Below are positions 1 to 64,000 of a stretch of DNA of 64,000 bases, piece by piece. The position numbers were made by a program, and so were the translations under genes. The stretch is from Hygrocybe punicea (taxonomy: Eukaryota; Basidiomycota; Agaricomycetes; Agaricales; Hygrophoraceae): positions 992,001-1,056,000 of the forward strand of contig OY744466.1 in NCBI GenBank assembly GCA_963556145.1. Direction: 5' to 3'. The first letter of the stretch is position 1. Every line of letters begins with the position of its first letter. A model generated the notes under the pieces. That model did not search any database, had not been told where the DNA came from, and was given only the letters and a program-made list of their open reading frames with translations.

Positions 1-120
1 AGGAGCAGATAGCCCTTCAAGAATAGTACAACTTTCCCTCTACACCCATCTCAATCCATGCAGTATTTCATGAGATACAAGATTCAGCATTGGAAATTCT
101 ACTAAGTCCATATTTCCTAA

Positions 121-1299
121 TTGATTGAAAAAAGTGCACTTACTGCCAAGAATTATGCAAACAGCTGTAAACCTCCCCATCACGAAGATATCGCTAAATT
201 AAGTCACGCATCTATCATAGAAAAAGCTAACCAAATCATAAGCGACTTAGGAGCTCCAGACGGTCAAAAGTTTCGGGGCGTAACCAAACTTCGTAACGGA
301 GGGATACTACTCGAATCCAACATGGGACTACTTACTAAATGGTTACTAGAGGGTAACCGGTGCACCACCTTCGCATCCTGCTTCGGCCTCAGAGTGGGAA
401 TTAAGTCACAAACATATAACATCATAGCCTACTTTGTCCCACTAACATTCGACCCTTTTAACACAGAAAACCTAAGGGAAATAGAGGAAACTAATGATCT
501 ACCACCTGGCTCTATCATCAAATCAAACTGGATCACACCCAAAGAAAAATGGGCAACTAACCAAACTTGCGGCCACGCTACCTTCGCTCTCTCCTCTCCT
601 GATACTGCTAACACCATTATATCCAAAGGTTTCTATGTCTGCCACAAACGCATCAGAGCCAACAAAACCAAAAGGGAGCCACTCCGATGCCTACGCTGTC
701 AGATGTGGAACCATATCGCACCATCATGCCCGGCCCCTAAGGACGTTTGCGGAACATGCGGCAACAGCCATCGCACCGTGGACTGCACTATTACTGACAG
801 ACGAAGGTGCACACCTTGCGGAAAGGATGGACACGCCAGCTGGGATCGTACTTGCCCCACATTTATCAAGAAATGCAAAGACCTGGACGCGAATAATATA
901 GAAAATCGCATGCCCTACTTTCCTATGAGTGATCCCTGGACTCAAGCCCTCACACCTCCAGAAAACCCACTCCCTATTATGATCCCTGACTCTTCCATCC
1001 ATCGGCCGATGCTCAGACCTGAAGATAGACATTACATCCCCAACCCAAGTGCTCAATACCCCTCATCAAACAACCACGCCCATTCTAGGGTATCTCAGAA
1101 TCGCTCCAGACCCACACAAGATGCCCCCTCCCACCTCACTCAATCCACACTCCCCTTCTCTGCTATTACCAACCCGTTACCCACCGACGCCACCCAACAC
1201 GTCCGTACCCTGGAAGGATGGGGGGATCGTCCCCCCTCACCTCTTTCAACCTTCATTAGTGGACCATCCAACCACCCCGATGCCTTGCCCCTTGTCTAA
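121..1299 (+). CDS. LINE ORF1 (gag-like zinc-knuckle protein), copy 1
   Basis: An open frame of about 392 residues encodes a gag-like RNA-binding protein that would coat the element RNA. Three consecutive cysteine/histidine knuckles lie near residues 195-250: C-x2-C-x4-H-x4-C, C-x2-C-x3-H-x4-C and C-x2-C-x4-H-x6-C. They are followed by a conserved 'KKCKDLDANNIENRMPY' block shared with copy 2, then a Pro/Ser/His-rich tail. No clear initiator ATG is seen at the left edge, so the N-terminus is probably lost or lies outside the homologous part. The stop codon overlaps the start region of ORF2 by 20 nt. Unlike copy 2, this ORF1 has no internal stops. Confidence 0.75.
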   Translation: MIEKSALTAKNYANSCKPPHHEDIAKLSHASIIEKANQIISDLGAPDGQKFRGVTKLRNGGILLESNMGLLTKWLLEGNRCTTFASCFGLRVGIKSQTYNIIAYFVPLTFDPFNTENLREIEETNDLPPGSIIKSNWITPKEKWATNQTCGHATFALSSPDTANTIISKGFYVCHKRIRANKTKREPLRCLRCQMWNHIAPSCPAPKDVCGTCGNSHRTVDCTITDRRRCTPCGKDGHASWDRTCPTFIKKCKDLDANNIENRMPYFPMSDPWTQALTPPENPLPIMIPDSSIHRPMLRPEDRHYIPNPSAQYPSSNNHAHSRVSQNRSRPTQDAPSHLTQSTLPFSAITNPLPTDATQHVRTLEGWGDRPPSPLSTFISGPSNHPDALPLV

Positions 1300-4190
1300 T
1301 ATTCTGAACAACCAACCTAGTCACTTGAGCATCTGTCAGATCAATCTGAACAAATTGGCCAAGGCCCAATGGGACCTAAATTTGAACAAATTCAGCAAAT
1401 ACAACATTATCCTAATACAAGAACCTTACTTCGACAAATACAACAATACAAAAGCTACTCACGACTGGCGAGTCATCTACCCCACATCCCGCTATGACAT
1501 CGATGCGACAGTACGCTCAGTCATTTTTGTAAATACAAGGCTTGACACAACTACGTGGGAGCAAATCAAATTCCCGGATACCAACGACATCACCGCCATT
1601 CGCGTTTGAAGCCCCCACAGCAATATATCCCTCTTCAACATCTATAACGACTGTCTTCATTCCGACAACATCATGAAACTGTCCACTTACACCAAAGACA
1701 ATGCACATACCTTATATCGAGACAACCTGGACCACATGTTCTGGTGTGGGGACTTCAATCGACACCACCCCCTCTGGGATGAAGAAAGAAACCATCATCT
1801 ATTTACCACCGATGCACTAGACCAAGCATGACTCCTTATAGAAGCCACGACCGATCATAACATGACCATGGCCCTACCCAAAGACATTCCCACCCTAGAA
1901 TTGATGGTCACCAAAAACTGGACATGAACTGACAACGTCTTCTGTACGGTCAAAACATTAGATACAATAATCCTCTGTGACACAAGCCCCAATGAACGCC
2001 CAACAGGAACAGACCACATTCCCATTACTATCACACTACTCGTACACGCGTTACAACCGCCACACGCGACTACATCATGACTGATTGGAAAAAGTTCTGC
2101 AACTCCTTATCTCTCCGTCTTCACGCCAACCATCCCAGCCCAGTCGAAATAGTATCCGAACAACAGCTCAACAAAACCATAACAGACCTTACTAATGCTC
2201 TACAAGCCACCGTCAACGAAATCATTCCACTGGCAAAACCAACACCACACTCCAAAAGATGGTGGAACAAAGAACTGACAGCACTTAGGAAAGCCAAAAA
2301 CAAACTAAGCTTTAAATCCTACAGGAACAGAGCTACGCCTGACCACCCTGTCCATGAAGAACATCATTGGGCAAGAAACAAATATGGCGATGCTATTATG
2401 AAGGCCAAAGAGGAACACTGGTTGAGCTTCCTGGAAGATGCCAATGATTACAACATCTGGACGGTCAACCGCTGTATCTCTAACCCTATTAGTGACTATC
2501 CCCGAGGGGATGGAGGCAACCCAGCGATACCTGCCCTTGAGTACAAGGACCAGGATGGTACTACAAAATTCGCTACATCTAATATTGAGAAGAGCACAGT
2601 AATCATGGCGAGTTTTTTCTGCCCTCCACCGCCCACATCTACTGTACCACGGAATTATGTTTACCCCACTAGAATAGCTTTTCACCTGCTCATCACTTGA
2701 GACCAGATCCTTAACCACATCAGCAAAGTCAAACCCTTCAAGGCCCCAGGCCCTGACGGCATCCCGAATAAGATAGACGCCATGAGGAACCAGCACCCTT
2801 GTGTAATGCAATCACGTGATGTTCCCACGGCCAAATGTTGACCTTGGCCAGGCAAAATCGGGAAATATATATGTACCATAACTGTAGCATAGTCCTTTTG
2901 ACTTGAGAAATCATACTGGCTGGTAAATTGCAATCTCCAAGACACTTCAAGTGCAGAATGAGCTTTGGACAGTAACCCGCATCAGGAGATTGAGTTCTGG
3001 CCTGTGTTTCCTGCCAGGCTAGTCACTCTTCAGAGTTTTCCAGGTCATGTGGTGTATTACATAAGCGGCCAAATGTATGCTCCAAAATATCAAAACTCTG
3101 GCAATCCACATGAAAAGTGATTTGGAAACATTTATTGAAAAGTTTCTTAATTTGGTAATAACTTGCTCAATTCCTGGAATATAAAGAAACTGTCTCCTAG
3201 GAGCACAAGCCCAGACATATTCCTACCATTTCCAGCAATGATATTAGTGAAAAGATTATTGATGTGGAAGGTATAAGACATGGTAGACAGTCAATTATTG
3301 GCTTATGTAATGGGTGCTGGTTCCTGATGGCGTCTATCTTATAGTGCTTAAGGAAATGAGCCACGTAATCATCGACCACTTATACCATATTTACAATGCC
3401 TTTTTCAAACTCGACACATATTACAACAAATGGAAGGAATCAACCACCTGTGTACTATGAAAACCCAGCAAATCCCGCTATGACATATCCAAAGCCTACC
3501 GGCCCATAGCCCTCCTGAATACACTACTGAAGATATTCACATTGATACTAACAGAAATCATTGTGCAACTAACAGAAGAACACCAGCTACTACCCTCGAC
3601 CCACTTTGGGGGCAGACCTGGCCGCTTGACCACTGACTCCATGAACCTTCTGGTAAATTGCATCAAGCATGCCTGGAGAAATAAGAGGGTAGCCACCGTA
3701 CTCTTCTTAGACATAGAAGGTGCCTTTCCCAATGCAGTCACGGACCACCTGCTACACAACCTCAGAAGATGGCGCATACCCAAACCAATTGTCACCCTAA
3801 TCGGCCATACCCTTTCAGATAGAGCAACACGCCTCAAATTCGACGACTATGTCTCTGATCCCATAAAACTCGTAAATGGCATAGGCCAGGGCGATCTGCT
3901 TTCCATGATCATCTATCTATATTACAACACGGACTTACTTGATATACCTACAGGTCCTCGAGAACTCGCAGTAGCCTTTGTAGACGACGCAGCGCTATAT
4001 GCAGAAGGTAATACATTGCCGAAACCAACAATACCATCAGGAACATGATGAATAAACGTGGCAGTGCATACAAGTGGTCCAAAAGACATAACTCAGGTCT
4101 CTTGATCCTTGACCGCGTGGCACCCTTCTGGGACCCCGCAAATTGGATCTCTTCATCAGTGGCTTTAGGCCCTCCATTAAATACATTTAC
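1280..4190 (+). pseudogene. LINE ORF2 endonuclease/reverse transcriptase, copy 1, broken
   Basis: The ATG at 1280 overlaps the ORF1 stop. An endonuclease/exonuclease/phosphatase domain shows 'QEPYFDKYNN' (~1420), 'CGDFNRHHPLWDEE' (~1745) and T-D-H near 2015. The RT domain follows with 'PGPDGIP' (~2750), 'GGRPGR' (~3610), 'GIGQGD' (~3885) and the catalytic F-V-D-D (~3975). Breaks are TGA stops at 1607, 1829, 1925, 2698 and ~3458, a frameshift between 1927 and 2077, a 569-bp MITE at 2771-3339, and a further frameshift near 4015. Several TGAs correspond to arginine codons in copy 2, which fits CGA-to-TGA decay. The C-terminal RNase H region is absent. Confidence 0.85.
2771..3339. mobile_element. 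569-bp Tc1/mariner-like MITE inserted in LINE ORF2
   Basis: Terminal inverted repeats of about 28 bp start AGATAGACGCCAT and differ by one base between the two ends. The element is flanked by a TA dinucleotide on both sides (2769-2770 and 3340-3341). Removing the element plus one TA gives the reading G-I-P-N-I-V-L-K-E, which matches G-I-P-N-V-V-L-K-E in LINE copy 2. The interior has no convincing coding capacity. TA duplication and TIR length are typical of non-autonomous Tc1/mariner elements; no transposase source is seen in this window. Confidence 0.9.
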
Positions 4191-4199
4191 ACTCAATAC

Positions 4200-7100
4200 C
4201 TCTTACAATACCAGTATTAGTCGACCCCACCCATCAAAACTAACCACCAGCCAAAAATGCAACAGTCCACGCTCCCCAGCGGCAAAAACAGCCCCAAATC
4301 AACAAGTCAAGACCCCATTACCAACAAAATGACCTCCATACCCCAATCCAGTTCGTGCAGAAAGAAGAACCCTAGACAGGATGACACAGAATATGATGAC
4401 ATAGACACCACGGAGGAGGCCACGGAATACCTCTCCGCTAAGTTCCCCACTCTTGATCATAAAAATTACGACGCGTCCATTCTTTCCGGAATGTTACTTC
4501 ATCTAGTTACAGGAAATGACCTCGCTACCAATACCACTGCTCACAACACCATCAAATCCATCGCTCTCATCCTTCTCAATCTTGACCTAGAGCTTAAAGC
4601 CACGGTGCTATCCAAACAGCTAAGCGACAGATTAAGCGTCGATCAACCTATCCCTACCTTGCAAAGCTTTGAGCCCATTATTAACTCAATCGTTGACAGA
4701 GTCACCAAAAACTCCAAGAATAATTTAGAACAAGCAAAGAACCAACTACAACAGCTCGCCAATGACATCCAAACTTCGTCAAACGCCCTCAAGGCCACTG
4801 CGACAACATACAAAGACGCATTAGTAAACCAACCTAGAACCCCCCATCCCAACCCCAAAAGTTCACCAACTAGCTCAAGAGAAGCTCTACAGGCCTGACA
4901 AATTCTACTCGATGTCAAACCACCCCTCAGCGAAGAACTAACAAAAATCAGCCACGCTGGTATTGTCAAGAAGGCCAACCATGCTATCTGCATGATAGGA
5001 GCTCCGGAAGGCCAAAAATTCTGAGGCGCTTCCAGACTCCGAAATGGAGGTATCCTCCTAGAAGCGAACTCGGACCTATTGGTTAAATGGATACTCTCTG
5101 ACACTCATCGCGAAGAATTTATGGCTAACTTCAGATACGGTGCAGACATCAAAACTCGGACCTTCTCAATTATAGCTTACTTCATCCCCCTCACGTTCAA
5201 CCCAGATGACTCAGGCAACCTAAGAGAAATTGAAGAAACCAACGACTTACCAGCGGGCTCCATCGTTAAGGCTAACTGGATTAAACTGAAAGAGAAACGA
5301 GCAGCTAATCAGACCTGCGGCCACGCTATATTCACACTCTCTACTCCCGACTCCGCTAACTCAATATTATCCAAAGGCTTTTATATATGCCACAAACGCA
5401 TTAAAGCCAATAAATGCAAAAGGGAGCCCCTCCGCTGCCTACGATGTCAATTATGGAACCACGTAGCTTCCTCGTGTCCAGTTCATAGCGATACTTGTGG
5501 TACATGCGGCAATGGTCATCGCACCGTAGACTGTACAATTAGCAACAAACCTCGATGCACACCGTGCGGCAGGGATGGACATACCAGTTGGGATAGAGCG
5601 TGCCCCACATTTATCAAAAAATGCAAAGACATGGACGCCAACAACATAGAAAATCACATGCCATATTACCCCACAGATGAACCTTGGACTCACACTCTCG
5701 CACCAGCCAAACATACACAACCCTCCCCACTTAACACCTACGAACATCGCCCAGTACTAAGCCACGAAGACCACCACTACGCCCCCAACCCGTCCTCACA
5801 ACATACGTGCCCACACAGATCCCAAAATCCGAACTCGAACTCGAACCCCCATCCCTACCCCAACCCAAATCAAATCCAAAATCAATCCAGGCCTTCTCAG
5901 AACACATGTCACTCCACCCAATCCACACTCCCCTTCACCCTGAACACACAAGCCCCCCCAAACCCCAATCCTACCACTGCTACACATACACGCACCCCAG
6001 AAGGCTGGGGCAATCGTCCCCTGTCACCACTCTCTGCCTTTAATATAGACACACCCAATTTCCCCGACCGTCTACCCCATGCTTAATACCCCCAATGCAC
6101 AGCTGTACCGACTAAATATTTGGCAGATCAATCTCAACAAATCAGCTAAGGCACAATGGGACCTCATCAACTCGAACATGTACAACAAATGCGACATTCT
6201 ACTCATCCAAGAACCTTACTTCGACAAGTATAACAACACCAAGGCCACCCACGATTGGTGAGTCATTTACCCCACTTCCCACTTCACCATCGATACGACG
6301 ATCAGATCAGTTATACTTGTCAATTCCAAGCTCGCCACAACCACTTGGGAACAAATCAAACTCCCAAACTTTAATGACATCACCGCCATCCGCATCTGAA
6401 GCCCACACGGCAACCTCTCCATCTTTAATATATACAACGACTGCACCCACTCCAATAATATAGAATTACTATCGACCTTCGCCAATGCCAACGCAGCTAC
6501 CCTCTATCAGGATGCCCCCGACCATATGATTTGGTGTGGAGATTTCAACCGGCACCACCCCTTATGGGATGAAGAATGCAACCACCATCTCTTCACCAAT
6601 AATGCCCTAGAACAAGCACGTATCCTCGTAGATGCAACAATCGACCACAACATGGTAATGGCGCTACCTAAAAATCTACCCACACTGGAATCTATGGCAA
6701 CCAAAAACTGGACACGGACCAACAATGTCTTCTGCTCAGCCAAAACTGCGGACTCCATAATTATATGCGACATGAGACCCGATGAGCACCCTACAGGCAC
6801 CGACCACATCCCTATACTCACCTCTATATCCTTCCACACCAGTACACGCACAATGACACCCACACGCGATTTCGTCTCGACAGACTGGGATGCTTTCCGC
6901 AAATCATTATCCCTCCGTCTTCGCCTTCACCCAGGCCCAACCGTCATAACGACCAAACAACAATAAGATTCGGTAATCAAAAATCTAACAGTAGCATTAC
7001 AAGATACCATACAGGAAATTGTCCCAATCTCCAAACCAACCCCACACTCCAAAAGATGGTGGAATAATGACCTCTCAGCCTTAAAAAAAAAGAAAAACAA

Positions 7101-8092
7101 GCTAAGTTTCAAATCGTACAGATACAGAGCAGTACCTGACCACCCCGTTCACGAAGCACACTGCATAGCAAGGAACAAATATGGCAATGCCATCATGAAG
7201 GCCAAGGATGAGCATTGGTCCAGTTTCCTCGAGGAGGCAAACGAACACAATCTTTGGATGGTCAATCGCTGCATCTCCAATCCCATCAGCGATTACCCAA
7301 GAGGAGATGGTGGAATCACGGCAATCCCCACACTCGAATACATATCACAGAACGGTACTACCAGTTACGCTATTTCCAATGAAGACAAAAGCAAAGCTAT
7401 CGTGGCTAGCTTCTTTCCCTCACCGCCACCAAACTCCACCGTGCCGCAGGACTACGTCTACCCCGCTAGAGTAGAATACACGCCAATCATCACGCACGAC
7501 CAAATCATAAACAAAGTCAAACCCTTCAAAACTCCGGGCCCCGACGGCATCCCAAATGTGGTCCTCAAAGAAACGACCGGCATCCTCATCGATCATTTAT
7601 TCCACATCTACAACGCATTCTTCGATCTTGATACCTACCACGATGCTTGGAAAACTTCCACAACCTGCGTCCTCAGAAAACCAGGCAAACCACGCTACGA
7701 CATCCCTAAAGTATACCGACCTATCGCCCTCCTCAATACTATACCGAAAATACTCACCTCGATACTGACAGAAACCATTGTACAGCTAACTGAGGAACAC
7801 CAACTCCTGCCATCGACCCACTTCGGTGGCAGACCAGGCCGATCCACCACCGACTCCATGCATCTTCTGGTCAATCGCATAAAGCATGCCTGGAGAAACA
7901 AAAAAGTGGCAACAATATTATTTCTGGACTTAGAAGGAGCCTTTCCAAACGCGGTAACGGCTTGTCTACTACACAATCTGAGGAAACGCTGCATCCCAGA
8001 ACAACTAGTCTCCTTAATCGGACACATCCTATCGGATAGAACCACACGCCTAAAATTTGATGACTATATCCAACCTCATCAAACTCATTGTG
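4200..8092 (+). mobile_element. LINE-type non-LTR retrotransposon, copy 2 (decayed)
   Basis: This second, diverged member of the same LINE family lies directly downstream of copy 1 in the same orientation. It has a longer 5' part than copy 1, with ORF1 starting near 4257-4329. It is cut off inside the RT domain near 8092, just before the G-I-G-Q-G-D block. Both neighbours therefore lack their 3' ends, which is not the 5'-truncation normally left by target-primed reverse transcription. Confidence 0.85.
4257..6086 (+). pseudogene. LINE ORF1 (gag-like), copy 2, two stops
   Basis: One continuous frame runs from an ATG near 4257 or 4329 to the stop at 6084-6086, broken by TGA at 4896-4898 and TGA at 5022-5024. 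The second replaces the Arg of K-F-R-G in copy 1. The N-terminal half, absent from copy 1, has an acidic segment (D-D-T-E-Y-D-D) and a likely coiled coil around 'NNLEQAKNQLQQLANDIQ'. The C-terminal half has the same three zinc knuckles as copy 1 and an Asn/Pro-rich tail near 5820-5900. The stop overlaps the ORF2 ATG by 8 nt, which suggests termination-reinitiation coupling. Confidence 0.8.
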
Positions 8093-8106
8093 TGACCTTG
8101 ACATGA
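6079..8106 (+). pseudogene. LINE ORF2 endonuclease/reverse transcriptase, copy 2, truncated
   Basis: The frame starts at the ATG at 6079. It carries the endonuclease motifs 'QEPYFDKYNN' (~6210), 'CGDFNRHHPLWDEE' (~6535) and T-D-H (~6800), then the RT start 'PGPDGIP' (~7540) and 'GGRPGR' (~7825). In-frame stops are TGA at 6259, TGA at 6397 and TAA at 6964; the first sits where copy 1 has Arg. The long frame from 7195 is open, but homology ends near 8092, before G-I-G-Q-G-D and the catalytic Asp pair, so the enzyme could not work. The last few codons to the stop at 8104-8106 come from unrelated sequence after a small frameshift. Confidence 0.85.
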
Positions 8107-8255
8107 AGTAACTGTACTAACTAAGGAGTCCGGAGTGTCTTCTGTATGCAATATGCTTTCAAGGGGGTGTACCGGCATGTCCCAGACCCATCCTGCACAG
8201 TGGTCAGGGACCAGCATATCCGCTCGTTGGTTTGTCTGGGCCATCCGACTTCTGC

Positions 8256-9770
8256 TTATGTGGACAGCCCCCTTTCATTTCCCTGGATGTCGTCGTAGTT
8301 GTTCGAGTAAAAGTATCCACCGTACTCATGCGCATGGTTGTCGAACCCATCGTAGGCTTGGTGTCCATGGGACATGTAGTTCACGTTTTGTGTTTGGTGC
8401 TCTTTCCACAATTTGCAGGCGATGTGTGATGCTATTCTGCGCCAGGTACGTTCGTGTTCAGAGAGTGTAACCCCCCTGCAAACTGGGGCTGCCGTGCGGT
8501 GGCCTGCTTGGCCGCAATCCCAGCATTCGCAGGATCCGAGTGGCGCAGTACCAGGACTCAACAGGTACAGGTGTAGTTTGTCTGGTTGTATGTTACCGTT
8601 GATGCGGTGCCACTCGTTGACTTGGGTTCTGTAAGCGGTGCATCCCGCATCCGTGTCAGGGTGTTGTTGTATTGCAAGGTTTTGTAGGTCTTGGTCGAGC
8701 GGCAATGGGACGGCCCCTGGTGTTGGGTCCAGATGGAAGTGGGCCAGGTTGTTGTGCTGTGCTCGTGGGGTCAGGTCCGCCTCTGTAGGGACATAGGGCT
8801 AGCCCCCAGCCTGTGAACAGATTCCCCCTGCCTCCCATATTGTTGACGAATGGGTCGGGTGGATTCCCCCGGGTGGTGTGTGTTCGGTAATGCTGGATGG
8901 TGGTGTGTTGTTGTGGGGGGTTGATTGGGTGGTGGATGTGGGTGTTGGTAAGGGTTTCGTGCAGGGCTTTTCTAGGTGGGCGGTTTCCTCGTCTTTCTCG
9001 TATTTCGCTACAGTTTCCTGCAGGTGAATGACGTCGATACTGCGCATGGTGTCGGTGAGTTCTTCGTATGTAGTACAAGACTTGTGTCTGATAATGTCAT
9101 GGACCGGCACTGGCAGTGCATCGAACATGTCTTGTAATAGGAGGCCGTTTGTGTCATCAGCATCTTTCACCTTGGGGATAAGTCCATTTGCCCATTTGAT
9201 GTGGGTCCAGACCTCTTTGGATCCCATCATCTCAGTTTTTGTGCTGAGGGTTTCGACGCTGAGGGTCCATTCCTTGAGTTCTCGGATGCATTCGGCCTTG
9301 GATGGTTTGTGAACGGTGTTCTTTGGCCACTGTTTCTCGAATGCCTCGACCAACTTATCCCAGTCGCCTTTAACGTCATCGGCTAGTCCGTCTAGCCATT
9401 GGTCAGCGGTGCTGCCGAAGTCCAGGTTGTTTCAAAGGCAGTCGATCTTCTTCTTGTCCATTGTATACTCTTTGTCCTCGATTTTGATGTTGATCTTGCG
9501 TAGGAATTGGCTGGAGGTCATTTTTTTGTCAGGGCCGCCATCCCAGCGCAGGGAGCTGGACTCACCCATTCTGGTTCTAGGTGCGGGTGGTTGGGGAGCG
9601 GTTGGTGATGTTGGTGGTGTGGTTGGTTGTGGGTTCTCGGACTCAGTCGACAATGTTGTGATGGAGGAAATGGATGATGTTGATGATGAACTCAAGTATC
9701 TACTGTTTTTGTCTTGGGCTCGCAGGGTGGTCCTGCATTTGGGTGGTGTGTTACGTGGGTGGCTTAACAA
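8256..9770 (-). pseudogene. LTR-retrotransposon gag pseudogene
   Basis: One reading frame of about 505 codons is interrupted by TGA at 9432-9434 and TAG at 8799-8801. The N-terminal part is Ser/Pro-rich. A central block holds Trp-rich helical sequence (W-x6-V-x2-F-x3-W) typical of retrotransposon gag domains, then 'HDIIRHKSCTTYEEL'. A Pro/Thr/His-rich linker leads to one CCHC-like zinc finger, 'CWDCGQAGHRTAAPVC', near 8510-8560. No protease, RT or integrase follows, so only the gag portion of a gypsy-like element remains. The segment 8107-8255 shows nothing else. Confidence 0.75.
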
Positions 9771-9807
9771 CGCCGTTTTGTGGTACTGGAATTGGTGTAG
9801 TATGTAG

Positions 9808-9893
9808 CTGTTCTCGGTACGCGGTTCTCAGTTCTGGGTGTTTCGGTTCTCAGTGCTCGGTTCTTGGTTCGCAGTGCTTGGTGCTCGGTTCTG
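9808..9893. repeat. Short tandem array around GCTCGGTTCT
   Basis: Several imperfect copies of a ~10-20 bp unit built on CGGTTCT (GCTCGGTTCTTGG, GCGGTTCTCAG and so on) lie just upstream of the minus-strand gag pseudogene. They could be remnants of its leader or LTR. Positions 9894-10090 show no gene or LTR end that I can define. Confidence 0.5.
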
Positions 9894-10093
9894 TGCAAGG
9901 TGTTCAGATGGCGTGGGTGTTGAAGTGTGCTCTCATCACCACGTTGTGGAGGGACGGAGCCTGCTGAGGGAACTCAGACGGAATCGAGTGATGGTAGTGA
10001 TGATAATCGCTACAACACGAGGTCTGTGCTACTAAAGGAACTCAACCGTGGGAATCCTAGTCATGTGACTGTCCAGGTACATCTACTACACCG

Positions 10094-10206
10094 CTAGCCA
10101 TTGAGCCGAGCTGAAGTTTAGCTGAGCCAAGCTGCGGGATCGGCTAATGGCTTGGCAGGCTTGGCTTAGCTGTTAAGCCATTTTTGGCTGGCTCCTAGCA
10201 GCTCAA
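10094..10206. repeat. AGCT-rich tract, left
   Basis: This tract is dense in AGCT, GAGC and GGCT words, including AGCTGAGCCAAGCTG. A similar tract occurs at 11718-11846 and shares that word in inverted orientation. Such self-complementary tracts may be ends of a non-autonomous element of about 1.75 kb, but no target duplication was found. Confidence 0.45.
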
Positions 10207-10449
10207 ACGATTAAATTGTCCAAAATAGGCAATTCTACTTTGAGTCTCATTTTCTGGACCTATGCCTTCTTTCTCACCTGTCTTCCATGTCCCAACATCA
10301 CTGGGTAAGGCGACTCAGTAAATCTGATTAACAGGAAGTCTCTGACTGCCCATTTCTCTCTACAGTTCTGCAGGTGTGTTTAGGTGTAGAGACCAACAAT
10401 AACTGTGAGGTGTGTTTTTTTTGTTTCATTCACCTCCATTCACTCACCC

Positions 10450-11520
10450 TCTTCTAGAGAGTGAGTGAAGACAACGACGAGCACAATGGGGTGAAGTTCA
10501 GGAACCAACACCACCTTGGAGGGACCTTGCGAAGGCCAGGCCTGCATTGTGGCCAGGTGTTACCAAAGTACCTCGCAAGCACCAGGCGCACATCCATTGA
10601 TGTGGCTGGCCAGCCTCATGAGGTAAGATGCACCAGGTACTTTGTGAGGGCCACAGGATGTCAGTTGCTGTGGAGGCCTTGTGAGGGTCCTAGCAATGTC
10701 AATTCAGGTGCATCACAGATTGGGTAAAGGCAGAGTGGCTGCTACCTTGCCCATGGAACCCATATCTGTAATGGTTCTTGGGCAACCCAACCATTTCGGC
10801 ATAGCTTCATGCCAAAACCGCAGGTGGGGACCCACAGTTTTGCCACCAATTTCTTTACCTTGTGAGGATGACCAGCCATGTCAATTGACATGGGCCTGGC
10901 CCTTGTGAGATATTTTTTGACTTCCCACCTCGTGAGGGTGACTGGCCACATCAATTGACTGGGCCTGGCTCCTCATGAGGTATTTTTTGATTTCCTCACC
11001 TCACGAGGATGGCCATCCATGTCAATTGACATGGGCCCAGCCCTTGTGAGGTGTTCGATGGAGGTCTTTCATTCTCACAAGGCCATCCACATGGCCCTTG
11101 CAAGGTACTTGTGCCAGTTCTGGTGCCAGTGCCGGTACCAGTGCTAACGCAGGTTCCGGTGCTGATGCTGGTACTGGTGCTGGCACTGGTGCATGCTGGT
11201 GCCAGTGCTTTGTTACCCTCATTGCCATCACCTCGAAAGTACAAGATGCACATTATTCAATGCACACCTGTGTTTGCGAGGTAATGGAGGAGGGGTCACT
11301 GAGGGTGGGGTTGAGTGGAATGAGTGAAAATATATGTTGAAGAAAAAGAAAACATGTGTGGGTCGAAGTGTGGGTGCACCACACCCCTGACCTTGTTCAC
11401 CATCTCCCTAGTGTTTTGGTCACTGTCATAGTGGCCATTGTTGTTGTTGTTGTGGCTGTGGTCGCAGTCACAGTAGTCACAGGTGTGGTTGCGGTCATGG
11501 TCATTGCACTAGATTAGATT
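10450..11520. repeat. CAATTG-palindrome repeat region, left copy
   Basis: No gene is supported here. A degenerate unit recurs: a 'cctcgtgaggatgg'-like box, then a palindrome on TGTCAATTGACA, then 'gggcctggcccttgtgagg'. The full 16-bp palindrome CATGTCAATTGACATG occurs exactly at 10877-10892 and 11018-11033. A GGTGCCAGTGCTGG-type minisatellite occupies about 11105-11210, and a GTTGTTGTTGTGG tract lies near 11440. Long frames here arise from repeats. A diverged relative lies at 30590-31470. Confidence 0.6.
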
Positions 11521-11717
11521 GTGAGTGTGGCCAGCCACCCCTCACATTGTAAGGAATGTAAAGCTTGTGCTCACCTCTTGTTCACCTTGCATAGACTGTT
11601 CCAATGTCAATTGATGTTGCAATGTTCATATGCAAAGTGTTTGGTACATATTGCCGCCCCAACGCATGATTGCAGCCAAAGCGCTGGGCGTGATTATAGT
11701 AACTACCTTTTTAGGAC

Positions 11718-11846
11718 GTAAGCTGGGGCTTGAGCTGGAGCTGAGCTGAAGCCGTTCCTGAGCAATGGCTCAGCTTGGCTCAGCTAGCCAAAAAAGAACA
11801 AGCTGGTGATAGCCAAGCTGGAGCTGAGCCGAGCTGAGCTGTGGCC
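11718..11846. repeat. AGCT-rich tract, right
   Basis: A run of overlapping AGCTGAGC/GAGCTGG words forms an inverted counterpart of the tract at 10094-10206. It abuts the left end of the 16-kb KDZ element, so that element may have landed beside or inside it. Confidence 0.45.
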
Positions 11847-11857
11847 ACATCATGCTG

Positions 11858-12790
11858 TGACTTATCCCGTGTCAGACCGGCCAACCCAGGTTGACAATGT
11901 TACATTTGGGACGGGCCAGCTAATCTGGGCTGACAAAATAATATTGTCAGGTACCTGATGGGGCAACTCAAGAATGTCATAGTGCTGGTGTTAGATGGGT
12001 GGGCTGAAGAATAGTGTTATCCATGTGAGACCATTGGGCCGAAGTTCTATGGGGGAATCATTACCAATATGAGACCGATGGGCCGAGGTTCTGCTGGGGT
12101 ATTGTTACCCATCTTAGACCGTTGGGCCGAGTTGCTTTGGAAGTATTGTTACCCATCTCAGACCGTTGGGCTGTGTTTCTTTGGAAGTATTGTTACCCGT
12201 CTCAGACCGTTGGGCCGTGTTTCTTCGGAAGTATTGTTACCCGTCTCAGACCGTTGGGCTGAGGTTCTATGGGGGTATTGTTACCCATCTCAGACCGTTG
12301 GGCCGTGTTTCTTCGGAAGTATTGTTACCCATCTCAGACCGTTGGGCCGAGTTTCTGCTGGGGTATTGTTACCCATCTCAGACCGTTGGGCTGAGGTTCT
12401 ATGGGGGTATTGTTACCCGTCTCAGACCGTTGGGCCGAGTTTCTGCTGGGGTATTGTTACCTGTCTCAGACCGTTGGGCCGAGGTTCACAATAATAATAA
12501 TATTCAATGGCTGACAATTGGACAAACACCCCTCCAAATTTCGTCCAGCCTCGGTGTCTCAGCAAGAGCATAAACATCATCTTCAGCAAGGAAATCGGCG
12601 TTGGATCGGCATTGGCGTTGGCATCGGTGTTGGCACCAGCCTCGACCTCGGCTTATGTTTGACCACGTTCTGACATGTTTTGGATTGTGGACTCAGTGCC
12701 CAACTTGGGAAAGAGCCTTTGCATAGGGTGACTGCATATAGAGCATTGTGAATGAATCTCCCGTTCTCGAACAAGATTTTGCACTGGCCT
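11858..12790. repeat. Left terminal inverted repeat of KDZ element
   Basis: It matches 26380-27995 in reverse complement. The outer ~150 bp is unique sequence. Next come about 11 tandem ~45-bp units (12010-12490) around 'ctcagaccgttgggccg' and 'gtattgttaccc'. A (TAA)n-containing spacer follows ('cacaataataataatattca'), and finally an inner ~300 bp that resembles the right side near 26380-26520 ('gcctttgcatagggtgactg' region). The arrays stay open in several frames because the unit is a multiple of three; these frames are not genes. Confidence 0.85.
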
Positions 12791-13019
12791 CGGCCTCGGC
12801 ATATGTTTGACCACGTTCTGAACCCACTCAGTTGGGTGGTCTTGCACTGAGTACATCCATAGTATTTTACGTACAACTTGTTGTCGCAGTAGCCAATTAT
12901 GGGCACGTCAGAATACGCATCACCATCGGAATACACATCGTTATCGGCATTCAGCATAACACTCTTCTGATATGGAATGGATAACTTGATGTCATGAATA
13001 CTTTGTACAATATTATAAT

Positions 13020-13994
13020 TTGATCTAGTATACATTTTCTAAATCGGTGATTGACTTGTCAAGGCTCAACATTGTGTTCAAGTTCTTCTCCAGCACCAGC
13101 TTCAGCCTCGATGTCTCCCATGCGCAGATCTTTAAGTCCTGACAGACATCTTCTTTTTGCTGTTGAACCCAGAACGCATCTTTTGATGGATGCAGTCTTT
13201 CGAAATGCTCGTACTTCCTGCTCCGTTTTGGTAGCCAATTTCGGCAACTCCGATTTTGGCATTGATCATCGGCATTCTGCCGGTTTGTCCGTTCTGGCTC
13301 CTCGAATGATGCTGAGGCTGTATGTAATGCGGATAAACATGGATAAGAATAACTGAGGGTCCACTTACTGATCGAGCACCTGACACCATCCACTTGCATA
13401 TTATTGTCCTCACGTTTGGCAGGGTTGTCGAACTGAAAGACAAAATGATCTGATGTTGTTTCAGTTGTAACTCAGGATCATGATGGTTCAAATAAATACG
13501 ACATACTCCTCGACAACGTTGGTAATGACCGTCTCATTCGACCGCTTTCATCAACATCGGCATCGGCCTGGTCAATGGGAACGAGACCAAATTTGGGATG
13601 TTCTACCCCTTTTGGTTGTTCCACAATCATCACTGACAATGAAGCGGGACCTGTGGATCCCGTAATGAATCTGTTTGAATTTCAATAGTTATGCCAAGTG
13701 AGACCTACTACTACTGGGCCTGGCAATGGGCAAAACCACCCCGCGATTGGAGGGCCCCGCAATGGGACGATTCGGTGATTCGATTGGGAAAGGAAGTGGC
13801 GCTGCAAATATCGGTGGTGTGGGTGTCGTAGCCGAGATATTGTCGGTGTTTGTGAATGGGATGTCCGGGACCTCGGTGGCAAGTTGTGGTGTCGTAAACG
13901 TAAACAACATTGCTGTTTCACAATTCAGGCTGGTATTTTCAATGAAAAATGAACTCTTACCAGGTAAGAGGGGCAATTCCCGAAGCGATTTCAT
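13020..13994 (-). CDS. Uncharacterised KDZ-element gene (minus strand, exons approximate)
   Basis: I do not recognise this gene. Coding-like sequence runs on the minus strand from an ATG at about 13994. The first exon (to about 13720) is rich in Pro, Ser and Thr. After a possible intron near 13683-13720, a second stretch reads 'SVMIVEQPKGVEHPKFGLVP' and then 'DQADADVDESGRMRRSLP'. The Asp-Ala repeat is the protein reading of a GCCGAT minisatellite found across this element. The 3' part (13400-13020) has three competing frames, one ending in an acidic 'GDIEAEAGAGEELEHN' tail. Its place just inside the left inverted repeat suggests cargo of the transposon. Exon boundaries are uncertain. Confidence 0.4.
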
Positions 13995-14321
13995 TGCCGG
14001 TTGCTCTAAGGAACAAAGGTCAATAAAACCTCATAAATTGATGTGTTAGATTACCTACTCTTCAGGATCACTAAATTTCATGATTACTTTCTCAATAAAT
14101 GTGTTTTTGGGCACATGAAGCTGCTCACCTTTGGACCGGGCCATTTTTCAGTCGTTGCCTTTGACTTTGGGTGGGTTAAATTGTCCTCAAGACCGATGAG
14201 TCAATGTTTGTTTGTTTGCTTGAACAAATACCATAATAAGATTATAAATTCGGGTGGCCACACCGATTTTTTCAAAACGACAAACAGTATCCTGAACTCA
14301 ATCACCGTCTCTGCATTCGCC

Positions 14322-16376
14322 ATGTCCAGCACCTCCTACACCCCGAATCTGTCCGCCGAAGACTTCCAGAATCGACTGTATGCAATAAATGCTCGACTCG
14401 CTATCGCTTTACCCTTGATGCCAGGCGAAAACGATCCCGTTCGGTGGGACCACTTTATATACAATATTACTCAGGATGTGGTAAGTTAGTTCACTCATCA
14501 ATGGTTTGCCTTTAATTTAATGATGTTTTGCAAAGCGTTCGGTGGTGGAGCTTTATCAAGCATCACAGCGTGCCGGTTTCCGTATCCACATACCTAGGCT
14601 GTTAATAAGTGCAGCCAGGGAGTATCAGGAACATTATGCCCCGCCGACTGAATTACCAAGGTTCCAACACATTCGGAGGAATGATCCGAGCAATGTCAAG
14701 GATCCAGCCTATGTACCCAGATGGAGCATGCCGGAATTTATGGCGTACGGGCTTTGCCATTCATGGTGGACCAACCGGTTCGGTGAGGGTTTCTTCGACT
14801 GCTCTTTCACCATGCAAACTGGTCTGTGTGACTGACGGATCGGTGGTTCCACATAGTGAAATGTGAACCGAAAGACGTGCAAATCCCGATGATGACGCAT
14901 CCAAAGTTGCCGGTGAACACCAGGAAGGGGAAGGAGACGGGGAAGGGGAAGGGGAAGGGGAAGGGGAAGGGGAAGGGGAAGGGGAAGGGGAAGGGGAAGG
15001 GGAAGGGGAAGGGGAAAGCCAGGGAAGAGTCTGAGATGGAGGAGGATGAGGATGAAGCTGATGACCAGGATGTCGATGTGAAGGAGGAGTCTGAGGACGA
15101 CGACGACTTGCTGGTTTCAGGGACATTGAAACGCCAAGGTCGAGCCGTACCAAAGGGTCGGCAGGCGAAGAAGACAAAATGGGCGATTGACAAGAGTCTG
15201 CTTGCACAAGACCAAGTGAGTAGTTTACATTTTTGACATCAAGTCCATTCAACTAATGTATCTCTCAGTGTTGCAAAAGATGCCGCGACCGATGGCCGAC
15301 TTATACCTGCATCAAAGGCAAGGTCACCGCTTGTACTGAATGTCACCGGGCGAAAGTCAAGTGCATTTGGCCAGAAGATGATGAATGGTCTGGCGTTGGG
15401 ACAGCCGGCCCGAGCCAGAAGAAGTTGAAGACGGTACCAAAGCAAGCACCGGCACCGAGTTGCAAGACCATCCGAAAGGTGACATTGAAGTTGACAATGC
15501 CAGTGGTCCAAGGTCCGGGGCCAAACGCAACTCCATCTATGATGGATATTCGGCCCAAAAAAGCAACCATCCATACACCGAGCCTGAGCCCGAGTTTGAC
15601 ACCAATAAGCTCCCCACTCTCCCCAATCCCTTCTGAACTGCCATCACCAGCGCTTGCTCCCCCTCGTAAACGGGACCAGTTGAAGAAAGCCAAAGGGAAG
15701 GGCAAAGAGGTGGTGAAGGATGGCGAGAAGTCAGCGAAATTGCATATACCGGTTGGATGTAAGCACTTTATTCCTTGTTTTACGATTAATTGACTCGTGG
15801 TGCCTATGTGTAGCTACCGTATACCCATTGGTTTTCCATCCTCAAAGGATGGACGTGCTCGGTGAAATGAGCAGCACCGATGAGCTGGTTAGTGATTGGC
15901 TGGCACTCAGGGCCAGGGTACAAGCATTGGAGGATATGAATGGTGATAGGCTGGCGCTCAGGGCCAAGGTACAGGCATTGGAGGCCGAGGTGCGAGGGTT
16001 GAAATTGATGATGGAGACATTCTGGGTTACGATGAGTCGAGGTCCGCGACATGATTCGGAATCGAACCCACTCCTGATGGAAGAGATGCCGCACCCGGAG
16101 GAGTACGATCCCATTCCCATTCCCATGTGGTTAGCGAGTTGCCCGCATGACCTCCCAGCAGTACGGCAGCAATCCTGGCCGGGCTCCAGCAATGTTCGGC
16201 ACAATTCGGCCCCACAAGAATCTTCGGCCACCGGGGCATCTAGGTCATCGTTGAAAAGAGACCGGTCGACCATAACGCCATTGGTGCCCATTGGGGATGT
16301 CATTAGGTCCCCATTTTTAAAATCTCCATCAAAATCACCAGGGAAGATCCCTGCATCAACCGAATTCTTGTCCTGA
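14322..16376 (+). CDS. Zinc-cluster, coiled-coil DNA-binding-like protein of the KDZ element
   Basis: Five exons join in phase: 14322-14480, 14536-14782, 14857-15215, 15269-15758 and 15814-16376, giving about 605 residues with all introns GT-AG. Residues ~161-190 are a Gly-Lys run encoded by a GGGGAA microsatellite, followed by a strongly acidic stretch. Near residues 256-290 lies a cysteine cluster, C-C-x2-C-x9-C-x7-C-x2-C-x6-C, containing 'CTECHRAKVKC', like fungal Zn2Cys6-type or related zinc clusters. Residues ~430-490 have Leu heptads ('LALRAKVQALEAEVRGLKL'), a likely dimerising coiled coil. The tail is basic and Ser-rich. A nuclear DNA-binding role, perhaps binding the terminal arrays, is inference. 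No disabling mutation is seen. Confidence 0.7.
14939..15016. repeat. GGGGAA microsatellite, about 13 copies, in coding exon
   Basis: A perfect hexanucleotide run inside exon 3 of the zinc-cluster gene encodes Gly-Lys repeats. Length change in six-base steps would keep the frame. Confidence 0.9.
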
Positions 16377-16494
16377 GCTGTATGTGTTTTTACATATATA
16401 TATTCATGTACATAGTAATATTTGGTTGTGATATACCCACATAACGATAGTCTCTGAAGATAAATGTGCTAATATCAACACCAATATAATCGTC

Positions 16495-16800
16495 AAGTCC
16501 AACGCCGATTGCAGCACCGAGAGTTCCACGCCGTGGTCAACGCTGAGTGCAACACCGAGAAGTCCACAACGAGAATTCCATGGCGAGGGAAACGCCGAAT
16601 GGAACGCCGAGCTCAACGCCGCACTCAACACCAAAATCAGCGCCAAAATCAACGCCAAAATCAGCCTGAGAATTCCAAACGCCGATTTTCACATCGAGGC
16701 CAACACCGACTCAATGCCGAGGTCAATACCGATGTCAACACCAATGTCAACACACATGTCATCACCGATGTCAACGCCGAGGTAAATGCCGAGGGTCAGA
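16495..16800. repeat. Degenerate AACGCCGA minisatellite
   Basis: A ~10-14 bp unit ('gtcaacgccgatg' and variants) is repeated more than 15 times between the convergent zinc-cluster gene and the minus-strand gene at 16920. The same word family recurs at 18335-18400, 20340-20395, 21357-21490 and 26515-26765, all inside the KDZ element. Confidence 0.7.
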
Positions 16801-16919
16801 GCCATGATTAAGGTCATCGTCAATGTCGAGGTGATAACAATGTTGTAGCTACCACTGCCTGACTAGTTCTAATGAAGCATACATTTCTAGCTGATGATTA
16901 CTGAACCACTTGCAAGTGT

Positions 16920-19290
16920 TTACCGGGTCTTTTTCCTGGGGCTTCTCCATCCTTTGACATCCTTGCTCATGCCTGATGATTTGTCCCCGACCTTTCTTTT
17001 CTTCTTCTCTTCATCTCCAGAATAACCAGAGGCCTTCCGTTTCAATGAAGTCAACCTAGAAGTTAGCTCGGTGCATACTGATAACAGCCTAGGCCGAATT
17101 TCCGGAAATTTGAGCTTTGTATTCAAGATGAAATCTTCGACAGCAACATTCATTGTTGCAGGATCTGGTTCATCGCTGACAAACTGCCAAAGCCACATGT
17201 CGTGACTCAGGAGGCCGATGCTGAGCAAAACTCCCTCGATGTAATATCGGCTCCGACATGTCCCATCCGATTTGAGATATGGACCTTGCTCCAACCATTG
17301 CAGGTATGTGTTAGCTGCTGAGACTGAGGAATGGATAGTTTTCAGAGCAGTCATTTTTTTATACTTTCAAGTCACCCAAGACGGTGTCGTTTTCGGGAGT
17401 GGTGCCGGCCTATCATCGTCCTAAGTCAAATGTCACATCGGTCAACTCAGAATTCACATTACATAAAAATCACTCACAGGAAGTTTATTTAAAGCTTGTA
17501 AACTGGCCTGATACTCGACATCATCTGATAACGAACACAGGTACCGGAACCTGTCTTCGGGATCATCAATGTCTGGTAGTCTCAATGGTGTTGCAGCAGT
17601 AGGAATATCCTTTGCAGGGACGTCATTCACATCTTCATGGTAAACGCTCCGTTCATCTCCATCACATTTGTCGTCAGATGGGAAATCCTCATAGGCCTTC
17701 CCCTTCCCTTTCCCCTTGTCCCTGTTTTTTCGTCTCGGAGGTGACTTCGTAGTAGTATCAGATGATGAATCCGATTCGGAGTCATCATCGGATTCGTCAA
17801 CTTCACTTGAACGTCGTGTTGGCTTTGATGTTGACCCTCGTTGCCCGCTGAGATTAGAGGCGGGAGATTTGTCGACCTGGCCATTTTTTCCTTTGAAGCC
17901 CCGGAATTCCAATGTCATCTTGACCTTCTTATCGTCCTGTCTCTTGTACCAGAATTCCAGCAGAGCGGTTGCATTTTGTTTCGTTAGTTTTGATGGATCT
18001 CGAAGTTGAAACCCAGCCGGCAAAAACTCCCTTGATATGTATTCGTCCTGATGCTGGCCGATGTCACCCCAAGGCACCGATGCCGAGCTATCACCGGACC
18101 GTATCTCTGTAGCTATGTGAATGATGATTTCTATGATGGCAAAATGACTTACGGTAATGGCAGTTAACGAAGTCCCGGATCAACGTCTTCATTTCATCCA
18201 GGTTGGGTCTGCTCATCCCTGAGAATGCTGGTAGTCTCAGAATACCCTTGTCATCTAAGTGGACCTTTGGCTTTTTGGCCGAAACCGTTTCTCGTTCACC
18301 ATCATTATCCCGGTCATCCAAATTTCCTGTGGTGACATGCCGATGCTGATGACAATGCCGATGCCGATGACAATGCCGATGCCGATAACAATACCAATAA
18401 GATGACCATGTCAATTCAGATCGTACCAGTAGGTAAACTTTATACTCACCCAGTTCCTCGGATGCATATGATTCCCACTCGGTCATCACTGAGCCGTTCT
18501 GCCAATTGGGTTTAGATTTGATGAATGACCTGTTCCCAAGCTCGTCATTGAAGTCATGCCTGTTTTGACACATGTATAAGTCACTGGTTAATGGGTCGAA
18601 AGCAACTGCATACGAAGAAACCAGGACATTCCCTGACATATCGTGAAAGGCTGAGAGCACAAAGACTCTCATGCCGAGATTCCGGTGCATCTGTTCGGCA
18701 AAGTCTCTGATGTATTTCACGGCGTGTTTGGTAGCATTTCTAGTGACATCAGACAACACATCATGTTCAGTGTGCTAAGGACCCACTTTTGTTGGACTCT
18801 TGTGGGAGGTGATCTTGAGTTCCACTCCTCCTTCAATCCCTCATAGTTCTTGAGCTCCTTTTCGGTCAACTGTTCATAAACGGCTTGAAGCCCAGCCTGA
18901 TACTTCGCCATCCAGTCCTTGGAACCTGGAGTTGAATTGGAGAGCTCAGTGACTTTGTCATCTACCTCATCCTTTCTCTCATGAGCTACAACTTTCTTGA
19001 CTGTCCATTTTGTTACATAGTTATGCGTCGGCTTCCGAGTATTTCGATGTCCATTGTTGTAATACCACTCCTTTATTTTCTACAGATGGCCGTGAGCATA
19101 TTTAGGATGCTATGAATGTTTTACTGGCCATATATTCCAAGGGGGACTCAGACCTCCCTTGTGCACCAACAATCTTTTGATGTACCTCTCTCATGATCTT
19201 AACTCGGTCTTTTTTGGCTGCCGCCTGAAAATCTTCAAGTTGGCTTTTGAGCATAGAGAGTTGCTGGGTGGTAAATGTTGTTTCAGGCAT
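16920..19290 (-). CDS. Conserved Agaricomycete mobile-element-associated protein
   Basis: A multi-exon minus-strand gene starts at the ATG at 19290. Coding blocks in order are a helical N-terminus (~19290-19130), then 'KEWYYNNGHRNTRKP' and 'VKKVVAHERKDEV' (~19070-18960), then 'GSKDWMAKYQAGLQAVYEQL' and 'YEGLKEEWNSRSPP' (~18930-18800). These are followed by a block with 'YIRDFAEQMHRNLGMRVFVL' (~18720-18640), 'SELTWSSYWY' (~18430-18390), an acidic/basic low-complexity region (~17860-17690) and a Lys-rich C-terminus ending at 16920. I recognise the block order from abundant, unnamed proteins of mushroom genomes linked to transposons; I know no biochemical function. An intron near 18340-18400 contains the GCCGAT repeat. 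It is divergent from the transposase gene across a duplicated promoter region. Confidence 0.6.
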
Positions 19291-19329
19291 ATTTGTAGCA
19301 GGAGATGATGTGTGGGATGTGTGGGAGGA

Positions 19330-19692
19330 ATTATAGGTAGCAAGTGGTTGACTTTCCCAATTTTGACTACACCCTATTTGAGTATTGGGACTTCATTTTG
19401 ATGCTCCTATATTAGCTTCCTCACCACTTCTAGTCTCTACAACTTATTTGTGGAATTTTAACCGTCCCATTTTCTGTCCGGAACTCACTTAATTGACTTT
19501 TGCTCAAGTGTCATTATAGGTAGCAAGTGGTCGACTTTCCCAATTTTGACTATACTCTATTTGAGTATTGGGACCTGACTTAAATTGATTTTGACGGTCC
19601 TATATTAGCTTCCTCACCACTTTTAGTCTCTACAACTCATTTTTGGAATTCTAACCGTGCCATTTTCTGTGTCTAACTTTTGGTCCAGTGTC
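19330..19692. repeat. Tandem 183-bp duplication in a divergent promoter
   Basis: Two direct copies, 19330-19512 and 19513-19692, both start ATTATAGGTAGCAAGTGGT and share 'gagtattggga' and 'ctatattagcttcctcacc' at equal spacing. They fill most of the gap between the minus-strand gene starting at 19290 and the KDZ transposase gene starting at 19715. They could carry regulatory sites for both genes. Confidence 0.85.
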
Positions 19693-19714
19693 ATCTATCT
19701 CACTCATTGCAGTC

Positions 19715-22700
19715 ATGGTGAAGTCATTCAAAAGGAAGTCTGCTCCTCGTGTCAGCAGGGTGGCATTGAGAGAGGTATTCACCAGCCGTGGATTTCAGAC
19801 CCGAAGACAAGTTGTCCACACCCCTAGCTGCTCGAGTTCATCTCCTAGAAAAACACCAAGGACATCCCAACTTCAAGAAGAGAATGACTTGACCGGAGAC
19901 TTTCATGAATTTGTCCCAAATATTGAGCCTTTAAGAATGCCAGCCAGTAATGTAAATATTATATTGTATTCCAATACTCTAGACTGACAATGACATTTTG
20001 GAGTCATCGAACAATTACATGAAAGAATGGTTGTCCCATCGACCCGAGTATTTAGATTGTATTCTTGCTAGGGAGGCTCAACCAGACAATCAGGCCTGTC
20101 TGAGTTGTTCAATGGCTGAAGGCACATGGAAATGCACGACATGTTTTGGTAACCCAATCTATTGCCAACAATGTTGTGCCGACGTTCATCGAAGGCTACC
20201 ATTCCATTGGGTGGAAAGATGGACAGGGACCTACTTTGCTCCAGCATGGTTGATTGAAATTGGGGTCAAGCTCCACCTGGGTCATGGAGGGTTGGAATGC
20301 CCATCTGTGGAACATTCTGAGGGGTTTAACACTCTTGGAAATGACACCGATGATGACGACAATGCTGACGCCGACGCCGATGCCGACGATGAATGTGACA
20401 CCGAATACACATCGCTGACATTCCAAGGCTTCCCTACCACACCGAACGTCACCGACCAATCGGCTGAAATCATAATGGTAGTGGTAGACAGCTCAGGGAT
20501 CCATCGGCTGGCTGTAAGATGGTGTCAATGTAGTGCCGCTGCTCGGCCCGATTGTCAGCTGCTCGATATCGGCTTATACCTGGCCACATCAAAAAAACCC
20601 CGAACCGCATTTACATTCCAAGTCCTGGATGAATTCCTGATTGACAACTTGGAATGTAAAACGGCCTGCCAGACGTTCCACTCCAAACCGCTCCGTCTGA
20701 CATGTTCACAATTCCCACATACTGTCCCGGTATGTTATATTATTTGAGCCATCGACCTTGTTCAATTAACAAATACATATATACATAGATTCGTTACCGC
20801 GAATTGCTAAGGGTGACATGACAATGGAGAAATCTGAAGGCCTGGAAGTGGAACGGATTGGGCCATCGAAGTGCTCATGAACCTGGGCCCGGACAACTGA
20901 TGGTGACTTGTCCAGCATGTCCGATGCCTGGTGTCAATCTCCCCGATGACTGGAAACCGAAGGAGGAGGATGATGGGATCATCCTCCCAACATTCGTGAT
21001 GGATGGAAATTTCAAAGCCGACCACATGAAGATGCGTCAACCCCTCGATGACATCGCAATCTCCGATGGTCATGGGTTTATGGTTGGGGACAAGAGATAT
21101 ATACAGCACATCAAGGCATCAAAGGAAGTGAAAAGTGTAAGTTTAAGATTGGCGGTTCGATCTTGTTAAGATGTTGAAAGCCTGAACCTTGATAGAAGTC
21201 GACATGCAATGAACATCGGGCGGTTAATCAAGCTAACACCCGAAAACAACATTTGGATATTACTGGCATCAGTGCAGTCGCTTGTGCACATCATGGATGC
21301 TTTGTTCCACACTCCGTGGTTAACTTTCAAAAGGGTGAAAGGTGTGTGAATCATGTGTGCCGATGCCGATGTCATCACCTATGCCTCTGTTCATGCTGCT
21401 GCCAATGCCGATGCCGCTACTGGTGCCGATGCTGATGCCAATGCCGATGCTACATTGACTTCCGATGCTCCTTCTGATGCTAACATGACATGTCATCCAG
21501 ACACATGAACATGGACTATGCAGTCTCAGAAGCACTTAAATATGCATCTGGTTTCAAACAAGTCTTGCTCATCTATGATGTGATGTGCCAATATGGGAAA
21601 TACCTGACCGAGAGATTGACTGAAGGGTCCTATCTGGAGATGCCCGAGGATTTACATATCAAGAAGGCAATCGGCTTGTTTCACATAATGGGACATCAGG
21701 ACCCTTGCTACCCTCGATACAGCCCTCAGTTTATAGAAGGGGCAGGCCAGGTCGATGGGGAAATTTTGGAAACATTATGGTCTCCATTTGACAATATTGC
21801 CAGGAGCACCAGGACTATGACAGCAGCATCCCATCAGGAAATGATCGACGGACATATGAACGACTCAAATTTTAAGAAACTGATCAGAATTGGTTTGTAA
21901 AATGTTGTCATTGTCGGTGATTGCGGCTAACGAAAATCTCAGTGTCGACACTGAGGAAAAAATTTCACAAAGCCACCATCGGGTTAGACAGCAGCCGTTG
22001 TGCACTGGATGAGCTCAAGTCAACAGCGGACAGAAACCTTATTCGGAAGTGGACACAAGAGGAGCAAAGAGCCCAAAAGAACCGAGAACATGACGAGATG
22101 GCGATGGATTTATACGATGCAAAAATAAGCAAAGGTATTCATTTGACATCCAATTGAACAATTTCTGAACTTGTGTCTCAGGTCCGACCAAGGAGGAAAC
22201 AATGTTGGAGTTAACCGTCCGTGAAAAGACCGATGGTCTGGTGAACTGCACTATCGCATGGTTATCCAATGGAGTGAAAATTGAAGAATCACAGTAGGTG
22301 AAATTCTATAAGGAGAGCGCTGAAATTGACCTCTATTGATTTGTACAGAATGTCATTGGCCGATGAAGAGAGAAAACTTGGCCGTAACCCCGGAGCGTCG
22401 GCGTTGCTATCGATGGAGGAAAAAAGATGCCGATTGTCGAACAAAATCACCCGTTTCAACAAATTGTCATCGAAATTTATGGATTCATGTATGAACAACG
22501 AGGATTCAGATTTGACATCAGACACCGATAGATCGGACGATGCAGACAATACTGAACCGGATGTTGAAGACAGTGCTGATGAGGGGGATGACAGCGACAA
22601 TCCTTTTATCAGCTGCCAAAGACAGAGGTACTCTGATGACCGTTCCCCAATCTATACAAAGTTGTGTCTCCCTTCCAACCTCTGTCGATCGGCAGTCACA

Positions 22701-23421
22701 AGCTCTGGGAACAAATTACTTTTTGCGGAATTGAAATTGCGAGAAAGCCAGGCCGCAAACGCTCTCTATCAAATCCGAATATATCTTGGTCACAAAGCGT
22801 TCTTGTTTCGGAAAAACGTTCGACTCGCGGCGGGGACTAAGCAAAAAACAAGAGCATGGAAAGAAGTTTATTCGGTGGAAGCCCAGGTAAGGCACCATGC
22901 ACGGGTTTATCGCTTGGCTCAAAGAACCATGGTTCGCCTTGGAGCATCAAAAGAGATGCTGGCAACCTACCAGTTGCTCCGGAGTGATCAACTCAATGCA
23001 ACAACCGCATTATTGGATCCAAAACAACCGGGGCAACGGAATAGAGCGCTGGCATGGTTTTGGAACATGGATGTCGACCGAGATGTGGCTGGTAATGGAT
23101 GGATGGAAGAATGTAAGCTATCTTTGCGATTTCATGATCCTAAATCTGAAATGACTGGTGCTAGTCTATCGGGTGCATTGGCTCAGGACAAATGTGAATT
23201 TCAGCCGCTGGAAAGAGGAATTTGACAGGGTCAAGCAAGAAATGCGGTGGACTATTCACACATTCAAGAAAAAAGCTGATGAGTGGAGGACTCTTAAGGA
23301 CTCGGTGACCGGCCTTGGAGCAAAAGGAAAACAATGTTATGCTGCAAGGCAGGTGGCTCTATGGGAACAATTCACCACCCAAGCACAGAAGTCATTCGAA
23401 ATTTGTCTAAAACATATATAG
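19715..23421 (+). pseudogene. KDZ transposase with CxC2-like cysteine cluster, one stop
   Basis: The gene starts at the ATG at 19715 with a basic N-terminus. The next exon holds a CxC2-like cluster near 20085-20260 (C-x2-C-x7-C-x2-C-x6-C-x2-C, with 'CQQCCADVHRRLPFHW'). Later exons carry the conserved KDZ core: 'VTCPACPMPGVNLP' (~20900), 'STCNEHRAVNQAN' (~21198), 'AVACAHHGCFVPHSVV' (~21285), 'LLIYDVMCQYGKY' (~21565), 'GAGQVDGEILETLW' (~21740) and 'HMNDSNFKKLI' (~21855). The C-terminal helical region includes 'RGQRNRALAWFWNMDV'. Good introns include 20730-20788, 21138-21197, 21342-21498 and 23114-23165. TGA at 20819-20821 (Arg CGA expected from family context) truncates it. The first intron would be only 31 nt. 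Confidence 0.85.
21347..21498. repeat. GCCGATG minisatellite inside a transposase intron
   Basis: The intron between '...NFQKGER' and 'HMNMDYAV...' is mostly degenerate GCCGATGC units. The intron begins GTGTGTGAA and ends at an AG before the ACACATGAACATGG exon. It is the same repeat family found elsewhere in this element. Confidence 0.75.
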
Positions 23422-23711
23422 AAAATCTGCCAAATATACGTGTCTCCGTGATGCCGTTCAGCAATGTCCCCACCAAATAGAACGTCGGCGCCGAGCTGCA
23501 GTGGCTTTACAACAGAAAATCGGGGCCCATTTGCAAGGGTGTCCTCAACATGTCTCATAAGCGACTGGCATAACAAGATATCGTTATTAGTGTATTAGTG
23601 AGCCTGGCTAGTGACATCTTTCAGAATCGGTGCCGATTGAGTGATACAGTCTATGAAAATTTCAAACACAGATAAATAAAACATTCATCATTGACCTATA
23701 CCGGCTTTCTT

Positions 23712-24880
23712 ATGGCACAAACACGGGAATGTCAACACCTCCTGAATCTCCTTGGACGCCGAGTTAAAATGGCGACATGGGCGTTGATAGCCGATTGGGA
23801 TGAGCTGACCATTGAGCAGCGGACAAGATGGGAATCGAACATGCAGTCAGAAATAGTGAGTTCATTGATTTAATGCTAGCTCTGTCTGCTAAAACAATTT
23901 ACACTTTCTTGTGCAGGCAGCAGCCATGGTCGCCATCGGCACTGCGCAAATTGCCAGAATCAGATTGGAAATCCCGGATGTGATTCGAGAAACAGCTAAA
24001 TCGCTGTATCGACATGCTCTGCCATATTTATGGAAGGATGTTTCTGAACAAGACCTCCCAATCGACACATTGCCCCCTGCCTTTGTCGTCAAACATCTGG
24101 ATGGTGGGCATTGGTGGGAGGAAGAGAAAGGATCGGTCCCCGAGGAACCGGGACGCATTCTGATCTCCTTTGCGGGATACTTTGCAGCGGTGACCATGAT
24201 GCAGGTATTATTTGTTGTTCTCTGCTTTCCATATTCCAGAGTTGAATCATGGACAGCCTGAAACAGCCCTTGCCTTTCGAATGGCATATGCATCGACTTT
24301 GGGCGGGTTATCAGAGGAGCCGCCCCAACTTTGGGAGGTGAGGTTTGCCTGCGAGAAATCCATGACAGCTGCTCATTCATGAGTCAATTGAAAGGCCCTC
24401 GACAACATCAAAGATCAGGTTCTCGATATGCCGAATGTTGCCACCAGGCCATCAAGCCCAACGAGCGGTCCATTAAGTCAGTCAAGCAGTCCATGTAGGA
24501 ATGGATTGCCCCTCATTGAAACATTGTCGGATCGTCAAACATTGGCATTGGCATCGGCGTCCAGTGCTGAGATGGATGTCGACGAATTGGACAGCACCAG
24601 CTTAGATAACACCTCGATGTCAACTGACAAAGGCAAGGGGTGAGAAGAGAGGCTTGAAGATCGGTGGGGTCTTCAACCTGCTTCTTTATCGTCAGCGTTT
24701 ATCGAAAGTCTGTCTGTCAAGCAAAACGCCGAACTTCGGCGTTATCTTGGGACGCTCCGAGCGGAGATGGAAACCAGCTACACGCTGATTCAAAGGCAGG
24801 CTTTCGAAAAAATAGATGACGCGAAGCTGTTGAGCATGAGGTGGAAGACTCTGGACGAAATACATCGTCGGTTGGCATAG
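23712..24880 (+). pseudogene. Uncharacterised KDZ-element gene, one stop
   Basis: The model starts at the ATG at 23712. Exon 1 (23712-23855) has 'WDELTIEQRTRWESNM'. Exon 2 begins at 23917 and includes 'LWKDVSEQDLPIDTLPPAFV' and 'PGRILISFAGYFAAV'. Small introns follow near 24206-24240 and 24341-24398, then a Ser/Pro-rich region and a C-terminal helical part, 'ELRRYLGTLRAEMETSYTLI', to the stop at 24878-24880. A TGA at 24641-24643 interrupts the frame, and coding resumes in the same frame, so a CGA-to-TGA change is likely. I do not recognise the family. It sits in tandem behind the transposase, converges on the TET/JBP gene, and is probably part of the element's gene set. Confidence 0.55.
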
Positions 24881-24964
24881 GTCTGATCAGTGTTATCCTA
24901 TATGTATGCTCTTCTGTAGTATTTGTCCAGTATTATTATAAAGAACAAGTAAAGAACAAGTAAT

Positions 24965-26335
24965 TCAGCTAATGGGCAGGTAAAAAGAATTCTTTATGTG
25001 ATCAACAGTCATCCATGATGCTGCCTGCACCCCTACTCGCTCATGCACGTTATCTCTCATATAAAATGCAAGGCAAACACAATCACCATCCGTCCGACAA
25101 ACCCCGTGTCTTAAAAGTTGTCCACTGAGATGGACAAGTGTACCTGAATTGTACTGTAATCTAATGCCGATGTTCGACAAGTCCAGAACGGCTTCCTTGT
25201 ACGGCCCGATTGTCGCCAAAATGTCATACCACTCCGCACGTGAATTGTTGTCCCGATGTGTTGGTGTTTCTTGATTGCTTATCACCGACATCCCATTACA
25301 CGCCGAGGACCATCGGCTCAGGACATCGGAGAGTTCGGCATTGGATTCCAAACGCCGAAGTGTCTCTCGGCCACACTTGTACAATTCGGGGTGTGTAATG
25401 GAAAGAGTTGCTGATATGAGTGCGATCGATTCACTTGCAGCATCTAGCCAGGCCCTTCCACTGGCTTTGGCATTCGTGTCATTCAAGGCTGAGGAAACCA
25501 CAATGGGTTCATTTTGCATCTGCATTCATATATATTCAGCTATTGCCATGTCTTCAATGATAATAATTACATCGTGTCCTTGTTGAAACCAAGCAGGAGA
25601 AAGCTCAACTGTGCCTGGCATTATCCAACCGAATTGAGTGTTAGCCTGAAATAATGCTGGATCGGTCCTCCAGTTCTTCTTCGCGGCACTTGACATGCTT
25701 CGAGACAACAATTTGTTCATATGCTTTAGCGATTCGGCAATGATAGCCTGTTAACGTAATTTGAATTCGGAGGTGTCAGTCATGGCAAACCACATACTTG
25801 TCGAGTCGGTGTCAACGCATCGGGCAGATACCAGCAAAGGATACGTCCGTGGCGATCGCAAACACTTAGCGGAGTGTTTACCATTCGTGGGGGATTCCAG
25901 AGCAAGGGATGTCGGCGCATTAGAGCAGCCTCCTTTGTCGCGTTGAAGCCCGTCGGCTTTTGACCCAATCATGATGAATATCGGTCGGCATCCCATTCCA
26001 ATGTAACTAAAGTCGAATTCAGTAGAAGATTTACTGCAGAAATGAGCAGCAATATTAATACCGTGATTTTGGTATGCCAATACCAATCTATCAATCAACA
26101 GCTCACAATCACATATTAATTGAGTGCTGAAGTCCATCAGTGGTAAGATGCACCCCATGGATGCCCTGTGTGGGCTGATACATTGACCAAATCTTTGGCC
26201 GAGGTACATGGATATTCTGTCGGTGAAGTCGGCAATGGATCCCGATCGAAAAGAGTGGCTCATTGTGTAGGGGCAGGGAATGAAGGTTATGAATGAAATT
26301 AATATTACCCATTTGGGAGTTATATCTTTATACAA
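24965..26335 (-). CDS. TET/JBP-family 2-oxoglutarate/Fe(II) dioxygenase
   Basis: This is predicted to oxidise 5-methylcytosine (or a related modified base) in DNA using Fe(II) and 2-oxoglutarate. The last two introns are clear, 25748-25797 (50 nt) and 25520-25570 (51 nt), and exons 25571-25747 and 24965-25519 join in phase. Upstream, 25968-25798 encodes 'SVCDRHGRILCWYLPDALTP', a block typical of fungal TET/JBP proteins. The final exon holds the H-x-D iron motif ('THRDNNSRAEWYD', ~25270-25230), 'GTLVHLSGQLLRHGV' with the distal His, and 'GDCVCLAFYMRDNVHERVGV'. The catalytic exon has no stop or missing ligand. The N-terminal exons (26335-25968) show two overlapping frames, so an intron or frameshift there is unresolved. 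It lies just inside the right inverted repeat. Confidence 0.8.
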
Positions 26336-26379
26336 TATGAATAATTAAAAGTCAACCATGGTTCAAACGAACGAGATTC

Positions 26380-27995
26380 TGCAAAATCTTTTTAGAGATC
26401 GGGAGATTGATTTACAATGCTCTATATGCAGTTGCCCTATGCAAAGGCTCTTTCCCAAGTTCGGCACTTAGTCCACAAACCAAAACAGGTCAGAACGTGG
26501 TCAAACATAAGCCAACACCGAGGTGAATGCCGATGCCGCTGTCAGCGCCGATGCCGATGCCAGCGCTGATGATCTTGCCAGCGCCAATTTCGCTGCCAAC
26601 GCCGATGCCGTATGCAACACCGACGCCGGTTGCAACGCCGACGCCGTGTGCAACGCCGATGCCGTTTGCAACGCTGACATTGATGCCAACGCCGATGCCG
26701 ATCAAACGCCGATGACGTTCAAACGCCGATGACGTTCAAATGCTGATGCCGCTGACAACGCCGATTTCATTGCTGAAGATGATGTTTATGCTCTTGCTGA
26801 GACACCGAGGCTGGACGAAATTTGGAGGGGTGTTTGTCCAATTGTCAGCCAATGAATATTATTATTATTGTGAACCTCGGCCCAACGGTCTGAGACAGGT
26901 AACAATACTCCTGAAGAACCTCGGCCAAACGGTCTAAGACGGGTAACAATACCCCAGCAGAAACACGGCCCAACGGTCTGAGACGGGTAACAATACTCCC
27001 GAAGAAACTTGGCCGAACGGTCTGAGACGGTTAACAATACTCCTGCAGAAACACGGCCCAACGGTCTAAGACGGGTAACAATACCCCAGCAGAAACACGG
27101 CCCAACGGTCTGAGACGGGTAACAATACTTCCGAAGAAACTCGGCCGAACGGTCTGAGACGGTTAACAATACTCCCGCAGAAACACGGCCCAACGGTCTA
27201 AGACGGGTAACAATACCCCAGCAGAAACACGGTCCAACAGTCTGAGATGGGTAACAATACTTCCGAAGAACCTTGGCCCAACGGTCTGAGACGGGTAACA
27301 ATCCTCCCGAAGAAACTTGGCCGAATGGTCTGAGACGGTTAACAATACTCCTGCAGAAACACGGCCCAACGGTCTAAGACGGGTAACAATACCCCAGCAG
27401 AAACACGGCCCAACGGTCTGAGACGGGTAACAATACTTCCGAAGAAACTCGGCCGAACGGTCTGAGACGGTTAACAATACTCCCGCAGAAACACGGCCCA
27501 ACGGTCTAAGACGGGTAACAATACCCCAGCAGAAACACGGTCCAACAGTCTGAGACGGGTAACAATACTTCCAAAGAACCTTGGCCCAACGGTCTGAGAC
27601 GGGTAACAATACTCCCGAAGAAACTTGGCCGAATGGTCTGAGACAGTTAACAATACTCCTGCAGAAACACGGCCCAACGGTCTAAGATGGGTAACAATAC
27701 CCCAGCAGAAACACGGCCCAACGGTCTGAGATGGGTAACAATACCCCAGCAGAACTTCGGCCCATCGGTCTCATATGGGTAACGTTTCCCCCATAGAACT
27801 TCGGCCCAACAGTCTCACATGAATAACACTATTCTGGCTCAAACCTCGGCCCACCCATCTAACACCATAACTATGACATTCCTGAGTTGCGCTGTCAAGT
27901 ACCTAACAATAAGCTTTTCTCGGCCCAGATCGGCTGGCCCATCTCAAACGTAACATTGTCAACCTTAGTTGCCCGGTCAGACACGGGATAAGTCA
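26380..27995. repeat. Right terminal inverted repeat of KDZ element
   Basis: This is the reverse complement of the left end but longer. It contains about 20 tandem ~45-bp units (26873-27800) against about 11 on the left. Two or three subtypes alternate ('agcagaaacacggccc', 'gaagaaacttggccg'), giving a higher-order period. The inner part holds a GCCGATGCCGA array at 26515-26765. Frames of 171 and 148 residues through the array are repeat artefacts. Confidence 0.85.
26515..26765. repeat. GCCGATGCC minisatellite next to right TIR
   Basis: Roughly 15 or more degenerate copies of a 12-15 bp unit (for example 'aacgccgatgccg') form an uninterrupted array. It is translatable in several frames as Ala/Asp or Met/Pro repeats, with no other coding signal. 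Confidence 0.8.
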
Positions 27996-28074
27996 TGTCA
28001 TGGGCTGCTGTGGCAACACTATTTCGGGTTATGCTGGGGCAGGCCTCAACCTCAACATTGACCTACAAAACATT

Positions 28075-28404
28075 GCATGGAAATCGGTAAGTAAACTCTC
28101 ATATATTGCAAGGTAACTAACTGAGCTTTCTTTTAAGACTTTATTGAAATAGTTGTTATGCAGTGGTTCAATGTCACAGATAATTTAGATAGAATGGAAT
28201 GATAATTAGTCCCTCAAAATGAGGGTTTATATACTACATACAAAATAACTAGAATATTTGTGTACTCTACTGAATATACTCAACATCCTTACTGGACCTT
28301 ACACATACCTCGGAGATGATGATTTAAGGTTTGTCATCCTCGGTTAGATAATCCCGGTCTGCTGACCAATCCTTCATCTCGGTCTCACTTGGACAACTCC
28401 AACA
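28075..28404 (-). mobile_element. 3' LTR of a copia element
   Basis: On the minus strand a polypurine tract AAGGGGGAG (28413-28405) is followed directly by TGTTGGAGTTGTCC, a typical LTR start. The LTR includes a TATATAAACC box near 28235 and an AATAAAG-like signal near 28135. The outer end is not defined; TG...CA ends could fall anywhere between about 28010 and 28090. Confidence 0.7.
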
Positions 28405-30290
28405 CTCCCCCTTGTTTGAGCAATCCAAACTTTGTCGTTAACAATTTGTGTCTCGGTTTCAGGAATGCCTTGGTGAACAGATTGGCTAGGTTATCTTCAA
28501 AAGGTACGTACTCTAGCTTCAGTGTTTCTTCTGACACATGGTCCCGCAGGAAGTGTAGATCAATATTGGTATGTTTGGTACATGCATGGAACTCAGGGTT
28601 ATTAGATATGGAGATAGTGGCTTGGTTGTTGGATAGTAGGATCGAGGATCAATCTTGCGGTAAGTTGAGTTCTTGTAGTAGACTTCTGTACCATAGTAAC
28701 TGTTTGACAGCTTGTGTGGCAGCGGTATACTCTGCTTCTGCAGTTGATAGCATCATCTGACTTTGTTTCTTCAAACTCCAGGTGACAGCTCCACCAGCAA
28801 GGGTGAATACATATCTGCTGATCAATCGTTGATGAGCATTAGAGCCCCAATCAGCATCAGTATAATGGACTAACTCCATTGAAGTGTCTTCGTTTCCTCT
28901 GTAGGTAAGTGCGAGATCTGCTGTTCCTTTAAGGTATCTGAATACCATTTTCAGTGCAGTCCAATGTTCTTCAGCAGGATTGTTAGTGAACTGCCCCAAA
29001 GTGGTCATCGCATACAAGATATCTAGCCTTGTAGCATGCGCAGCATACAAGATCTTGCCAATTCTTGTTGCATACTTGGTAGAGGTGCATCCACTCTTGT
29101 TTTCTTCTAGATTCACTGTGTTTTCTTTCAGAAAATGTTCCGATCCATTGGTGTAGCCACTGGATTCAAAGTTTCCATACTGGCCCTCTCCAAGATCTTT
29201 GCAATGTAATGCTCTTGTGACAACAAGATCATGCTTCATTTCCTGTCTCTCTGGATGTGGATCCCTAGGCTCAGTTCCCCTATCACCTTGACTTCATATT
29301 CTGTCTTTAGTTTCTCTACCAGTTCTCAGTTTGTCTTGGGGCTGTCTGCAAAAGCAATGATGTCATCTACCCAGAGGAGTACAATTGAGAACTTGTCACT
29401 GGATCTTTAAATGTAAGTGCAATAGTCGGTTCGCAATCTCTTGTAGCTGAACTTGACCATGGTTCCATTTATTTTGCTATTCCATTCATTTCTGGCTTGT
29501 TTTAGTCTGTAGAGGGTTTTCAGGAGATGGGCTACACAGTCAGTGCCATCTTCGAATCTGGTGGGCTGCCTCATATATAATTCTTCTTTCACCTTCCCAT
29601 TTAGATACACTCCCTTGATGTCTAGCTACAGGATGTCCCAATTCTTGACAGCTGCGTACACAAGGAGGGTTCAAAGAGTTTTGAATTGCATGACAGGGGC
29701 AAAAGTGCCAATCTTGCTGTAGTCGATACCCAGTTTCTGTGAGTATCCCTGAACTACTAGTCGTGCTTTGTGTTTGACCATCTTCCCATCCTCGTCTTGT
29801 CTGTGTAGGAAAACCCATTTGTTTCCTATTGGTTCGCATCCTTTGGGTAGGTCTACAAGTTCCCATATCTTCATTTCTTCTAGCTGATCAAGTTCTTCTT
29901 TGATAGCTTTCTGCCAGTCTTCCCAGACTGGGCTTTTCCACGCTTTCTCAACATTTAGTGGATCCTTCTCCACAAGGCCAACCACATCGCTTGCTGCACT
30001 TGTGTATGCATAGGCAATGTGAGTTTCTATGCTAACTTTTCCCTTTTGTTTTGCTGCAGATGACTTGGTGGGTCGACAAACTTCAGGTGGTGCCTTTACC
30101 TCCTGAGTGGTAGGATGGGCTTATGGGTTGTTCAGCTGGCGATAATCGTGATCTACACCACGCATGGATCTGGGTAGATAAGTAAACCCTTCACTTGTTC
30201 CCACTTTGTCCACTGATTGACTTCCATCAGAACTTGGTCCTGAGTCCTTTCATGATGGATCTGATGGCATCACCTCCTGCAGGTGTTTGT
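28405..30290 (-). pseudogene. Copia-type pol pseudogene (RT-RNase H)
   Basis: Minus-strand pieces in order are the RT start with 'IKEELDQLEEMKIWELVDLP' and 'KWVFLHRQDEDGK' (~29900-29780), 'LLKTLYRLKQARNEWN' (~29520), the catalytic block L-L-W-V-D-D (~29370), 'AEEHWTALKMVFRYLKGT' (~28950), and RNase H with 'YTDADWGSNAHQ' (~28850) and 'MMLSTAEAEYTAATQA' (~28740). A conserved tail, 'HTNIDLHFLRDHV' to 'KFGLLKQGGVLE', runs into the polypurine tract. Breaks include a TGA just after 28650, several stops around 29250-29400, and frameshifts near 29610-29670. Gag, protease and integrase are missing: the element stops near 30290 where another repeat begins. Confidence 0.85.
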
Positions 30291-30589
30291 TCATCAGGAA
30301 AAACACTTTGGCTCTGTGACATCCTGGGAACTTATGAAATTCCCAGAGTGTCACAGTGGGCCACAGAGTGTTTCAGAGTGTCTCAGAGTGTCCCAGAGTG
30401 CCTCATGTCATTATAAAATGTGGAAACATAATTTAGTTCTCAACAACCTCATTGAAACCTTGTTTAGACATTTATACACCCATATTATATACCATATAGT
30501 CTTATATGAATACATACTATGAAAAAATCCCTGATCAGTTCAGTTTTGATCTGGACCATGAAACGCTTGCCCTTCCCTGCACCATCTGA

Positions 30590-31470
30590 CCTCACAACAG
30601 TGCTGCGCATATCAATTGACTTGGTGAGCCTATGTGCAAGGTGGGATGGGGGTGCTGGGGTGCTGGCTCTCTCCTCTCCTCTCTGCACCTCATGAATCCA
30701 GGGTGAGGTCCCCATGTCCCTGTAACCACACAAACACAGCTGCGATGTCAACTGACACCAGGCTGCATGTTTGTGAGGTGAATCAGGTGGGGACCATGTC
30801 CCCTCCTCATCTCCTCCTCATCTCCCCCTCTTCTCCTCGTGAATGTGGTGCTGATGTCAATTGACATGGCAGTGCTGATTCGCGAGGTGGGTTGGGGGTG
30901 AGCTGTCGTCGCCGCTGACTCGCCAGTATATTGGGTGGCCATTTGGCCATTTGGCCTGTGTCATTGCTGTCTGTCGTTGGCACCCTGGATGAGAGAGTGG
31001 GGGTTTGGGAGGATCTGCGGCTGTAGTCAGTAATAATGATAATTGAAATACATACCTGTTGCAGTGGGTGGTGGGTGCACCACCCCTGCTGCTCCTCTCC
31101 TTGCCTTCGTCATCCATTTCTGCCATGCTTGCTGCTGCCGCTGTTGTTTGCAATGGACGTGGCTTGCTGCTACCACAGTTGTCCCTGCCACCCTTGCCCT
31201 TGCCCTTGCTGTGCCCACACCAATGCCCACCATCGGTTTCACTGTTGTGGTTATTGTGATTATGGTTGTCATGTGTCTGACAGTGTTAGTCAGTCACAGT
31301 GTGATAAAACAAAAATATAAACTATATAAAAGAAGTTATATACCTAGTGCAGCAGGGATGGGTGCACCATTCCCTGCTGCTTCTCTTCCCTCCTCCATTG
31401 GTGTTGCTGTGGCTGCCGTTGTGGTTGTGGTTGTTAAGTATGTTGAGTCAACATTTTGCATCTATGTTTA
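30590..31470. repeat. CAATTG-palindrome repeat region, right copy
   Basis: No gene is supported. TGTCAATTGACA-like palindromes occur near 30610, 30745 and 30853, with 'tgtgaggtg' boxes and two 'gggtgcacca' blocks (~31070 and ~31350) before CT-rich and GTTGTGG tracts. Organisation and words match the region at 10450-11520, so both belong to one dispersed repeat family. Confidence 0.55.
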
Positions 31471-31474
31471 AGGT

Positions 31475-32100
31475 CACATGATGTAAGTTCACGTGACTTC
31501 ATGCATGAAAATATATATTTCAGTATCTACATAGCTAAATAGAGGTTATGGTTCATGGTTTGAACCATGTTTGGATCAGTTCCATTCAGCATCACTGGCC
31601 TTGATGACCCCTTTGAAAACTGTAAAAGGTGTCTATTTTATGGTGATAAAATGATTACCTGTTTTGGACACCTTCCCGCTACATTGGCAATGTTTGGTAT
31701 GCATTTCTATCAAACACAGACAAATGGTCTGTGCACATCTTCAAACACTACATAACTCACATGCTTTGCTTACTCTCCAGCTCACTTAACTTAACAGTGC
31801 TTTGTAAGTCAACCAGCTGTATTGTTATTGATACTTAATTAATAATAATTTCAGGATAAAGTATTATTTAATAATTAATAGTCAATATTTATTTATATAT
31901 TAAATACAACTGAAATTACAATTAGAATTATATTATTTACATTTTTAATGTTACTTAGCATTTTGAACATCTTCTTCTGACTTTGTGAATGCACATCTCA
32001 ATTGTGGATAACAGAAGCATGCACTGCAGAATGGCATTATTTCAATAACATATACTTCTGAGAGCTCTCAAGACTTCTTTGTGATGGTCTGAGGACCTTC
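31475..32100. other. AT-rich intergenic stretch
   Basis: I see no gene. TTAATTAATAATAAT-type AT-rich sequence lies at about 31835-31950, and a weak hairpin with AAGGTGTC/GACACCTT arms lies at 31626-31674. Confidence 0.5.
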
Positions 32101-32398
32101 CTCAGAGTGTCTCAGAGTGTCCCAGAGCACTCTCAGTGCAGAATAGTCAGCCACTGTGCTTTCAGACCATCCCAGGTCACTCTGAGAGCTCTGGTGCTCT
32201 GAGCACTCTGAGACACTCTGAGACACTCTTAGAGTGTCTCAGAGCTATAGTGTTTTTCCTGATTGGCCAGTGCCATACATCCTATGACTTCATCGTCGTC
32301 ATAGCAAAATTTGTCCTTACAATCAAATGCAACCTGCATTTGGCATCAAGTTTGTAGAGACGATTGACGACAATGGTGCCTTGTCCCTTAGCATGGCA

Positions 32399-32520
32399 TC
32401 AGGAAAAACACTTCTGGTCCCACAAGGTCCTGGGAAATCCCAAATTTCCCAGGGTCACCAGGGAGTGTCACAGAGCTCCACAGAGCATCTTAGAGCTTCT
32501 CAGAGCATCTTAAAAGTTCA
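32399..32520. repeat. Third TCAGGAAAAACACT end with CAGAG repeats
   Basis: The sequence starts TCAGGAAAAACACTT followed by 'ggtcccacaaggtcctgggaa' and CAGAGCNTCTNAGAGC repeats, closely resembling the 30294 end. The other end of this copy was not found. Positions 32521-32716 show nothing further. Confidence 0.45.
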
Positions 32521-32716
32521 GAATCATGCTTGACCTAGCAATACTAAATAAACATATGCCAGGTGTTTGAGGGCATACTGATTAGAATTGTTTATTGTCT
32601 TACGGAGTATATTATGCCACACAATGTATTTATCTACCTTAGCTGTTTGCAATGCCAGTGACCCCACTGTTGTCTCAACTTGAACGCCTGGAAATTACAA
32701 CATTCTAATACTATTG

Positions 32717-35700
32717 CTACCATATAGTCTTGTACGCATACATGTTATGCCAGTTATTAACAAAGAATGTTGAACATTTATCTAGAACATCATGAGTGGT
32801 CCATGTTCTTTCTACACACCGTCTAAAAGTAGGCATTAACATGCAACTTTGACATATGCTGGTCAATGGAATGATAGAACCAGCAGGACTTCCATCTGTA
32901 TGGTAATACCTTTTGATAGAGTACATGTTGTGCTTTGGTTCTGTAGCAGGCTTTGTCCTTATGTACCATTCAATATATGCCAAAGGTATCCGGGGCCAAA
33001 ATGATGGTCATGGTCCAAGGCCATAATCTAATGATGAGGGAAGTGTGAAAATGACTCTGAGATGGCCTATCCTTGTTCCTAGCATTTACGTGGTCAACAG
33101 AAGTCAATGTGGTAGAAATGGGGGCAGACCTTCAAGGCCAGTGGATTCTGCATCATCTGTGTGCAGGATGACAGCAGTGTCAAATTGACTAGGCCTGTTC
33201 TTCATTGCAGGGGCAGCTTTAAGGACATCACATTCTTCCTCACTGTCTTCAAGACTGGGAGGGTGGAATTTGAATGTATGATAGACGTCAAGCCTCTGGA
33301 ATGGTAGGGTATGCAATGCAGTGATCCGAGAAGGTGCTGGGACGGGTGCTAGACGATTTAGATAGTCCTTGAGAGCAGTAGAAAGTCCAGGAGCTGAATG
33401 TTGTTTTTCGATATGAGAAATTAAATGTCGAGGCTGAGTCAGATATTTAGGAAGTGAGATTGCTTTTCCAGCCACATTGCATGAAAGTGACTTGGATGGT
33501 GGATTGTCAGCAATATGTTCAGTTTCTCTCCAGAAAATGTAATTTTGGAATGTAAACATCTTCTCTTGGCATGAAAGCCATTTTATCATCTGGGGAAACT
33601 CATCGTGTTGGTTTGATGCACGCTACCCCTCCTTTGCAAAATCAATGTGGAGGCGTTTGAACATTTCTGTGTTATAATTGTCAGATGTGCCAAGATACTT
33701 GATGGACCTGATGTAGTGGATGAGGCAATGGAATTTGGGGATGTTAAGATCCTGGCGTATGCCTGTCTTGATGAAGTATGATTTGTGACGATGAAAGGCA
33801 TCTAAGGCATCTTGCATGTAACCAAGGGTAATGTTGTCATGGGTGCTGTATTGGGCAAGGTAAATGAAATCGAGAAGATAATGGCATGCAATGATAGCTT
33901 TCTGGGGCATGACACTGATAAGACAGCCTAGGAGGATCTTTGCCATGTTTTTCCTCTCTGTGCCAGATATTTGGGAGAGTGCAGATATACCATTTTTGAA
34001 CTGACGCAATCCATACATAGGTGGGAGACAATGAATACGGCAGTCCAGTTCATTAGGTCCTATGGTCTGTTTACACCAGTTTGTGAGATGTTTGAAAACA
34101 CCCTGGTAGAGTTGATGAAGAACATCAGGAGTGATAGCAAGATGAATGTCGGTGTATGGAAACCCTGCCCAGAAAGGAGTGTACACACTCCCAGATACCC
34201 CCCTGTCCATGCAATACTTGTAGAACTGTGATTTTGTCATTGACGTCTTCTTTGCCTTATCTACAATGATGTGCAGCGCACGTCCCTAAGCACAGAAACA
34301 TTCTATTGGACCTATTCTAGCCTCGACATGCTGCGATTCATTGCGAAACATCCCGATTTATATGTATCTCCATTGCGATGTGACTGCGATATGCGCACAA
34401 TACGGGCGATAATTTGACATTATGGCGATTTTCTTCGGAGTGCTTCGGCCCCCTTCAGAAACATATTTCGAGCCTCTCCGACATAATCCACACTTATACC
34501 ATTCACCCTATTCCATTCCGATTCTGTTCTGGTTCCAGGAAAGTCTTTATGCAACATGTTTCACTTATTTCAAACATTATAGCTCCTATCCTCTAGATAT
34601 TTTGGAAATTGCTTCGCATGGTGCTATACCCTTTGTTTCAGTTCCATTTCATCCCTATTGCACCATAGTTCCATCGTGCACCATCTATTTGTCTTGCCTT
34701 CTTCACCCTTTATTGTCCTAACAACCAACTTCACATAAATACCCCCTATAGTTTACATACTAGAGAGACATCTTGTATACCCCCGATTCCAGTCTATCAT
34801 ATCACCTCTTTACTGCGCCGTCCATGCGATAGCTGCGCTGTACTCTATTAAACTTTGCGTTCCTTCTATAAAGTGCTACATATACGCCGAAAACATCACC
34901 GACTGTTTCGCACACGCCGCGCACATCGGAAACATCATCGCCACTATCCAGAGCACCTCTAAGTATTTTTACTAACCTTTTGGATTGAGATTGAACCCCT
35001 CAGAATTCGTACAGCACTGTGGTAGAGTTGGTATTTGATTCCGTTTACATTACCGCAGTGCACCCTTTCAACGACACCCAACATCCACTGACCTGTCCTG
35101 TGGGTGAATAGATCAGGATCCTGAAGCTTGTTGGCAGGGCACTGGCATTTAGGGCATGTCCCATACTTAGAGCAAGATACAAGTCATTGTTCTGGGTAGT
35201 TGGCGACATAGCATGCCAGGATTGGGTATACCTTCTGTATGAAGCCCTCACTGCCTGTCATCTCAACACCATTCTTCCCTGCATCCATCAGAGGAGCCAG
35301 GATCGTTCGCATGGACTTGTGGAACAAATGTTGATTTCGCGCTCTATGCTCCTGCTGTGTTAACTGGTCATGGCAAATTTTTTCCACCGACAGATAGCCA
35401 ATTAGAACACATGTATGCTGTGAGGGTTTATGACAAATGGCTTTGGGTATATTTCCCAATGTCAGATAGACAGGATAAGCAGATTTGCCTCCAGTGAACT
35501 GCATAAGTTGAGTCTTGTCAGTCGCAATAATCACAGGTGCCAGTGTGGAGCCCACTGGGAGGTGGTTCTACAATTCTATCAGAAAGATAATGTATGGTTG
35601 AGGACCATGGCTAGTGCACCTGAACTACATGCTACCATGAACCCATCCACATCTCAGAGTAGACCCTGTTGTCGCAATTAGAATTGGAAAATACTTTCTT

Positions 35701-36623
35701 CGGCTGGTAAACCATATATTTGGATAGAGTTGGATCACCCCAAAGACACTTTATAGCCTCTAGCACACTCCTGAACCTGATGATATGCTTCTTGCCAGGG
35801 TGATCTTTGAAGGAGAGGCATCTTTTTGTCCACTTTCCTGTCCAGTCAGGGATATCATCCACAATCTGATGTAGTACCCTTGTATTTCCAAATGAAAGCC
35901 CTAGCTTATCCTTGACCTTAGACATGCAAATCAGACATGTCATATTCTTCAGAAAGACAGAAAACATACACCAGGAATTGAGAGAAGTCTGTCAAATGCC
36001 TTGTTCCCTGGGCTGTCCTTGATAACCCAATTGGCAACACGCCAGTCCAGCTCTGAGGCAAAAGGATAGAGTGATTCACCACCAGTCTGGTCCCCCATCA
36101 GGTCATCGCCATCACTATCTTGGTGTCCATCAAACTGCTTCATCCAATTCTCATGCAGATTTTCATTCATTCTTATCACCTTAGCAGCATTGTCGAACAC
36201 ATCCTCCACCCTACCATCATCCACGTCATCCAGAACCCTGTGCTGCATGCATCTAGCAGCTGCAGCAAGAGTGGATGGTCCTGGCCCTGCTTCTCCAAGC
36301 TCATCATTGTTGGTTGTAGGCAGTGTGGAAACCATGGGAATGAAGTCAAAGAGATCATTGTCTTCCTCGATATCATCCACAATGCCTTGCGGATCTTCAT
36401 CCACATCTATTCCACCCAATTCACCTTCTCTCACTAGCCTCTCATTATCAATAACCTGCATGTCCCCACCCTCTCCTTCTAAATCTAAAGGCACAAGTTC
36501 TGCCAACTTGCCATGACGATACCAGGAGCATGTACATGCAGTTTGGAGATGAGATGTGCAGCCTCTCTTGGTCTTGAAGGACCTATAACAAACAGGGCAT
36601 GTGAGGTCATCCTGAACATTCAT
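32717..36623 (-). pseudogene. Plavaka-type DNA transposase, broken
   Basis: Plavaka transposases are CACTA-related DDE enzymes expanded in basidiomycetes. The minus-strand gene starts at 36623 with a zinc finger ('CPVCYRSFKTKRGCTSHL') and an acidic region. After an intron at about 35990-35938 come 'WTGKWTKRCLSFKDHPGK' and 'YSEMWMGSW' (~35650), then 'VIIATDKTQLMQFTGGKSAY' and 'VYLTLGNIPKAI' (~35540-35440), and 'GTCPKCQCPANKLQDP' (~35150). The second half reads 'PFWAGFPYTDIHLAITPDVL', 'KFHCLIHYIRSIKYLG' and 'TEMFKRLHIDFAKEG' (34175-33625), and ends at 32717 with 'WTTHDVLDKCSTFFVNNW'. Stops near 35632, 35184 and 33586-33625, frame changes, and a ~700-bp interruption at 34285-34985 inactivate it. 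Confidence 0.85.
34285..34985. other. ~700-bp non-coding interruption in Plavaka (large intron or insertion)
   Basis: On the minus strand the exon ending near 34985 is followed by GTTAGT, and coding resumes after CTTAG near 34288. The gap could be one intron enlarged by an insertion. It is rich in GCGAT words ('tgcgattcattgcgaaac') and has no ORF of interest. I could not define terminal repeats. Confidence 0.5.
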
Positions 36624-36639
36624 GGTAATGCAGATACTG

Positions 36640-36864
36640 GATAAATGTTGTAGCTTGAGATCTAGGAGGTTCAGGCTTTAGGAAAGATCAGATTACAAGA
36701 TAGGGTGCACAAGATAGGGTGCACGTGCCCCAAGAACTGATTTTAGACAATAAGGACAGTGTACAATGTTAGCGACGAATAGCCTGTCATGCTACTAGAC
36801 AGATAAAAGGTGGAGTTAGAAAACCAACAAGCTACAAAAGGTTGAACAGGGATAACATGTATAC
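36640..36864. other. Intergenic, small direct repeat
   Basis: AGATAGGGTGCAC occurs twice in tandem at 36699-36726. It lies upstream of the Plavaka start and may mark the element's terminal region. Nothing else is recognised. Confidence 0.4.
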
Positions 36865-38082
36865 CTAATGGGGAATAGCAACGAACATCACAACAATTGA
36901 GAATGTCCAATGCCTCACTGTCTGAAGCTCAGTGCATTCTCTAATGCCCATGCAGTCATGAAGAATAGCATGAGAGAAGTCGAGTATTTGAACGGCGCCC
37001 GTTGTTGATAAACCTATATTGTCAGACCTTAAGTCCTGATGGCTTATGCCAGCGGTATGAATGGTCTGTATCATGGTCCAAAGATCAGATCTAAATGTAA
37101 ACCAAATGGGGAGAACAACATCAATAATATGTCCACCCAACAGAATAGAAACCATGTACCATTGGCAGATCGAAAGCTTGGAGAATGAGAAGATAGCTTC
37201 CCCTGCATAACGCATAACGAGCATGTGAACATTTTCACCAATAAATAGGCCATACACTATGGGTATTGTAGTGCCCTGCAGTGCTGAGAGGGTTGCATAT
37301 ACTTTGGCTTCATGGCAAAGAAGTGCCCATGATGGCTCTTGCATAGCAACTTTTGTAATGATGTCATCTGTTAGCACGTCGCAGAAGTGCCCTCGGAACA
37401 CATTCCCAACAGACCCACTTCCCAGAAATGTCATCATGTGTAGTTCACAGCATGGTAGGTCTTTTAGATGCCTCAGAAGTGACTGCAGAAAAGTAGATAT
37501 AAATCCCACACAGTGGACAATGACTGGGACAATGGCTTGGAACCGTAGAACCGCAACTCTGGAGTCAAAATTACATGAACTGAGCTCAGTTTGGCATGGA
37601 GGATCTGCCACTTCTTGGTGGCTCAGCTCGTAGATGGCTAGATCGAAGTGCTCCAGATTGAATGTCAGCTGCAAAGTTTCGGACTAAAAGGTGTTCAGAA
37701 TTAGAAGACGCTGAGAAACAGAAGCAGCTGACCTTGGGGAGTATGCTTCCACTGGAAAATGTTGTCGAGGGTACAGCAGAATGCATAGTAGAACCAGCAT
37801 CCTGAGGGCTATTCTTTGTGGCCAGTTTTGCAGCCAACCATGTTCTGGACAACAGTGTATGCTCATCAATGGCTGGGATTACAAGGTGTTGCACAGGCTT
37901 GACAATGCCAGCACACAAAAGGCAGAAAACCATGATAGGCATAAAGGGCAGTGTGGAGTTGAGGGTGGAAAGAATGTCAGAGCAAATGAGGCTGTGCAGC
38001 TTGTTGGGCAAAGTGTGAAGAGCATATAATGATCTCCACCAAATAGAACTGCATATGGGATCTTAGTTACTCCTGACAGCAT
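36865..38082 (-). CDS. Kinase-like protein 1 (atypical basidiomycete kinase fold)
   Basis: The minus-strand frame 37674-36865 contains a Gly-rich loop ('FLGSGSVGNVFRG', ~37430), a candidate Lys in 'ITKVAM' with Glu in 'HEAKVY', a catalytic loop 'HQDLRSDNIGL' (~37020) and 'ILDFSHA' in place of DFG (~36965). Loop order fits a small kinase or kinase-like phosphotransferase. An intron-like segment ('FISTFLQSLL', ~37500) and another near 37090-37160 are probably spliced out. Upstream coding-like sequence to about 38082 ('IPAIDEHTLLSRTWLAAKLA') may be the N-terminus. Two related genes occur at 45401 and 46521. Substrate and activity are unknown. Confidence 0.55.
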
Positions 38083-38109
38083 AGATATGCCAATCTACAT
38101 AATGATAAG

Positions 38110-38950
38110 GTGATGATGAACGCCGAGGAGCAATACAAGATTGAGACCCATGCATTTTGAAGATAATTGATCGATGTCCTGTTTCAGTGAGACCCAGCTC
38201 TAACATGGTAGAATTTTGGCCCAGGTGTAATATATTCTCAGTGTGATATGAGAATGCAGACCAACTCTTGAACTCAATGTGGAGCTGGGGAGGAGCATCC
38301 TGGCAAGGATGGTGATACGCAATATGTAGCTATGAGAAGGGAAATCCTACAACTACTAAAGGTAAAAAGGTGCAAGGAAGCTTTGGAAAGCCTACACTAG
38401 TATAGGAAAGGGAAGAGAAGTAATATAAGTGTATGAGAAACTCAATAGAAGTGCTGCGATCAAAACTGGAGTGGTGCGATCAAAATCAAAGAGTTGCAAT
38501 AAAATCAAAAGTCGCAGTGAGATTGAAGAGTTGGACAGTGAGAGAATGTGATAGGATATGAAGAGAATAGAACTAGGATGAAGGGGAAGCTCTGAGACGA
38601 AGGGGGAATGATGGTCTGTCTTGATTCTCTGGGGATTCTCTGTCTAGTGGCTCATACAGGCAGGTATATAAGCTGTCAGGACAAAGGAAGAGAGATGAAA
38701 GGATGATACTAAAAGGAGATATGTGAGATAAAGGGCATATAGAAGAAAGGATAGGTAGAGAGAACGATAAATGAATATAGAGAACAAAGAGAACAAAGGA
38801 AATACTTCGAAGTGCAATAACTAAATATCTCTGAAGTTGCAGAAGATCGCAATAGTCATGATGTGATTGGAAGGTCAAAGAGTGGTAAGTCGCATCAAAT
38901 TGCAAGGAATTGCAAAATATATAAAATCGGAGCTCAGGATGGCTGAGTGC
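38110..38950. other. No gene recognised
   Basis: GA-rich and 'gcgatcaaaa'-containing sequence. Open frames here are of low complexity and unconvincing. The GCGAT words resemble those in the 34.3-35.0 kb interruption. Confidence 0.4.
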
Positions 38951-38953
38951 CTA

Positions 38954-39394
38954 TCAACGGTAGACCACATCTGGTGTCTGATTATAAGCTGTGTACTGAA
39001 TGATGGCCTCTGGATGTGTCTGATTTGCATCCACAGCTTCGACAGTGTGGCATATCAGGATGAAGGCTTGACTAAAGAAGTTACTAGTTGTAGGTTTGTG
39101 GCCCAGAGGAAAATTCCTGAGGGACATACCCAGACTAGCAATAGTTTGAATGAGAATCATGGAAGGTTCAAGATGTTGGCCTGGTGCAGTTTGAAGGTAG
39201 ATTCCCAGGGATTCCAGCTTGCGAGTCGCCAAGGATTGATCGTGAAATATAAAAGCTAGATGACCTTCCTGATTCGGCTGTGGTATACCAGGATTGTACG
39301 GTGCTGTTGAGGTTGATGTGGGGGTCTTTCTGAATTCATGTTCAGGAGGTAGAGGAAAGTGCATGGCAGGGATGAAGGTCTGTAGAGTTGCCAT
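38954..39394 (-). CDS. Hypothetical protein, 146 aa
   Basis: A single uninterrupted minus-strand frame starts MATLQTFIPAMHFPLPPEHEF. Composition looks protein-like (mixed, with Pro/Thr near residues 20-45), but I recognise no domain. It is divergent from the plus-strand ORF at 39666, and the region between holds a strong hairpin. It could be a fragment of a larger gene. Confidence 0.35.
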   Translation of the reverse strand: MATLQTFIPAMHFPLPPEHEFRKTPTSTSTAPYNPGIPQPNQEGHLAFIFHDQSLATRKLESLGIYLQTAPGQHLEPSMILIQTIASLGMSLRNFPLGHKPTTSNFFSQAFILICHTVEAVDANQTHPEAIIQYTAYNQTPDVVYR

Positions 39395-39568
39395 TAGGTT
39401 GCATGGAACAGATTGATCACAACTCAGATTAGTGCGAGACCCAGCTCATTGAGGGGGGTGGTAGACAAAGCTGTAATTACTGAAACGATTAGAACAAAAG
39501 AAATAAACTTTATCCCATGAAAAGGGTATGTACGCACCAGCAGCATAAAAATGTAGGTACATTGTTTC

Positions 39569-39616
39569 CCAAAAAAGGTGTCTATGTTACAGCGATAATA
39601 TGGACACCTTTTTTGG
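39569..39616. repeat. Hairpin with 14-bp perfect arms
   Basis: CCAAAAAAGGTGTC (39569-39582) and GACACCTTTTTTGG (39603-39616) are perfect inverted repeats around a 20-nt loop, and can pair slightly further inward. A weaker relative occurs at 31626-31674. Function is unknown; it may be a MITE relic. Confidence 0.7.
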
Positions 39617-39665
39617 ACAACTACCCAAACCAGAACCATCCTGTACTTAAACACACTTCAAGTTC

Positions 39666-40312
39666 ATGCAGCGTATTCTGCTAGATCTCTCACAAAAGGA
39701 GGCTCTGTGCCTGCTTAACTACCTGGATCAGTGTGCTGGCAGTCTTCCACTTGACATTTTAACCCTTTATCAGAAAATAGAGTCTTCTCACTTGCGAGCA
39801 TCCACAACTCCCTCCCTGGTGTATCTGGCTCCCCTTGCTACTCCTCAACTTGAAACACCACCGAGCTCTTTGATTCCTGGATCTGCATGTAGCTCTCATC
39901 TCAGTCAGCAAGACATTGATCATGGGGCTCAGGCCCAAACTGCTGGAGATATGGTGCATACATTCATTCAACTGAGTCATTCCTTCTTAACTTGAACTGG
40001 CACCAGCCGAACACTTCCTTACCCAGAAACCTTGATGCCAACCCTGTGAGACTCAGCAGGGACATTGCTAATCTCACAAACTTGAATGCATATGCAGACG
40101 TCGTGAACTCAAACCCAAATGATGTTGATGCCATCTTATCTGCATCACAAAACCAATCAGAACGATCTGCGCTATGACGGTCGAAACGAGTTGGGGACCG
40201 GCAAGACCTGGATCCTTATGGTGGGGTGGGCATGGCTGCAGCAGGAGGAGATAACTCTGGAGAGGATTCAAAGGCTGAAGGAAGTACTCAGCACATCAGA
40301 GGAGCCACAATA
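39666..40312 (+). CDS. Hypothetical multi-exon gene (low confidence)
   Basis: Exon-like frame 39666-39995 starts MQRILLDLSQKEALCLLNYL and is Pro/Ser/Thr-rich. Coding-like sequence continues in other frames with 'LDANPVRLSRDIANLTNLNA' (~40030-40080) and 'QEEITLERIQRLKEVLS' (~40240-40300). Small introns or frameshifts must separate them. No domain is recognised, and a decayed gene is equally possible. Confidence 0.3.
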
Positions 40313-41600
40313 GTGGACAAGATAAGACTACCCTATGTGTGTTGAATCTTTGCTTTATCTTTGCTTTCAACTTCACACCTTGAATAGGATACCCAAGTGG
40401 ACTGCCAAGCACATGGATGGTTGAGTTCAACTTGAAGTTAGTGCAGGATACCTGTGGGAGTGACGTGGATGTCCAGATGAACTACTAGTAGTAAGTGTTG
40501 GACATCAGCATTTAATAAATCATTGTACAAGTAGATCTTTTCAGTGAAACATTGGTAATAAACGGTATACTTTTTCCTTCATCAACGTTGAGGTCCCTTG
40601 CCAAAGTGATGTATCACTGACAGAGCCTTGCATGCAGTTTCTTCCTCTCCTGGTGAATTCACCATACTTTCCATGATTGTGGAATCAGCCTTGATTGATA
40701 CAATATATGAGTCCATGTTGGCTCTTTTCTGAAACAAAAAAAACCAATATCCCATGCTCACAGAACATGAGGAGTTGATGAAGAGGGTGTGTGAGACACA
40801 TCCTGCCCTGATTGTTCTTGATGTAGGTATTCTTTCCTGTCGCATGATATGCGCTATATGGAGATTTACACACACCCTCCTCACACCCTTCCTGGCCCTA
40901 TTTTATTGCCATTATCATTGTAAAAGGTGTGTGGGAGGTGTATAGTAGTGATAGAGTGTCTGAGATGATTTAACACACAGTCACAAAGTTGCCACCACCA
41001 AAACTTGAACACACTGCCATAGCCAACAATGAATTTGAGCCTCCATTCAAACTTCTACCACATACGAGCCTTACTCTGGTAGTTCAAAGTTAATTGTATA
41101 TTGACATTGTTCATAGAAACTGGTCTATGACACTGCCCAATGCAGCTGAACCCCTGCAAATTTGAGCATCTTCAACACTACCATCAGTAGGAAAGTTCTC
41201 AGCCTTGCACCTCCATGCATTACCAGTGGGACTATTGTATGCAAGAGAATGGTTTCAGGCAAATTTGTTGGACTGATTCCAATCAATTAATTTCCCAAGT
41301 TTCTGCCTACTAAGCGCATTTGGGGAACTCAATGCGTGGGACTTTGACGAGTGAGTCACATCCTCACTCTATCACTTTCTCATTCTGATCATGTATGCAG
41401 TTCCGAGGGCAGCTTGTTCACTCATGCTCCCAGCGGAGAAGGAAAGGCTCATCCCCATGGAGAGAATAATTCCAATAGAGCACAGGCTCACCCTGAAGGA
41501 TCAAGACACAGGAGGGGATTCTCTGTGGAACTTGTTGCATAGGACTTTGACAAGTGCATCTCTTCTTATCAAATCGTTGCCTCATTTTTATTGTGTATGC
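40313..41600. other. Mostly featureless; diverged direct repeat at 41337-41610
   Basis: A weak minus-strand frame at 40582-40884 ('TIMESMVNSPGEEETACKAL') may be a gene remnant. Two diverged direct copies of 'ggactttgacragtg...tgtatgcagttcygagg' begin at 41339 and ~41540. The second copy was the landing site of the 201-bp MITE. Confidence 0.4.
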
Positions 41601-41610
41601 AGTTCTGAGG

Positions 41611-41811
41611 TAGTGTTGCCTCAACTCAGCTGGTCAAGAAAAACTGATCCCAGTTCTGATTTTTTGGCGCACAACCAGCTTTCTCACAGGCTGATATTTT
41701 GTAGCTATGGTCTATGGCTACAAAATATCAGCCTGTGAGAAAGCTGGTTGTGCACCAAAAATTCAGAACTGGAATTAGCTTTTCCTGACCAGCCAAGTTG
41801 AGGCAATACTA
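41611..41811. mobile_element. 201-bp hAT-like foldback MITE
   Basis: Arms of about 95 bp are inverted repeats with few mismatches around an 11-nt centre at 41706-41716. Ends read TAGTGTTGCCTCAAC (left) and, on the opposite strand, TAGTATTGCCTCAAC. It is flanked by TTCTGAGG (41603-41610) and TTCTAAGG (41812-41819), an 8-bp target duplication with one transition. Eight-bp duplications and TAG ends are hAT-like. It has no coding capacity. Confidence 0.9.
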
Positions 41812-42050
41812 TTCTAAGGATAGCTTGTTCACTCATACTCCTGGTGGAAGTGGGAGGTTGAGGTTATTGACATAGAGTGATTTTCTGAATATGTACTATA
41901 CAAAGACATAGACAAATGTAGATGAAATGAAAAGAGTGGTGGAAACTTTCTGATCACCTGTTAAAATATTGTCATTTCATGGTATTCACTTCATTCCTAT
42001 GTGATGATAGACTAACTATTCCCTGGCACTCCTACATCTTCTCATTTGAG

Positions 42051-42344
42051 TCATAACTCCTCGAATAATGAGCCTGGGGTACGAAGGTTTCCATAGGTTT
42101 GAGATTTTTGGAGACGTTTATGATGACATGGAGGTGAGAGAGGTGTGATAAAGTCTCCAGAAACTACAGTATGAATGGGTGTAGAGAGGAGAGCTTCAAG
42201 TTGATCTGAAGGCAGAATCTCTTTGGGATGATTGGCCACCTGTGGGTTGTTCTCAGGGACTTTGGCTCCTCCTGACTCAGAAACATGGGCGTTGATATCT
42301 GAGAAGTCAAGGGCAAGGTCGTGTTCATGACAGATTGTCTTCAT
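42051..42344 (-). CDS. Hypothetical protein fragment, 97 aa
   Basis: A minus-strand open frame starts MKTICHEHDLALDFSDINAH and has ordinary protein composition. No domain is recognised. It lies beside the FunK1-like fragment on the other strand and could be a remnant of a larger gene. Confidence 0.3.
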   Translation of the reverse strand: MKTICHEHDLALDFSDINAHVSESGGAKVPENNPQVANHPKEILPSDQLEALLSTPIHTVVSGDFITPLSPPCHHKRLQKSQTYGNLRTPGSLFEEL

Positions 42345-42525
42345 AACATCAATGGCATTTGCCAGGTGTTCCCATAATGTGATTAGATGGAGATGCAGGG
42401 ATATCTCCTGTTTAGAATTCTTACATTACAAGCATGAATAGAGCTCTGATCTTGTAAGTCAGATATTACGAACATACCAATGTCTTATCCGTAGGCTTCA
42501 TATTGCATATAACAGTAAAATCAAT

Positions 42526-43290
42526 GTGAGGATAATCCACATGACTGTGCACAACCAATTTTTGGTTGCAATGTCAATCCCAACAATGGTTCCTCCTGAT
42601 AGGTTTTATTCTACACCTGCAAAACCCCCTCCTACTCATTCCCTTATGCTGCCTTCTGCTCCACTTAAACCACAAAGCACGCTCATTGCGGCATGGTCAG
42701 CAGGAATTTGAGAGTTCTCCTCCAATGCCACTGAACGCAATCATGGCTTTCATGAACTCGCTTATGAGACCAACGGTCTATTTATAGGTCCTATGCCTCT
42801 GGACTTGTTTTTCAATACTTACCTGCCTCCAAAATCAACAAGTCCAATGCCGCCAGTCTCCAAGAATCTGTTCACCTCAGTAGCGAAGCAAACCACAGAA
42901 AGTAGAATGTATCAACTTGTCGTCAGTACCTGTCATCTATTGTAAACTTGCCCATTTTAAACAATTTCTGTTCAGATAAATACCAGACAGTCCTTTCTCC
43001 CCAGCATCAATTTTGTCAAGACTTCTGAACATGGTGACAAGGATTGCAATAATATCCACCTGGACATCACTGCATACCAAAAAGGAGGCTGTAAACTGAT
43101 CCACACTACCAACTTCTCCACTATGGACTTCTGGATAGAGGTCAAACCATCCAAGTTGTATGATCCTTTTAACGATCCTACTCCTTGGACTGGAAAAAGA
43201 CCACCTCGTAAAAAGCCACCTCTCAGATCCTTTCACTGCAAGTCAATGGAATTGCTGGAGAAATGTCCCTACAAACTCTGTGTTGAATGA
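42526..43290 (+). pseudogene. FunK1-like (fungal-type protein kinase) N-terminal fragment
   Basis: Plus-strand pieces read 'TLIAAWSAGI', a stop near 42709, then 'GPMPLDLFFNTYLPP' (~42790), 'SVAKQTTESRMYQLV' (~42880), an intron at 42924-42975, and 'NIHLDITAYQKGG' followed by 'TTNFSTMDFWIEVKPSKLYD' (~43050-43165). The order 'MP-x-D-x-F', 'K-x-TTE-x-x-MY', 'D-x-TAY' and 'FSTMxxWIEVK' matches the N-terminal region of fungal-type protein kinases (FunK1). A TGA lies near 43288, and the kinase domain is absent because a minus-strand helicase relic begins there. Confidence 0.6.
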
Positions 43291-43335
43291 CGCATGCTAT
43301 ATCTGGCACATCAAGGCCTTAAAGAATATGTGACA

Positions 43336-44628
43336 TCAACAAAAATACTCAAGAAAACTGTCACTTGCTGTCAAGGCACCAGACGTTGTGCAGAGTACTC
43401 TTGTCATCCCGTTGGGCAAGGCAAACTCTTGGAATGTTTCTTCCAGGTATTCCTTTGACATAAGGCTATGGTAATGTTTGATGATTCGCTTGTTACACAT
43501 AGACTCGGGAAAGAGGTCGTTTAAAAATTTTGTAGCATTTGCAGCCTCGTGTTGATCATCATAGAATATAAGCATCTTCAGGACCTCTTGAATGTTGAAA
43601 GGTTATCCTCCAGTATCAGGAATTAGGAATTGAAGCTTGCGAAAGTTGCTGAGTGATCCTGAGATTGGATGCGTTGCATATGTAATATTTGGATGGTTCG
43701 AAGTGAAGCTGATCATAACATAGTTAGACGGGAATGGGAGTTTATCAACCACACATTTGACAATATGGTTTGGGAATGTTCCGGAGAGTGCTTGAAATGG
43801 AGTATCCTTAGCTAGCACCAAGCAAAGCTCACTGAGCAATCCCTAAGCTTCGTGGAAAGCAGGGAGGCCATAGAGAGAAATTCCAGCTGTGTAGATTGTG
43901 TGTGCTTCATCAACATGTACTCTCCTAATCAGCTTGACAAATTGGCAATTCCAAAGCATTTGCACGAGCTGAGGAAGATGGCCGCCAAAACTTTGCAGTT
44001 GTTTGGGTTGTATAATAAGAACTGTGTATTCTCCTGCTTGTAAAGACTGGAGACAATTCAAAAATGCAAAGGTAACATGTTAAACAAACTTGCCTTCCAA
44101 AACTCTGGTGTATTTGTGGCGTCTTCTTTGATAGCGGCAGCAGTAAGTCCATATGACTGGAATTCCGAAACCTGAGGAAATTGTGCTTAAATATGTTTGG
44201 AAACTTGACAGAAAATTTACCTGTAACAGTTGCAACCTCTTCAATGGGGAAATGACAAGAGAAATCGAGGTGGGGTCCAGAAGAGCCAGGAGAACCATAC
44301 AGAGGGTCTTTCCAGAGCCAGTACCAGCATTAATCAAAGAATCTCGACCAGCCAAGATGGCCAAAGTAGACTGTAGTTGAAAAATGCGAGGTATTTTCAT
44401 GCCCTTCCATGCCACATAGAGCAAGAGACAGCATTTGTGAACTCTCCGTTTCAGAAGCACTCGGATCTGAGATGAAGTCTTGTCCTGGTAGTTGATTTTT
44501 TGATAATTAGTGACCAGATCATCGCCAGAGAGATTCCGAATCATTTCCAGGTCCATTCCGAGCAGTGGAGAGGGCATCCATTGCGCAAACTGTTGATCGA
44601 GCCTTGACATGAATGATACAAGAAACAT
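43336..44628 (-). pseudogene. RecQ-like DEAH helicase, broken
   Basis: The minus-strand gene begins at the ATG at 44628. It shows the Walker A block 'SLINAGTGSGKTLCM' (~44330), 'LVISPLKRLQ' (~44240), an intron at about 44222-44174, a GC-donor intron near 44096-44040, and then 'GEYTVLIIQPKQLQSFGGHL'. The D-E-A-H box lies in 'RRVHVDEAHTIYTAG' (~43915), with motif III-like 'FQALSGT' and 'TSNHPNITYATHPI' after it. The C-terminal helicase part includes 'MLIFYDDQHEAANA' and 'GMTRVLCTT' (~43390). Stops after 'LPAFHEA' (~43843) and 'LIPDTGG' (~43603), plus loss of the rest of the C-terminus, make it a pseudogene. RecQ-like relics of this kind are common in mushroom genomes. Confidence 0.75.
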
Positions 44629-44639
44629 GACTTATTTCC

Positions 44640-45395
44640 TTATTTATTCTATCCTAATACAGTAATTCTCTGAAACATCCAAATTCAAACTCAGAACAAC
44701 CTGTCTAATCGATGAAAGAAAGAGCCTGAGCCTCAGCCCAGGGGGAAAGGCAGAGTTGATAACAGGAAGTTCGTTTTGTAGACTGTGTCATCAGAGTAAA
44801 AATTTGACGTGCTATTTATGGTAATCAATTCTTCACCAATCCAGCTGCAGTCGAGTCGATATATAAATCACACGCAATGGCCAAAGTAGGATTCGCACAA
44901 CTATCCACCTTGTTTCAACTGACGTTGCCTCTCAGAACGATACAGGGCTGTGAAGTAGCAAATGAACCAAAACCATCGCTTCTGCTGAATCTGCCTCCAT
45001 ACAGGTGTACTCATCTGCTGCAGTTGCCACAAAGGTGATGTGGAACATGAGATCAAAACACTCTGAGATCAACTCTGGATGATGTAAACGTGTCAGACAT
45101 GGCCCTACCAAGAAATCCATCAAACAGACTAAAATCAACATGAAAGCAAATCACAAATATAAAGGACAGAAGAAAGATAAAGCAGAAGAGATGAAAAGTG
45201 ATTCCGCGTCTGACGATGAGGAAGATAAGTTGAAAAGCACAGTGGAAGTGGTATCCACTCTTCCTTGTCTCCATATTGAATATTTGTTCTGATTGCCAAC
45301 CCTTTCTCAGACATTCAAAGCAGCTGCAGACTGACACATTTTGCTTATGTGGCTCAAGTACTGGATATATGATTCCCCCCACCCCTCCTCCTTCC
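44640..45395. other. No gene recognised
   Basis: Open frames on the minus strand (45141-44932, 45382-45053) lack domain signals and have hydrophobic runs typical of non-coding AT-rich sequence. The start region of the next kinase-like gene may extend leftward to about 45360. Confidence 0.35.
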
Positions 45396-45400
45396 GCTAA

Positions 45401-46147
45401 TCACTCCCATCCGATTTCCCATCATTCAAGAATATTCACCCACCGTCCTGGCTTGAAAAATCGCATTACTCCTCATCCAAAGTTATCCAGCTTGTCATCA
45501 CGTCAGAAATTGGAGAAGGTGCTTGTGGCAAGACACACAGAGGGATACTGAGTCTTCACAGGAAGGGGTCATTAAATTGCAAATATGTGAACGTCGCATG
45601 TAAGATTGTGATAGACGAGGTCCAGAGGTACATGCTGGAGGAGGAGTATAGGATCTACATGAATTTGGCGAAGAAGAGGGTTTCATCTGGAATTCTGAAG
45701 GTTTTTGGGTTCTTCGTGGACACAGAAGCAGGGGAGGGCCCAAATATACTGGTGATGAAACACGCTGGGTACTCTTTGCAATGTCAAACTAGCTGTATCA
45801 ACGGTGCTCAACGGTATATCTCATTGTCCAGCACTCAAAGCTAGTTGATTGGTTGATATATCAGACAACAACTCCTCAGCATGCTCATCACCATGCACAA
45901 TGCTGGTGTTGTCCACGGCGACCTCGATCTACAGAACTTGCTCATCAATGCTGATGGTCAGGCAACCATAATCGACTTCAGCCACACTGAACTTTCAGAC
46001 AAGGAACCCAGGATGGAGCATGAGATACAGAAGCTTGGCAAGGTGCTAGATGGTCATAATGCTTGGGTGGAGGGGCAGTGGGTAAAGAAGATTGCAGAGA
46101 GAATGGCTAAGTTTATGGCAGCACATATTCCTGCAGCCCCAGGTTAG
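45401..46147 (+). CDS. Kinase-like protein 2
   Basis: A frame from about 45401 gives 'VIQLVITSEIGEGACGKTHR' with a Gly-rich loop (~45505-45545), then 'VNVACKIVIDEVQRYMLEEE' with candidate Lys and Glu. 'NILVMKHAGYSL' forms the hinge (~45745-45780). After an intron ending before ~45870, the catalytic loop 'HNAGVVHGDLDLQNLLI' (~45900-45945) and 'ATIIDFSHTEL' follow; the gene ends at 46145-46147. HGD and the Asp of DFS are present, so it may be active. It is shorter than a canonical kinase (the C-lobe is small), as in the expanded kinase-like families of basidiomycetes. It resembles the genes at 36865 and 46521. Confidence 0.6.
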
Positions 46148-46353
46148 TGTCTCATAAAATGGTGGGGTCGAACGGACATGATATCAAAACATACTTTGGT
46201 CGACAGTACTGCTGGGGCAATGGTGTACTACATTCCCATTTGTAGGATTTAACAGGGAGGATTCTGTACTTAACACTAGTAATCAATGAACCACATAGTG
46301 GAACCAGAAACACGACTAGAAAGCAAAACAATTTTACAGTAAACACAGAACAA

Positions 46354-46503
46354 GTCAAAAGCAGAGACCAAAAGCATAGACCAAAAGCAAGATCAGAGCA
46401 ATACAGATAGCAAAAAACACAAAGCAAAGTCAAAAGCAGAGAGTGAAAACAAGATCAGAGCAACACAGATAGCAAAAAAAATTAAAGCAAAGCACAACAA
46501 TGA
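46354..46503. repeat. 75-bp tandem duplication
   Basis: Two imperfect direct copies start 'gtcaaaagcagag' at 46354 and 46429, with 'aagatcagagcaayacagatagc' in both. They lie between the convergent kinase-like genes. Confidence 0.75.
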
Positions 46504-46520
46504 AAGGGGTAGTTGAGGTG

Positions 46521-47279
46521 TCAACATCTGGCCCTCTCCTTTCCATGTGCATGGACTTCAGGGCCATATTCACTGAGGATGTCACAGAGCAGACTTATTT
46601 CAACACTGTGGGTATTTTTGGCAGATGACATTAAGGCCTGATCAAAATTGATGATTGTAGTCCTACCAGCATCATCAACAAAAAGGTTTGAGGGTTGAAG
46701 ATTTTTGTGTACAACACCCGCCACATGAATACCCTGAAGCACATCATGGAATGCAAGGCTATGGAATGAAATGAGTGCAAAGTACATAGTAATGGCATGA
46801 TCATACCTCTCTGCTGGTGACACTGGCTTGGCTTGATCGAAAACAGGGATACCAGTATAGGGAAGAACAAGAGCATGTAAAGAATCATCTTCAACGTTAT
46901 CCTTTTCCATGCTCTCAAACAGGCCCAGCAGTTTAGGGATGCCTGCAACGCCATGAGATGCCAACTGAAGAAGGAAGTCGTTTTCTGTTTTAAGGGCCTC
47001 TTTCTGTTCATCAGTTGATATGAGTTTGACAGCAACAGTTAATTCTGAGCAGGCTGTGGCATCTTCAAGTGTGAGTGATCCATAATGCAGATAATATGTG
47101 GGATTTTTTTCAACTTCTGAGGTGAGAGTCACAGTGATGCGTTGGTTTATATTATCAGTGTTTGGAGGAGTGCGAGGTGCAGCAGGAACAGAATTGGCAG
47201 CTGTTGCAATCCCAGGAGGGTGTAAGTGCAGGAAAATGGCAGGATAGGGTGAGTTGTAGATTCCATAATGCAGGGACAA
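46521..47279 (-). CDS. Kinase-like protein 3, catalytic residues replaced
   Basis: The minus-strand frame 47279-46521 has 'LTVAVKLISTDEQKEAL' with the candidate Lys (~47040), 'HALVLPYTGIPVFD' as hinge (~46880), the catalytic-loop position 'HVAGVVHKNLQPSNLFVDD' (~46730-46680) and 'TTIINFDQAL' (~46650). The catalytic Asp of H-x-D is Asn, and the DFG-position Asp is also Asn, so phosphotransfer is unlikely; it is either a pseudokinase or a decaying gene. A 3'-side intron may lie near 46800. The N-terminal 60 residues are Pro/Ala-rich. Upstream sequence to 47640 may belong to the same gene. Confidence 0.55.
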   Translation of the reverse strand: MSLHYGIYNSPYPAIFLHLHPPGIATAANSVPAAPRTPPNTDNINQRITVTLTSEVEKNPTYYLHYGSLTLEDATACSELTVAVKLISTDEQKEALKTENDFLLQLASHGVAGIPKLLGLFESMEKDNVEDDSLHALVLPYTGIPVFDQAKPVSPAERYDHAITMYFALISFHSLAFHDVLQGIHVAGVVHKNLQPSNLFVDDAGRTTIINFDQALMSSAKNTHSVEISLLCDILSEYGPEVHAHGKERARC

Positions 47280-47339
47280 GAAAAGGATGTCTCAATAGCT
47301 AGCCTGGATGAATGTCTCCTGTGCAGTTGACCCATGTGG

Positions 47340-47640
47340 GTAAAGTGCTAGGAGGAGAAGAGAATACATATGATGGATTCTGATGACTTTTCAGCTGATT
47401 TCAAGTAGTTCTTGATGGCATCAGCAGCTACCTTCTTCCCTCCTGAGTTTGTATCTCTTTCTGGTAAGGTCTTCATCACATTGCTTTTCCCACCATGGGC
47501 AGACTGGGTGCATCTCTTGTTCTTTCTCCGACTTTCATCTTGGTCTCCATCATCCTCATCTTTGGTGCGATGCCCCTTCGTTTTGAAGGTCCAGCACCAG
47601 AATCATCAACGGTGCCACCATCATCTAAATTGGGAGGTTG
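47340..47640 (-). CDS. Short basic/acidic hypothetical segment, frame-broken
   Basis: On the minus strand a frame begins MQPPNLDDGGTVDDSGAGPS near 47640. A neighbouring frame continues 'KDEDDGDQDESRRKNKRC' and 'SGGKKVAADAIKNYLKS' to about 47350. A one-base frameshift near 47575 or a tiny intron is needed. It may be the N-terminal part of kinase-like protein 3 or a separate small gene. Confidence 0.3.
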
Positions 47641-47649
47641 CATGATGCG

Positions 47650-48320
47650 GGTTATGGCATCCTTGATTGTGGTGATGTACAGGCTGACCTGTCATGGCAT
47701 TAAGGCTTTTTTTATAGTTTTTACCATTATACCGGTCTTCAATGTATATATATATAAATCTGGGACATGAAATTGTTGCAGATTTAAGTTGGCAATCCAT
47801 TGGGAACACTACTGAGGTGCTCTGTACCAATTTTCTAAGAAATTGACCGGTTATGGAGAAAGAGTCCATGCAAGTTGGGGGGGAATATGTGTTAATGTGG
47901 GAAATTAGTCCAAGTTTGGCTTCTATTTATCATGTGATGATGGGATCAATTATGATTCATAATCAAGTTGTTTGGTCATGTTTTCATGTCTTATATGGGT
48001 TCTAAATCTCCTTTCAGGGCTCACTTCTAAATCAATCTCATAATTGTATTGTGGGCATCCTGCATTTTATATATCTCCATAGTCCCTTTTATTGCCAATG
48101 ATCTTGTCTCTGCTCTGTTCACAATTGTACCACTATCTATTGATACATGTATTCAACTCTGGTCACCATGTAAAGTGGACTAGTCTTCAACAGGGACTAA
48201 TTTCACTCCACTGATCATGATTGTCTGTATGAGATATTTGTAACAATTTAACCATCCAAATTTCATACAAGTAAAAAACAATGGTGTTGAGAATAAATGA
48301 AATACAAGTCTACTGGCAAT
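47650..48320. other. No gene recognised
   Basis: AT-rich intergenic sequence with a TATATATATA tract near 47745. No coding signal was seen on either strand. Confidence 0.4.
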
Positions 48321-48323
48321 AGT

Positions 48324-49550
48324 TCAAATTTGGTGAAGACACGTAGGACATTCATAACAGTCCCACTGTGTCTGGATCATCTCATCCACAAACTCTGCAC
48401 CAAGCAACTGTCTCCAATCATTTGGAGCTGCCTCTTTATCAGCCCATTCACGAGCCTTCTCAATCTTTCATCTAGTACCAGCCACATGCCAGTCCTTCTG
48501 CTGATCCCGACCTTGGCCATTTGAACCCCTGAAAATTGGGATGCTCTGTGTCAACTGATCCAAATCATTCAGCTCTCAAAGCATCACTTCAATGGGCCCT
48601 GTGAGGCATCCCTCATGAAGCCATTCTTCACAGTAAACGCAAAAATATTAGAGATCCTTGCTTGGACTGTACACTCTCTTGCAACAGCCTTTCTGAATCA
48701 TCTGAGCAGCAAGTCCTTCAGTTAATAACAGCCTTCACTGTTATGTTTAGCCACTCACCATCACCTCAAGATTCTTGTTCAGGAAGTTGACCTCAAACTG
48801 CCAAAACCATGCACCAACACCAATTTCCCGACTGTTGAATCACCTGTCATCAAAGTAAGGAATTTTCATGGGGGCTGGCAAGGATAATCCATGTGTTCAA
48901 TTTGAAGAAATACAACCATCAAGGTAAGCTCACATTCAATACTTAGAGCAGGAATGATTTGATCATGGTTGCTCTTGATGAGCTCTGTAGAGCTCATCTG
49001 CTCAAATGGACTGATGAGAAAGAATAATTCAATCCAAGAATATGATGGCAGATGAATAAATCTTACAGCAAGGCAAGCAGCTTCCTTTTCAACCTTTTAC
49101 TTAACTTCACATCCCGAATGTGCTGCTGGGTGTAAAACCAGGACACCTTTGCCCACAGCTCAGGGGGTTCACCATCATCACCCTCAGGTGAGGCTCTAAG
49201 ATCCTCAATGGTTCCATACCAATAGCAATCTGGATGAAGATGCCCATCCAGCTGTCGAGGAGGAAGAGTAGCATACTCTGTCTCTGGTGGAATGATTGCC
49301 ACACTTGGGGAAAAGATGAGCTCAGATCAATGTATAACCATTGCACATGACATTCTTACATGTCTTTTCGAACAAAGTTCACTGTCTCATCACCTTCATC
49401 TACAACTAAGGTTGAAACATTGTCATGTAAGGTTTTCCAAATGAATGTGAATCTCAACTTGCCATGATATGAGGCCCAAGTTTTCATCTTTGCATACTGA
49501 GCATGTGTTGGAGGCTTTCCAGCAGGAGCCAGACCTCTTTGGTGGAAAAC
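48324..49550 (-). pseudogene. BAH-PHD domain protein, broken
   Basis: Such proteins read chromatin. Minus-strand exons give 'WASYHGKLRFTFIWKTLHDN' and 'DEGDETVNFVRKD' (~49500-49365). After an intron (49362-49306), 'DCYWYGTIEDLRASPEGDD' and 'ELWAKVSWFYTQQHIRDV' (~49240-49110) form the start of a BAH domain. Later pieces are 'SPFEQMSSTELIKSNHDQII' (~49010-48950) and 'FNSREIGVGAWFWQFEVNF' (~48840-48785). A PHD-like half, 'CCKRVYSPSKDL' then 'FCVYCEEWLHEGCL', lies at ~48690-48610, and the closing 'QTQWDCYECPTCL' at ~48370-48330 completes the zinc ligands. In-frame stops near 48840 and 48660 indicate decay. It is divergent from the Ulp1-like gene. Confidence 0.6.
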
Positions 49551-49793
49551 TGAAAGGTTGCTTTAGAAAGCCATTAATAATTATATCCTGAATAGGTGGG
49601 TCTTTGATAGGGGATTTTCACCAATATCAAATGCAGGCACCAGTCTGATCAAATATGAAATTGAATGGACAGGTGATGATGATGCCTAGCCTCATGCCCT
49701 AATCTGGTGCCTCAGCCTCATGGCCCAGCAAATATATAGCCTTACAATTGACAATTGACATAACAAATTAAAACCCCAGACAGCTTGAGTACC

Positions 49794-51945
49794 ATGTTAA
49801 CAGATCTCACTGAACTGCAAAATGGTCTTGCAACCCTTCAACCATTGCTGGATGAAGAATCCAAGCCAGAAACAAATGAGTTGGAGGTCGACTTGGCAAG
49901 TTTATACATGAACATGGCAAGCTTACAGTCAACCTTTGTTGGGGTTACATTTCTGGTGGAGTATTGCTTCAGAATTGTCAGGTGATTGCTCTCACTCACT
50001 TTCTCATTATCATAGACATGTGAAGATGAAGGACAAGCACAATGGTTTGACAGTCCTGTTGGTAGCTTGATCTTGTTTCAGATTTCCATGCTCAAACTGA
50101 AACCTTCAGCCTTCAACACCAGAAGATGTATCTGTTGCATCTGGGTGCAACTCCCCTAGTCAATGCCCTGCAGTTCCATTGCAGTCAACTCCACTTGTCC
50201 CCATTTATGTTTCATCTGACGAGGCTTCACAGTCAACCCTCGAGAGTGAAGATGGGACTGGGTTCAACAGATCATATGAACCTGCACTAGCTGTACCAGC
50301 CACAGAAGGGAATGACCCACTAGATCAGGAGGTTGTAGGTCCATCAGTTCTTGGTCAGTCATCCACTCTGAAAACCTCAATCATCTTATCACAATGCGTT
50401 CATTATTCAGCATTGGAGTTGCTACATCATCCTCTTACATGGGGTGGAGCTCTGCTTCAGTTGTCAACACTCAAAGATCGCACATGGCTAGATGGGTTAC
50501 TGCTGGACTTCTGGTTGTCTCACCTTTGGCTTGAGCTCGGATGCCTGGTAGGACGATACATTTCATTCAACTGGTGGATGCTGGAAACCATAACAGATGT
50601 TGAAATTCGGAAATTCCATGAAACCTACCATTTGCCACTGGAAGAACCATGTGAGCTGGCTCCACTTGTTGGGATGTTAAACACAGGGCAAAGTCTGAAT
50701 GAGAAAGGGGAGTACCAAAGAGGCAATCACTACTGTGTGATATACTGGCAACCAGAAGATCAAAGGGTCCATGTTCTGGGGATGAATTACATGGCATACA
50801 GCTCAGAGCTGGTTGCCACTGATTGGGATGCATGGGGTGGGCCACAGATCTGGGAGAAGCTAGCGAAGCTTCATGGTTGGGAGTGCACAGAGATGATGGT
50901 TTCCAAGGTGAACTGGTTGCAGAATGGTCGTGACTGTGGACCTACAACAGGTGAGGTGCTTGAAGAGATTTGGACTTGTGGCTTCTGCACCCGAGAAGGC
51001 CTGTGGCAGAAGCCCAACCTAGCATGTTGCCACAGCATGAGGATTCATATCGCAAATGAAGTCCACATTCATGCAGTTGCTGCCTACAACGACACATCAC
51101 AATTTTCCTGCACCAGAGGAAGCAGTGGTGGATGACCTGAAAGAGCTAGGTTACTGGCTCCCCGACAATCCAGCAATTGAGCCGCATTGTCAAAGAAGAC
51201 ACAGTGCTCTCCCACGGTCACAGCGGTATTGCCACAGTGCGGTTATTGCCGTGATGTGGTTATAAACTGCACTCTGTCCAAAGTTGAGCACCCCTTGAGT
51301 CAGGAAAACCTTTCGACTTAACAATCTTAATCAAACCATAACCCAGATCCAGGGTTATGCTGCCCGCAGGAGCTTGAGAACCATACAGGAAGGAGAGTGA
51401 GGGAGGTAGTGAAGAACCTCCAGAGGGCAATGAAGTGATGTGCTCAATGCAGACAGCTGTTAACCAGGAATCATGTGAGCTGGCCAGCCAAGCCCCAGCT
51501 TCATGGGTTATCAGCACGAGGAGGAGACCAGAGAAAGAAGACCATCAATAAAACCCAGGACTCTGACAGTGGATCTGATGCTCATAACTCCAAGGTCAGT
51601 AGCCACCACCTCAGCAGTGAGACAATGCTTACAAATTGTATTATTAAATAGAGTCCACCAGCTGCTGTTGGAAACAAGGGAAAACATGTGCAGGACTGGA
51701 CCGTTGCTCGATTAGGATGGTTCCCTCAACCAGCAAATCCACCAGAACTTCCACCTCTTCAGAGCCTTCGCAACCTTTGGCCACAATTCAGTGATGAATT
51801 TGATGACTATGAGGGTGGATCGACTCTGGAGACACTCAATTCCATTCCAGACACCATCATGTGTTCCCATGAAAAGATTTGCAACCAAAGTAGAAGATGC
51901 TCACCCCCCTGTGCACATTGTGCATACCGGACTTCATCCACCTGA
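49794..51945 (+). CDS. Ulp1-like (C48) cysteine protease domain protein
   Basis: A first exon starts at the ATG at 49794 (Leu/Asp-rich, 'LTDLTELQNGLATLQPLLDE'). The main exon 50179-51100 contains a Trp-rich region, then 'GNHYCVIYWQPEDQRVHVLG' with the candidate His (~50728) and Asp, and 'LQNGRDCGPTTGEVLEEI' (~50920-50970), matching the Gln-Asn-Gly-x-Asp-Cys-Gly signature of Ulp1/SENP-type de-SUMOylating proteases. Further exons give 'AVVDDLKELGYWLPDNPAIE' (~51120), a cysteine-bearing segment near 51410, and 'TVARLGWFPQPANPPELPP' with 'DEFDDYEGGSTLETL' (~51695-51840). Similar multi-exon proteins recur in mushroom genomes near mobile elements. A stop near 51438 may be inside an intron. Catalytic residues are present. 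Confidence 0.6.
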
Positions 51946-52837
51946 CCGAGAAAAGCTTGGAGTTCGTGAAATGTCCCCTGAACCATGACAGCGTCATCAT
52001 CCCACGCAAAATATCTGCTCCCTGAAGCAATGCTCCCACTTTGCTATCTGATCGCACTGCATCTGCCCGGATCGCCATCCATTTGCTCTTGTCTACCACC
52101 ATCATATGTTGCACCAACAGCACCAGCTTCTCCTCCTGCATCTCTTGGTAGTGATACAATGTTATGTTCTGCAAGAGATAGAACGCAGCACTGACTCCAT
52201 CCACTAGTAACATTCCTGGTGGAAATAAATTCCTTGGCTCAATTAATATATCAACTGCTGAATTATCTTACAACTAACCTTCATTGATGACCTGCACACC
52301 CCAGTACTCAGCTGACCGCATCTCGCTCTCCATGATCCTAACCTCCATCTGGAGGTCCACTGCTTTCGCATACCCTTCCTTCATGCACTCATTCACCTGC
52401 TTCAACACCTTGTGCAGCATTTGCGCTCATTTCTCCTTCATCGCATGGATCTTCAACAGCGCACTTACTCGATGTTGCCCAGATGCCATTCTCCACTTCC
52501 ACAATAGCTCCAGCCCTTCCAGCATGAACATCAGTGTTGGCAATTCCGCACCCAATGTCAAGTCCTTCGTTAACAATGCCAAATTGATATATGCCGCAGG
52601 CACAACGAACGGCAACAGCGTGTCTCCACAGAACCACTGGATGCCTTCAAGTTCCATCAACTGCACCAGTTCTTTCACTTTTTTCTCCTCAAGTTGTCGA
52701 GTATTCCACATCCCAAAGTTGAATTTCTCATGTACTTGCAGTATGTCAATTTTGGCGAACCCCAAAGTCGTGGATAGGATGGTCTGCATGTACGTCACAT
52801 GTTGCCCTGGCGTATAAGTGATTTCTCTGGCCTGCAT
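51857..52837 (-). pseudogene. ParB-like domain protein, one stop
   Basis: The minus-strand frame starts at 52837 (MQAREITYTPGQHVTYMQ). 'FGMWNTRQLEEKKVKELVQL' and, near 52470, 'WRMASGQHRVSALLKI' match the G-x-H-R-x-x-A-L signature of ParB/sulfiredoxin-like domains, which bind or cut DNA or hydrolyse nucleotides. TGA at 52427-52429 interrupts it after 'HAMKEK'; coding continues in frame with 'HKVLKQVNECMKEGYAKAV'. After a small intron (~52275-52220) comes 'MLLVDGVSAAFYLLQNIT', ending near 51857. It converges on the Ulp1-like gene. The family recurs in Agaricomycete mobile regions; its role is unknown. Confidence 0.5.
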
Positions 52838-53109
52838 TTGTGTCCGTCATGATCTATCACTTCTATGACATTGCGTTCACTCACCACTGTCCCCTCCTCC
52901 CCGCCTATCGTCTCAGCTTCAATTGGTGAGTTTTGTCAGCTAGCCATTGGGTTCATGTTGGTTGGTCATTGACTGAGTGGTAAGGTTTGTGGCTTATGCT
53001 CTTACTTGGTAGTTCACACGTCGGAGCTGGATTTGGAACAGTTTGCTGGACATGCACATTGTATGCCTCATGTCATGGCTGTTTTAATCACAGATCTGTC
53101 TCCATGTCA

Positions 53110-53800
53110 ACAGCTCCAGTGGCCTGAGTGTGTTCAATATGTGGACCATGCCTGCTCATTGTGTGGATAGGAAAATGCAAGGGTATATCCTTGGTGTAAC
53201 AAGCATTTTCAAGGATTTTGCTTTTACCATCTCAGATTTGAGATAATTGTGAATTTTTCTATATGACCAAGAAGATTATGTCTATCCCTTCCAGGATCCT
53301 TGATGCTTTGAGTTACATTAACATTCTAGATGCTTTAATTCTTTGTATCAACTGCCAAGGATACGCTATATCCATAAAAACTCGGAGTTAATCAGAGTTA
53401 TGGATATAGCATATCCTTGGCAGTTGATACAAAGAATTAAAGCATCTAGAATGTTAATGTAACTCAAAGCATCAAGGATCCTGGAAGGGATAGACATAAT
53501 CTTCTTGGTCATATAGAAAAATTCACAATTATCTCAAATCTGAGATGGTAAAAGCAAAATCCTTGAAAATGCTTGTTACACCAAGGATATACCCTTGCAT
53601 TTTCCTATGTGTGGATCTAGCTTGCTCAACATGTGGATCGAGTGTGCTTGATGTGTGGACCACATATGCTCATTGCGCAGATCGAGTGTGCTCATTGCAC
53701 GGATTGAGTGTGCTCATTGCATGGATCGAGTGTCCTCAATGCGTGGAGCAAGTGTCCTCAATGTGTGGAGTGAGTGTCCTCAATGTGCAGTCTGCTCCAT
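53110..53800. repeat. 24-bp minisatellite interrupted by a MITE
   Basis: Units like 'gtgtgctcattgcatggatcga' repeat about nine times at 53620-53790. Two or more diverged units lie at 53110-53167, left of the inserted 440-bp palindrome. Reading frames through the array (Cys/Val/Leu-rich) are artefacts. Confidence 0.75.
53168..53607. mobile_element. 440-bp near-perfect palindromic hAT-like MITE
   Basis: Arms of about 211 bp are exact inverted repeats except for one C/T difference near 53370 (ACGC against ATGC), around a short centre. Ends read TAGGAAAATGCAAGGG. The flanks are a perfect 8-bp target duplication, TGTGTGGA, at 53160-53167 and 53608-53615. It encodes no protein. The 8-bp duplication suggests hAT-type transposase in trans. 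High arm identity suggests a recent insertion or arm homogenisation. Confidence 0.95.
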
Positions 53801-53814
53801 CCACACTTACATAG

Positions 53815-54980
53815 TGTACTGTTCGTGTAGCCGTCTCAGTACTGCATTAGCATCATTCCATTCAATAACTTATATGATGGGTCCTTTGAGTCCTTACTAT
53901 CTTGTCTCACGTGATCATGCACACCAAGCATGCTCAGTCCATGGCACGTACAACTCAGAAGGACATGAACAATATTGTGCCTAATACAAGCATCCTCAAC
54001 CCATGCACCATATTCTGCATGATTTCAATCCATTGCAGGCATGTGGATACACACTGTTTGGGGGTATAAATCTACATCGATGGCTAGTCTGCCACTAGCC
54101 TAGCCCAACTTATTTAGAAAACAGTATATATAATCTATCAGAAAACACGAGGGAATACCAGTTCAGTGCCACTCACTGAACATATATATCAAGATTGAGT
54201 GCATGATTAAAATATCTCGTCATTCTGATTTTCTCCACTGTCATCAGCCACACGCAATCTGGTTCATTCTAGTTCATATCAATTTTCACTGACCGAGCTC
54301 CGCCTAAGGAGTTGTGGCAGATTAGGAGCAGAGATAGATTTGGGAAATCATATAATATATCAATAAAAATTATCAAGTACAAACTAACAATGACCTAAGC
54401 GTTTCAGCGGAGCTTTCAAGGTGAAGTGGTCCCAATTTATTCCTGTACCTCCACTCGCCATATGAACCATGGATGGTTGCCCACTTGGAACCATGGCCGA
54501 GATGTTGTTTGCACTTGGTGCTTGACCTTGCACCCTCCCATGTGGCTGTGGAGGGTTGTTTGAGGGTCCTGCCCTCCCAACACCGAAATGCATGGTTGCA
54601 GTCAAACTCCATTGCAGTGGGGCATGGTCGGCTACCAAGGATCTCCATTGCAATGGAGCTCTAGCCCAACTGGCATAAGGCACAGCCCAGTCTTCACAAG
54701 GCCACAAATGTCAAATTGAATCCCATGGTAGTGAAGAGGGCAAAAGCGCAAAGGTGTCAGGCATCTCCATGATGGGAGGGGATCTGATGGTGCAGGACAG
54801 TCCTGCTACCCCATTACCGAATTCCACAAGTCAATGGCAGATCCACCGAGGGCGATGGGGTGAAGTGGGGAGGGCAGAATCAGCATGGGCCCACTTCCAC
54901 TTGGGCGGGGGCATCGCTCTCTCAATTGGTGACATCAGCAGGGGGAAGTCAGACTTGAAATCTACAATCAAGCTTTCTGG
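53815..54980. other. No gene recognised
   Basis: A TATATATAAT box with 'aaaacag' just upstream lies near 54115. A weak minus-strand frame at 54373-54707 could be the far 3' part of the SNF2-like gene, but it has no domain signal. Confidence 0.35.
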
Positions 54981-57900
54981 TCAAATGTCCGGTTGAACGT
55001 CTGGTATGTCAATGTATTCCAATTCTTCACTGGAATGCCTGGAAGTGTCAGGTGGCATCAGTGAAGTCAGAGGTATTCTTGTGCCCACTTCAACATCAGG
55101 AGCTAAGTCACTCGAGTGTTGTAACGCTGTCATGTCGAGTGGTGTCAGTGGACATTGAAGAACCTCTGTGCCAACTTCACTTTCTTGGTCAGGTTCTGCA
55201 CCCCCTGTGGAGCTTCCAGGGCTGATAACGCTGTGTAGCAAACCATTAGACTCTTCTGCCATGTTCATCAATGAAGAGGTGACTGGGTTGCTGCCCCCAC
55301 TGCTGCGCTGACCCCCACAACAGGTGGGTTAGAGGCCTCTCTGCCTCAACATCAGTAGCTTGGGCTTTACCTTTGGCCTTCCTCAACCCCTTGAAATCCT
55401 TGCCTGACCACTTGCAAATGGGTGTCACATCTCCTTCCAACAGGATCTCGCTGAACTCTTCATTGGGCAGACCACCGTTGATCAGACACTCCATCAATTC
55501 TATATGACATAGTTGGTGCTGGACTGGGTTACCAAGTAATGGTCTGACTCACTGTAATGACTGCTGTCCTTCTTGAAGAAGGTGTTTAGCATGACGCCCT
55601 TGGCGAGCCCTTGATCAATCATGATAATGTTGATGGTGCCAAGTGCGACCATCATGATGACCAGGACTGGTCTCATTTGTCCCCACCAATGGAACCTGCC
55701 AATGACTTGTTCCAACTGAAGTTTTGTCCATGACAAATCCTATGCATAGCTTTCCAATCAATGCTAAAAAGGTGGCATGGTTGGATCGAACTCACAAAGA
55801 AAATAATAATGCTGATTTTGATCATGTTGTGGCCCTGCACCCCAACCAAGGAGAGGAGCAGCACCTGTACAAGGGTCCCTCTCTTGAACCACTCCAAGAT
55901 CATGGCCCACTCCTCTGCAGACTGGATGCTGTTGTACTTCTCACAATAGATCCTGTGCAGCACAAACACCTAATTGAAGCATCAGACGGAAACTCATTAC
56001 TAGTATGTTGCACAGGGTTGAGTTATTCACACTTGTGATCAGGTCAGCCATCGGTGGGAACTGATGGTAAACCACCATTTTCCTTGTCCTTGGTGGCTCA
56101 GACCCAGGAGCCACATAGGCCCTCGGCAGGAAAACGACTGTTGAACCACCTGTGGTGAAGGTTGGGGGCTCGTTATCATCGTGGTCCAGGTGGTGTCAGA
56201 GCATGTTGACCAACAGTTGGAGTTTTGTTCCATGCTTCTTTTTCCACTCCTTCATGTCCTTGATCGGTGACCAACTTTTCATGTCCTTGTCCTTGTGTTT
56301 CGAGGCCTTGTCCTTTTGCTTCCCAAATGGATACACGACCGCTAGCCTGTAGTGGATATAGAAGCTCTGCTTGGCCATTAGTGTGCCATGGCAGTGCGAT
56401 GGAGTAAGTACTTACTTTGCTTAGGTTAGATTTTCATTTGGTCCTATATGAAGGTTTGTTAGTTTGCTGCTCCATTGCAAACCATGAGTAAGCCTCTACA
56501 TACTTCTCAATGATGTCATTGACGTGACTTTGGATCTTCGCCAACTCCCTTTGCCTCAGCTGACAAGTTGCTACAACAGTTTGGAGGGGCAGCAGATCAG
56601 CATTTATCCACTTCTGGTCCCAAGTGAGGGAGGACCCCATGTTGTGGATGAGGTGTTGTCCATACCGTCGTTGGATTTCCTGCACCCATTCAGTGAGGAT
56701 GGACTTCAAATCTTGATCAGGGTTGACCTTGTTTGAGGTGTCAATGCCACAGAGGTTTTGGACGGTCAACATCTGACTGACGACCCTGTCATCTTCCGAT
56801 ACCTGCCTTTTGGCTTGGCCGACCCATCGCAACCAAGCCCAGTTGGAGTCGTCTCCCAGGTGGCCCATGAAGCTTTTGATGCCAAGGTAGCAAGCGAGGT
56901 GGCACAGATCCTGTAGCAGTGATGACGTGTTAGTAACCAAAATGCAAATGAAAATTGAATTACAATCAGGCTTGTCCAGAGGGGGGTCGTGGTGGCAAGT
57001 AGAACGATGGAGGCTTGGCAGGTCAGGGACAATAGCCTGTTGAAGCCAGGGCCTGGGTTGCAAAAATCATGGGCTTGGTCTACAATCAAGATGCACCACT
57101 TGCATCGCCATAAAGTTTGGGCGGAGGTCATCCCGTCTACATCAGGCTTCTCTAGGTGTGGATCTGACATCGCCTGATGGGGGCTGGATTTTTTCAGGGT
57201 CTGAAGCACCAGCGCCACTTGCTTGCGAAGTGTCTAGATTTAAAGATAATGTTTACAGCTCTGACTGTTGACATTTGAACAGATGACTTACCGACTGTGA
57301 CACGACAACAATCCTGTGAATTGCTGGTTGGTGTGACTATGCATAAGGGCTTCCATTTTTCCAAAAACTGACCCACTCCTTGGCCGCAGTGGGGTATTGA
57401 AATATGTCGACAGAGTGGCTCTTGAAAAACCCACAGATTTCATTGAACGCCTGCACGACTAGGGAATTCAGGACACAAACAAGGTGAGGAAGGTCGGGCA
57501 CCAGACCCAACCCTGCAAAGTATGGACGGTCAACTGAATGACAGTCAGGGAAGACACTATAGATGTGGAGAGTAACAATACTGACCGAGAATGGATGGCC
57601 TTGGGTGACCCTGGTGCTCCGAAGCCCACACTTCCAGCAAAGGCCCAATATTGGACCATTTTGCCAAGACCAACTGCATCCGCCAGCAGCATTCCAGGAA
57701 CTCTCAATGGTGGAATGATTGGGGTCTTGGTGAACAGTTGTTCTGCTTGTGCTGCAACGGAGCATTGTTGATGCCACAACAGGCAGAGGATTTCGAAGTC
57801 AGGGTGGCATAGGGTGAATGCTTGGGCAGACAAGCTGTCTGCACTGTGCCCTGCTTCTTCAAACTTGGCCTGCAGTTCCAGGGACTGCTGCCAAGTGGGG

Positions 57901-59104
57901 ACCTCCAACAGTCTTCGGATAGGGGCAAAGATGGCGGGCCACTGGTTGGCAAAACCAAAGCATAAATCAAGGTCAGTCTCTGAAAGCGCGACGAACTTTT
58001 CAACACCCAAGTCTGGGGTTGCCACCCATATCTCTACTAAACTGACATTCAGCGCCATCTATGGCGCTTCTTTCTCTGACTTGGAGTCAAAGTACTGGAC
58101 ATACATCACCCAAATTTCCACCACCTCCACCTTGGAAGCTAACTCCGCCCTCAGCTTTTGGGCTTTGCCCCAACCGCGTTCTCCTGGGCACATAATCAGT
58201 TAGGACCACTTTGACACAGTCAATGCAGCAAACTTGCCTGCAGGCCCTGCATGTTGTCCTGCTGGCTCCCGCCTCAACCAGACCATTAAGCCCTCCAAGA
58301 GAGCTTCCATCTCCACCACTCCATTTTTGCCGTCACGAGAGTCAGGTGACCATTCCATGCCATTCCGCAAGGCTTGGAGCACCTTCATCACTTGCCAGAT
58401 GCGCTTCGCCGTCACCTCTTCCTCCAGAGCTGTGAAAACCATTAGTCATCTGTTGGGCACTCCCACGGCATCACACACCCATCCTTGCCTCCAATAGGGC
58501 CACCTTCTTTTGCTGCAATGTGAACATCTCTCGCTTCCTCACCTTCCACAGTCACTCCCAGGTGTGGTGCAGAAGGACCTCAAAGCAGTCATGGAAGGGT
58601 TGCTGCAGATGGCCGTGGAGCAGGCACCGTTCACCAAATGCCGCTCTCATCACTGGAAGCCTGATCTTGCCACTCACTGTCTGCATGATAACATCATCAT
58701 GAAAAAAAGAATACACTGATGATCGCCACATTCATTTCAGGACCTCTGTTGACTGATCAGTGATAAGTCAAAAAAAAAAGAAAGGGAGATGCACCAAGGG
58801 CTTTAATGGGGTCAATCTCTTCACTCAACAAATCCTCTTTGTCAGTCCCCCCCTCGGAATCCCTTGCGTTGTTGCCATCAGTCGATGGAGCACAGCTGGG
58901 AACAGCAGAGGCAGCGGGGCTGGGAGCAGTGGAGACAGTGGGGGAGGCAATGCAACTAGGGATGGCAAAGGTAACATGACTGGGCATGGCAGAGGCAACA
59001 TGGCTGGGGACTGCAGAGACAGTGGGACTGGAACGGCTCGCTGTCATCGAAATGCTGGTTGGATTGTCCTTGCAGGCTTTCTTCTGGGGGAATTTCTTAG
59101 CCAT
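54981..59104 (-). pseudogene. SNF2-like ATPase, decaying
   Basis: A long multi-exon minus-strand gene begins at 59104 with a Lys-rich then Ser/Ala/Pro-rich N-terminus. It continues through 58442-58200, and its ATPase core has the Walker A region 'MLLADAVGLGKMVQ' (~57680-57640), 'LPHLVCVLNSLVVQAFNEIC' (~57470-57410), the DEAH-like 'ILIVDQAHDF' (~57085), 'KMVVYHQFPPMADLITS' (~56080), 'QVLLLSLVGVQGHNM' (~55850) and motif VI 'QVIGRFHWWGQ' (~55710-55680). The C-terminal exon ends at 54981. SNF2 enzymes remodel chromatin using ATP. The Walker A Thr is Met and the motif VI Arg is Trp, both explainable by C-to-T at CpG, and TGA occurs near 56196, so activity is doubtful. Confidence 0.7.
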
Positions 59105-59835
59105 GTCGAAAAACTAGAAAAAAGGAGACCTCCTAAAGCACTCACCTCATTTGAATTGTCAGGCCAGACCTGCCCATTGTGCATTCATCAATGTTGAAGA
59201 GCATCACTGTGAGGAAACCCATATTGCATGGGTGGTATGATAACCATGAAAACCCATGACATGCGGATAATGGTGACAGTTTGGGCTTGGGTTACAATTC
59301 GGATCACCACACCTGAACTGTTGATACCCATTTGGGATTAACTGCAGAAATACCCCTACCCCTGTATGGCCTTAGCTACAGGTTGATCCTGGAGTGGTGG
59401 AACCACGTGCACAGCTCAAGCTTACCAAAACCATGCACATACTTCCACCACAACATTCTCATGGCCAAAACCATACATGTGGTACGTGGTGATTTCCACT
59501 TCTCACAAGCCCAACGCTAGTCTTAGCCTGTCTCTTTTACAAAACACTATATATAATTGCTGCCACTACTGCCTGCCCACTGGTGATCTCAAACAATGGT
59601 GACCAGGCCAAAACATGCCATGGGGTGTCAGAACACAACACTGTACAACATTCTCCTCTTCATCTTTCTAAACAAGGAGACTTTTGAACCCTTTCCACAA
59701 TTCATTTAAGGTGGCAGTGCTTGGTAGCACCCTGTATTTTTTGGTTTGGTTTCTCATAATAATTGTTTTACTCCACTCTCTCTAGTGTCCTTTAAGTGCA
59801 TGCTGAGTGTGTGATGAGCATCTGACTGCATTGTG
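59105..59835. other. No gene recognised
   Basis: Intergenic sequence upstream of the SNF2-like gene. A TATATATAAT box with 'acaaaacac' lies at about 59540-59555, resembling the one near 54115. Confidence 0.4.
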
Positions 59836-60305
59836 CAAAGCATTGCATGTTCATACGAAATGCTTTATTTTCAAAATATTTTGCAAAGACTAAATCTTAT
59901 TGCAAAACATGAAATATTGTGATGCAAAATTCTTCCCTCAAAATTCTGCATTTGATTGATAAGATTGAGACTTCTTGCAAAATTTATTGAATTTGATACC
60001 TTTTGCAAACTATTTGGAGATCCAACGAGGTGTAGGAAAACTTTCAACCTTTGTCTACATTTTCACCTAAAACAAAGCCTTCAAATTTGATTAATTTTGG
60101 CATGTCCACAAAGTTTTGGGGTTGAATATCATTTGATGGGTTATTATTTGTGAAAATTTTGCATGGTTTAAAATCATCTGCAAAACTTTAACAAGCTACA
60201 AAAAAAGATTTTGCAATCATTTTGCATCATGCAAAATAGTGCAGTGTCAGCAGTGTTCTGTAAAGGTGATTCTGTTCTGTAAAGGTGATTCTGTTCTGTA
60301 AAGTT
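59836..60305. repeat. TTTTGCA/TGCAAAA-rich element and 20-bp tandem repeat
   Basis: Between 59836 and 60240 the words TTTTGCA and TGCAAAA occur many times in both orientations, with 'actgcattgtgcaaagc' at the left and 'catgcaaaatagtgcagtg' at the right. A 20-bp unit 'aaggtgattctgttctgtaa' follows in about 2.5 copies at 60254-60303. It may be a degraded MITE at the edge of the transposon island. Confidence 0.5.
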
Positions 60306-60355
60306 ATATACTCCGGGCTTCGGGAATGTCCGAGACCCTGAGTCATGTTCTCCCA

Positions 60356-60688
60356 TTAACACCCAGTAATCACTTTATCAGATCCTGTCCAGAACGGTAC
60401 GCCATATAAAGTCGTCGCGTACTTACAACAACAAACTTCACCGCAGCAGAAATCACGGGATGCTGGTGGTGCAGAAAATGTGTCTGGTTGGCTGTTAAAG
60501 CAAAACAATGAATGTCACGAACAACAACAGATCGGACGTCCAGGAGAACCTCCACATGCTTTCTCAGGGCGAGGGCACGGCGGGGCTAAGACTTGTTGAT
60601 GGTCGACCTCTCCAGAGAGCAGGTAGGGATCGGCTCCACCGACGACGATCGCTGCTGATAAGACGAGCACGAGCAAGCGCATGGACAT
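60356..60688 (-). CDS. Candidate small secreted Cys-rich protein
   Basis: From the minus-strand ATG at 60688 the frame reads MSMRLLVLVLSAAIVVGGAD, a textbook signal peptide. Unspliced, it stops at 60515 after 57 residues, ending in a Cys run. With a 27-nt GT-AG excision it would continue in frame as '...DFCCGEVCCCKYATT...' to TAA at 60356, giving about 100 residues with 11 cysteines. Other donor choices give a Cys-poor C-terminus ending at a GTAAGT donor. Which is right is unclear, and a 27-nt intron would be unusually short. Secretion is inferred from the N-terminus only. It is divergent from SRP9. Confidence 0.45.
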
Positions 60689-60812
60689 TGTGAGGGGACA
60701 ATATACCGCAGGTAGGTTTTTTTAAGTAGGCTGTACACACTCACACGGACAATAACAGCTGTATTTCAGATCTCCGTCCGATATATTTCGTCAACAACCT
60801 GGAGCCATTTAG

Positions 60813-61179
60813 ACACGTTATACTGTCAAATGGAGAGCCTGTTCCGCCAAGCTCGTCTTGAAGATCACTGATAACACAACAGTGCGTTCATTTTCGACTC
60901 TTTCGCAATTTGTTTTAACACTCAAGTTTTTCGACCGAGCAGTGTCTCAAATTCAAAACAAATTCTTCGATATTCCTCAACCGATTCGAAGCTTTGAACC
61001 ACTCATTATTAGAAAAGATGCAGAACCGTCATCGAGAGCAGCTAATCGCTTCAGTCCCAGAACATCCAGTGGCGATCCAGGAGGATACGAAAGCCGTCGC
61101 GCCTTCTAGCGCCGTACCCCCTGCGGCAGGACCCGCAGCAGAAGGAGTGAAAAAGAAGAAACCAAAGAAAAAGAAGTGA
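60813..61179 (+). CDS. SRP9: SRP9 subunit of signal recognition particle (5' end not found)
   Basis: Exons 60813-60881 and 60943-61179 join in phase across a GT-AG intron. They encode 'RYTVKWRACSAKLVLKITDN' then 'CLKFKTNSSIFLNRFEALN' and 'SLLEKMQNRHREQL', ending in an Ala/Pro linker and a Lys-rich tail 'KKKKPKKKK'. This matches the SRP9/SRP21 Alu-domain subunit, which with SRP14 binds SRP RNA in the cytosol and supports elongation arrest. A TAG acceptor precedes 60813, so an N-terminal exon of about 25 codons is expected upstream, but I could not find one. The gene sits 177 bp from the end of the convergent ATPase gene. Confidence 0.8.
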
Positions 61180-61294
61180 AAATGACGATGGCGACGAGAT
61201 GATTTGATTCAGTTGAGCGAGAATCGCGCTTTGTGAAATGCTTACTGTACGGTTGCAAGTAAACCTGTTACTTTGTCGAGCCGACTGGTACGTT

Positions 61295-61359
61295 ACTGTA
61301 CATGAGAACCGTTATGACTGTACATGAGAACCGTTATGACTGTACATGAGAACCGTTAT
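61295..61359. repeat. 22-bp tandem repeat, three copies, covering a stop codon
   Basis: The unit ACTGTACATGAGAACCGTTATG starts at 61295, 61317 and 61339. The TAA stop of the minus-strand ATPase (61358-61356) lies in the last unit, so the array extends from the stop codon into its 3' untranslated region. Confidence 0.85.
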
Positions 61360-64000
61360 TTCGAACGCCTAATTTTGGGCTCTTTGTAAAACCTGAGATG
61401 AAGGGAGCTACAAACAACTGACACAGATCTGCAATGGAACACAAGATCAGGTCCTTGCACAAACGGAGCTGTTGGTACTTAAGCTTACGAGAGTGCCATT
61501 GCCAGCGACGCCCACACCGGATTGAGACGGGCGTGCCCAGCTGGATATACAACTCCTGCTGCTATCGGCAAGGCAATAAGGTTGTAGCACACTGCCCAAA
61601 GCTAACAAAGGAGAATCAGCTTCAGGTTCTCTTTGTGGACGCTACCCATGAGGCGCACAAAATTGATTTTCACGCGATTGAATACTTTGCGCGATAGATG
61701 GCTGAGGGTAAGCAAACTACCCAAATGTGAGGATAGCAAAATGAAGGATGCGCTCGAAATGGCAACATCGCCTGTGGTAACAGAGTCAGTCATTCAATGG
61801 ACACGTTCAGGAACAAGTTTGCAATTGGAAGTTTCCTCAACTGCCAGATCCGATCGCGATTCCAATATCAGCTGCTGTTAAAGCCTAAAGATCGTCGAGT
61901 TAAGTAGTAGTACTGAGTAAACATTTTTTTCAGCTCGAGTAAGACACTAACCGGAGCATCGTTTATACCATCCCCCACCATTGCTACAATGCACCGGTTA
62001 ATCAACCTCCGACTTCTGAAGGGGGATTGCCAATTTGATTCCCTTCTTTTTGTTCCGACTCGTTGCAGCCATTCGACCTTCTCGGCCTGAAAAATGGAAG
62101 TTCAATGCAATGGCGGTCAGTCACAGAAGCTTTGATCACCTTTTCGTGTGGAAGCACACCGGCGATAACATTCTTTATTGGGATCCCAACGGTGGTTGCG
62201 ACAGCCTCTGCGGTTGCAACGTTATCGCCAGAAATCATCCATGTGGCTATGCCTAGATCCTGGAAGCAACGTACAACGTCCTTGGCCTCTGGCCTTAGAC
62301 GATCTGTGACCGCGAAAATGGCGGCGATATGAAATGATTCTTGAGTGGACTCGTCCCCGTCCCGCAAAGCTAACAAAGCGAGAGTTTTTGCCTCTGACTT
62401 CCAAACGTCCATCTGGTGAGCAATGTCGCGGTTTATAGTCGCACCATGCTCTTCCATCCAAGCTTCATTCCCGATGATCGCCGTACAGTGCACCGACTCA
62501 AAGTAGGCTTTTAACCCTCTCCCCGCAGTCTCTTCAAACGCAGAACCTGTTAATGGCGTTCCTTTGCCTTCGCAAAATCGGCGAATTGCGGTGGCCAAAG
62601 GATGCGAACTAGCAGACTCAATCTCGGCGGCGATACCCAAAACTATCTCTCTCTTCCATTTGGTATTAGCTGGGAATTCGGTGTCAGACACGGACGGCTC
62701 CACACCCTCCGTAAGGGTCCCAGTCTTGTCGAACACGATTAAATCAAGCTGTGCCATTTCCTGGAACGCTTCGCCGCCACCGCGGGCTAGAATACCAAAC
62801 TTCGCAGCAAGGCCAGACCCAACGAGTAATGCGGTCGGCGCCGCAAGACCAATCCCGCAGGGACAGGCAACCACAAAAACAGCTATCGCAAACTCGAGAG
62901 ACCAGACCGCTGCAAAACCGTCAACGTGCTGTTCAGTAACCGAATGAAGCTTGTCCCCGTATATTACTCACCCCAGCCACCAACTGGAATGTCGAGGTAT
63001 TCATCAGGGAGTGACCCGCTGAGTCCCAGAGATAGCCATACGACCCAAGTGGAGATTGCCAACAAGGTCACGACTGGGACGAAGTAACCTGTGATGAGAT
63101 CGGCTACTCTTTCAATAGGAGCTCTCCGAGTCTGCCCCTCTCGGACAACCTGGATAATATTGTCGAGCCTACGAACAAAACAAAAAAAGGAAATCAGGTA
63201 TACGGTCAGCGGCCTAATTTTTTGAACCACTGACATCATCCCTCCACCTACAGCGTCAACTCGGACATCCACCATCTTCGACTTATTAATCGTTCCCATA
63301 TAGACCTTGTCTCCAGTTCGCTTCTTGATGAGTCTTGATTCACCTGTTAACGAGCTCTCGTCGAAAGCACTGCCCTCCCCTGAGACTATGGTTCCATCAC
63401 AAGGAGGTGTAGAGCCATTCTGGACACGAACAATGTCACCGAGTTCTAGAAGACCGGCGTCTATTTTCTCGATAGTCGAATCCACTGGCAGTGAAAGGAC
63501 ACTATCTTCGAGATTCGGATCACCTTTCTCGATATCTCCATTCGGGAGGGCCCAAGACGGGTTGAGAGTTGATCTAGGCACGAGCAGAAGAGCCTCCGCC
63601 GGATGCAGCGAAGCGAGAGCCGTGATAGCATCGGCTGTTCGTTCTTTACTGTACGCTTCTAAAAAACGACCTACACGGTGCCAAGCGGAAATTAAGGATT
63701 TGGTGATGGATAGCGGGGAACGAACACACCAGCAAGAATGAACATGGTAAGAAATACGACCGAGTCAAAATATGTAGTATTGTCACCAAACCCTGCAGGT
63801 GACGCTGGTTGAGAAGCCGCAAGAGCAAGTAGTGCGATAGAGGAAAAATATGCCACAGAGACACCACTAGACACCTGGGTTATTGGATATCAATTTGGTT
63901 AACTTACAACTTCCCGTAATATACAACACACGCACCAAAAGGTTCATACTTCCAAAACGGATAAACCTCCTTAAAATGGGTATTGGTCTCTCTCTCCTCC
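61356..64000 (-). CDS. P1B-type (CPx) copper-type transporting ATPase, 5' end outside window
   Basis: It pumps monovalent copper (or a related metal ion) across a membrane, probably into the secretory pathway. Minus-strand exons show membrane segments (~63870-63720), 'GRFLEAYSKERTADAI' (~63665), the actuator 'DESSLTGESRLIKKRTGDKV' (~63370-63310), 'LITGYFVPVVTLLAIS' (~63090), the metal-site helix 'VVACPCGIGLAAPTALLVG' (~62875), 'FDKTGTLTEG' with the phosphorylated Asp (~62730), 'SSHPLATAI' (~62610), 'MISGDNVATAEAV' (~62240), 'MVGDGINDAP' (~61975), 'LTAADIGIAIGSGS' (~61880) and the last membrane helices 'ALPIAAGVVYPAGHARLNPV' (~61550). Introns fit GT-AG. The stop is at 61356-61358. All signature motifs are intact; N-terminal metal-binding domains would lie beyond 64000. 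The exact paralogue (CCC2-like or another CPx ATPase) is unresolved. Confidence 0.88.

What the first reader, a model, noticed from the sequence alone, without database searches (positions are those of the whole stretch)
11858..27995. A 16-kb KDZ transposon carrying its own TET/JBP dioxygenase and four cargo genes
Inverted ends of 0.9 and 1.6 kb enclose a KDZ transposase, a predicted 5-methylcytosine oxidase and four further genes arranged on both strands. KDZ-TET/JBP linkage in basidiomycetes is known. The full gene set with a zinc-cluster/coiled-coil protein and two orphan proteins looks like a defined module that could use base oxidation to escape or exploit DNA methylation.
Basis: partly seen in the sequence, partly recalled or inferred. 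Interest (0 to 1): 0.88.

Follow-up and report, generated by a model that had tools for sequence, protein, structure and literature searches.

The report
Fungal transposon carrying a TET enzyme
This is a real 16-kb jumping gene in a fungus that carries its own enzyme of the kind that oxidises methylated DNA, plus companion genes that travel with it; the general kind is already published, but the larger gene set and its CpG-bearing repeat arrays make its suspected escape from host silencing testable.

Summary
One mobile element, not two. Its ends lie 12 bp further out than reported: w11846-28007 (16,162 bp), flanked by a perfect 7-bp duplication, CTGTGGC. Of 15 end pairs from this genome, each joining an A-type and a B-type end, 11 have perfect 7-bp duplications; 0 of 210 mismatched pairings reach even 6 of 7. 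Seven paralogues of the interrupted repeat run through the insertion point. Seven-bp duplications, CA..TG termini, a KDZ transposase and an AG-type TET/JBP domain match published TET+ Kyakuja elements (PMC12730594): the kind is known. Beyond that account: three further genes keep order and orientation with TET at other loci, and a 44-bp CpG-bearing array lies at 55 of 58 fetched end loci, including short copies without detected genes. The 'orphan' gene's N-terminal domain has 75 distant relatives here, 52 within 20 kb of other TET genes. Escape from methylation is not shown: 273 of 366 differences between two copies are CpG transitions, and repeats without TET show a CpG bias too. Best reading: autonomous TET+ Kyakuja variant; anti-silencing role plausible, untested.

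The parts
11839..11845 (.). target-site duplication, left copy (CTGTGGC)
   Evidence: identical to w28008-28014; present once, with 1-2 substitutions, in 7 of 7 paralogues of the flanking repeat that were fetched
11846..12014 (+). A-type end: CACATCATGCTGTGACTTATCCC..., inverted repeat of the B-type end from its 13th base inward
12015..12487 (+). left array of a 44-bp unit, 10.8 copies
12875..13994 (-). left gene (spliced model, borders approximate; no Pfam match)
14196..16376 (+). zinc-cluster-like / coiled-coil gene (spliced model; cysteine-rich stretch at the start of exon w15269-15758; both names by eye, no zinc-cluster Pfam match)
16920..19290 (-). 'orphan' companion gene (spliced model of 683 residues); its N-terminal domain exon w18787-19079 has distant relatives near other TET genes
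20019..23404 (+). KDZ transposase gene with CxC2 domain (spliced model; 3' end uncertain)
23889..24383 (.). unresolved open reading frame, possible sixth gene
24965..26263 (-). TET/JBP dioxygenase gene (spliced model); Tet_JBP match at w25055-25447; H-x-D kept, Ser at the CcTET Gly331 position, Asp at the Asp337 position
26878..27783 (-). right array of the 44-bp unit, 20.6 copies
27784..28007 (-). B-type end (read inward: CAGCCCATGACATGACTTATCC...)
28008..28014 (.). target-site duplication, right copy (CTGTGGC)

Best explanation
An autonomous DNA transposon of the KDZ superfamily, Kyakuja type, encoding an AG-type TET/JBP dioxygenase and at least three further genes. Shown: it has moved as a unit with CA..TG termini and makes 7-bp duplications; each of the 15 end pairs compared joins an A-type and a B-type end; a 44-bp array lies at 55 of 58 fetched end loci; matches to the left, zinc-cluster, companion and TET genes keep order and orientation at other loci; some copies are internally deleted or contain none of the genes searched for. 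Inferred: the KDZ transposase, perhaps with an accessory protein, binds ends and arrays and inserts the element; derivatives move in trans; the host methylates CpG in the element (from the mutation spectrum); TET oxidises 5mC, perhaps also 6mA, on element DNA long enough for expression or for transposase binding, as proposed for this class in PMC12730594; copies nevertheless decay by CpG mutation afterwards. The confidence given is for identity; I put the anti-silencing role at about 0.5.
For: Ends, duplications and A/B pairing (15 pairs that I chose as inward-facing neighbours with both ends fetched; 11 perfect). Paralogues of the interrupted repeat: 7 fetched and aligned through the junction; 15 of 16 non-self matches of the joined flanks pass the junction by 7 or more bases. 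C3 copy: parts of all five genes colinear, 12.66 kb aligned in w12600-26400 with 366 differences. C2 copy: perfect duplication, KDZ and TET kept in damaged form, w12443-18778 missing. Co-location: zinc-cluster to companion 12 of 13 loci (random mean 0.10, max 2), companion to family TET 10 of 14 (0.21, max 3), relative strand constant. KDZ and CxC2. TET domain 58.2 bits; its only two PDB hits are CcTet sequences, 7vpn/8jkk, E 3.5e-20. Arrays at 55 of 58 end loci.
Against: No expression, methylation or biochemical data. CpG transitions make up 273 of 366 differences and run 26-47 times faster than other C/G transitions, so the family is not visibly protected. dN/dS is confounded by CpG decay and rests on home-made models; Zn gives 1.21, no sign of constraint. 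The exon segments of the window copy are open by choice, since models were built from open frames; one segment of the KDZ 3' part, read in the frame of its first base, has stops in the window copy too. KDZ position was checked only in the window, C2 and C3 copies, and for C8:3756914 and C1:2800053 from the list. No transposase tree. PMC12730594 reports no TIRs for two Laccaria Kyakuja families; here inverted repeats start 13 bp in. Three of 58 end loci fail the array test.
Confidence: 0.9

Rival explanations
1. Two different elements, or an accidental cluster of transposon genes, happen to lie between unrelated inverted repeats.
Against: Perfect duplication and paralogues without the insert; a copy on another contig with parts of all five genes in the same order; co-location with constant orientation.
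Confidence: 0.02
2. The TET enzyme does not lift silencing; it writes oxidised cytosines that stay as a repressive or targeting mark (self-limitation, tolerance by the host, or marking of targets).
For: In Laccaria and Coprinopsis high 5hmC/5fC goes with silenced genes and transposons (passages of PMC8889193). Copies here are strongly CpG-decayed, and the share of CpG transitions (75%) is not below that in LINE copies (41-66%).
Against: 5 of 12 near-full-length TET copies of the family have no stop in the matched frame, which suggests fairly recent use; a pure self-silencing gene would be hard to keep (inference).
Confidence: 0.25
3. The companion, zinc-cluster and left genes are passengers, captured once and hitch-hiking; only KDZ and the ends matter.
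For: Deletion derivatives and copies without detected genes exist; Zn dN/dS 1.21; the zinc-cluster query found only 16 rows, merging to 13 loci, 12 of them with the companion nearby, so it is not general to TET elements here.
Against: The companion domain recurs near TET genes of other families (52 of 75); the order Zn-companion-TET is also seen at two diverged loci, C36:2781008-2801388 (Zn 48%, companion 78%, TET 78% identity) and C35:2101529-2136240 (44%, 89%, 79%).
Confidence: 0.3

Closest known systems
TET+ Kyakuja DNA transposons (Kojima 2025, PMC12730594; main text read, most of the reference list not; earlier Iyer 2014, not held, recalled only)
   Same: 7-bp duplications, 5'-CA..TG-3' termini, KDZ transposase, AG-type TET with Asp at the CcTET Asp337 position and Ser or Gly at Gly331.
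   Different: Long imperfect inverted repeats from the 13th base inward, CpG-bearing 44-bp arrays at both ends, and at least three further genes in conserved order. The paper reports no TIRs for two Laccaria families and, in the parts read, no such gene set for Kyakuja; it does report extra genes in other TET+ transposons (alpha-kinase in IS3EU, a third protein in PHISTA).
KDZ elements of Marasmius oreades (PMC8290104, passages seen)
   Same: KDZ elements, including Kyakuja, in a mushroom; the authors say they characterised a TIR motif of KDZ and Plavaka elements.
   Different: Motifs are in a supplement that I did not see, so whether Kyakuja ends there resemble these is unknown; the one 'TET' match in that text is a reference title.
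VANDAL/VANC anti-silencing transposons of Arabidopsis (PMC10398659, abstract and passages seen)
   Same: DNA transposon coding for accessory proteins; noncoding tandem repeats in the element; counter-silencing (shown there, only supposed here).
   Different: The passages describe sequence-specific binding proteins, with no dioxygenase; binding of any protein to the 44-bp arrays is untested here; analogy, no common descent claimed.
Zisupton and Dileera (other KDZ lineages; PMC12730594)
   Same: KDZ transposase group; TET genes in some.
   Different: 8-bp duplications, against 7 bp here.

Membership tests
TET+ Kyakuja | 7-bp target-site duplication | tested here: met
   11 of 15 pairs perfect, others 6, 5, 5 and 4 of 7; mismatched pairings: 0 of 210 at 6 or 7, 3 at 5
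TET+ Kyakuja | 5'-CA..TG-3' termini | tested here: met
   the 15 left-hand starts printed begin with CA; the right-hand ends match the A or B motif (both begin CA read inward) at 29-33 of 33 bases; window right end read
TET+ Kyakuja | KDZ transposase inside the element | tested here: met
   PF18758 positions 5-217 of 217, E 8.4e-40, with CxC2, E 1.7e-19, on the spliced model
TET+ Kyakuja | AG-type TET/JBP with H-x-D, Gly or Ser at 331 and Asp at 337 (CcTET numbering) | tested here: met
   read from the alignment to CcTet 7vpn/8jkk; meaning of the positions from PMC12730594
TET+ Kyakuja | no terminal inverted repeats (described for two Laccaria families; not stated as a defining feature) | tested here: inconclusive
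   outermost 12 bp agree at 6 of 12; from the 13th base inward they are long inverted repeats
TET+ Kyakuja | transposase falls in the Kyakuja clade | not tested
   no named reference transposases at hand; no tree built
Zisupton / Dileera | 8-bp target-site duplication | tested here: not met
   7-bp duplications
KDZ-TET elements with a divergent HMG protein (recalled from the Iyer 2014 abstract; paper not held) | companion protein is an HMG-box relative | tested here: inconclusive
VANC-like sequence-directed anti-silencing | element-encoded protein binds tandem repeats of the element and removes methylation there | not testable with these tools
   arrays exist at 55 of 58 end loci; binding and methylation need experiments

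The most novel reading that the evidence does not exclude
The element carries a complete, self-addressed demethylation system: one or more of its companion proteins (zinc-cluster, companion or left gene product) bind the CpG-bearing 44-bp arrays at both ends and bring the TET enzyme there, so that methylated ends become readable for the transposase. It would be a fungal, enzyme-based counterpart of the plant VANC system, and would explain why arrays stay at ends of short copies without detected genes and why the companion domain recurs beside distant TET genes.
Probability: 0.15. Interest if true: 0.85.

Novelty: new variant of a known kind. Interest (0 to 1): 0.45.

Why it matters
Why fungal transposons carry TET enzymes is open: PMC12730594 states that the function has not been validated by experiment. 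This family offers a test set within one genome: copies whose TET frame is open, copies whose TET is broken, and short copies without detected genes, with the same A and B ends and mostly the same CpG-bearing arrays. Mapping 5mC, 5hmC and 5fC on these ends would tell removal from marking. The companion gene, whose N-terminal domain is found beside many other TET genes here, is a concrete candidate partner. The mutation spectrum also shows strong repeat decay at CpG in this genome, in the TET+ family as well as in repeats without TET.

Tried and rejected
Two-element or chance explanation: set aside because of duplications, uninterrupted paralogues and a second colinear copy. Escape from CpG decay: looked for in the mutation spectrum, not supported. 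The element has CpG o/e 0.80 against 0.10-0.53 in the 2-kb bins of w28001-60000, but the LINE region w1-10000 has 0.55-0.86, and age explains the contrast as well as protection does. Control repeats: four LINE copies, 39-60 CpG transitions among 80-143 differences per pair (41-66%), polarised CpG to other C/G ratios of about 4, 13, 67 and 9 on only 24-29 CpG positions; hAT-like flank copies, 41 of 43 differences, all against the one window copy over about 50 bases, so not independent. HMG identity of the companion: inconclusive. Homologues of the full companion model in the protein collection: none at E<=0.001 among 4,583 candidates, a weak test because candidates must be of similar length. 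N-domain searches failed twice on the server. The search with the CxC2 exon found 22 proteins, most without a telling name, and gave no Kyakuja/Zisupton classification. Iyer 2014 could not be opened. Searches for prior print: (one library); none of the listed titles and abstract starts describes this gene set, which does not show that it is unpublished. dN/dS against C3 and C2: companion 0.44 and 0.34 (the second on 7 changes), TET 0.64 and 0.56, KDZ 0.65 and 0.81, left 0.36, Zn 1.21 (both C3 only).
Full report
What was checked. The window is G000:C8:992001-1056000 of an unnamed 92.2-Mb assembly in 42 contigs. Inverted repeats enclose w11858-27995 as reported. Both arms carry a tandem array of a 44-bp unit, 10.8 copies left and 20.6 right, which explains most of the difference between arms of 0.9 and 1.6 kb.

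True ends. Searching the genome with 157 bp of the left end and 162 bp of the right end gave 40 scored matches each, of 80 and 86 candidates, so both lists are lower bounds. Aligning the outer edges showed that similarity goes on 12 bp outwards: the left end starts CACATCATGCTG (A-type), the right end, read inward, CAGCCCATGACA (B-type). The element is w11846-28007, 16,162 bp, and both flanks carry CTGTGGC.

Duplications and paralogues without the insert. I took 15 pairs of inward-facing neighbouring ends for which both loci had been fetched; other ends in the lists had no such partner. Each pair has one A and one B end. Duplications of 7 bp are perfect in 11 of 15; the others have 6, 5, 5 and 4 of 7. 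Among 210 mismatched pairings none reached 6 and three reached 5, so the three weakest pairs are not supported by this alone. The window copy sits in another repeat, 7 bp from that repeat's edge. Of 16 non-self matches of the joined flanks, 15 pass the junction by 7 to 9 bases. Seven were fetched, and all seven run through it without a gap; their target 7-mer differs from CTGTGGC at one or two positions, and only 7 or 8 bases of right flank are tested, because the repeat ends there. Together with the duplication this shows that the unit has moved and that the two ends belong together.

Genes. Spliced models came from a home-made script, so borders are approximate. KDZ transposase, plus strand, with CxC2, and PF18758 over positions 5-217 of 217. 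Tet_JBP, minus strand, at w25055-25447. Its only two PDB hits are CcTet sequences (7vpn, 8jkk), E 3.5e-20. In that alignment H-x-D is kept, Asp stands at the Asp337 position and Ser at Gly331; the meaning of these positions comes from PMC12730594. Three further genes have no convincing Pfam match: a left gene (minus), a zinc-cluster-like/coiled-coil gene (plus; names by eye) and a companion of 683 residues (minus). Weak Pfam rows on the zinc-cluster model (EBNA2_Core, E 8.4e-6; astrovirus capsid, E 0.0059; both below their cut-offs) fall on or beside its low-complexity stretch and were set aside. A sixth ORF at w23889-24383 is unresolved: its minus frame is open in all three copies compared, its plus frame has a stop in two. 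Of 18 segments read, 17 are open in the window copy; this is by choice, as they were picked as open frames. The exception is w23165-23404 at the 3' side of KDZ, read in the frame of its first base.

Other copies. The C3 copy (2945717-2962623) has parts of all five genes in the same order: over w12600-26400, 12.66 kb align with 366 differences; the long blocks are 94.8-96.5% identical. It lacks w13819-14923, part of the left and zinc-cluster genes; insertions of about 1.0 and 1.5 kb interrupt its zinc-cluster and KDZ exons, and several frames carry stops. Its flanks agree at 5 of 7. Its interior is inverted relative to its ends, alone among ten copies compared by coordinates (window, C2, C3, C6, C7, C8:3745641, C33, C36:1637066, C36:2353051, C39); recombination between the inverted arrays is the likely cause (inference). 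The C2 copy (4774395-4783352) has a perfect duplication, lacks w12443-18778, and keeps KDZ and TET with stops and a small deletion.

Co-location. Exon queries gave 18 rows for the companion, 16 for the zinc-cluster gene, 110 for TET and 52 for the left gene. Split rows were merged by hand to 14, 13 and 20 loci for companion, zinc-cluster and left gene; for TET I kept the 19 rows at 77% identity or more, 15 loci. Zinc-cluster to companion within 25 kb: 12 of 13 (1000 random placements: mean 0.10, maximum 2; C1:2741896 and C1:2762760 share one companion). Companion to family TET within 45 kb: 10 of 14 (mean 0.21, maximum 3). Zinc-cluster to family TET: 9 of 13 (mean 0.18, maximum 4). Zinc-cluster to left gene: 11 of 13 (mean 0.14, maximum 2). 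Relative strand is constant in every case, direction in all but one. Exceptions: three companion loci without a zinc-cluster gene, one zinc-cluster locus without companion, four companion and four zinc-cluster loci without family TET, and 10 of 20 left-gene loci without a zinc-cluster gene. Distances of 30-41 kb at C35 and C1 would need nested insertions.

Derivatives and arrays. Seven of the 15 pairs are 3.5-5.3 kb apart and contain no match; KDZ absence is less sure. Two pairs on C40 (10.5 and 14 kb) also contain none of these and were not read. The array test was met at 31 of 31 chosen end loci (2 to 21 units). Over all 58 end loci fetched, some ends twice, 55 carry the family array: one end (C39:832815, fetched twice) has none, and L075 has a 2.2-unit array that failed the motif filter. 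Arrays at short copies suggest a cis role, such as binding of transposase or an accessory protein (inference).

A companion shared with other TET families. The companion's N-terminal domain (w18787-19079) gave 104 rows. Of the 75 distant ones (21-36% identity), 52 lie within 20 kb of one of 87 TET matches outside this family (the four weakest rows left out); 50 of 52 are on opposite strands; random placement gives a mean of 2.8 and a maximum of 9. Of the 52, 31 fall in two narrow spacings, 24 at 7.4-8.4 kb and 7 at 10.9-11.3 kb. So it is no orphan. It may be the 'divergent HMG' protein that I recall from the abstract of Iyer 2014 (not held); tests stayed inconclusive.

Methylation footprint. 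CpG o/e is 0.80 in the element, 0.10-0.53 in the 2-kb bins of w28001-60000, 0.30 in w10001-12000, but 0.55-0.86 in w1-10000 and 0.95-0.99 in w60001-64000. Between the window copy and C3, 273 of 366 differences are CpG transitions. Polarised over the region shared by three copies, transitions hit 30 of 383 CpG positions in the window copy, 54 of 427 in C3 and 43 of 403 in C2, against 8 of 2656, 8 of 2654 and 6 of 2645 other C/G positions: 26 to 47 times. Methylated CpG, or a CpG-directed mutation process, would leave this. Repeats without TET are biased too: LINE pairs have 41-66% CpG transitions, and the flanking hAT-like repeats 41 of 43 differences. LINE copies are older and the sample is small, so rates cannot be ranked. 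Nothing here shows that the TET+ family is spared.

Comparison with print. PMC12730594 (main text read, most references not) reports TET+ Kyakuja with 7-bp duplications and CA..TG termini, without TIRs in two Laccaria families, and says that function is not validated. The element meets all four features that could be tested clearly. Differences: long inverted repeats inside the 12-bp outer ends, the arrays and the gene set. PMC8290104 (passages) mentions a TIR motif of KDZ and Plavaka elements in Marasmius, in a supplement not seen, so inverted ends may not be new for KDZ. Passages of PMC8889193 link high 5hmC/5fC to silenced genes and transposons, for the marking rival. Passages of PMC10398659 describe VANC proteins binding tandem repeats of their own transposon; this is analogy, not kinship.

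Verdict. A real, bounded, multi-copy element; a gene-rich variant of a published kind. Identity 0.9; anti-silencing through TET perhaps 0.5; self-addressing through the arrays a bold guess at 0.15.

Noticed in passing
w121-8106: Two tandem, diverged LINE-like elements (CCHC-type and reverse-transcriptase-like ORFs, named by eye from recalled motifs); many relatives at 66-91% identity in the genome.
   Followed up: partly
w62002-63764, minus strand: ORFs that look like a heavy-metal P-type ATPase (motif recalled, no family search run), probably a host gene; CpG o/e 0.95-0.99 in w60001-64000.
   Followed up: no
L080+L081 (G000:C3:2945717-2962623): Interior inverted relative to the A and B ends, alone among ten copies compared by coordinates; likely recombination between the inverted arrays.
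   Followed up: partly
w11596-11845 and w28015-28021: The target is another repeat whose edge reads TAGTGTTGCC inward, hAT-like by resemblance (recalled); the element sits 7 bp from that edge.
   Followed up: partly
G000:C40:5103190-5113680 and C40:5333303-5347382: Two copies of 10.5 and 14 kb with A and B ends but no match to the genes searched; contents unknown.
   Followed up: no
L072 (bases 1087-1488) and L069 (bases 1723-2082): The 3.5-kb C1 element has a different tandem repeat of 44-bp period outside both of its ends.
   Followed up: no
G000:C36:2353051 and C36:2359908: Two B-type ends and two TET matches about 6.9 kb apart in the same orientation: looks like a partial tandem duplication.
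   Followed up: no
w36865-37683 and w46521-47291, minus strand: Protein-kinase-like ORFs in the CpG-poor region (by eye, no family search run).
   Followed up: no
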